In this document: positions 1 through 40,034 of the stretch, piece by piece
Layout of the letters: each line of letters begins with the position of its first letter
Numbering within the stretch: position 1 is the first letter of the stretch
Assembly (NCBI GenBank): GCA_913055585.1
Contig: CAJXKN010000003.1
Span: forward strand, 1-40,034
Direction: 5' to 3'
DNA length: 40,034 nt
From: an uncultured Caldisericota bacterium
Lineage (GTDB): Bacteria; Caldisericota; Caldisericia; Caldisericales; Caldisericaceae
The notes under the pieces: generated by a model
Seen by the model: only the letters and a program-made list of their open reading frames with translations
What the model was told of the DNA's origin: nothing
Databases searched by the model: none
Position numbers and translations under genes: made by a program

Positions 1-2
1 CG

Positions 3-125
3 ATAGGCATTTACTTTATTCCAATTATTATTGTATTTGTAGTTTTAATAATATACACAGCTCTAATTGTCTCGGCAATTGGGAGCATTTTACCGTCACT
101 ACCTAAAGGAGCTTTTACCCCTTGA
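3..125 (+). CDS. C-terminal tail of a hydrophobic membrane protein, truncated by the window edge
   Basis: Frame 3 reads IGIYFIPIIIVFVVLIIYTALIVSAIGSILPSLPKGAFTP* and overlaps the next gene by 4 bp (TTGA). Confidence 0.6.
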   Translation: MGIYFIPIIIVFVVLIIYTALIVSAIGSILPSLPKGAFTP

Positions 126-2218
126 AGAATTTCTTAAAAGAATTAAATGATAAACAAAAGGAAGCAGTCCTCTATAATAATGGTCCTTTGCTTGTATTTG
201 CAGGAGCGGGCTCAGGGAAAACAAAAGTAATTACCTACAAAATTGCATATCTTGTAGAGGCATTAGGTATTCCTCCTTCACGCATTCTTGCAGTGACGTT
301 TACAAATAAAGCAGCGAATGAAATGAAAGAAAGAGTGGAAGGTCTCATTGGCCAGCATATAAAAGGACTATGGATAGGAACATTTCATTCAATCTGTGCA
401 AGAATCCTACGAAAAGAGGGGAACATTCTGGGATATGATAAAAAATTTACAATTCTTGATGAAAACGATTCTGTTAGAGTAGTTAAAGAGGCAATGAAGC
501 AGGCAAACATTGATGCAAAATACTTTAATCCCGAAAAGGTAAAGTATTACATTTCTGCTGCAAAAAGAAATCTTATGGATAGTAAAGAATTCAGCCTAAA
601 CACAAGAGAGTATGTAGAAGAAGTAGTTTCTTCAATTTATAAAAGATACGAGAAAATCCTTAAAGAGAGTAACGCAATGGATTTTGATGACCTTATTATG
701 CTTACAGTAAAATTACTCAAGGAGCATAAAGATGTTGCTTATTACTATAAAGATAAATTCAAATATATACTTGTAGATGAGTATCAGGATGTAAACAAAT
801 CCCAGTATGAATTATTGAAAATCCTTTCAGAGAAACACAAAAAAATTACAGTGGTAGGTGATGATGATCAGAGTATTTACTCATTTAGAGGAGCAAATAG
901 TGAATTTATGCTATTATTTCAGGATGATTTCCCTACGGTAAAGATTGTAAAGTTAGAGAGAAATTACCGCTCTCCGCAGGAAATATTGAATGTGGCAAAT
1001 GAACTTATTTTACATAATAGAATGAGGAGTAAAAAAAGGCTCTATACGGATAAAAGCATAATAAATGCTGTGAGTTTCTACGAAGCAGCAGATGGAGTAG
1101 ATGAAGCAAGGTTTGTTGCAAAAAAGATTAAGGAACTTCATAGAACAGAGGGAAAACATTTCAGGGACTTTGCCGTTCTCTATAGAATGAATTTTCAATC
1201 AAGAATATTTGAAGAGCATTTTATGGAGGAAGGCATTCCTTACCAGATTATTGGAGGCGTGAGATTTTACGGAAGAGAGGAGATAAAAGATATTATTTCG
1301 TATCTCACTGTTTTGAATAATCCCTACGATGATATAAGTTTGAGGAGAATCATTAATGTACCTCCCAGAAAAATTGGACAGGTGACGATAAAAAAGATTG
1401 AAGAAGCGAGGGAAAAGCAAGGGGGTACGTTGTATGATGCAGTCCGTTTCATTGCTGAAAATGAAGAACTTTCTACGGCAACAAGGAAACTTAGAGAGTT
1501 TTACCAATTGATGGAGAATTTAAAAGATAGTTCTGAACGCCTTACATTGACAGAACTTATAGAGGAAATTATTTCACAGACAGGTTATATAACGTATCTC
1601 TCAAAAAAAGGCCCAGAAGGGGAAAATAAAATAGAAAATGTAAAAGAATTTATTAATGTAGTAAAAGAATTTTATGAAACATCTGAGGATAATTCTCTTT
1701 CAGCATTTCTTACCCACCTTTCGTTGATTACAGATATAGATAATTCAAGAGAAGGGGACAGGGTGATGCTTCTTACTTTACATAGTGCCAAAGGATTAGA
1801 ATTTCCTGTAGTATTTTTGGTAGGGATGGAAGAAGGTTATTTGCCACACTATAAGTCAATGGAATCCGAGAAAGCTTTAGAAGAAGAAAGGAGGCTCTGT
1901 TATGTAGGTATAACACGCGCCAAAGAGAAGCTCTACCTTACGTACGCATATAGAAGAAATAGGTTTGGAATGCAATCACCAGTGAGACCTTCGCGTTTTC
2001 TCTCTGAAATCCCTATGAATGAACTTATTCAGATAAAAGAACAACCCAAAAAGATAATGCTCAGCAGAGGCGAAAAAGTATTGCATAGAGTCTGGGGTGT
2101 TGGTAAAGTAGTTGAAGTGAACGCTGACTCTGAAATTCCCTATGCAGTGGTGGACTTTATAAAGATAGGAAGAAAAAAACTGGATCTGAGGTATGCACCG
2201 ATGGAGAGGTTAGATTGA
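122..2218 (+). CDS. pcrA: ATP-dependent DNA helicase, UvrD/PcrA family
   Basis: LNDKQKEAVL, Walker A AGAGSGKTKV, VDEYQDVNKSQYELL, GDDDQSIYSFRGA, LHSAKGLEFPVVFLVGMEEG, VGITRAKEKLYLTYA; TTG start. Confidence 0.95.
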   Translation: MKNFLKELNDKQKEAVLYNNGPLLVFAGAGSGKTKVITYKIAYLVEALGIPPSRILAVTFTNKAANEMKERVEGLIGQHIKGLWIGTFHSICARILRKEGNILGYDKKFTILDENDSVRVVKEAMKQANIDAKYFNPEKVKYYISAAKRNLMDSKEFSLNTREYVEEVVSSIYKRYEKILKESNAMDFDDLIMLTVKLLKEHKDVAYYYKDKFKYILVDEYQDVNKSQYELLKILSEKHKKITVVGDDDQSIYSFRGANSEFMLLFQDDFPTVKIVKLERNYRSPQEILNVANELILHNRMRSKKRLYTDKSIINAVSFYEAADGVDEARFVAKKIKELHRTEGKHFRDFAVLYRMNFQSRIFEEHFMEEGIPYQIIGGVRFYGREEIKDIISYLTVLNNPYDDISLRRIINVPPRKIGQVTIKKIEEAREKQGGTLYDAVRFIAENEELSTATRKLREFYQLMENLKDSSERLTLTELIEEIISQTGYITYLSKKGPEGENKIENVKEFINVVKEFYETSEDNSLSAFLTHLSLITDIDNSREGDRVMLLTLHSAKGLEFPVVFLVGMEEGYLPHYKSMESEKALEEERRLCYVGITRAKEKLYLTYAYRRNRFGMQSPVRPSRFLSEIPMNELIQIKEQPKKIMLSRGEKVLHRVWGVGKVVEVNADSEIPYAVVDFIKIGRKKLDLRYAPMERLD

Positions 2219-2616
2219 TGAAAAAGGCAAACTACTGTTTTGTGTGCAGTAAAACAAACCCCAAGGGGTTGCATATTGAATTTAAGTACATTGATGATAT
2301 AGCAGTTGCAACGTTTAAACTCGCAAGAGAATATGAAGGATATCCTGGAATTGCTCATGGAGGTATCCTTGCTGCAATTCTTGATGACGCAATGGGTAAT
2401 GTAAAGTATGTACAGGGCTATGTTGCTTATACAATTGAAATGTATGTAAGATACATAAAACCTGTATATATAGGAGAGGAACTAAAAGTAAGAGGATGGA
2501 TCGAAAATATTCACCATAAAATTGTTAGTACTGCTGGCGATATTCAAGACAAAAATGGTGTGATAAAGGTACGTGCAAAGGCTAAATATTACCTCGCTGG
2601 TTCCATAACAGGCTAA
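2215..2616 (+). CDS. PaaI-family hotdog thioesterase
   Basis: C-x2-C near the N-terminus, then EGYPGIAHGGILAAILDDAMG hotdog signature. Confidence 0.8.
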   Translation: MMKKANYCFVCSKTNPKGLHIEFKYIDDIAVATFKLAREYEGYPGIAHGGILAAILDDAMGNVKYVQGYVAYTIEMYVRYIKPVYIGEELKVRGWIENIHHKIVSTAGDIQDKNGVIKVRAKAKYYLAGSITG

Positions 2617-2690
2617 TTCTTTTAAGTTCTTTTTATTCAATACGTATGATTTTAAAGAAAATGTTATAATATGGAGGTAAAAGGAGTGAT

Positions 2691-3428
2691 ATGAGGTACG
2701 CTATTGTTTCGGACATACATAGTAATTTAGAAGCATTGAACAGTGCATTAGAAATAATAGATAAAATGAATGTTGATGCAGTCTTTTCTTGCGGGGATAT
2801 TGTAGGATATGGTCCTAATCCGGAAGAATGCATTAACATAATAAAAAAACTCTCAGTTGATTCGGTGGTAGGTAACCATGACTATTCAGTGAACCACAGA
2901 GAAGAGGAAGAACTTTTCAATGTATATGCACGGCTTGCAATGCAATGGACGAGGAAGGTGCTTACAGTAGAATCGCAACTTTTTCTTAAGAGTTTGCCAT
3001 TCTTTATAGAACACAGGGATTTTACTCTTTTCCACGGTTCACTGGAGAAGAATAATCCGTTTCGCTACATACTTTCATTGCAGGATGCATCTTTGAGTTT
3101 CGAAAACATCAAAACAAAAGTTGGCTTCTTCGGACATTCGCATATTGCAGGTTATTTTGTCAAATCCAAAGAAAATAGGATAAACTATTTTCCCTGTATC
3201 TCAGGATGCAAAATTAATCTAAAAGCTGATGAGAAATACCTCATTAACGTTGGGAGTATCGGTCAACCAAGAGATGGCAATCCGAAAGGTGCATTTGCCA
3301 TATATGATACGGAAAAACAAACTGTTGAAATCATACGTTTTACCTATGATATAGAAACGACATACAAGAAAATTGTTCAAATAGGACTTCCACGTTTTTT
3401 GGGAGAGAGGTTGTTCAGTGGGGTTTAG
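2691..3428 (+). CDS. Calcineurin-like metallophosphoesterase (YfcE/MJ0936-like)
   Basis: VSDIHSNLEAL, CGDIVGYGPNPEECI, VVGNHD, FGHSH, INVGSIGQPRDGNPKGAFAIYD motifs. Confidence 0.9.
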   Translation: MRYAIVSDIHSNLEALNSALEIIDKMNVDAVFSCGDIVGYGPNPEECINIIKKLSVDSVVGNHDYSVNHREEEELFNVYARLAMQWTRKVLTVESQLFLKSLPFFIEHRDFTLFHGSLEKNNPFRYILSLQDASLSFENIKTKVGFFGHSHIAGYFVKSKENRINYFPCISGCKINLKADEKYLINVGSIGQPRDGNPKGAFAIYDTEKQTVEIIRFTYDIETTYKKIVQIGLPRFLGERLFSGV

Positions 3429-4476
3429 ATTTTTTCTTTGAAAAGTTGCGTAGAGTTGTTATTCCACCTAATATAATAAGTGAATAATGAGTAAATATTC
3501 TCCAGACAATAACGAATACGCCAATGAGGGGTTGAGGCACAAGCCCTGCAAACAAAGCAAGTATGCCTATCTCAGAGGTACCGCTTCCGCCTGGAGTTGG
3601 TATATAGGCTGAAGCAAAATAAAAAATAAGGGCTGTGATGACAATTTGAGGCCAGGGGGATTTTATGCCTAATCCCCTTAAAAGAATTACAGGTGTGAAC
3701 AGCACTAATCCCCATGAGATAAAACTCATTACAAATGCATATGCAATGTTTGCTTTTTTGGAGCTAAACAATTTATTCCGTGCCTTTTCAAAATCAGAAA
3801 CAATTTTTCTCATTTGCTTTATGCCTCTTTCAATCCTTGCTTTGGGAATAATTTTTCTGAGAAATCTTTTTTTTGAAAGTCTCTCTATCCAATCTTCAAC
3901 AATTTCTGGCTTTGTTATGGAAAAGATAAAAAATGCAAAGAACAAAATGGTGAGTATTATTCCAGCATTAAGCAGATTATTCATTGCCCTTGAAAGTTTC
4001 CACTGTGTTTTTGTCATTGCAATCCAGAACGGGAGCAAAGCAAATACGGTAAGACGGGTAAATGTACCTATGAAAGTTTTGATAGCAACGATGGCTGTTG
4101 AATCGCCTGGCTTTATTTCGTTGTTCTTCGAAAGCAGGTATATTTGTACAGGCTCTCCACCACCACCTGAAAACGGAGTAATGCGTGAAAAAAATCCTCC
4201 CACAAGAAATACGTTCAAGCAATCCTTGAAAGCTATTTTATACTCAAGTGCATTTGCAATAATTTCCAGCACGTACGCTTCGACAATCCAGTCTAAAAAC
4301 ATCAGAAGAAAGGCAAAGATAAGATAGGATAACTTGAACGATTTTACCATTGCAATAAGATTCCAATTATGTGTAATGATTGAAACAAATACAATGCCAA
4401 CAATGCCTGCAAGTAGTGCATAAAACGTTTCTTTTACAATTTGTTTCTTGCTAAGCTTGTTTTCTTCGTTCTTCAT
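3415..4476 (-). CDS. Lysylphosphatidylglycerol synthase TM-region/flippase-like (UPF0104) membrane protein
   Basis: Multi-TM protein with GGFFSRITPFSGGGGEPVQIYLL and YIPTPGGSGTSEIG motifs. Confidence 0.85.
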   Translation of the reverse strand: MKNEENKLSKKQIVKETFYALLAGIVGIVFVSIITHNWNLIAMVKSFKLSYLIFAFLLMFLDWIVEAYVLEIIANALEYKIAFKDCLNVFLVGGFFSRITPFSGGGGEPVQIYLLSKNNEIKPGDSTAIVAIKTFIGTFTRLTVFALLPFWIAMTKTQWKLSRAMNNLLNAGIILTILFFAFFIFSITKPEIVEDWIERLSKKRFLRKIIPKARIERGIKQMRKIVSDFEKARNKLFSSKKANIAYAFVMSFISWGLVLFTPVILLRGLGIKSPWPQIVITALIFYFASAYIPTPGGSGTSEIGILALFAGLVPQPLIGVFVIVWRIFTHYSLIILGGITTLRNFSKKKSKPH

Positions 4477-5641
4477 TCTTTACCTGCTCCCAAATTTTAT
4501 CTAACTCTTCTGCTGAAAAGCTCTTTATATTATTGTTTGTTTTCCTCTTTACTTTTTCAAATCTTTTTCTAAACTTTTCCATTGAGATAAACAAGGCATG
4601 TGATGGATCAATATTTAGAAAACGAGAAAGGTTTATTACCGAAAAGATAAGATCACCTAATTCTTCGGATGGGTCATCGCCATTTTTTATTTGATCCCTC
4701 AGCTCTTGCAACTCTTCTCCAATTTTTTGTTCCACCTGGTCTATAGATGTAAAATCAAAACCTTCTTTTCTTGCTTCATTCTGTACATCAAATGCAGTAA
4801 TAAAACCTGCAAGTACCTTTGCTATATCTATAGGACGGTCCTTCTTCTCCTTTTTCTTAATTTCCTCCCATTGCCTCAATACCTCTTTACTTTTGTTGAG
4901 TTTATTCCTGCCAAATACGTGCGGATGCCTTCTGTACATCTTGGCAAAAATCCCATCAAACACATAATCTATGCTAAATTTATTTTCCTCTTCTCCTATC
5001 GCACTGTGCAGTAGAATTTGAAGCGCTACATCTCCCAATTCTTCTATTATTCCATTAAAAGATGATTTTTTAATTGCTTCTACAAGCTCAAGTGGTTCTT
5101 CTATAAGCTCGGGAATGAGAGATTTGTGCGTTTGTTCTCTGTCCCAGGGACATTGTTTTCTCAAAAGATGAATCAATAAGTCTGTTTCATAGAATTTAGT
5201 CACTCTATCGTTCAAATGGAATAGTTCAATATGGAGGAATACGTCCCGTATAAGATTCAGTTGCTTAACCGTTAATTGCGATTCTGTTTTTTTACTTACA
5301 GTATCAATTGCATCTGATATTGTTTTACCATTATACAATAGATATATTGCAGATAAAAGTGTAGCTTTATTCAAATCATCTGAAAAAATAACAAAAGGAA
5401 ATTTTATTCTCTTTAAAAAATTAGTGTAGAGCAAAAACTCTCTTATGGTGAACAGATGTGGTGTTTCTCCCCTCATAAAGAAATGCTTGTACTCCATATC
5501 CAAAGGAATCCATTCTTTGAGAAGTTCCTTTTCCGAAAAAGAAACAACTGCACGTATTCCTTTTTTATGTGCATCTATTACTGCGTCTTTTGAATAGAGA
5601 GTACTTACAGCAACTTCATTTTTTATAATCCATTTCTGCAT
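4451..5641 (-). CDS. mazG: MazG nucleoside triphosphate pyrophosphohydrolase with an extra N-terminal domain of about 150 aa
   Basis: LLRKQCPWDREQTHKSLIPELIEEPLELVEAI, EELGDVALQILLH, RHPHVFG, second copy EELGDLIFSVINLSRFL. The 5641 ATG (MQKWIIKN) is preceded by GGAAGGAG; the ORF call at 5659 is probably too long. Confidence 0.92.
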   Translation of the reverse strand: MQKWIIKNEVAVSTLYSKDAVIDAHKKGIRAVVSFSEKELLKEWIPLDMEYKHFFMRGETPHLFTIREFLLYTNFLKRIKFPFVIFSDDLNKATLLSAIYLLYNGKTISDAIDTVSKKTESQLTVKQLNLIRDVFLHIELFHLNDRVTKFYETDLLIHLLRKQCPWDREQTHKSLIPELIEEPLELVEAIKKSSFNGIIEELGDVALQILLHSAIGEEENKFSIDYVFDGIFAKMYRRHPHVFGRNKLNKSKEVLRQWEEIKKKEKKDRPIDIAKVLAGFITAFDVQNEARKEGFDFTSIDQVEQKIGEELQELRDQIKNGDDPSEELGDLIFSVINLSRFLNIDPSHALFISMEKFRKRFEKVKRKTNNNIKSFSAEELDKIWEQVKNEERRKQA

Positions 5642-8600
5642 ATTTTTCTCCTTCCTCAAGCAGATTCAGCATGCTCAACGTTTCTTCTATTACGTTCTTT
5701 TCTATTCTAAAAGAAACGTAATCTTTTCCAAACCTCACTTTATTTCCCTTTTCAAGAAAACGTTTAATACCGTTTACATTAAGTCTATTCTCTTTATCTA
5801 TTGTGAAGAATACTCTTTTTCCTTCCTCAAATATTTCTTTTATGCCTATATTCCTTGCAGCTATTTCTATCATACCTATTTTTAGTAAATTTTCTACCTC
5901 TAAAGGTATCCTACCAAATCTATCAATAAGCTCTTCTCTAATACTTTTAATTTCCAAGGAGTCTTTTGCATTCATAATCCTTCTATAGTAGTTCATACGC
6001 TCTACATTCATTGAGACGTACGTATCAGGTATATAATATTTTTCTTTCAAGCGGACAGAAATATTTTTCATTTTTATTTGTTTCTCACCCTTGAGTTCTG
6101 CTACTGCTTCATCAAGTAAGCTTACATACATATTATAACCTACAGATACAATATGTCCATGCTGTTCTTTGCCAAGAATGTTACCCGCACCTCTCAGCTC
6201 GAGGTCCTTCATAGCAATTTTTATTCCAGATCCTTTGCTTGTAAACTCTTTTATCGTTTCTAATCGTTCCTCGGCAATGGCTTTTAAGCTTTTCTTATGT
6301 GTAAAAAAGAAATATGCAAATGCATTAATATGAGACCTTCCTACCCTTCCTCTTAATTGGTACATCTGAGAAAGTCCAAAATTCTCAGCAGTATCTACAA
6401 TTAATGTATTTACTGTAGGTATATCAAGGCCATTCTCTATGATTGTTGTAGAGAGTAGCAGATCTATTTTGCCCTGATAGAAATCAAACATTACCTGTTC
6501 AAGTTGTCCCTTATCCATTTTGCCGTGTGCAACAGCAATGCGTGCTTTTATATCTCTTAATGCTAATTTCAACTTCTCGGCAAATTCATATATATCTTCA
6601 ATTCTATTATGGACAAAAAATACCTGTCCTTTCCTGTTCAATTCAAACTGGACTGCTTTTCTCACGACTTCCCAGTTAAATGGCATTACGAAAGTTTTCA
6701 CTGGAAATCTTCCAGGAGGGGGTGTATTAATAAGAGAAATGGACTTTAAATTAATTAATGCAGTATGCAGCGTACGTGGAATTGGCGTTGCAGTGAGAGT
6801 AAGCAGGTCAATTCTTGTACAGAGTTGCTTAATCTTTTCCTTGTCCTTTACTCCAAACTTCTGCTCCTCATCAATAATAAGCAATCCTAAATCATTAAAT
6901 TTTACATCTTTGGAGAGAATTCTATGCGTACCAATCAATATGTCAAGTGTACCATCTTTCAATTTTTTTAGTATTGTCTTTACTTCACCTTTAGGTGTAA
7001 GGCGTGAGAGTACTCCTATTTCAACAGGAAAGAGGTGTAAACGTTCCCTAAATGTTCTTCCGTGTTGCATAGCAAGGACTGTTGTAGGTGCAAGCACAGC
7101 AACCTGTTTTCCATTCATCACTGCCCTAAAAGCAGCCCTTATTGCAACTTCTGTTTTACCATACCCTACATCCCCGCAGACCAACCGGTCCATTGGATTG
7201 CTTGATTGCATATCAGTTAGTACGTCCTGTATCGCATTTCTCTGATCCTCAGTCAATACGTAAGGAAAAGATAGATCCAGTACTTTTTCTTCGTTAGGGA
7301 ATGGCTTAAATGAAATACCCCCTCTTAAAGCTCTTTCAGCCTGAGTTCTTAAAAGACGCTTTGCAAGCATCACTGCATTTTCTTTTGCATTTTCTTTTGT
7401 TTTTTGCCACTCAGTTCCGTGCAATCGATTGAGAGAAACAATCCGTCTATCTCCGATATATCTTTCAACAAAGCCTATTCTTTCCATAGGGACGTAGAGT
7501 TTTTCGCCATCTCTATATTCTATAAGAAGATATTCGTTTTCATTTCCATCTGAATTGAGTTTTACAAGGCCTTTGAATATCCCTATACCAAAGTTACTGT
7601 GCACAACGTAATCGCCTATATTGAGTTCTTCAATGCTCGCAATCTTTTCACTGGGCAGTATCTTCTTCTTTAGTTTATATGTTTTGTAATGTGGAAAGAG
7701 CTCTTTATCAGAAAGAATCAAAGTTTTTTCAGTCTCGACACCTTGCTCTATGTATCCTTTTTTTATAGAAATCCCACTACCTGAAAGTTCATAAAGATCC
7801 AATAGCTCTTTTATTCTTTCGTATGCTTCAGTAACAATAATGATATTCTTTTCCTTGAGGTAAGTCAAAGCAAATTCTTTAAACGAGGAAAGCGCAAGAA
7901 AGTTTTCTGATACCATCTTAACTTTCAATTTAAGATGCTTCTCTTTTGGAAATTTGCTTAAGTAAATAACTTTTCCCTTACTTAAGGCTTCTACACCTTT
8001 TTCTGCAATATTTATATTAAAAGGGATGATTTCATTTGCATCAACGCTTTTATCATAAATTTCTTTTGTTTCCTTTATAAAATTTTCTGTATCAACTGTT
8101 TTCCAGAATATCTTTCTGTAATCATTTACTGTATCAATAAGAGTGGGGTATGAGATAATGCCATTATCAAAGAAAAATTTGAAATAATAGTTTATTCCTA
8201 TCGTGTCACCTTTTCTTAGCGCATTAAAATTCTCTAATACGGTATCTCTCAAATATTCATCTTTTGATTCTGTTAATTTACCTTCTAATTTTTTAGATGC
8301 CTTTTTCCAGAGGCTTCCCTTAAAAGGAAAGTACGTAATAGGATAGATTGTTATTGAAGAAACACTGTTTTCAGAACGTTTTGTTTCAATGTCAAAAAAC
8401 TTTAATACTTCTATATCGCTTTCCTCTCCAAACAATATACGGATGGGTTTTTCGTACATAAACGTATAAATATCAATAATGTTTCCTTTTACAGAGAATT
8501 CTCCCCTTTCTGTTATTTCTGCAGTACGCTTATATCCAAAATTTGCAAGCTTGCAAGAAAACTTATGCATATTCACTTTATCTTTTTTCGAAATGATAAG

Positions 8601-8966
8601 TTTATCAACAAACATTTTCGGAAGGATAGGGTCAAATAAGCCCTTTAGAGAAGAAACAATGATTTTTCTTTTTTTACTATACAGTGCGTCAAGGAAACTT
8701 ATTTTCTGAGCAATTCTCTCCCTGCTTACCAGGCTAACCTCAAATGGGTACAAACCAAATTCAGGGTTCAGCAGTGCTTCTGTAATGATACGTTTTGCAA
8801 GCTTTGCATCCTCAAAATTTTCTGTAATAATAATGATGTTCTCGTCTTTTAGCTCAGTTGTAATTGCATCTAAAATAATACCGAAATCAGGAGAAATAAA
8901 AACTCTTTCCTTATCTAATGCTTGCCTAATTTGCTTATCGTTATTAAACAGTGTTTTAAGCTTCAT
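5616..8966 (-). CDS. mfd: Transcription-repair coupling factor
   Basis: IEELNIGDYVVHSNFGIGIFKGL (CarD-like/RID), LTEDQRNAIQDVLTDM, VCGDVGYGKTEVAIRAAF, LLIIDEEQKFGVKDKEKIK, LTATPIPRTLHTAL, RGRVGRSHINAFAYF, MKDLELRGAGNILGKEQHGHI, C-terminal TRCF domain. Confidence 0.97.
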   Translation of the reverse strand: MKLKTLFNNDKQIRQALDKERVFISPDFGIILDAITTELKDENIIIITENFEDAKLAKRIITEALLNPEFGLYPFEVSLVSRERIAQKISFLDALYSKKRKIIVSSLKGLFDPILPKMFVDKLIISKKDKVNMHKFSCKLANFGYKRTAEITERGEFSVKGNIIDIYTFMYEKPIRILFGEESDIEVLKFFDIETKRSENSVSSITIYPITYFPFKGSLWKKASKKLEGKLTESKDEYLRDTVLENFNALRKGDTIGINYYFKFFFDNGIISYPTLIDTVNDYRKIFWKTVDTENFIKETKEIYDKSVDANEIIPFNINIAEKGVEALSKGKVIYLSKFPKEKHLKLKVKMVSENFLALSSFKEFALTYLKEKNIIIVTEAYERIKELLDLYELSGSGISIKKGYIEQGVETEKTLILSDKELFPHYKTYKLKKKILPSEKIASIEELNIGDYVVHSNFGIGIFKGLVKLNSDGNENEYLLIEYRDGEKLYVPMERIGFVERYIGDRRIVSLNRLHGTEWQKTKENAKENAVMLAKRLLRTQAERALRGGISFKPFPNEEKVLDLSFPYVLTEDQRNAIQDVLTDMQSSNPMDRLVCGDVGYGKTEVAIRAAFRAVMNGKQVAVLAPTTVLAMQHGRTFRERLHLFPVEIGVLSRLTPKGEVKTILKKLKDGTLDILIGTHRILSKDVKFNDLGLLIIDEEQKFGVKDKEKIKQLCTRIDLLTLTATPIPRTLHTALINLKSISLINTPPPGRFPVKTFVMPFNWEVVRKAVQFELNRKGQVFFVHNRIEDIYEFAEKLKLALRDIKARIAVAHGKMDKGQLEQVMFDFYQGKIDLLLSTTIIENGLDIPTVNTLIVDTAENFGLSQMYQLRGRVGRSHINAFAYFFFTHKKSLKAIAEERLETIKEFTSKGSGIKIAMKDLELRGAGNILGKEQHGHIVSVGYNMYVSLLDEAVAELKGEKQIKMKNISVRLKEKYYIPDTYVSMNVERMNYYRRIMNAKDSLEIKSIREELIDRFGRIPLEVENLLKIGMIEIAARNIGIKEIFEEGKRVFFTIDKENRLNVNGIKRFLEKGNKVRFGKDYVSFRIEKNVIEETLSMLNLLEEGEKYAEMDYKK

Positions 8967-9522
8967 GAATATTATAAATTGTTTGTGCTTTCTCTACTCC
9001 TTTAAACATAATTAATTCAATGGCATCTGCTGCATATATAATGGATTGTTTTATTATAGGTTCTTCTTCCTTGCCAAATCTTGAGAGGACATAATCCACC
9101 GTTTTATCTATAGATTGCGGTTTATCTATTCCAATCTTTACTCTGATGAATTCCGGGTCAATGAAAGAAAGGATAGAAGCAACACCTTTGTGCCCTCCAG
9201 CTCCTCCACCTACTTTAATTTTTATTCTTCCTACAGGAATGTCCAGGTCGTCATGGACAACAATGAGATGGGAAACAGGAATTTTTAACGCATCAAGTAG
9301 AGGCTTTACTGCTTTTCCTGAAAGATTCATAAATGTAAGTGGTTTTGCTAATACTACTTCTTCCGTCTTTACTTTGCCTCTCCCTAAAAAAGAGGAGTAC
9401 TTTACCTTCTTTAATGGAATGCTCCACCGTTCTGATAACAGGTCGATTACCATAAACCCTGCATTATGCCGTGTGTATTTATATTCTTCGCCAACATTTC
9501 CAAGCCCAACTATTGCATACAT
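8956..9522 (-). CDS. pth: Peptidyl-tRNA hydrolase
   Basis: MYAIVGLGNVGEEYKYTRHNAGFMVID, KPLTFMNLSGKAV, VVHDDLDIPVGRIKIKVGGGAGGHKGVASI. Start placed at MYAIVGLG. Confidence 0.95.
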   Translation of the reverse strand: MYAIVGLGNVGEEYKYTRHNAGFMVIDLLSERWSIPLKKVKYSSFLGRGKVKTEEVVLAKPLTFMNLSGKAVKPLLDALKIPVSHLIVVHDDLDIPVGRIKIKVGGGAGGHKGVASILSFIDPEFIRVKIGIDKPQSIDKTVDYVLSRFGKEEEPIIKQSIIYAADAIELIMFKGVEKAQTIYNIHEA

Positions 9523-9611
9523 TTTTACCTCACCAAACACTTATTTTAAACAATTCTCAATTTATTGCAAAAATACGGAAAAATAGTAAAATTCTTCCAA
9601 GGAGGTACAAG

Positions 9612-10502
9612 ATGGGACAATTTATTCTTTGGCTATTAATTATCATTATTGCATTAATTATTGGTGCTAAAAGTGTGATTATTGTGCATCAGGCTAATGC
9701 AGTGATTGTCGAAAGATTGGGACAATTTTCAAGAAAGCTTGACCCTGGCTTACATGTGATTGTTCCATTTATTGAGGCTGTGCGCAAGGTAGTTGATCTT
9801 AGGGAGCAGGTATGGGATTATCCATCGCAGGATGTTATCACTAAGGATAATGTAGCTGTAAAAATTGATAATGTTATGTATTATATGATTACGGATCCTG
9901 TTAAATCTGTATATGAGGTACAAGATGTAGACCAAGCGATTCTTAAACTTTCTCAAACAACGATCCGTGATATATGCGGTAACCTTACTTTGGATGAGCT
10001 CCTTACATCACGGCAAGTTGTTAATGAAAAACTCAGATCCGTTGTAGATAAAGCAACTGATCCCTGGGGCGTAAAAGTAACACGTGTAGAGTTAAAAGCA
10101 ATTAACCCTCCGCCAGAAATATTAGAAGCAATGACAAAACAGATGAAGGCAGAAAGAGATAAGAGAGCACTGATTCTTGAGTCCGAAGGGGTAAAGCAGT
10201 CAGCTATTCTTAAAGCAGAGGGAGAAAAACAGGCAAAGATTCTTTCTGCTCAGGGCGAGGCGCAAGCAATTATTACTGTTGCAAAAGCAAGAGCAGATGC
10301 TGTAAGGGTATACTTTGACGGAATACATCAAGGAAATCCCACAAAGGATGTAATTGCTATACAGTATCTTAATACGCTTGAAAAAGTATCACAGGGTACT
10401 GCAACAAAGATATTCCTTCCTTATGAATCATCTGCTATACTTGGCTCATTAGGCACAATCAAGGAAATATTTGGTAGTGATAAAGAAAAAAAGAGCAAAT
10501 GA
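9612..10502 (+). CDS. SPFH/Band 7 (stomatin-like) membrane protein
   Basis: ATG 9612 preceded by AGGAGGT. VHQANAVIVERLGQFSRKLDPGLHVIVPFIEAVRKVVDLREQVWDYPSQDVITKDNV and AILKAEGEKQAKILSAQGEAQA. The 9471 ORF start is too far upstream. Confidence 0.93.
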   Translation: MGQFILWLLIIIIALIIGAKSVIIVHQANAVIVERLGQFSRKLDPGLHVIVPFIEAVRKVVDLREQVWDYPSQDVITKDNVAVKIDNVMYYMITDPVKSVYEVQDVDQAILKLSQTTIRDICGNLTLDELLTSRQVVNEKLRSVVDKATDPWGVKVTRVELKAINPPPEILEAMTKQMKAERDKRALILESEGVKQSAILKAEGEKQAKILSAQGEAQAIITVAKARADAVRVYFDGIHQGNPTKDVIAIQYLNTLEKVSQGTATKIFLPYESSAILGSLGTIKEIFGSDKEKKSK

Positions 10503-11188
10503 AAATAGGAGGATTTGATAAATTCTCTCTGATTGATTATCCGAATAAGGTATGTGCTATTATCTTTACTCAGGGTTGTAATTTTAGATGCCCTTTTTGC
10601 CACAACCCTGAGCTTGTCTTACCTGAGCAATTTGTAGAGCCTATTCCTTTTTCTGAGATAGAAAACTTCCTTAAAAAAAGAAAAGGATTGCTTGATGCAG
10701 TGGAAATTACAGGTGGAGAGCCCACTGTTCAAAAGGATTTACTTGATGTTATAAAGAAAATAAAAGATTTAGGGTACCTTATTAAACTTGATACAAATGG
10801 CTCTCATCCTGAAATTATTGAAAAAGCAATTCAAGAAAATCTTGTTGACTATTTTGCAATGGATATAAAAGCACCACTTGAGGATTATTCTCTTGTTGCA
10901 GGTGTAAAAGTGGATACTGAAAAAATCAAAGAAAGTATCAAGCTTATAATGACTGCAAAAGATTATGAATTTAGAACAACAGCAATACGAAGATTCCATA
11001 CAAAGAAAAGTTTTAAAAAAATGGCAATGCTTATAAAAGGCGCAAAAAGATACTATATACAGAATGCACATTATGATAAAACGGTTTCTAAGGAGTTTCA
11101 AAATGAAAAGGTCTTTTTTAAGGAAGAGATTCAGGATTTTTGCGAAGAGGTTAAACCATACGTAGAGCATTGCATTGCCAGGATATGA
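10499..11188 (+). CDS. Anaerobic ribonucleoside-triphosphate reductase activating protein (radical SAM, NrdG-like)
   Basis: FTQGCNFRCPFCHNPELV (CxxxCxxC), VEITGGEPTVQKDL, IKLDTNGSHP. Confidence 0.9.
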   Translation: MKIGGFDKFSLIDYPNKVCAIIFTQGCNFRCPFCHNPELVLPEQFVEPIPFSEIENFLKKRKGLLDAVEITGGEPTVQKDLLDVIKKIKDLGYLIKLDTNGSHPEIIEKAIQENLVDYFAMDIKAPLEDYSLVAGVKVDTEKIKESIKLIMTAKDYEFRTTAIRRFHTKKSFKKMAMLIKGAKRYYIQNAHYDKTVSKEFQNEKVFFKEEIQDFCEEVKPYVEHCIARI

Positions 11189-11235
11189 ACTGCTTAAAAG
11201 GTTTTAAAAAAACGTTTTTTTGATAAAATTAGAGT

Positions 11236-12507
11236 ATGAAAAAGAAAAGAACAAACTTGCAAATATTTTCCTTAGCTTTGTTTGTTATCATTGTATTAGC
11301 AGGTATTTTTCTGTACGTTAGTTTTCGTTCACATACAATAGGAAAAGAAACTTTATTAAAGCTCTACTATTATGACCCTATTGGAAAAGAGCTTGTTCCT
11401 GTGCAAGAGAAGATTGTGCTTCCTGAAAATAGTACACTTGCAGTGGAAAAAGTTGTTGATGCGCTTAAAAATCCGCCTCAAAAAAACTTGTTTCCTCCTT
11501 TGAATAGCAATACCGTAGTAAGATCTGCAAGCGTGAAAAACCATCTCTGCACAATAGATTTAAATAATGAATCTACAAAATTTGTTGAATTATCTGTAAG
11601 AAAAGAGGCAATAAGAGTATATGGGTTAGTTAATTCAATTACAGAACTGCCAAGTATTAATTCTGTCCAGATACTCATTGATGGTAAGAAAAAAACATAT
11701 TTTAATCACTATATACGTATTGATACCCCTCTTTCACATTATTCTGGCATTTTACCTATGGGAAGAGAGGTCTTTCTTTATTTTCCTGATTCTATGGAAA
11801 ACAATCTGCTTCTTGAGAAAAGAGAAGTTGTTTCTCATTCAGACCCTGTTGTTCTGGCAAAGGAAATTGTTAGAGAGCTTTTCTATGGCTCTTTGAAAGG
11901 CCTCCCAAGGCTTTTGCCTGCTGATACAAGAATAAATGATTTTTATATTCGTTCGGGCGGTACTGCTGTTATAGATTTTTCATCTGACATACTGAAACAT
12001 CCGTTAGGTACGCATAACGAAAGTCTTGCTGTATTATCTCTGGTTAATTCACTCACAGAGCTACCGGATATCACTTCTGTGCAGATTCTCATTGATGGAA
12101 AGATTATTCCCACGCTTTTTGGAAGCGTGGATATCTCACATCCAATAAAAAGATTCTTCGGGCTAACAGAAGAAAATGATACAATAATACCATATTATGT
12201 TTATAATAACAACGGGGAGCAATTTTTTACCCCTTTAGTAGAAACAATCCATTCAAAAGATCGGATAAAAACTCTTTTTGAATTTCTAAAAAATCCTGAA
12301 GAAGGATATAATACCTATATACCAAAGGATAGCAAACTTATTGATTATAAAGTAAAAGATTTTGTCCTCACAATGAGTATCACCGTACCGGGTAATGCGG
12401 ATATAGATGATATTAAGCAACAAATTATGCTTTCCTACACTGAATTTCCTTCTGTAAAAAGGATTCAATTAACGATAAACGGGAAGGTATTTTTATTGGA
12501 GAGATAA
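11236..12507 (+). CDS. Secreted or membrane-anchored protein with repeated GerMN domains
   Basis: N-terminal TM segment; repeated VNSITELPSINSVQILIDGK / VNSLTELPDITSVQILIDGK and TEFPSVKRIQLTINGK. Confidence 0.8.
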   Translation: MKKKRTNLQIFSLALFVIIVLAGIFLYVSFRSHTIGKETLLKLYYYDPIGKELVPVQEKIVLPENSTLAVEKVVDALKNPPQKNLFPPLNSNTVVRSASVKNHLCTIDLNNESTKFVELSVRKEAIRVYGLVNSITELPSINSVQILIDGKKKTYFNHYIRIDTPLSHYSGILPMGREVFLYFPDSMENNLLLEKREVVSHSDPVVLAKEIVRELFYGSLKGLPRLLPADTRINDFYIRSGGTAVIDFSSDILKHPLGTHNESLAVLSLVNSLTELPDITSVQILIDGKIIPTLFGSVDISHPIKRFFGLTEENDTIIPYYVYNNNGEQFFTPLVETIHSKDRIKTLFEFLKNPEEGYNTYIPKDSKLIDYKVKDFVLTMSITVPGNADIDDIKQQIMLSYTEFPSVKRIQLTINGKVFLLER

Positions 12508-13970
12508 TGAGAAAGATTTTTTCGGCTGATTATATTTATGTAGGTAGTGAGAAGAAAGATTATTCAATCCTTGTTGAGGATGGCATAATAAAAGCTATTG
12601 ACAAGAGAAGCCTAATAAGAGAACAGTTTCCTTTTGTTAAAGAGGAACGATACGATGGTTTCCTGTACCCCGGTTTTAATGATGCGCATCTTCATATAAA
12701 AGAAATTGCTCTTCTTCTTTCTTCTATAGATGCAACTAACTGTAAGAATTTTAATGATTTAAAAAATCTCATTCAAAATAGTAACGATGAGTTCATATAC
12801 GTTTATAACCTCAATTTCAATTATCTTTCAATGGATCAATGGAAGGAACTCTTTAATTACAACAAGCCATTGTTCATTCAGAGTAAAGACGAACATTCAG
12901 TTTTTCTAAACAGGGTAGCAATATTGAAAAATAATATTGAGGTAAAAGAGGTAAAAGGTGGGTTTCTTGTCAAAGATAAAGGAAAATTTATAGGGATATT
13001 CAAGGATAGAGCAATAGATCTTGTTGAAAGTGTAAAAGAAAGAACAATTTCTAAAAATGATATTGAGAGAGTTGAAAGATATTTACTTAAGAGGGGTATT
13101 ACATCCGTTACAAATTTTGATTTTTCAGTTTACCCTCTGCTAAAAGAAATGGATGAGTATAAAGAATTAAGAGTGCGGGTGTATCAAGGCATTGCAAAAG
13201 ATGCAGTAAAGGATATAATAAAAGAAGGTATACGTACTAACTTATGTGGTAGTAAGCTATGCTTTGGACCTGTAAAATGTTTTATGGATGGTTCTTTGGG
13301 TTCTCAAACAGCAGCTATGTATTCTGTAAAAGGATTTCCTAATTCCTTTACAATGGAAGATATGGAGCTAAAAGAGATTATTGAATTGGCAAATAGGAAC
13401 AACATTCAAGTTGCTGTCCATGCCATTGGCGATAAGGCGGTGCATACCGTGATGGAGCTGTTCAAAAAATTTGGCAATAAAAGGATGAGAAATAGGATTG
13501 AGCATTTACAATTTATCAACGAGAATGATCTGCCACTTTTGAAAGAGAGCACATTCATTGCATCTATGCAGCCAATGCATGCCATATCGGATGCAAAGCT
13601 TGTTAAGAAGCTCTTGGGAAACTTCAGGTATGCCTATGCATGGAATACAGTCCTGAATAGTGGTAAATTGCTTGCTTTTGGATCCGATGCACCGGTGGAG
13701 GATGCATCTCCTCTTCTTGGAATATATGCTGCTAACAAACGACTGCCACAGAATAATGTACCTTTCATCCCTGAAGAATGCATTTCTGTGAAACAAGCTT
13801 TAGATGCCTATACGATTGGTTCTGCTTTTGCAAGTTTTTCAGAAAATGTTAAAGGTAAAATTGAGAATGGTTATCTTGCAGATTTTGTTATCCTGGATAG
13901 ATCCTTGTTTCATTCTAATGTAAAAGATATAAATGTTGTAAAAAGTATTATTGGAGGAGAGAATGGATAA
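12507..13970 (+). CDS. Amidohydrolase, YtcJ-like
   Basis: YPGFNDAHLHIKE, MDGSLGSQTAAM, VAVHAIGDKAVHTVMELF, RNRIEHLQFI, FGSDAPVEDASPLLGIYAA. Confidence 0.9.
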   Translation: MRKIFSADYIYVGSEKKDYSILVEDGIIKAIDKRSLIREQFPFVKEERYDGFLYPGFNDAHLHIKEIALLLSSIDATNCKNFNDLKNLIQNSNDEFIYVYNLNFNYLSMDQWKELFNYNKPLFIQSKDEHSVFLNRVAILKNNIEVKEVKGGFLVKDKGKFIGIFKDRAIDLVESVKERTISKNDIERVERYLLKRGITSVTNFDFSVYPLLKEMDEYKELRVRVYQGIAKDAVKDIIKEGIRTNLCGSKLCFGPVKCFMDGSLGSQTAAMYSVKGFPNSFTMEDMELKEIIELANRNNIQVAVHAIGDKAVHTVMELFKKFGNKRMRNRIEHLQFINENDLPLLKESTFIASMQPMHAISDAKLVKKLLGNFRYAYAWNTVLNSGKLLAFGSDAPVEDASPLLGIYAANKRLPQNNVPFIPEECISVKQALDAYTIGSAFASFSENVKGKIENGYLADFVILDRSLFHSNVKDINVVKSIIGGENG

Positions 13971-15489
13971 TGAAATTGCAATAAAAGTCATTGGCTCTAT
14001 CTTGCAGGATAAGTTTCTTCTGCTGAATGCTATTCGTAATGGTTTAGATAAAGAGCTTTTTGAAAATAGAGAAGAACAAATTCTTGTTGATTATCTATTG
14101 AAAACATATGCAAAGAAGAATGAAATAGCTGACCCTGACCTAATAAAGACAGAACTTGAAGAGAAAGGTATATACACAATAAAATTAGGAGAGCTCATTT
14201 CAAAAGCAAAGTTAGTTAAACCAATTAGTTTTGAATTGCTTGTTGAATATATAGATGTTCTCAAAAGAAGAAAATCTGAAGAGAAGCTTATGCATCTCGG
14301 AAAACGCATTGAAGAATATATAAATACAAAGGGGCATAAGGAAGATCTTACTGAATTTACAGGAGAGCTTATTAACGAATTACATGATATTATGAGGAAA
14401 AGAGTAAAAAAACAACTTTCCCCGCTGCGTACACAGCTCATTATGTTTTCCTCTGAGGTCGAAACAAGAAAGAGTGATGAAAACTTAATTCTTGGCTATT
14501 CCCTGGAACCATTTCATTTCTTAAATGAAACTCTTTCTGGTGCAAGACGCGGATTTTACTATGCCTTAGCAGGCGCACCGAGAAGAGGTAAAACAAACTT
14601 TATGCTTAGAATTGCTTCGTATATTGCAAGTAATGAACACATACCCGTTCTGTACTATTCCTGGGAACAAACTTCAAGAGTATTATTCTTAAGGATTCTT
14701 TCTCAAGAAACGCTAATACCGCCATTTATACTTGAAACATCAAACATAATGAATGACCCTGAGCTTTCCGCACGGTTTGAACAGGGTTATGCAAATACTG
14801 AGAATTATATGAATTATTTGTATCTTATTGAGGGGAAAAGGGAAGATACGATAAGCAGGATACGAAGCCATGCTTTTGCGGTAATGCAAGAGACAGGGAC
14901 AGATAAAGTAGCGATATTTATAGACTACCTTCAGAAAGTACCCACGCCAATTATTTATCAAGATCTCTCACAGCAGGTGGATGAAGTCTCCGGAGGTTTA
15001 GCAAATCTTTCTCTTGAGTTGAATTGTCCGATTTTTGCAATATCTTCATTTGATAAAGAAGGATGTAGGCTTGATTCGCGGGGAAGCAAGGTAAGACCTA
15101 CAATGTTCTACTGTACAGGTGGCGGTGATATAGAGTATGATGCGGATGTAGTAACGGTACTGGCGAAAGATTTTAACGACACTGACACACTTATGGAAAA
15201 GATTGAAAATGCTGCAAAAGAGGGAAGAATAGACCCTGAGCAGATACCTCACTTCGAGATTTTAAATCTCTACGTAGATAAGAACAGGGATACGGTTCAA
15301 GGAGGGAATATCATTATCCAGTATTTATTCCTCATTGAAGATAACAATATTGTAGAAATAGGATACAAGAATATAGAAGAAGAATATACATATGCAAAGA
15401 TTTCACAGATATTTGAATGGATGTTAGAAAATGGCTACCTCGTAAATATGCGGGGCAAATCAGATGAAAAGGAGAGTGATGAAGAATGA
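13963..15489 (+). CDS. DnaB-like replicative helicase/RecA-fold ATPase
   Basis: Walker A-like AGAPRRGKTNFMLRIASYIA, YYSWEQT, Walker B FIDYLQKV, ISSFDKEGCRLDSRGS, IEYDADVVTVL, LYVDKNRDTVQGG. ATG 13963 preceded by GGAGGAGA. Confidence 0.8.
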   Translation: MDNEIAIKVIGSILQDKFLLLNAIRNGLDKELFENREEQILVDYLLKTYAKKNEIADPDLIKTELEEKGIYTIKLGELISKAKLVKPISFELLVEYIDVLKRRKSEEKLMHLGKRIEEYINTKGHKEDLTEFTGELINELHDIMRKRVKKQLSPLRTQLIMFSSEVETRKSDENLILGYSLEPFHFLNETLSGARRGFYYALAGAPRRGKTNFMLRIASYIASNEHIPVLYYSWEQTSRVLFLRILSQETLIPPFILETSNIMNDPELSARFEQGYANTENYMNYLYLIEGKREDTISRIRSHAFAVMQETGTDKVAIFIDYLQKVPTPIIYQDLSQQVDEVSGGLANLSLELNCPIFAISSFDKEGCRLDSRGSKVRPTMFYCTGGGDIEYDADVVTVLAKDFNDTDTLMEKIENAAKEGRIDPEQIPHFEILNLYVDKNRDTVQGGNIIIQYLFLIEDNNIVEIGYKNIEEEYTYAKISQIFEWMLENGYLVNMRGKSDEKESDEE

Positions 15490-16703
15490 TTCCACAAGAA
15501 TTTATTAAGAAACTTGCAGTAAAAAACAGTAACAAGATTGTTTTGTTAGTAATGGACGGTGTAGGTGGGCTTCCAAACGAATCTTCAAAAACGGAAATTG
15601 AAGCTGCTAATACCCCAAACATAGATGCAGTAGTTAAAAAATCAATTACTGGTATTGCAGACCCTGTTGCAATGGGTATTACTCCCGGTTCAGGCCCAGG
15701 GCATCTTGGCATTTTTGGCTATGACCCAATTAAATATGAAATAGGAAGAGGCATTTTAGCTGCTTTAGGTATTGGTTTTCCTTTAGAAAAGGGTGATATT
15801 GCAGCACGAGGTAATTTTGCAACGCTTGATAGCAACGGGAAAATTACGGACAGAAGGGCAGGGAGGATTCCCACAGCACTCTGTAAAAAACTTACGGAAA
15901 TGATTCAGGAAAAGGTTAAAGAGATTAACAATGTAAAAATATTTATACGACCTGTAATGGATTACAGATTTGCAGTAGTGTTTAGAGGCAAAGGGCTCTC
16001 TGATAAGATTAACGATACTGACCCACAATCTGTTGGTGTTGCTCCATTGAAGTGCACTTATACAGAGGAAGAAGCAGCAAAAACTGCGGAGATTGTAAAC
16101 GAATTCGTCCGACAAGCAAGTAAAGTAATAGAGAATGAGCATCCGGCCAATGGATTGTTGCTCAGAGGATTTTCATCTTATCCTGACATTCCTTCGATGG
16201 AAGAATTGTACGGCTTGCATCCAGCAGCCATTGCTACGTATCCTATGTATAAAGGCCTTGCCAAACTTGTAGGTATGGATGTATTGAAAGTAAATGGAAT
16301 GGATATTATGGATGAGCTTGAAACATTGAAAGAAAATTATGATAAATATGATTTTTTCTATTTTCATGTAAAGAAAACGGATTCGTATGGAGAGGATGGA
16401 AACTTCGAAGCAAAAGTGCATCTCATAGAGGATGTGGATAAAAAAATTGTGCCTGAAATACTCCGGTTGAACCCTGCTGTGTTTGCAATTACTGCTGACC
16501 ATTCTACACCTGCTGTGATGAAGCAACACAGTTTTCATGGTGTACCGTTTGTTTTATATTCTCCTTATGCACGCCCGGACCGTGCGGAATATTTCTCTGA
16601 ACGGGAAATCGGAACAAAAGGCGGATTAGGGAGATTTAAAGCAACAAATGAGATTATTTTAATGCTTGCACATTCATTAAAACTTAAGAAATTCGGCGCT
16701 TAA
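15486..16703 (+). CDS. apgM: 2,3-bisphosphoglycerate-independent phosphoglycerate mutase, archaeal type
   Basis: KIVLLVMDGVGGLP, TEIEAANTPNIDAV, GITPGSGPGHLGIFGYDP, ITADHSTPAVMKQHSFHGVPFVLYSP. Confidence 0.93.
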   Translation: MIPQEFIKKLAVKNSNKIVLLVMDGVGGLPNESSKTEIEAANTPNIDAVVKKSITGIADPVAMGITPGSGPGHLGIFGYDPIKYEIGRGILAALGIGFPLEKGDIAARGNFATLDSNGKITDRRAGRIPTALCKKLTEMIQEKVKEINNVKIFIRPVMDYRFAVVFRGKGLSDKINDTDPQSVGVAPLKCTYTEEEAAKTAEIVNEFVRQASKVIENEHPANGLLLRGFSSYPDIPSMEELYGLHPAAIATYPMYKGLAKLVGMDVLKVNGMDIMDELETLKENYDKYDFFYFHVKKTDSYGEDGNFEAKVHLIEDVDKKIVPEILRLNPAVFAITADHSTPAVMKQHSFHGVPFVLYSPYARPDRAEYFSEREIGTKGGLGRFKATNEIILMLAHSLKLKKFGA

Positions 16704-17455
16704 TGAAAATTAGCCTGCTGCTCATTGGAGACGAAATCATACGAGGAGAAAGAGAAGACACTAACGCTCATTTTGTTATTTCTATGTTGAAGAGAAAACA
16801 TTTGTATTTGAGCAAATTACTTATTGTGGGAGATGATGAAAACTCTATAAAGGAAGGCTTGCTCTTTTTATTGAACTGCTCCGATATCGTAATTACTTCT
16901 GGTGGATTGGGACTCACGCCTGACGATATTACTCGCTTATCCATTTCAAAAACTCTAAAAAAACCACTTATTAAAGATAAAAAAACACAAGATTATGTAT
17001 TGAAAAGCCTAAAAAGAATTGGAAGGAAAATAGATCAAAATCATTTAAATAGACTTTCTTACTTAATTGAAGGGGCAATGCCAATAGAGAACAGAGTAGG
17101 GGTTGCTCCCGGAATGCATATTATGGTAAATAATAAACAAATTTTTGTTCTTCCGGGAGTACCCATAGAATTTCAGGATATGTATACATACTTTGTATTT
17201 CCTTTTCTAAAGAGCGGAAGGGAAATCTTTGAAAAAACATTTCTTGTAAAACTCAAAGAAGCTGACCTTGTTGATTTGCTTGAGCTAATTGAGAAAAAAT
17301 ATTTGATAAAAACTGCTTCCTATCCTCCCGTACTTGGCGATAAGTTGCTTAAGATTAAACTCATTGGAGATAAAGATGCAGTATATAAAGCCTCAGAATA
17401 TTTCAAAACTTTTTTGAAGAACAGAAAAACAGATTTTAGAGAGGAAATAAATTAG
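16703..17455 (+). CDS. CinA-like molybdopterin-binding-domain protein
   Basis: LLIGDEIIRGEREDTNAHF, VITSGGLGLTPDDITRLSIS, NRVGVAPGMHIMVNNKQIFVLPGVPIEFQDMY. Confidence 0.87.
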   Translation: MKISLLLIGDEIIRGEREDTNAHFVISMLKRKHLYLSKLLIVGDDENSIKEGLLFLLNCSDIVITSGGLGLTPDDITRLSISKTLKKPLIKDKKTQDYVLKSLKRIGRKIDQNHLNRLSYLIEGAMPIENRVGVAPGMHIMVNNKQIFVLPGVPIEFQDMYTYFVFPFLKSGREIFEKTFLVKLKEADLVDLLELIEKKYLIKTASYPPVLGDKLLKIKLIGDKDAVYKASEYFKTFLKNRKTDFREEIN

Positions 17456-17458
17456 AGG

Positions 17459-18571
17459 ATGGAGAATTTTGCACGTCCTACATGGGTCGAGATTAATTTA
17501 AGCAAATTAAAGAGAAATTTTTATAGAGTAAAGAAGATTGTAGGTAAAAGAAAAATTATAGCAGTAGTAAAGGCAGATGCATACGGACATGGAAGTGTTG
17601 AAGTATCTAAAACGCTTGAAAAAGCAGGTGCTTATGCATTGTGCACTGCTTCATTAGAAGAAGCAATAAAACTCAGGGAAAGCGGTATAAAAATACCAAT
17701 TCTCGTACTTGGCTATGTAAACCCATCTGTTCTACCTGTTGCAGCAAAACTCAATATTCCTGTAACGCTTTTTGATAAACGTTTCTTAAAGCGGCTAAGG
17801 GAATACAAAGGAGAGTATCCCTTAAAAATTCACATCAATGTAGATACGGGTATGGGAAGAATAGGTGTTACTCCAAGTGAAATTCCAGAAATTATAAATA
17901 CATTAAACACACTTCCATTTATTATCTTCGAAGGGATCTATACGCACCTATCCACTGCTGATACTGATTTGAGTTATGCAAATAAACAGCTAAGCATTTT
18001 TGAAAACATTCTGGACCAGCTTAAAGAGAAAAATCTTTTGCCACCTCTAATACATACTGCAAACAGTGCTGCTATACTAAATCTAAAGAGAAGCTACTTT
18101 AATGCAGTACGCCCCGGTATTTTGCTCTACGGATTAAGCCCTTTGAACAAAGCAATAGATAACTTCGAGCCCATTATGAATTTTAAAACAAGAACAATTT
18201 ACTCAAAGTTAGTTCCTAAAGGAAAAAGCATAAGCTACGGAAGGACGTTTATTACAAAAAAAGAAACGCTTATTGCAACACTACCTGTTGGTTATGCAGA
18301 TGGATACCCCAGAGCACTTTCAAATAAAGGCGAGGTACTCATCAAGAAGAGAAGAGCAAAGATTATTGGAAATATCACTATGGATCAGACAATGATTGAT
18401 GTTACAGGCTTTCCCTATATACACCCGGGAAATGAAGTAGTGCTCATTGGAAAGCAGGGTAACGAAACAATCACTGCCTCTGAAATTGCAAAAAAAATAA
18501 CCACAATAAACTATGAAATTGTTTCACGCATCGGTAAACGGGTACCAAGAATATTCGTAAGAGAAGATTAA
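17459..18571 (+). CDS. alr: Alanine racemase
   Basis: RPTWVEINLSKLKRNF, AVVKADAYGHG (PLP lysine), HINVDTGMGRIGV, VRPGILLYGLSP, PVGYADGYPRALSN, MDQTMIDVT. Confidence 0.96.
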   Translation: MENFARPTWVEINLSKLKRNFYRVKKIVGKRKIIAVVKADAYGHGSVEVSKTLEKAGAYALCTASLEEAIKLRESGIKIPILVLGYVNPSVLPVAAKLNIPVTLFDKRFLKRLREYKGEYPLKIHINVDTGMGRIGVTPSEIPEIINTLNTLPFIIFEGIYTHLSTADTDLSYANKQLSIFENILDQLKEKNLLPPLIHTANSAAILNLKRSYFNAVRPGILLYGLSPLNKAIDNFEPIMNFKTRTIYSKLVPKGKSISYGRTFITKKETLIATLPVGYADGYPRALSNKGEVLIKKRRAKIIGNITMDQTMIDVTGFPYIHPGNEVVLIGKQGNETITASEIAKKITTINYEIVSRIGKRVPRIFVRED

Positions 18572-19062
18572 TCGTAATGTTTCAATATTTTTTCCATTAA
18601 GATGCCTTCCAATATCCCGTAACCCAGTGTTAAAACAACAGTTATTGTCATAAAAGGCCATCCAAGGAAACCTGCAGCATAAGGTATCCAGGGTGTTTTT
18701 ATTGCAAATGTGCCTATCATAGCGCCAACTACTGCAAGTCGTGCTCCTTTTTTTAAGAATGTATTAAATAATGGGAAAAGTATCCAGAGCGGGCCAACAA
18801 TAAGAGTGCCAAAAATTGCACCCAATACAACTCCTTTGAATCCTGTTTCTTTACCCATATATCGCTGTATTGTCTTTGGAGAAAGGAATACCGCAATAAA
18901 TGAAGAAAAAAACACCACACAGATAAAAATAGGAAGCATCTTAAGCAGGAGAATCACTCCTTCTTTAAAAGCAATTAAAGTTTTTTGAGGGAACAGAATA
19001 AACAATACAATATAGGTTATTGCAATTAAAATTTCAAACGAGTATTTTTTCAACATTTTCAT
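18568..19062 (-). CDS. Half-size permease (predicted permease/ArsP-like half), copy A
   Basis: About 4-5 TM; AFKEGVILLLKMLP...GFKGVVLGAIFGTLIVGP...FLKKGA parallels the adjacent gene. Confidence 0.75.
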   Translation of the reverse strand: MKMLKKYSFEILIAITYIVLFILFPQKTLIAFKEGVILLLKMLPIFICVVFFSSFIAVFLSPKTIQRYMGKETGFKGVVLGAIFGTLIVGPLWILFPLFNTFLKKGARLAVVGAMIGTFAIKTPWIPYAAGFLGWPFMTITVVLTLGYGILEGILMEKILKHYD

Positions 19063-19559
19063 AATACACTTCCCGTAAGAATTAAGCCTGTTAACATTCC
19101 AATGACAATTGCTCCAAAAAATGCAAGTATATTTCTTGTGAGTGTAAAACGTTTTCCAAATACAGAAATTTCAAAAGGCATTGTTATGAATCCTACCATT
19201 ATCCAGGAGTTCATAAATACGGCAGTAGCTGCAATTGTCGCACCTTTTTTGAGTAGTACCGCCCCAAGAGGATACACAGAAGAAACAGGTCCTCCCACAA
19301 TTGTTCCAAAAATAGCCGAATTTAAAATTGAAAGAAAGCCTCTACCTCTTCCAATGATAGTAACAACTATATTTTTTGATACAAATGCATCAAACAATCC
19401 AATGAGAAGGAAAATGGCAATAATAAAGGGGAGCTGCTTTAGCAGCTGTACTCCCCCTTTTTTAAAGGCTACTTGCGCTTTACTTTTACTTTTCTTAACC
19501 GCATATGTGTAGCTTATAATAACAATAATACCATAAATTACAGCGCCCCAGGTGTTCAT
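19059..19559 (-). CDS. Half-size permease (predicted permease/ArsP-like half), copy B
   Basis: AFKKGGVQLLKQLP...GFLSILNSAIFGTIVGGPVSSVYPLGAVLLKKGA aligns with copy A; 4 bp overlap with copy A. Confidence 0.75.
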   Translation of the reverse strand: MNTWGAVIYGIIVIISYTYAVKKSKSKAQVAFKKGGVQLLKQLPFIIAIFLLIGLFDAFVSKNIVVTIIGRGRGFLSILNSAIFGTIVGGPVSSVYPLGAVLLKKGATIAATAVFMNSWIMVGFITMPFEISVFGKRFTLTRNILAFFGAIVIGMLTGLILTGSVL

Positions 19560-20038
19560 TACTTTAGCTTTTCCTCAACCCTTTTCAGCATAGATTTCAG
19601 ATCTGCCAATTGTTCTCTTAAAGCTGCAGCCTCTTTTTTAAGTCGTTCTATCTCATCGTTTTCTTTTTCTTTATGTTCCTCTGGTTCTACTGCTTCAGTA
19701 GCTTTATAGTTTACTTTACTATGTAGGTACTCCTCCAATACATCTTTTACTCTTCCATAAGCACCTGTCACTGCTTCAATGCCAAAATCCGCAAAATACT
19801 GCTGGGCTTTTGGCCCCATACCACCTGTAATGATTACATCAATACCTTCTTTTTTCATAAATGCAGGTAAGTCTCCAGGATCGTGCCATTCTGCTCCCGG
19901 ATTAGGAATAGACCTCACATTCTTTACTACATTTCCATCAACGTCAACGATAACATAATACGGACAGTGTCCAAAGTGATAGCTTAAAACACTGTTCAAA
20001 CCGTTTGGTTCATCTGCTGTAAAACAAATTCTTTTCAT
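19559..20038 (-). CDS. NifX/NifB-like dinitrogenase iron-molybdenum cofactor domain protein (COG1433) with C-terminal coiled coil
   Basis: SYHFGHCPYYVIVDVDG, GIDVIITGGMGPKAQQYFADFGIEAVTG, then Glu/Lys/Leu-rich IERLKKEAAALREQLADLKSMLKRVEEKLK. Confidence 0.88.
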   Translation of the reverse strand: MKRICFTADEPNGLNSVLSYHFGHCPYYVIVDVDGNVVKNVRSIPNPGAEWHDPGDLPAFMKKEGIDVIITGGMGPKAQQYFADFGIEAVTGAYGRVKDVLEEYLHSKVNYKATEAVEPEEHKEKENDEIERLKKEAAALREQLADLKSMLKRVEEKLK

Positions 20039-20059
20039 TATTTACCTCCTTAAATAAAT

Positions 20060-20704
20060 TTAAGATGACTTTTTTTGCTCAACAATAACAATATTGTTAT
20101 TGTTTAATAACTGATCAATTTTTTCTTTGCATTCTGAAATGTCTTTAAATTCCTGTGAAACAAGCGTGAACTTTGCAACTGAAGGTGCTTTCTTTTCGTA
20201 GCACACTTTAAGTGATGGTACTTCAAGCTGTAGATTAACAATATCACAATTGCACTGTGATGTAAGGTTAACAAGTTTTTCGGGAATGCCATTTTCTAAT
20301 ATATGCCCTGTAACTGTGAAATCTGCACGATGAAAAGATTCGGATACAATCTTTTCTGCCTTAGCTCTTGCATTACTAAGAGCTAATTTTGCACCCTTCT
20401 TTTCTTTCTCTTTTTGTACATACCTTAACACAGCATGCTCCTTTTCAATCTTTTGTATCATCTCTTTCGGAGGGAAAGAGATAGCACCAACCGGGCATAC
20501 TGTCTCACAGGTTGTGCAACCTACGAGACAATTATAAGGATTCACCACCTTTGCCTTTTTGCCTGCAATTTCATAAACATCTCTTCCACAGGTTACAAAG
20601 CAAAGTCCGCAGCCAATGCATTTTTCTTCATTTACCGTAGGGTACCATGGTATTTCTTCTCTTGGAATTCCATGCCAGGTTTTACTTATTTTGCTCATTT
20701 GCAA
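20060..20704 (-). CDS. 4Fe-4S dicluster ferredoxin with a possible C-terminal NIL-like domain
   Basis: VNEEKCIGCGLCFVTCGRDVYE and NPYNCLVGCTTCETVCPVGAISFP; about 100 aa C-terminal extension. Confidence 0.88.
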   Translation of the reverse strand: MQMSKISKTWHGIPREEIPWYPTVNEEKCIGCGLCFVTCGRDVYEIAGKKAKVVNPYNCLVGCTTCETVCPVGAISFPPKEMIQKIEKEHAVLRYVQKEKEKKGAKLALSNARAKAEKIVSESFHRADFTVTGHILENGIPEKLVNLTSQCNCDIVNLQLEVPSLKVCYEKKAPSVAKFTLVSQEFKDISECKEKIDQLLNNNNIVIVEQKKSS

Positions 20705-21065
20705 CCTCCTCTATTTTTTTGATTAGATTCTCTATTACTTCTACATTCTTTTTAGCTTCCACTACCCATTCTTTTAGATATTGAATACCCTTATCTGTTA
20801 TAGAATAAACCCTCTTTGACGGTCCCTCTACCTCTACATTCCACTTTGATGTAACAAGCCCTTCCGTTTCCATACTGTGCAGCAACCTATAAGCAATACT
20901 GTATGGAACAAATGAAGGATCTATTCCGATATCTTTTAATTCTTCCACAAGTACATACCCGTATGTAGGCTTTTTAATGAGTAAAAGTAAGAGCCCGGCC
21001 AATAAAACATTTCCAGACTTAAGACCAAAATTTGCACATCTTTTTCCAAATTTCACATTTTTCAT
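20682..21065 (-). CDS. PadR-family transcriptional regulator
   Basis: LLLLLIKKPTYGYVLVEELKDIG, YRLLHSMETEGLVTSKWNVEVEGPSKRVYSITDKGIQYLKEWV. Start moved to MKNVKFG because the -10 box lies inside the ORF as called (21086). Confidence 0.85.
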   Translation of the reverse strand: MKNVKFGKRCANFGLKSGNVLLAGLLLLLIKKPTYGYVLVEELKDIGIDPSFVPYSIAYRLLHSMETEGLVTSKWNVEVEGPSKRVYSITDKGIQYLKEWVVEAKKNVEVIENLIKKIEEVANEQNK

Positions 21066-21074
21066 CTTAATGAA

Positions 21075-21102
21075 ATTATAATACATATATATTTTTTGTC
21101 AA
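21075..21102 (-). promoter_or_regulatory. Sigma70-type promoter for the padR operon
   Basis: Minus strand TTGACA (21102-21097), 16 nt spacer, TATAAT (21080-21075). Confidence 0.8.
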
Positions 21103-21186
21103 TAGTCTCTAACAATCTATATGAAATCATTTTGGAAGCGAACTTTTTTATTACTTATCTGTCTAAGAGAAAAAGGGAGGTGTAAA

Positions 21187-22122
21187 GTGAATGATTTTGT
21201 AAGTTTTTTAAAGAAGAACAAGATTATATTTGCACTACTCATTATTGTAGTGATAGTAGGTATTGGTGGGATAAGCTACCTTTTTTTAGGGAATGAAAGT
21301 CTAAACATTGGGAAGAGAGCTCTTACCCCGACTTCACCGGAGCAGGCAGATTATACTTCTAAACCTTATGAAAGAAAAAGTTATGAGGGTAAACCTGTAC
21401 AAACAACTACGCAGCCTGCTCCTTACACTGTAGGTAGCACTGGAGAAACTCAGTTTGGACTTAAAGTCATTAAAAATGGTAGTGTGACCCTTCGGGCAGA
21501 AAAAGGAAAGTTTTTTGGAGCTTGGAACAAAATTATTTTTACTGCGAAGAGCTTCTCTGGGTTTATATCAAATTCCAATTATTACAAACAGGGTGATCAC
21601 TATTACGGAACAATCAGCATAATGATCCCCTCAAAGGATTTTGATGCGTTTACTAATGAGCTTGCAAAAGCTGGAAAAATAGAAAATATGCATGTATCAA
21701 CAAAGGATGTTATAGGTGAGTATGTAGACCTTTCTTCACGGATTAAAGTACTTGAGTCACAAAGGAAGCTGCTACTATCATGGCTTGATAGTGCAAAGGA
21801 CGTAAAAGATATGCTTTCATTGAGGAATGAGCTTGAAAATGTAGAAACTAAAATTGAACAAGCTAAAGGAAGAATAAATTATATTGCATTTCATACGAAT
21901 TTCTCTGAAATTACGATAAGTATTTCAGAAGAAGGGGAAATAAAGCATCGTAGATCAGAGGTTTCACTTCGTATCGTCCAGGGATGGCAAAGAGCTTTAA
22001 ACGGACTTGTATCATCTTTCATAGGGCTTATAATATTTATTGGATGGATGATCCCCTGGCTCATTATTATATATATCGTTTATCTTATCTATAAAAAAAG
22101 AAAAAAGGAGGCATCAAGATGA
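21187..22122 (+). CDS. DUF4349-like membrane-anchored protein
   Basis: GGGAGG before GTG 21187; KVIKNGSVTLRAEKGKF, VDLSSRIKVLESQRKLLLSWLDSAKDVKDMLSLRNELENVETKIEQAKGRINYI, C-terminal TM. Confidence 0.8.
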   Translation: MNDFVSFLKKNKIIFALLIIVVIVGIGGISYLFLGNESLNIGKRALTPTSPEQADYTSKPYERKSYEGKPVQTTTQPAPYTVGSTGETQFGLKVIKNGSVTLRAEKGKFFGAWNKIIFTAKSFSGFISNSNYYKQGDHYYGTISIMIPSKDFDAFTNELAKAGKIENMHVSTKDVIGEYVDLSSRIKVLESQRKLLLSWLDSAKDVKDMLSLRNELENVETKIEQAKGRINYIAFHTNFSEITISISEEGEIKHRRSEVSLRIVQGWQRALNGLVSSFIGLIIFIGWMIPWLIIIYIVYLIYKKRKKEASR

Positions 22123-22859
22123 GTAAAAAATTTGTTGGAATCTTAGTAGTGTTAGCATTAATTTTAAGTGTTGTAGTAGTAGGCGGAAGGATTCTGCCAA
22201 AGGGAAATGCATCTGCAGAAAAAACAGGCTCTTTGGAAAATCATACAGTATCTGTAATGGGAACGGGTAGTGTTGAGGCTGTGCCGGATGTTGCATATAT
22301 ACACTTTGGTGTACAGATAGAAGATAAAGATCCTGAAAAAGCAATGGATAACCTTGCAGAAAGAGCAGAAAAGGTTATGGATGTTTTAAAAGAATCAGGT
22401 ATAAAAGAAGAAGATATAAAAACGACAAATCTCTCCCTTTCTCCTATTTACCGTTGGGACAAAGAAACAGGAAAATCAATTTTAGACCACTACAGAGCAA
22501 GCGAATACTTTAATGTAAAATGTGTGATAAAAGATACAGGCAAGATAGTAGGTGAAGTAAGCAAAAATGGTGCAAACATTATAAATGGGATTTCGTTTGA
22601 TGTATCAAACAGAAACGAACTAAAGCTTGAAGCAATTAAAGATGCGATGAAAGATGCTAAATCAAAGGCAGAAGCATCCCTTTCAGGAAGTGGCTATAAA
22701 ATAACAGGAATAAAAACAATCTCCATAGAGATGAATACGCCAACTCCATCACCAATCTATAGAAATATCTCCAACGACGTAGAAAATGCTACAATTCCTG
22801 TTCAAGAAGGGACGCTTTCCATAAAAGCTACAGTGAGCGTTGTATTTTCATTTGATTGA
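22119..22859 (+). CDS. SIMPL (DUF541) domain protein
   Basis: HTVSVMGTGSVEAVPDVAYIHFGVQ, VMDVLKESGIKEEDIKTTNLSLSPIY, DAMKDAKSKAEA. Confidence 0.9.
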   Translation: MSKKFVGILVVLALILSVVVVGGRILPKGNASAEKTGSLENHTVSVMGTGSVEAVPDVAYIHFGVQIEDKDPEKAMDNLAERAEKVMDVLKESGIKEEDIKTTNLSLSPIYRWDKETGKSILDHYRASEYFNVKCVIKDTGKIVGEVSKNGANIINGISFDVSNRNELKLEAIKDAMKDAKSKAEASLSGSGYKITGIKTISIEMNTPTPSPIYRNISNDVENATIPVQEGTLSIKATVSVVFSFD

Positions 22860-22862
22860 TTA

Positions 22863-22890
22863 TTGACAAAGTCCGAAACAGACATATAAT
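22863..22890 (+). promoter_or_regulatory. Sigma70-type promoter upstream of the structured leader and methyltransferase
   Basis: TTGACA 22863-22868, 16 nt spacer, TATAAT 22885-22890. Confidence 0.85.
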
Positions 22891-22896
22891 GCTTTA

Positions 22897-23012
22897 AAGG
22901 TTTTGCCCTGGCTCTGTCCTATGTCCCCACAGTAAAAAGCCTTAGTAACCTTCAATCTGGTTGAATAGTGAAAAGGCGGGGAAGGGAAGAGTCGGGGCTA
23001 TTGCTTAAATAG
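22897..23012 (+). ncRNA. Candidate structured RNA leader or sRNA, family not recognised
   Basis: Nested helices: 22905-22914 GCCCTGGCTC with 22989-22998 GAGTCGGGGC; 22924-22928 TCCCC with 22978-22982 GGGGA; 22939-22943 GCCTT with 22973-22977 AAGGC; 22951-22955 TTCAA with 22961-22965 TTGAA. Confidence 0.6.
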
Positions 23013-23017
23013 TAAAG

Positions 23018-23872
23018 ATGAATAGAGATAGCATTGGCGTGGAAATTCTTCTTTTTATGAATCGATTTTTTAAAAGGCCTGTCCATCCATTTAATCTTGA
23101 GGATGCAGGTATAAAAACATTTGCAGAATGGGAATTTAACCAATCAAAACGTATTAACTTATATTATTTGCCCGATATTAACCTGTTCAAAGAATTGCAG
23201 GGTAAAACTATTTTAGATGTTGGAGCCGGTGGAGGCGGAAAGAGTACATTTTATGCATTAAACGGCGCAAAGAATGTAATAGGTATAGACATTAAGAAGG
23301 AATTCATAGAGCAAGCAAAGGAATTTGCTTCTTCAAAAGGTGCAAAGAATGTAGAGTTTTTTGTAGCAAATGCAGAGAAAATGCCTTTTTCAACTAACTC
23401 CATTGATGTTTGCGTAATGAACGATGTGTTTGAACACCTCGCACATCCTGAAGCCACACTAAAAGAAGTTGCAAGAGTATTAAAAATAGGTGGAAAAATC
23501 TTCGTTAATTCTCCTCCATATTTTCATCCGTATGGTGCTCATCTTTCGGATCTTATTGGTATTCCTTATGTACACATAATGTTTCCTGAGCCAGTGCTGA
23601 TAAATGCATACAAAAAACTTGCAAGCGATACAAAATCCTATGAAAAGAGAGTCAATTTACGATTTGGCATAGTGAACGGAAAAGAGCGAATTACATACAT
23701 AAATAGGATGACAGTGAAACGCTTTGAGAATATTGTAAAGAATCAGAATGATTTCAAAATATTAGTCTACAAACTTATCCCTCTAAAGAAACATTTAAAA
23801 CCACTCCTTCGTACTCCATTAAGGGAAGTTTTTACTAAAATGATAGTTTTTGTAGGGGAGAAAGAAACATAA
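23018..23872 (+). CDS. Class I SAM-dependent methyltransferase
   Basis: TILDVGAGGGGKSTFYALNGAKNVIGIDIKKEFI, NDVFEHLAHPEATLKEVARVLKIGGKIFVNSPPYFHPYG. No clear Shine-Dalgarno at the called start. Confidence 0.9.
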   Translation: MNRDSIGVEILLFMNRFFKRPVHPFNLEDAGIKTFAEWEFNQSKRINLYYLPDINLFKELQGKTILDVGAGGGGKSTFYALNGAKNVIGIDIKKEFIEQAKEFASSKGAKNVEFFVANAEKMPFSTNSIDVCVMNDVFEHLAHPEATLKEVARVLKIGGKIFVNSPPYFHPYGAHLSDLIGIPYVHIMFPEPVLINAYKKLASDTKSYEKRVNLRFGIVNGKERITYINRMTVKRFENIVKNQNDFKILVYKLIPLKKHLKPLLRTPLREVFTKMIVFVGEKET

Positions 23873-23904
23873 CCTGGACTGAATCATTACTTACTATATG
23901 AAAT

Positions 23905-24084
23905 TCATTTGATTGTTTCGTTAATTATATTGAAACTATCATTTTTCAAAGGGGATATATTTGGTATATTGAGAGTTTTTTTATCATATGCTCTTGATAG
24001 TTTCCTCTGTAGTTTATACAATTCTCTCTTTAGTTCTACAGGATTTAAGTTTTCTGAAACAAGACTTGGCACAAAAACGGCCAA
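23905..24084 (-). pseudogene. Possible degraded C-terminus of an integrase-type (DDE) transposase
   Basis: Minus-strand frame reads LAVFVPSLVSENLNPVELKRELYKLQRKLSRAYDKKTLNIPNISPLKNDSFNIINETIK*; the LNPVELKRE-x3-LQ-x-KL pattern resembles integrase-core transposase C-termini. No intact upstream ORF. Confidence 0.35.
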
Positions 24085-24187
24085 GGAAAGGAATGCAGTA
24101 TGACATTGTTCAGAGTGACAAAAAATGCGTGCTAGAAAAAAACAGGGCTACAAAATGATATAGATTTTTGATGATTCAATTCGCCTC

Positions 24188-24215
24188 TTGACACAGAATA
24201 TAATTTTGTTATACT
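24188..24215 (+). promoter_or_regulatory. Sigma70-type promoter for an intergenic small RNA
   Basis: TTGACA 24188-24193, 16 nt spacer, TATACT 24210-24215. Confidence 0.75.
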
Positions 24216-24221
24216 ATTATC

Positions 24222-24316
24222 TCAATAGATGGGTATTTAGGACTAAATACCCGATACCTACCTCCTTTCTTATTCATGCCAGGGAAGATGTCCCCATCAT
24301 CTTCCCTTCTTTTTTT
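24222..24316 (+). ncRNA. Candidate small RNA with an anti-Shine-Dalgarno linker
   Basis: Downstream of the promoter: perfect 10-bp inverted repeat GGGTATTTAG-GA-CTAAATACCC (24231-24252), linker GATACCTACCTCCTTTCTTATTCATGCC (24253-24280), then a strong terminator. Confidence 0.65.
24281..24316 (+). terminator. Rho-independent terminator of the small RNA
   Basis: AGGGAAGATG-TCCCCAT-CATCTTCCCT followed by TCTTTTTTT. Confidence 0.88.
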
Positions 24317-24557
24317 AAATTTTGTTTTTTTGTATATAATGATTTGGGAGGTATAATATAAGTGTACCAGGAAAAGTTTGTAGTTTCTTATCGATTAAAG
24401 TCTTATATAGACAAATACAAACAGCTTATTGCTAAAACTGCATTTATGAAGGTAACGAAATAAATGAAGATAGCGGTATGGAGATATCAGGCTTTAAAAT
24501 ACAATAAGAACAAGAGTATATGGTAAATAAAAAGACTATTACAGGCCTAATAAGTAG

Positions 24558-24620
24558 GTATCTCTTAATGATGTTAAGGCAGCTGAACCTGTCTACATGC
24601 AAATATGCACGGGCGGTTAG
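24558..24620 (+). pseudogene. Possible remnant of a TnpB-type IS C-terminus and right end
   Basis: Short frame VSLNDVKAAEPVYMQICTGG* followed by GTGAGGA/TCCTCAC inverted repeat; GGGCGGTTAGTTC motif recurs at 26157. Weak evidence. Confidence 0.25.
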
Positions 24621-24684
24621 TTCTGTGAGGAGTATTAAAATATTGTCCTCACTTTTACAATAAAATAAAAGATAGGAGGTTAAA

Positions 24685-25782
24685 ATGTCTAATAGACGTG
24701 AACTTTTACTTATTCCAGGCCCTACTCCTGTAAGTGATGAAGTGCTTCATGCTCTTTCTCAAAAAACAATATCCCATACGGATGAGCGGTTTGTAAAAGT
24801 TTTTGCAAAAGCTTTGGAAGAAATGCATCCATTTTTTGGAATGTCTCAAGGACAAACATTTATTATTTCCGGTTCTGGCACATTAGGAATGGAGATATCT
24901 TTATCAAACATTCTGAACGAAGGAGAATCTCTCCTTGTGGTATCGCACGGTTATTTTGGTGACAGATTTGCAGAAATAGGCAAAACACTCGGGCTCGATG
25001 TTGATATATTGAAAAGTAACACAGGGAAGACTATCCATGAAGATTCTTTGAAAGATTATCTTAATAGAAAAAAGTATGCTGCAATTACATTTACTCATGT
25101 GGACACATCCACCGGTGTAATTGCAGATATGGAAAAATTTAGTAAATTAGTTAAGAAAATTTCTCCAGATACTTTAATTGTTTTGGATGGTGTTTGTGCA
25201 ACAGGCGGCGTTCCAGAAGAAATGGATAAATGGGGAATTGATGTTATATTTACTGGCTCACAAAAAGCAATTGCAGTACCTCCTGGCCTTACAATGCTTG
25301 CTTTTTCCGAGCGTGCTCTTAAGAAACGCAGAAAAATGAAAAAAATGAGAACTTACTATGGAGATATACTGAGATGGATTCCCGTAATGAATGATCCTCA
25401 CAAATACTTTGCTACTCCTCCTGTAAATATGATCTTCGCTCTTGAGAAATCCCTAAGCACTATTATAGAAAAAGGCTTGAACAATTATTATGAAAAGCAC
25501 AGGAAACTTGCCAGGAAGGTAAGAACGGCTATGAAAGTATTTGGATTTGAGAATTTGCCCAGGGAAGAGGATGCTGCACCTACACTTTCGGTATTTTCCT
25601 ATCCTGCAGGTGTTGAAGATTTTAAATTTAGAACTGCTCTTAAGGAAAAAGGTGTTACTGTTGCAGGTGCATTAGGCAAATTAAAGGGAAAATACTTTAG
25701 AATGGGACATATGGGGAATATTACCGAGCAAGATATTGACCTTGCTTTGAAACTTATTGAAGAAGTTTTGAAAGAAAAATAA
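24685..25782 (+). CDS. Class V aminotransferase (alanine-glyoxylate/serine-pyruvate type)
   Basis: LLIPGPTPVSDEVLHALS, SGSGTLGMEISLSNIL, DGVCATGGVPEEMDKWGIDVIFTGSQKAIAVPPGLTMLAFS (PLP lysine SQKA), FRMGHMGNI. Confidence 0.95.
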   Translation: MSNRRELLLIPGPTPVSDEVLHALSQKTISHTDERFVKVFAKALEEMHPFFGMSQGQTFIISGSGTLGMEISLSNILNEGESLLVVSHGYFGDRFAEIGKTLGLDVDILKSNTGKTIHEDSLKDYLNRKKYAAITFTHVDTSTGVIADMEKFSKLVKKISPDTLIVLDGVCATGGVPEEMDKWGIDVIFTGSQKAIAVPPGLTMLAFSERALKKRRKMKKMRTYYGDILRWIPVMNDPHKYFATPPVNMIFALEKSLSTIIEKGLNNYYEKHRKLARKVRTAMKVFGFENLPREEDAAPTLSVFSYPAGVEDFKFRTALKEKGVTVAGALGKLKGKYFRMGHMGNITEQDIDLALKLIEEVLKEK

Positions 25783-25809
25783 TAGTGACTCACTACGGCT
25801 TTGAGCTTT

Positions 25810-25844
25810 AGAGGTTTGCTGTTTCTTGTGGCAAATCTCTTTTT
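25810..25844 (+). terminator. Rho-independent terminator after the aminotransferase gene
   Basis: AGAGGTTTGC-TGTTTCTTGTG-GCAAATCTCT followed by TTTT; one G-U pair. Confidence 0.8.
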
Positions 25845-26251
25845 GCTTAATTCACCCTGGAACTTTTTACGTTACTCCTTTTGTAGTCTAAGTAATCAAA
25901 ACAAAAAATTATCTTCCTTATCTTTTTATCAGCAGCTCTTTGGATTTTAGAATTTCTTTGACTCTGGAATATTTTTTGCTTAGCAGTTCGTTTTAGTGCT
26001 TCATCCACAGTGATTCTTGGATTGCTGCAAGCAAAAAACAGTACTTTCCAAAAATAAGGGAAAAACAGTAGGATAACTTATCTGGTTAGTAACTAAATTT
26101 TGAAGCTCACTCTTCTTAACAAAGCATTATGCTATCTATGTTTATTGGAAGTCTCAGGGCGGTAAGTTCGATTATAGTATCCTTAGAGTGAAGCATTTTT
26201 TAAAAATATGAAAAACATTATAATAAATAAAAACAGAAAGGAGTAATAGAT

Positions 26252-26878
26252 ATGTTTAACTTTAGTGCAGATTATTGGATTAGATTATTGCTTTTTGTAT
26301 TACCTGCAGTTTTGATTGTTCTTACACTGCACGAATATGGGCATGCATATGCTGCATATAAGCTGGGGGATCCTACGGCAAAACGAATGGGGCGGCTCAG
26401 CCTTAACCCATTGCATCATATAGACCCCGTAGGCTTAATTACACTGATTCTTTTTAAGTTCGGCTGGGGTAAACCTGTACCCGTAGATTTTTTCGCATTG
26501 CGAAATCTCCGTTCAGGGATGATAACTGTCTCTTTAGCAGGTCCTGTTATGAATTTTATTACGGCAATTGTTCTTTCTCCTCTTTATAAATTGGCGGTAG
26601 TCTCTCCTATGATGCTTACCCATTTTAGCTATATTGTCGTTTTAATGCAGTATATCATTGTGTATAGTATATTTCTTGGAATATTTAACCTTATCCCTAT
26701 TCCTCCACTTGATGGTTCAAAGGTTTTGTTTGCTTTTGCAAGGAGGCCGGAGCGATATCTTCTGGACGAATCTGTAAATACTTATGGAATGATTCTCCTT
26801 ATTATCTTGATACTAATACCATCTTCTCTTAATTTATTGAATACAATTGTTTCACCTTTGTTAAAATTATTTTTATAG
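26252..26878 (+). CDS. Site-2 protease family (M50) zinc metalloprotease
   Basis: TLHEYGHAYAAYKLGDPTAKRMGRLSLNPLHHIDPVG and NLIPIPPLDGSKV. Confidence 0.93.
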   Translation: MFNFSADYWIRLLLFVLPAVLIVLTLHEYGHAYAAYKLGDPTAKRMGRLSLNPLHHIDPVGLITLILFKFGWGKPVPVDFFALRNLRSGMITVSLAGPVMNFITAIVLSPLYKLAVVSPMMLTHFSYIVVLMQYIIVYSIFLGIFNLIPIPPLDGSKVLFAFARRPERYLLDESVNTYGMILLIILILIPSSLNLLNTIVSPLLKLFL

Positions 26879-26887
26879 GAGGGAATA

Positions 26888-27865
26888 ATGAATAGAATTT
26901 TAAGTGGAATGAGACCAACAGGAAAGTTGCATATAGGGCATCTATACGGTGCACTTTCAAACTATGTAAAACTGCAGAAAAAGTATGATTCTTATTACTT
27001 TATTGCAGATCTTCATGTGTTGACTACAAATTACGAACATACGGAAACAATCAGAAGAAATAGGGTAGAAGTGATGCTTGATTGGCTTGCTAGCGGTATA
27101 GACCCTGAAAAAAGTGTACTATTTATACAATCTAAAGTTCCAGAACATACATATTTAACTTTGCTTCTCTCAATGATTGTGCCCCTCCCCTGGGTTGAAA
27201 GAAACACAACGGTAAAAGAGATGATAAGGGACCTTAATCTCAGGGAAAAAGCATCGTATGGACTGCTTGGTTATCCTATTCTTATGGCATCTGATATTAT
27301 TATCTACAAGGCTAACTATGTCCCTGTAGGAAAGGATCAAGTACATCATCTTGAGATAACAAGAGAGATTGTAAGAAGGTTCAATAATCTTTATGGGAAT
27401 TTGTTCCCTGAGCCACAGGCACTACTCACAGAATTTCCATCCATACCTGGCCTTGACGGTAAAAAAATGTCAAAGAGTTTGAATAATGACATAAAAATTG
27501 CAGATACGGAAGAGGAGACAACAAGGAAAGTTATGAGTGCTATTACAGATCCTGCAAAAGTGCATTTAGGAGATATTGGGCATCCTGAGATTTGCACAAT
27601 TTTTAAATATCATAAGATCTTTAATAAGGAAGAGGCACCACAAATTGAAAAGGATTGCAAATCAGGGAAACTTGGCTGTGTATCCTGCAAAAAGCGCCTT
27701 GCAGAGAAATTAAATGCTTCATTAAAAGAAATAAGAAATAGAAGGAAGTCGCTTGCAGGAAGAGAAAAAGAAATTACAGAAATATTTGAGGAAGGGAGTA
27801 AAAAAGCACAAAAGGTTGCATCAGAAACCTTGAAGCAAGTTATGTATCTAATGAAGATAGATTAA
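26888..27865 (+). CDS. trpS: Tryptophanyl-tRNA synthetase
   Basis: ILSGMRPTGKLHIGHLYGAL, YFIADLHVLTT, GLDGKKMSKSLNNDI (KMSKS), ITDPAKVHLGDIGHPEICTIF. Confidence 0.97.
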   Translation: MNRILSGMRPTGKLHIGHLYGALSNYVKLQKKYDSYYFIADLHVLTTNYEHTETIRRNRVEVMLDWLASGIDPEKSVLFIQSKVPEHTYLTLLLSMIVPLPWVERNTTVKEMIRDLNLREKASYGLLGYPILMASDIIIYKANYVPVGKDQVHHLEITREIVRRFNNLYGNLFPEPQALLTEFPSIPGLDGKKMSKSLNNDIKIADTEEETTRKVMSAITDPAKVHLGDIGHPEICTIFKYHKIFNKEEAPQIEKDCKSGKLGCVSCKKRLAEKLNASLKEIRNRRKSLAGREKEITEIFEEGSKKAQKVASETLKQVMYLMKID

Positions 27866-27866
27866 T

Positions 27867-28526
27867 ATGAACGAAGCACTTTCAGAGTTAGTAAAAAAAG
27901 CAAGAAGGGATAGAAAAAATTTACTTGCTGTAGATTTACTCTCCATTATTGAAAAAGAATTCCACAATGTGCAGGATGAAAATAACTTTCTGATGTTGGG
28001 AAATACAATTCTTCATCTTAGCATTCTTGTGGAACTGAAATCAGAACTTTTATTGTATCTTTTTTCTCTCCAAAGAGACAAAAGAAAAAAAGAAATGTCA
28101 GAAGATACAGAAATTATGGAGATTTTTTCACTCATACAAAAAAGTGTATCAAAGGGAGAAACCTTTAAAAAACCAAGGTATGTGGAAGTTATTAAGAATG
28201 ATAACGTGCCTGTATCCCGACTTTTAAAAATCATCCAGGAAATTTTAGAAAAGGAAAAGTATCTTGAGGAAAAGAAGATAAAGAGGAACGAAATCTCTAT
28301 AAAAGAGATGATAGAAACCTTAAAAAGTAAAATTAAAAGTGAGAAGAAAATTGTGTTTCAGAAACTCTTTGAAAATAAAAAATCTCGGCTGGAGATCATT
28401 CTAATGTTCCTTGCTTTGCTTATTCTTGCAAAGAGCAAATTTGTGCGGATAGTACAGCAGGATGTATTTGCTCCGATATACGTAGAATATAGAGATGAAA
28501 AAAGAAGAATACCTGTCAGCAATTGA
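27867..28526 (+). CDS. scpA: Segregation and condensation protein A
   Basis: LHLSILVELKSELLL, C-terminal VFQKLFENKKSRLEIILMFLALLILAKSKFVRIVQQDVFAPIYV; followed by scpB. Confidence 0.85.
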   Translation: MNEALSELVKKARRDRKNLLAVDLLSIIEKEFHNVQDENNFLMLGNTILHLSILVELKSELLLYLFSLQRDKRKKEMSEDTEIMEIFSLIQKSVSKGETFKKPRYVEVIKNDNVPVSRLLKIIQEILEKEKYLEEKKIKRNEISIKEMIETLKSKIKSEKKIVFQKLFENKKSRLEIILMFLALLILAKSKFVRIVQQDVFAPIYVEYRDEKRRIPVSN

Positions 28527-29001
28527 AGCAATACTATTTGTTTCTAACAAACCTGTTACAATAGGGAAGCTAAGAGAAGAACTCCACATCAGTTCAGATA
28601 CAATATTAGAGCTTCTTATGGAGCTTGAAAAAAATTATAAAAATAGAGGTATCAATGTAGTCCTTACCAAAAAGGGATATACGTTTGCTCCAAATGAAAA
28701 GTATAGACGTTTCTTTTCAAAATTTATAGAAAGAAAGCACAGTACACTTTCAAGACAATCTCTTGAAGTTATAGCAATTCTGCTGAACGAAGGAAAGACA
28801 ACAAAGAAAAAGATTGATAAGCTAAGAGGAGTAAATAGTGCGAGGATGATACATAGTCTTTTAAAAAAAGGGTATATTAAAAAGATAAGAGGCAAAGACA
28901 ATTTTTATTACAGTATTACAGATAGTTTTATAAAAAATATGAAACCCGAAGTACGAGAGGCAATACTCAATAGAACATTCTTTAAAAAAGGTATTTCTTA
29001 G
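28495..29001 (+). CDS. scpB: Segregation and condensation protein B
   Basis: YLSAIEAILFVSNKPVTIGKL, LSRQSLEVIAILLNEGKTTKKKIDKLRGVNSARMIHSLLKKGYIKKI. Confidence 0.92.
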   Translation: MKKEEYLSAIEAILFVSNKPVTIGKLREELHISSDTILELLMELEKNYKNRGINVVLTKKGYTFAPNEKYRRFFSKFIERKHSTLSRQSLEVIAILLNEGKTTKKKIDKLRGVNSARMIHSLLKKGYIKKIRGKDNFYYSITDSFIKNMKPEVREAILNRTFFKKGIS

Positions 29002-29037
29002 ATAAAAATAATAGATCTATAAAAGCTATAAAAAATC

Positions 29038-29235
29038 TGTGGATATCTAAAATTACGGTTTAATCAAGCAAAGACGCACACAGTTATGTTAATTATTTGT
29101 TAAAAACTGATTAGATTATCCTGTGGATAATTTAATGCATTATTATATCAGCAATAAGACGCTCTCTTATAAATTGGATACCCTGTCAGCAGTGATTAAA
29201 ACTTATCCACAGCAACTTGTGGATAATGTGGATAA
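29038..29235. promoter_or_regulatory. DnaA-box cluster, candidate oriC
   Basis: TGTGGATAT 29038-29046; TGTGGATAA 29122-29130; TTATCCACA 29203-29211; TGTGGATAA 29218-29226; TGTGGATAA 29227-29235; AT-rich surroundings. Confidence 0.7.
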
Positions 29236-29259
29236 GTTTTGAGACCACAGATCTTCCAT

Positions 29260-29288
29260 TTGACAAATTTATTTTAATTGATTATAAT
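29260..29288 (+). promoter_or_regulatory. Sigma70-type promoter for the ABC sugar transporter operon
   Basis: TTGACA 29260-29265, 17 nt spacer, TATAAT 29283-29288. Confidence 0.85.
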
Positions 29289-29315
29289 ATTGTACATTTA
29301 AGAAAGGAGAGGTAA

Positions 29316-30278
29316 ATGGTAGATGAAGCTGTAATTAAAAAAAGAAAGCGCTTAAAATCTATTAAGGAATACTTAACAGGATATATTTTCATTTCTCCTG
29401 CTACGTTAATCCTTGCCATTTTTGTCATTTTCCCATCTATCTTTGTTTTTTATATTAGTACGCTGAATTGGAATATGATTGGCCCAAAACATTTTGTTGG
29501 TTTAACTAATTATATTAATCTTCTCTTTAGGTCGCCTTATGCCCCGGAATTCTGGCATTCTGTCCTCGTTACTATTGAATATGTTTCAATGAGTGTTCCA
29601 CTCCAGATGGGTGTTTCTCTTGGGCTTGCAGTTCTTCTTATGAAGCCTATAAAATTGAGGGGCTTCTTCAGAACAGGTATTTTTATTGCATATGTAACAC
29701 CCCTGGTTGCAACATCCATTGTATGGATGTGGATGTTCAATCGAGACTATGGTCTCTTTAATGCTATCCTCAAAATGCTCCACTTGCCTACTTCCAGCTG
29801 GCTATTAGGGGTACCTTCTGCGCTTATTTCTATCGTTATATATACATCCTGGCATGAGATAGGATTTTCTACAATTCTTTTTATGGCAGGCCTTACTACT
29901 ATTCCTAAAGAGCTACAGGAAGCAGCTCGTATTGATGGCGCAAATGCTAACGGGGTTTTCTGGAATATTACCTGGCCTATGCTTTCGCCTACCACGTTCT
30001 TTGTTTTAATTATTTCTATGATTGGGGCTTTTAAAATGTTCACTCCTGTCTTCATTCTGACAGGCGAAACCGGAGGACCGTACCATTCAACAACTACTAC
30101 AGGATTCTATCTATATGAATATGCATTCAATTATTGGAAGGCAGGATATGCAAGTGCTGTAGCTGTACTACTATTTTTGATTATCTTTGCTCTTACTTTG
30201 CTTAATATGAAATTTACCGGGAGAAAAGTTTTCTATGCAGGAGAAACATCTACAGGAGGGACTAATGAAACGGCATAA
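29316..30278 (+). CDS. Carbohydrate ABC transporter permease (MalF/UgpA type)
   Basis: GYIFISPATLILAIFVIFPSIFVFYIST; EAA loop IPKELQEAARIDGANANGVFWNITWPMLSPT. Confidence 0.93.
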   Translation: MVDEAVIKKRKRLKSIKEYLTGYIFISPATLILAIFVIFPSIFVFYISTLNWNMIGPKHFVGLTNYINLLFRSPYAPEFWHSVLVTIEYVSMSVPLQMGVSLGLAVLLMKPIKLRGFFRTGIFIAYVTPLVATSIVWMWMFNRDYGLFNAILKMLHLPTSSWLLGVPSALISIVIYTSWHEIGFSTILFMAGLTTIPKELQEAARIDGANANGVFWNITWPMLSPTTFFVLIISMIGAFKMFTPVFILTGETGGPYHSTTTTGFYLYEYAFNYWKAGYASAVAVLLFLIIFALTLLNMKFTGRKVFYAGETSTGGTNETA

Positions 30279-31107
30279 AAAAATAAAAATATCTTCCATT
30301 CTTACTTATGTAATCCTTACAGCTGCCTTGATATTCACTGCTTTTCCTTTCTATTGGATGGTTGTTTCTTCGTTGAACAAGCCAGGCAGCTTATTTGCAT
30401 TCCCCCCAAAACTCATACCTGATTTTTACTTTAAGAATTACATTACTATGTGGCATAATGCACCAGGTGGTTACTCTTGGTGGCGTTTTATCTGGAATAC
30501 TGTATTTATTGCAACCACCACGACAGCGCTTTCAGTTTTTAACTCTACTCTTGCAGGTTTTGCCTTTGCAAAGATCAAATTTCCATTGCGTGACAAGATA
30601 TTCTTATTTCTTTTAGGGCTTATGATGATCCCTGGAGAAATGCTGCTTATCCCTAACTATGTTATCCTAAAGCATCTACATTGGTTGAATACGTACCAGG
30701 CAATGATTGTTCCATGGGGTGCAAGCGTATTTGGTATATTTCTTGCAAGACAATCTTTCAAAACACTTCCCAATGAACTCTGGGAAGCAGCTCAGGTGGA
30801 TGGATGCTCAATATGGAGATACTTCTTTTCCATTGCAGTACCACTTGCAAAGCCTACTCTTTTAACACTTGCTCTATTTGTTTTTTTAGGAAGCTGGAAT
30901 TCATTTCTCTGGCCATTAATTGTAGCAAGAAGTTATGCAATTATGCCGCTTGAAGTTGCTCTAAGATCTTTTATTGGAGCAGAGGGAACTGATTGGGGGC
31001 CTCTTACTGCTGCATCTACAATGGCAACAGTCCCTGTGCTTATTGTGTTCCTCATCTTCCAGCAGCAATTTATAGAAGGTATATCAAAGGGGGCTTTAAA
31101 AGGTTAA
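30265..31107 (+). CDS. Carbohydrate ABC transporter permease (MalG/UgpE type)
   Basis: FPFYWMVVSSLNKPG, EAA loop LPNELWEAAQVDGCSIWRYFFSIAVPLAKPT. Start placed at ATG 30265 after GGAGGG. Confidence 0.93.
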   Translation: MKRHKKIKISSILTYVILTAALIFTAFPFYWMVVSSLNKPGSLFAFPPKLIPDFYFKNYITMWHNAPGGYSWWRFIWNTVFIATTTTALSVFNSTLAGFAFAKIKFPLRDKIFLFLLGLMMIPGEMLLIPNYVILKHLHWLNTYQAMIVPWGASVFGIFLARQSFKTLPNELWEAAQVDGCSIWRYFFSIAVPLAKPTLLTLALFVFLGSWNSFLWPLIVARSYAIMPLEVALRSFIGAEGTDWGPLTAASTMATVPVLIVFLIFQQQFIEGISKGALKG

Positions 31108-31152
31108 ATATGTGTTTTAAAAAAAATAATATAATAAAAGGAGGTGTTTTTT

Positions 31153-32814
31153 ATGAAAAAAGTTGTTGCACTTATTGTAGCTCTTCTTCTCGTTGGAACA
31201 GTAGTAGTACCTATTACAAGAACAGCTGCAGAAAATGTCACCACTGTAAAGATTTACATCGGTAAACCAACAGCGTATGTAAACGGTGTAGAGAAGAGTT
31301 TAGACCAACCGCCTGTTATTATGAACAACAGGACAATGGTGCCTATCAGGTTTGTAACTGAGGCGATGGGTGCGAAGGTAGATTGGAATGGTAAGGAAAG
31401 GAAGGTTACCATTACTCTGGGCAGTAACGTTGCTATTCTAAAGATTGGTGATGTAAAAGCTCAAGCAAATGGTTATGATGTGTATCTTGATGCAGCACCA
31501 ACGATTATTGTAAAGACATCAAGGACAGTGGTTCCGGTAAGATTCGTTGCTGAGACCTTGGGAATGGATGTAAAATGGAATGGTACAGAGCGTTCTGTAA
31601 CAATTAAGTATTCACCCGAATGGAAACCTGTTGAAGTGAGTTTCTGGCATGCAATGAATTACAAACAAGGTACAGTTCTTGGTGAAATGATTAAAGAATT
31701 TAATGCTACTCATCCAAGAATTGAGATTAAAGGTACAGCTTTCTCAAATTATGGTGCTCTACAGCAGAAGACTATTGCAGCAATAACTGGTGGAACACCA
31801 CCTGTTCTTACTCAGGCTTATGAGAACTGGGTGGCACAGTACATTACTGGCGGCTATCTTACCCCTATAGAAAAGTTTATTAATGGCCCTGATGGAATAC
31901 TTCCAAAGGATAGGAAAGATTTCTTTGCCAATATGTGGGCTGATGGCTATCTGCCAGATGGCAAAATGTGGATGTTACCATTCAATAAGAGTAACATTGT
32001 AATGTACTACAATCCAGATATGCTTAAAGCGAATGGAATTACTGCTCCTCCGAAAACGTGGGACGAGTTTGAAAAGGATTGCAAATTGCTTACAAAAGCA
32101 GATGGAAGTCAATGGGGTTGCTCTATGACTCCTTCCGTAGATTTATGGTATGCACGTGTATATGAGTATGGAGGAAAAGTTCTTAACAGAGATTATACAG
32201 ATGTTGCATTTGATAAAACAGATGCAGCACTTAATGCAACAAAAGCAATGAATGATATGGTACAGAATAAGTATATCCATATCACTACAGGATACAATTA
32301 TCAGACTGACTTTGGTAATGAAAAATGTGCTTTCTGCTTTGCAAGTGTTGCAAGTTATGTATGGATTAACAAAGCCGTGGCTGGAAAATTCACAATCTCA
32401 GAAGCACCGCTGCCAGCAGGTCCTGCAGGTCAGCATTCCGTTATGTATGGAACGAACGTAGTAATATTTGGCGCAACACATACTCCAGAGGAGCAAAATG
32501 GTGCATGGAAGTTCGTAAAATGGTTTACTGAGCCAAGGCAAACAGCACGATGGGCAATGGGCACAGGTTATCTACCTGTAAGGAAATCTGCTCTTGATCT
32601 TCCCGAAATGAAAGAATACCTTACGAACCATCCTGAGATAAAAGCTGGCTATGATCAACTTGCTAATTGCGTTGTTCAGCCTCCAATCTCCGCCTGGAAT
32701 CAATCCAGAGGCGATGTGAGTGCAGAGCTTCAAAAGATCTATCTTGGTAAAATCTCTCCCGAGGATGGCCTTAAAGAGCTTGCTGTAAAGATCAGAGCAA
32801 ACCTTCACAGATAA
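31153..32814 (+). CDS. Extracellular solute-binding protein with N-terminal copper amine oxidase-like stalk domain
   Basis: Signal peptide; VNGVEKSLDQPPVIMNNRTMVPIRFVTEAMGAKVDWNGKERKVTI and TSRTVVPVRFVAETLGMDVKWNGTERSVTI (PF07833-like); then VEVSFWHAMNYKQGTVLGEMIKEFNATHPRIEIKG...MLPFNKSNIVMYYNPDMLKANGI. Confidence 0.9.
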   Translation: MKKVVALIVALLLVGTVVVPITRTAAENVTTVKIYIGKPTAYVNGVEKSLDQPPVIMNNRTMVPIRFVTEAMGAKVDWNGKERKVTITLGSNVAILKIGDVKAQANGYDVYLDAAPTIIVKTSRTVVPVRFVAETLGMDVKWNGTERSVTIKYSPEWKPVEVSFWHAMNYKQGTVLGEMIKEFNATHPRIEIKGTAFSNYGALQQKTIAAITGGTPPVLTQAYENWVAQYITGGYLTPIEKFINGPDGILPKDRKDFFANMWADGYLPDGKMWMLPFNKSNIVMYYNPDMLKANGITAPPKTWDEFEKDCKLLTKADGSQWGCSMTPSVDLWYARVYEYGGKVLNRDYTDVAFDKTDAALNATKAMNDMVQNKYIHITTGYNYQTDFGNEKCAFCFASVASYVWINKAVAGKFTISEAPLPAGPAGQHSVMYGTNVVIFGATHTPEEQNGAWKFVKWFTEPRQTARWAMGTGYLPVRKSALDLPEMKEYLTNHPEIKAGYDQLANCVVQPPISAWNQSRGDVSAELQKIYLGKISPEDGLKELAVKIRANLHR

Positions 32815-32840
32815 TAAGTTTTTAGCAAAATGAGTATTTC

Positions 32841-32871
32841 TGCCTCCGCAAAGAGCGGAGGCATTTTATTT
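32841..32871 (+). terminator. Rho-independent terminator between convergent genes
   Basis: TGCCTCCGC-AAAGA-GCGGAGGCA followed by TTTTATT. Confidence 0.85.
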
Positions 32872-33885
32872 CTGATTAATTTTTGTTGTATCTTGAGAAA
32901 ACTCTTTTTTCTCCAGATCAGAAGGTTTTGGAGCAGCTTCTTTATTATCTTTTTTTGGTGTTTTTAATACGTCAGTAGATTTATCAGAGATTTTCTCTTT
33001 TTCAATTATTTTTTTTGCCTTTGGTTTTGGGACTGTTTCTGCAGGTTTCTTTTCTTTTTTATTTATTATATGTTTTTTTACAACAGAGGCTAACTCACCT
33101 TTAATTAATCCTTTATATATCATTGAATTTACAAATATTCTACTACTCATAGCAATAAGTAGTGTAGATAAACCGAAAATTACAGCATACGAGAGAACAA
33201 CAATAACGAAATATCTATCTGTAGTAAGAATAGAAGAAAAATTGAAGTTAGTCTCAATGAGCTTCCCCAACAAAAAATAAATACAGATTGAAGAAAAACC
33301 AATGAGAAATCCTGATATTTCATTAAATGAGAAGATAGCAAGCAGAAAACTTAGAACGATGAGTAGCTCAAGATAGGTGAGATAGTATGGGAGAACAATC
33401 AAAACGTTGCTTTCAGAAACCGTGATGATGCTGGCAACAAGAAGTACAAACAGAAAAAATATAACAGGAAAAGCTAATCCTATTCCTCCTCTTTTGTGTA
33501 ATTTTGAAATTTTCTGTTTGTTTCTTAAGATAAAATTCCTCCCTATACTCAGGAAAATAGCAGAAATAATAGAAAAGAACGCTAATATTATAAAAAAGAC
33601 AATTCTCTGGATGGTCAAAGCTGAATAAACCGTATAAAAACGAAGAAATAATTTGATACCAATGTAGGATAAAGAATAGAGAAATATAATTAAAATATCT
33701 ATGCCAAAGTTGTTGGAAATAGAAACAAGGAGGAGCACAATAAACAGAGAGATAAGAATCGTAGCAAAAGGAATATTAACGATGTTCCATTGATTGAGGT
33801 TGAAGCGAGGAATCACTTCCTCACCCCAACCTACGAGAACACCAAATATGATACTTAAACTTACAAGCGAAATCTTTTTTCTCAC
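32866..33885 (-). CDS. Uncharacterised multi-TM membrane protein with charged Lys/Glu/Pro-rich C-terminal tail
   Basis: Long hydrophobic segments across the first ~250 aa, then a low-complexity tail KPAETVPKPKAKKIIEKEK...; no family recognised. Confidence 0.65.
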   Translation of the reverse strand: MRKKISLVSLSIIFGVLVGWGEEVIPRFNLNQWNIVNIPFATILISLFIVLLLVSISNNFGIDILIIFLYSLSYIGIKLFLRFYTVYSALTIQRIVFFIILAFFSIISAIFLSIGRNFILRNKQKISKLHKRGGIGLAFPVIFFLFVLLVASIITVSESNVLIVLPYYLTYLELLIVLSFLLAIFSFNEISGFLIGFSSICIYFLLGKLIETNFNFSSILTTDRYFVIVVLSYAVIFGLSTLLIAMSSRIFVNSMIYKGLIKGELASVVKKHIINKKEKKPAETVPKPKAKKIIEKEKISDKSTDVLKTPKKDNKEAAPKPSDLEKKEFSQDTTKINQK

Positions 33886-33888
33886 TTT

Positions 33889-35256
33889 TTACTCAAATTT
33901 TTCTATAAAAGATTTATAAGCAAGATAGGAAGAATAAATGTCTGCTTTTGATGCAAGCTCAAATGGTGCATGCATAGAAAGTAGTGCAGGGCCCGCATCA
34001 ATTGTTTCTATACCACGCTTTGCCATAAATTTAGCAATCGTTCCTCCACCACCAATATCTACTTTTCCTAATTCTCCTACCTGCCAGGGCACATTATTTT
34101 CATTTAATAAGCTGCGCACTTTGTATACGAGCTCAGCAGAAGCGTCACTCGAGCTATACTTTCCACCAGAACCCGTGAACTTTGTTATAACAATGCCGTG
34201 ACCAAATATCGCTGAATTCTGCTCTTCAAAAACATCCCGATATAGAGGATCCAATGCTGCATTTACATCAGCAGAAAGGCAAGACGAGTTATGCAATACC
34301 TCTCTTGCTGATAGCTCTTTTATACCTTTAAGCTTTATATACTTTTCAATGGCATATTCAAGAAAATCACTCTGCGAACCAGTAATACCATCACTTCCAA
34401 TTTCTTCCTTATCCATAAGAAGTATCATTGCGGATTTTTCCAGATCGTTTGCATTAAATAAGGCTTGATAGGCAGTATACGCACATACTTTATCATCATG
34501 ACCGTATCCTGTAAGCACACTTCTATCGAATCCAACATCTCTTGCAGGACCCGCAGGTACAAGAGTTAATTCGGAGGAGATGAAGTCTTCTTCCACAATA
34601 CCATATTCTTTATGAAGCAGATTAAGAATATATTTTTTAAATCTGTTCTTCTCCTTTTCATCCTCAATGGGAATACTTCCAACGATGGGATCCAGAGACT
34701 CGCCAACTATTGCCTCCTTCACAGGTTTCTCCATTTGTTTTCTTGCAAGGTGCGGAAGCAAATCTGAAATGACAAATACAGGATCTTCGTTAGATTCACC
34801 AATCGATACAGAAAGTTCTTTACCATCCTTTAACATTATAACACCATGCAAGGCAAGCGGGAGCGTAACCCATTGATACTTTTTAATACCACCATAGTAG
34901 TGTGTTTTAAACATAGCTACATCAAAACCTTCATACAATGGATTTTGCTTGATATCAACCCGTGGCGAGTCTATATGTGCTACAATAAAGTTAATTCCCT
35001 TTTCTAATGGAGCTTTACCTTTCTTGAAAATAAAGATATTTTTTTTATTATTAATCGCTAAGAAATTGTTACTGTTGTACTCACTGCTGAATAAATCCAC
35101 ATAGCCACGTTTAATGGCATTTTCCTTTACAGTTTCTACAACCTCTCTTTCTGTTTTACAAGCAGTAATGAACTGCTTGTATTGCTCTGAAAAATTCATA
35201 ACCTCGCTTCTGTCCAACAAAAGCCAAGCATTCTTTGTTTTGTATTCTATATTCAT
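33889..35256 (-). CDS. M18-family aminopeptidase
   Basis: NFIVAHIDSPRVDIKQNPLYE, YYGGIKKYQWVTLPLALHGVI, GYGHDDKVCAYTAYQAL, MDKEEIGSDGITGSQS, SCLSADVNAALDP, GGGGTIAKFMAKRGIETIDAGPALLSMHAPFELASKAD. Confidence 0.95.
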   Translation of the reverse strand: MNIEYKTKNAWLLLDRSEVMNFSEQYKQFITACKTEREVVETVKENAIKRGYVDLFSSEYNSNNFLAINNKKNIFIFKKGKAPLEKGINFIVAHIDSPRVDIKQNPLYEGFDVAMFKTHYYGGIKKYQWVTLPLALHGVIMLKDGKELSVSIGESNEDPVFVISDLLPHLARKQMEKPVKEAIVGESLDPIVGSIPIEDEKEKNRFKKYILNLLHKEYGIVEEDFISSELTLVPAGPARDVGFDRSVLTGYGHDDKVCAYTAYQALFNANDLEKSAMILLMDKEEIGSDGITGSQSDFLEYAIEKYIKLKGIKELSAREVLHNSSCLSADVNAALDPLYRDVFEEQNSAIFGHGIVITKFTGSGGKYSSSDASAELVYKVRSLLNENNVPWQVGELGKVDIGGGGTIAKFMAKRGIETIDAGPALLSMHAPFELASKADIYSSYLAYKSFIEKFE

Positions 35257-35329
35257 TATTCACCTCCATCAAATTATAGAGTTATTTGCATAAAAATCAA
35301 TTATATGTAAAATGATTTAAGGAGAAAAA

Positions 35330-35869
35330 ATGTCGCTAAAAGGAGATTTAAAAGATTTTGGATTAGAGGAGCTCATCCAAGCTATACAAAACGGAAAGAA
35401 AAGCGGTAAATTAGAGATAAGAGGAGAGATGGGCATATATGGGATTTTTTTTGAAAACGGTCAAATCATACATGCCTTTGCTCCATTTGCCATAGGCTTG
35501 GAGGCAATAAAAGATGCATTTCTTGAAATTAATGGGCACTTCTCCCTAATAGAGAATCTCATTCTTCCTCCAAGAACAATTAAAAAAAATAATATGTCGC
35601 TACTTATGGATGGTATTAAAGCAAGGGAGGAATGTAAAAATGTACTGAAATATATTAAGAAAGACACAATAGTTTCTGTCTCTTCTGATGCTAATATAGA
35701 TTATGTTGAAGCCAAAGAATGGAAAGTATTAAGATATATTATTGTTAATAAAAGACTCACTATATTAGATATTCTTGAAAAAACTAATTTAACGTACTAT
35801 AATGTATGTAAAGCGTTAAATAATCTGCTTGAAAAAAAATTAATTACAATGGAGGTAGCAAATGGATGA
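35330..35869 (+). CDS. DUF4388 (PATAN-like) domain protein
   Basis: LKGDLKDFGLEELIQAIQNGKKSGKLEIRGEMGIYGIFFENGQIIHAFAP. Confidence 0.8.
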   Translation: MSLKGDLKDFGLEELIQAIQNGKKSGKLEIRGEMGIYGIFFENGQIIHAFAPFAIGLEAIKDAFLEINGHFSLIENLILPPRTIKKNNMSLLMDGIKAREECKNVLKYIKKDTIVSVSSDANIDYVEAKEWKVLRYIIVNKRLTILDILEKTNLTYYNVCKALNNLLEKKLITMEVANG

Positions 35870-36350
35870 AGGGAAGCTCTCCAAAACTCAAATTGTTCTT
35901 ACAGCTGAAGAACAAAAGAAGTTAGATGAGAGTTTTGGAGAGTATTTAGTAGAATCGGAATCAAAAGAAATCATTCTTTTGAATAAGAGTGGTGAGCTCA
36001 TAGCAAAAACAGGTGATATTACGTCAGATGCAGCAGTAACTGTTTCAGCACTTGCAGCAGGTGTATTTTCTGCAACAAATGAGCTTGCACGCATCCTTGG
36101 AGAAAAGGAATTTACTGTTACATTTCATCAAGGGAAAGAAACGAATATCCACATATCTCTTATTACTCCAAATACACTCCTCGCAGTTGTCTTTGATAAT
36201 ACAGCACCAATAGGAGCAATTAGATTCTGGGCAAAAAAGATAGGAAATACAATAAAAGGGATCATAGAAAATGCAGAGCGGAGAGGTTCACAAAAACCAT
36301 CTCCAGAATTGAAAAAAGAATTAAAAAATGAAATAGATAATCTATTCTGA
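35862..36350 (+). CDS. Roadblock/LC7-domain protein (MglB-like)
   Basis: EIILLNKSGELIAKTGDITSDAAVTVSALAAGVFSATNELARILGEKEFTVTFHQGKETNIHISLITPNTLLAVVFDN. Confidence 0.85.
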   Translation: MDEGKLSKTQIVLTAEEQKKLDESFGEYLVESESKEIILLNKSGELIAKTGDITSDAAVTVSALAAGVFSATNELARILGEKEFTVTFHQGKETNIHISLITPNTLLAVVFDNTAPIGAIRFWAKKIGNTIKGIIENAERRGSQKPSPELKKELKNEIDNLF

Positions 36351-36369
36351 CAGATTCTGAACTGTACAT

Positions 36370-36948
36370 ATGAGTGTTATAAACTTTGCAAGAAAGGAAA
36401 TTTCTTTTAAGATTGTATATTATGGTCCTGCAATGAGTGGGAAAACAACAAACTTAAGATTTATATATAGCTCTCTTCCTGGAAAGGTAAAAGGTAATTT
36501 TACAACTATTGCTACAGAGACAGAAAGAACTCTGTTTTTTGATTTTCTTCCGCTTGAGTTGGGTATGATAAAGGGATTCAAAATACGCCTTAGTTTGTAC
36601 ACAGTCCCAGGGCAATACATTTATAAGCTTACAAGAAAGTCTGTATTAAGAGATACGGATGGACTAATTTTTGTTGCAGATTCGCAGCAAAGCAAAGTGG
36701 AGGAAAATATCAAAAGTTTTAATGATATGGTGGAAAACCTCCAGGAATTTGGAGAAAATATAGAAAACATTCCACTTGTACTACAATACAACAAAAGAGA
36801 TCTAAATCCGATTTTACCTGTGTATGAGATGGAAAGATTGTTAAATAAAGAAGGCAAATATCAGCATTATGAAGCTATTGCAATAAATGGGACAGGAGTC
36901 ATTGCAAGCTTGAAAGCTATAACGAAGTTGGTAGTGTCAAAAATATAA
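36370..36948 (+). CDS. MglA-like small GTPase
   Basis: KIVYYGPAMSGKTTNLRFIY, TLFFDFLPLELGMIKGFKIRLSLYTVPGQYIY, VLQYNKRDL. Confidence 0.92.
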   Translation: MSVINFARKEISFKIVYYGPAMSGKTTNLRFIYSSLPGKVKGNFTTIATETERTLFFDFLPLELGMIKGFKIRLSLYTVPGQYIYKLTRKSVLRDTDGLIFVADSQQSKVEENIKSFNDMVENLQEFGENIENIPLVLQYNKRDLNPILPVYEMERLLNKEGKYQHYEAIAINGTGVIASLKAITKLVVSKI

Positions 36949-36951
36949 AAA

Positions 36952-37584
36952 ATGAAATTGCCAAAATTCATAGGTGTTGCAGGAGGTACCGGTTCAGGTA
37001 AAACAACTGTTTCTAAAATCGTTCAAAAAAGCTTTGGAAAAGAGAAAGCTTCTATCATCTCTATGGATGCATATTACAAAGATTTTGCTGATCTTTCACT
37101 TGAAGAGAGAAAGAAAATCAATTATGATCATCCGGATGCATTTGATACAGAACTTTTTTTATCACACCTCAGAGCACTCAAAATGGGAAAATGTATAGAT
37201 ATACCCGTATACTCATTTTATGAATATAAAAGAACTGATATAAAACAACATCTCTGTCCGACTCCTATCATTATTACAGAAGGAATGCTGCTTTTTTATA
37301 ACAGAGAGATAAGAGATATATTTGACATTAAAATTTTTATTGACACTGATCCTGATGTGCGCATCATTCGGCGCATACAGAGGGATGTATTAGAAAGAGG
37401 AAGAACTCTTGAATCAGTAATAAATCAATATTTAGATACGGTGCGTCCTATGCACATTCAATTTGTAGAGCCAACAAAGAGATTTGCTGACATTATTATA
37501 CCCCGCGGAGGACACAACAAAGTTGCAATGGATATTATCATTGCAAAAATCAAATCCATTCTCCATCAGTACGAAAAAAACTAA
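36952..37584 (+). CDS. udk: Uridine kinase
   Basis: IGVAGGTGSGKTTVSKIV, DAYYKD, NYDHPDAFDTELFLSHL, PVYSFYEYKRTD, RRIQRDVLERGRTLESVINQYLDTVRPMHIQFVEPTKRFADIIIPRGG. Confidence 0.93.
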   Translation: MKLPKFIGVAGGTGSGKTTVSKIVQKSFGKEKASIISMDAYYKDFADLSLEERKKINYDHPDAFDTELFLSHLRALKMGKCIDIPVYSFYEYKRTDIKQHLCPTPIIITEGMLLFYNREIRDIFDIKIFIDTDPDVRIIRRIQRDVLERGRTLESVINQYLDTVRPMHIQFVEPTKRFADIIIPRGGHNKVAMDIIIAKIKSILHQYEKN

Positions 37585-37593
37585 GAAAACTTA

Positions 37594-37680
37594 TGGTGCC
37601 GGGGACCGGAATCGAACCGGTACGATGTCACCATCGCGGGATTTTAAGTCCCGTGCGTCTGCCAGTTCCGCCACCCCGGC
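37594..37680 (-). tRNA. tRNA-Leu(TAA), CCA encoded
   Basis: Reverse complement GCCGGGGTGGCGGAACTGGCAGACGCACGGGACTTAAAATCCCGCGATGGTGACATCGTACCGGTTCGATTCCGGTCCCCGGCACCA; anticodon loop CTTAAAA, long variable arm, GGTTCGATTCC T-arm. Confidence 0.96.
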
Positions 37681-37732
37681 TTATTCAACTGACATTACTT
37701 CAGCTCAAGTATAATGAAGTAACATATTTTTG

Positions 37733-38662
37733 TCAATAGTCAGGTGAATATTTCTTAAACCACTCTATGGTTTCTTCAAGTCCTCTCTCAAGAGAATATT
37801 CTGGGATAAATCCCAATTCTCTCTTTGCTTTAGCTCCATTAAGTGAAATTCTTTGTACCTCGCCTTTGCGAGGCGGTGCATATATTGGATCTACCTTTTT
37901 GTTCAAAGCGGAAGAGAGCATTTCTAACAATACATTTACAGATGTTTCTATGCCAGTTCCAATGTTATATGTTCCCTCTTTTCCATCCATTGCAAGCAAA
38001 TTTGCTTTTACTACATCCTTTACATACACGTAGTCCCGTGTTTGATTCCCATCTCCATAAATAATAGGCTTTTCTCCATTTAATATTCTTCCAGTAAATA
38101 TTGCAACAACGCCTGCTTCACCCAAGGGATCTTGCCTTGGACCATATACATTGGCGTATCTTAAAATAACTCTCTCTATTCCATACATGCTTTTGAAGTA
38201 ATTAAGGTACTGCTCAGTACAATACTTAGAAACGCCATAGGGAGAAAGTGGTGCAATCTCCGTACTTTCATCCGCAGGAAGGTTATCTGGCTCACCATAA
38301 AGAGCGCCACCTGTCGAAGAGAAGATAATTCTTTTAACATTATACTTTACAGCAAGTTCAAATAAGTTAATTGAGCCAATAATATTTGTAAGTGCATCAA
38401 ATGCAGGGTCTGCCACAGATTTTCTCACATCAATCTGTGCTGCAAGGTGATAGATAATCTCAGGTTTCACCTCTTTAAAGATTTCTTCAAGCGCTTTTTT
38501 ATCCCTGATATCTGTTTTGTAAAAACGAGAGAGTGGATTTAAGTTTTCTTTTTTTCCTGTGGATAAATTATCCAAAACTGTTACGTTGAATCCATTGTCC
38601 AGTAATCCATCCACGACATTTGAGCCAATAAATCCTGCTCCACCTGTTACCAAAACGTTCAT
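37733..38662 (-). CDS. galE: NAD-dependent epimerase (UDP-glucose 4-epimerase type)
   Basis: VLVTGGAGFIGSNVVDGLLDNGFNVTVLDNLSTGKKENL, FSSTGGALYGEP, SPYGVSKYCTEQYL, LRYANVYGPRQDPLGEAGVVAIF, DYVYVKDVVKANLLAM. Confidence 0.88.
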   Translation of the reverse strand: MNVLVTGGAGFIGSNVVDGLLDNGFNVTVLDNLSTGKKENLNPLSRFYKTDIRDKKALEEIFKEVKPEIIYHLAAQIDVRKSVADPAFDALTNIIGSINLFELAVKYNVKRIIFSSTGGALYGEPDNLPADESTEIAPLSPYGVSKYCTEQYLNYFKSMYGIERVILRYANVYGPRQDPLGEAGVVAIFTGRILNGEKPIIYGDGNQTRDYVYVKDVVKANLLAMDGKEGTYNIGTGIETSVNVLLEMLSSALNKKVDPIYAPPRKGEVQRISLNGAKAKRELGFIPEYSLERGLEETIEWFKKYSPDY

Positions 38663-39535
38663 CTATGCCTCCTCTACAATATCTTTTAAATACTTTTTGA
38701 ATTCCTTGCCGAATTCTTTATTCTTCAAAGCAAAGGATACATTTGCCTTTAGATACCCAAGTTTTTCGCCAACATCAAAACGTGCACCTTCAAATTCATA
38801 AGCATAAATCTTTTCTTTAATTAATAGATTTTTTATTGCATCCGTTATCTGCACCTCTCCGTTTTTACCTGGTTTTGTATCTTTGAGTGATTCAAATATG
38901 GATGGCATAAGAATGTACCTTCCTACAATTGCAATATTGGATGGTGCTTCCATTGGATTTGGCTTTTCAATCAAATCTTCAACTTCGTATAGCCTGTCAT
39001 CTATTTTATTTCCTTTAATTATACCATAAAGATTCGTATCTTTTATAGGCACTTTCATTACAGCAAGGATAATACCAGGATAACTTTTATAAACGTTTAT
39101 CATCTGTTTTAAGCAAGGCTTACTTGAATCAATAATATCATCTGCCAAAAGAACACCAAACGGTTCATCAGATACAAACCCTTTTGCATGGTATATTGCG
39201 TCGCCAAGCCCATTTGCTACCTTCTGTCTCACATAATATATGGATACCATTTCACTTACATTTCTTACAACATTCAGCAAATCGGTTTTTCCTTTTTCTT
39301 CAAGTTCCCTTTCAAGCTCGATGGCATAATCAAAATAATCTTCTATTGCTCTTTTATTTCTTCCTGTAACAAGCAAAAGTTCTTCGATTCCAGAATTTAC
39401 TGCTTCTTCCACTACGTACTGCACGGCAGGCTTATCTACAATAGGTAACATTTCTTTTGGCTGCGCTTTCGTTGCTGGCAACAGCCTTGTACCAAACCCT
39501 GCAACAGGTATCACTGCTTTTTTAATTTCTTTCAT
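38663..39535 (-). CDS. galU: UTP-glucose-1-phosphate uridylyltransferase
   Basis: KKAVIPVAGFGTRLLPATKAQPKEMLPIVDKPAVQYVVEEAVNSGIEELLLVTGRNKRAIEDYFD, VRQKVANGLGDAIYHAKGFVSDEPFGVLLADDI. Confidence 0.95.
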   Translation of the reverse strand: MKEIKKAVIPVAGFGTRLLPATKAQPKEMLPIVDKPAVQYVVEEAVNSGIEELLLVTGRNKRAIEDYFDYAIELERELEEKGKTDLLNVVRNVSEMVSIYYVRQKVANGLGDAIYHAKGFVSDEPFGVLLADDIIDSSKPCLKQMINVYKSYPGIILAVMKVPIKDTNLYGIIKGNKIDDRLYEVEDLIEKPNPMEAPSNIAIVGRYILMPSIFESLKDTKPGKNGEVQITDAIKNLLIKEKIYAYEFEGARFDVGEKLGYLKANVSFALKNKEFGKEFKKYLKDIVEEA

Positions 39536-39619
39536 ATTATTACCTCCTTTTTTTGTTATTATACTACTTTTATAAATATTTAGAAGACAGACTTGACTTT
39601 TTCGTTAGGAATGTGCTCA

Positions 39620-39647
39620 TTGACGAAAAGCTACTTTTTGCTATTAT
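39620..39647 (+). promoter_or_regulatory. Probable promoter for efp
   Basis: TTGACG 39620-39625, 16 nt spacer, TATTAT 39642-39647; AGGAGG precedes ATG 39683. Confidence 0.6.
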
Positions 39648-39682
39648 TATAAGAGAATAGCTTACAAAGAATAGGAGGTTAT

Positions 39683-40034
39683 ATGATCCTGGCAAACGAT
39701 TTAAGGGCAGGCGTAACGTTTGAGATGGACGGAAAGCTTTATGTTGTTGTTTCTTATCAGCATATAAAGCCAGGCAAAGGTTCTGCTTTTGTACGGGTGA
39801 AGATTAAAAATTTAGATTCAGGAAACATCATAGAGAAGACGTTTAGGCCTGAAGAGAAGTTTAAAAAAGCTTTTCTTGAGAAGAAAAAGGTACAGTATCT
39901 CTACAGAGAGAGTAAAAACTATGTATTTATGGATCTGGAGACGTATGAACAACTATCGCTCTCTCCCGATGAAGTAGGCAACGCCGCAAATTTTCTTAAA
40001 GATAATCTTGAACTCACTATAGTTTCTTATAAAG
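39683..40034 (+). CDS. efp: Elongation factor P, truncated by the window end
   Basis: MILANDLRAGVTFEMDGKLYVVVSYQHIKPGKGSAFVRVKIKNLDSGNIIEKTFRPEEKFKKAFLEKKKVQYLYRESKNYVFMDLETYEQ. Confidence 0.94.
   Translation, partial: MILANDLRAGVTFEMDGKLYVVVSYQHIKPGKGSAFVRVKIKNLDSGNIIEKTFRPEEKFKKAFLEKKKVQYLYRESKNYVFMDLETYEQLSLSPDEVGNAANFLKDNLELTIVSYK

Follow-up and report, generated by a model that had tools for sequence, protein, structure and literature searches.

A conserved candidate small RNA of the Caldisericaceae with an exposed anti-Shine-Dalgarno linker and predicted targets in amino-acid metabolism

Trans-acting small RNAs that block Shine-Dalgarno (SD) sequences are a known kind of bacterial regulator. 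RsaE/RoxS of Staphylococcus and Bacillus binds the SD through an exposed pyrimidine motif and controls a metabolic regulon; the C-rich regions of RoxS act on central-metabolism mRNAs (PMC8216469). AbcR1 and AbcR2 (alpha-r15) of Sinorhizobium and its relatives repress transport and metabolic mRNAs by means of 8-nt anti-SD motifs, one of which is placed between two stem-loops in an ultraconserved stretch (PMC8844928). In Staphylococcus aureus, a C-rich region of RsaI base-pairs with the SD of the glcU_2 and fn3K mRNAs, and this RNA, which also binds other small RNAs, is tied to carbon metabolism (PMC9266662, PMC8216469).

The DNA analysed here (the window, a contig of 40,034 bases from a 1.29-Mb assembly that is 75% complete) contains a locus resembling each of these systems. 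With RsaE/RoxS it shares an exposed pyrimidine-rich stretch that could bind the SD and a predicted metabolic regulon, with AbcR1/AbcR2 an anti-SD motif between two stem-loops, and with RsaI a C-rich SD-pairing region and a metabolic link. The differences are equally clear. The RsaE motif is UCCC, whereas the RNA described here has a near-invariant linker of 25 nt with predicted two-part pairings of up to 22 nt, and it has no covariance-model relation to RsaE/RoxS. AbcR1/AbcR2 are alphaproteobacterial and carry two motifs per RNA (CUCCUCCC and UUCCCCUC), and RsaI has other targets. The initial annotation had recognised no known RNA at this position, and indeed an Rfam cmscan with 4227 families, run on the window and seven homologous loci, gave no match at the RNA. 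Judging by analogy, the RNA would work like RsaE and AbcR1 but be unrelated to both; on sequence comparison, it is a new small RNA family of the Caldisericaceae. The literature searched contained no paper on small RNAs of Caldisericum. The features of the locus are the following:

24163..24184, forward strand: conserved box GATTTTTGATGATTCAATTCGC just 5' of the -35, possible activator or UP-type site of the window's copy
24188..24215, forward strand: promoter TTGACA-16-TATACT, 11/12 matches, with TG before the second hexamer
24222..24316, forward strand: predicted small RNA of about 95 nt (5' end placed by means of the promoter and 3' end by means of the terminator)
24231..24252, forward strand: 5' hairpin seen in the fold, variable in sequence with pairing kept (two-sided changes at 4 of 10 pairs among homologues)
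24253..24280, forward strand: single-stranded linker, unpaired in the fold, predicted mRNA-binding region
24257..24281, forward strand: near-invariant core of 25 nt, CCTACCTCCTTTCTTATTCATGCCA
24260..24270, forward strand: 16S-like string ACCTCCTTTCT, inside the core
24273..24280, forward strand: address segment TTCATGCC, inside the core
24281..24316, forward strand: intrinsic terminator (C-rich loop, T run), its stem kept among homologues

An RNA gene of this kind, about 95 nt long and with a regulatory role in this family of heat-loving Caldisericota, is very probably real. The promoter proposed in the initial annotation is of sigma-70 type and has an equivalent in all 11 homologues, each with 11-12 of 12 matches to TTGAC(A/T)-N16/17-TATA(A/C)T; these promoters lie 39-46 nt 5' of the core and their spacer sequences differ. 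The hairpin that follows had been described as a perfect one of 10 bp. It does form, but its minimum free energy structure has 9 bp around a 4-nt loop, a tenth pair leaving a loop of only 2 nt. The 28 nucleotides between the two hairpins are predicted to be unpaired, as had been supposed, with probabilities mostly above 0.8 in the thermodynamic ensemble, and the terminator has a stem of 10 pairs (24281-24307) and then a T run (24310-24316). The RNA has a fold z-score of -3.4, with 0/200 shuffles as stable, and seven homologues folded singly reach -4.7 to -7.4. Taken at sequence level, the locus has the make-up of an independent gene with its own promoter and intrinsic terminator.

The annotation had also seen no open reading frame inside the locus. 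Strictly, a TTG-started frame of 57 codons (24188-24361) overlaps it, starting inside the -35 box, and the conserved core contains an ATG (ATGCCAGGG), both of which could be taken to indicate a short coding gene. The comparison of relatives does not look like that of a coding sequence: the hairpin and the terminator loop contain insertions and deletions, no frame is kept where the loop length shifts between homologues, the ATG is without a preceding SD, and the conserved bases track the helices and the linker rather than codons. We reject this explanation as highly improbable.

The family was sampled with 18 genomes in 9 genera, and the RNA is present in 11 of them, representing 8 genera. The linker and terminator are found by blastn in other genera, mostly with 86-95% identity over that part, and a pattern search locates the 25-nt core in eleven genomes, ten of them with an exact match and one (G008) with a single change. 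A covariance model built from the 11 copies recovers the same 11; the window's sequence, itself a member of the model, scores 98.7 bits. Hairpin and linker, whose conservation the annotation proposed to test, are both kept in the relatives. Between genera the sequence of the 5' hairpin diverges strongly, yet the hairpin always forms. In the alignment, five pairs have changed on both sides, and 87% of the cells are paired, against 31-53% for slid structures; the count of paired changes is lowered by a row (G003) that is misaligned in helix 1. In the terminator stem, one pair shows two-sided change and three show one-sided change. One genus does not have the RNA in any of its five genomes, four of which are at least 80% complete, and the two other genomes without a match are incomplete (55% and 77%). 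The covariance model also gives two weak matches outside the family (G035 and G052, E-values of 7e-5 and 3e-4), treated as chance; one resembles the antisense of a ribosome-binding site, and in the other the similarity is limited to a short stretch. The exact linker pattern is absent from the viral contigs searched. A group II intron match downstream of the RNA (E-value 0.17) is below the gathering score and was set aside, and the mobile-element remnants suspected in this region play no role in any of the findings.

In the window's genome, the RNA lies between a methyltransferase gene and an aminotransferase gene; the nearest named relatives of the latter are in Caldisericota and Caldisericum assemblies, with 72 to 55% identity. 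A hairpin and then a terminator placed 5' of this aminotransferase gene (24685-25782) are also what a cis-acting leader or attenuator would contain. However, the gene starts about 370 nt away and is replaced by others in other genera: in four of them the RNA adjoins what seems to be the same ABC-transporter gene, convergent and on the opposite strand, and in three it is 5' of a lipoprotein-like gene. Because the flanking genes differ between genera, the RNA is independent of its neighbours. This comparison contradicts the attenuator explanation, which we rejected as barely credible.

The annotation had pointed out that the linker copies the 3' tail of 16S rRNA. The window's own assembly contains no 16S gene; in the complete genome of a relative, G007 (1,558,103 bases), which is probably Caldisericum exile and has its copy of the RNA in the region 953077-953168, the 16S rRNA has the 3' end CCTGGATCACCTCCTTTCTAAGG, confirming the 11-nt identity for that genome. 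In the window, ACCTCCTTTCT occurs only at 24260-24270, considering both strands. The string alone is unremarkable: G007 has about 50 copies of CCTCCTTTC, most of them antisense to ribosome-binding sites. It is the placement inside a conserved RNA that exceeds chance. A tandem repeat of seven copies at 104-bp spacing in the same genome (1360094-1360718) also includes a sequence resembling the antisense of an SD.

Identity to the 16S tail would be expected of a general anti-SD decoy or 16S-tail mimic, which would bind any SD weakly, or bind a protein that recognises the 16S tail, and have no specific regulon; a functional linker of that type should be conserved as well. Against this, the flanking bases (CCT before the anti-SD string and TATTCATGCCA after it) are equally invariant, and the best target matches in G007 are lost when they are shuffled. 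We consider such a decoy improbable. The flanks, UUCAUGCC and CCUACC, are as invariant as the anti-SD string and able to pair beside an SD, which suggests that the RNA addresses particular mRNAs. The linker is an exposed, conserved seed complementary to SD regions, and it is like 16S rRNA because each of the two RNAs complements the SD. The original idea of an anti-SD copy therefore holds for the SD-complementary part, but the linker is more than a simple copy.

At two loci, one in G007 and one in G011, the strand opposite an mRNA leader matches the linker. Both are the start of a pyridoxal phosphate (PLP) aminotransferase gene (TATAATATAATGGCATGAATAAGAAAGGAGGTCAAAACCTTAAAATG), with an exact complement of the linker that is 22 nt long in G007 and 21 nt long in G011. 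In G007, 1,590 genes were called with a simple method and the linker duplex was computed against every leader. The top leaders belong mostly to amino-acid catabolic genes. The eight best include those of the aminotransferase, a sarcosine-oxidase-like dehydrogenase, a peptidase of the beta-aspartyl-peptidase/asparaginase type, the alpha subunit of indolepyruvate:ferredoxin oxidoreductase, an NADP glutamate dehydrogenase and L-threonine 3-dehydrogenase. Names were assigned with NCBIfam; for the aminotransferase, the peptidase and the sarcosine-oxidase-like protein the scores fall short of the curated cut-offs, which leaves the exact substrates of these three uncertain. Beside an SD-like stretch, five of these six leaders have GGCATGA(A/T) and the sixth GGCATAA. 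The remaining two of the top eight (406967 and 596612) are without the motif and may be chance matches. The linker is accessible, and once folding costs are included the predicted interaction energies are about -28 to -34 kcal/mol. When the anti-SD core was kept fixed and its flanks were shuffled, 0/160 shuffled linkers equalled the real one at ranks 2-10 and 1/160 did so at rank 1; ranks 2-10 also beat all 86 pseudo-linkers taken from antisense leaders, which are poorer in G+C. The leader complementarity in G007 is therefore beyond chance. A k-mer test showed mild enrichment of GGCATGAA 5' of the starts in this genome (4 seen, 0.3 expected), consistent with a small regulon. G007 also has three genes within 8 kb (87363, 90944 and 94638) with near-identical leaders, CCATGGCTTAAATTAATAAAAGAAAGGAGGTGA, seemingly a repeated leader.

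Within the genus Caldisericum, the GGCATGA-SD arrangement persists against a background of changing bases. The motif is retained in the leaders of threonine dehydrogenase in four species, of the asparaginase-type gene in three, of the aminotransferase and the sarcosine-oxidase-like gene in two each, and of the indolepyruvate oxidoreductase alpha subunit in three, with a weaker form in a fourth. Outside Caldisericum, the GGCATGA stretch is missing from the asparaginase-type and indolepyruvate oxidoreductase leaders, implying that targets differ between genera. In three further genera, it is the leader of pckA, encoding the ATP-type phosphoenolpyruvate carboxykinase, that carries the arrangement (TGGCATGAATAAGgtaagAAAGGAG in G001, TGGCaaATGAATAAGAAAGGAG in G005, TGGCATGAAcagAGAAAGGGG in G004 and TGGCATGAAatAGAGAAAGGGG in G009). 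Both halves are kept in these leaders and insertions at the joint vary, as expected of a bulged RNA duplex.

For the window's own organism, the target scan covered 0.64 Mb and 648 genes, about half of the genome. Here the pckA leader pairs poorly with the linker. The longest perfect complement among the 648 leaders, 15 nt (AAAGGAGGTAGGTAT), is located 5' of an asparaginase-type gene, and only 0.5% of shuffles reach 15 nt or more. This gene is the probable orthologue of a Caldisericum target, pairing in a shifted register. Over the same half genome, duplex energies overall are no better than those of shuffled linkers, so the regulon in this organism is a candidate one. Sequence support for a metabolic regulon is good in Caldisericum and partial elsewhere; the target prediction proposed with the annotation has thus given a positive result in the relative and a non-significant one for the energies in the window's own genome.

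In several leaders the GGCATGA-type stretch starts about 5-7 nt past a -10-like box and likely marks the 5' end of the mRNA. This position, with GGCATGAA at about +1 of several promoters and adjoining the predicted transcription start, is one that a DNA-binding repressor could in principle use. GGCATGAA might then be a transcription-factor operator where amino-acid genes start, and the complementary stretch in the RNA gene an unrelated second use or an autoregulatory operator. In the RNA gene, however, the stretch is on the other strand, about 60 nt 3' of the promoter and directly beside the anti-SD, in the order expected for pairing; it belongs to a single-stranded and near-invariant linker, and the variable joint in the pckA leaders suits a bulged RNA duplex better than an operator. 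We judge the operator explanation unlikely, slightly more so than the decoy.

The computations support the gene, its structure, its conservation and its complementarity to leaders. We propose, with a probability of roughly 0.78, that the RNA acts in trans, blocking SDs, to repress amino-acid catabolism and gluconeogenesis; its transcription, the repressive direction of its effect, its physiological role and an inducing signal are what we infer beyond these. Transcription of the RNA would start from its own promoter and stop at its own terminator, and its two hairpins would expose the 28-nt pyrimidine-rich linker. In the linker, 5'-UUCAUGCC-3' would pair with the GGCAUGA(A) stretch at or near the mRNA 5' end, and CCUACCUCCUUUCUU with the SD and the bases around it. 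In the predicted duplexes the SD is covered, and in the window's own asparaginase-type leader so are the first two nucleotides of the start codon; judging from RsaE, AbcR1 and RsaI, such pairing should block 30S binding and so repress translation, perhaps with decay of the mRNA. Direct SD binding through an exposed linker in the manner of RsaE/RoxS, as first suggested for this locus, fits both the wide conservation and the extended leader complementarity in the relative. Targets would mainly be enzymes of amino-acid fermentation in Caldisericum and ATP-type phosphoenolpyruvate carboxykinase in three other genera, the best candidate in the window's organism being the asparaginase-type peptidase.

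A tblastn search of G007 with Escherichia coli and Bacillus subtilis Hfq (approximate sequences) gave no credible match, the best E-value being 0.4, and a simple tblastn search did not find CsrA in this genome. More tentatively, at somewhat less than even odds, the RNA could be a family-wide and apparently Hfq-independent master riboregulator of amino-acid fermentation and gluconeogenesis, whose targets are tagged at the mRNA 5' end by GGCAUGAA at about +1 followed by the SD, the tag having moved between genes of the same metabolism across genera while the linker stayed frozen. A frozen linker with changing targets offers a way to ask how a small RNA regulon rewires. The gene and a candidate regulon are now available in an isolated thermophile, and they would add an independent example, beside RsaE in staphylococci, of an anti-SD RNA with a link to the breakdown of amino acids.

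Elsewhere in the window (22863-23010), a promoter that matches the consensus perfectly (TTGACA-16-TATAAT) precedes a long, imperfect hairpin containing an internal bulge (z-score -3.1). It is reminiscent of 6S RNA, with no Rfam match and no blastn match among the loci compared. The box GATTTTTGATGATTCAATTCGC preceding the small RNA promoter possibly is an activator site or a promoter-linked repeat. The window's genome contains 17 sites with at most two mismatches from TTGATGATTCAATTCGC, most of them directly 5' of promoter-like sequence, against 0 for the reversed pattern. The box adjoins the -35 of many promoters in this genome, and the genes downstream are unrelated (a secreted protein, a GspH-like pseudopilin, an ABC transporter ATPase and others); partial matches to it are also present in three other genomes (G002, G003 and G016).
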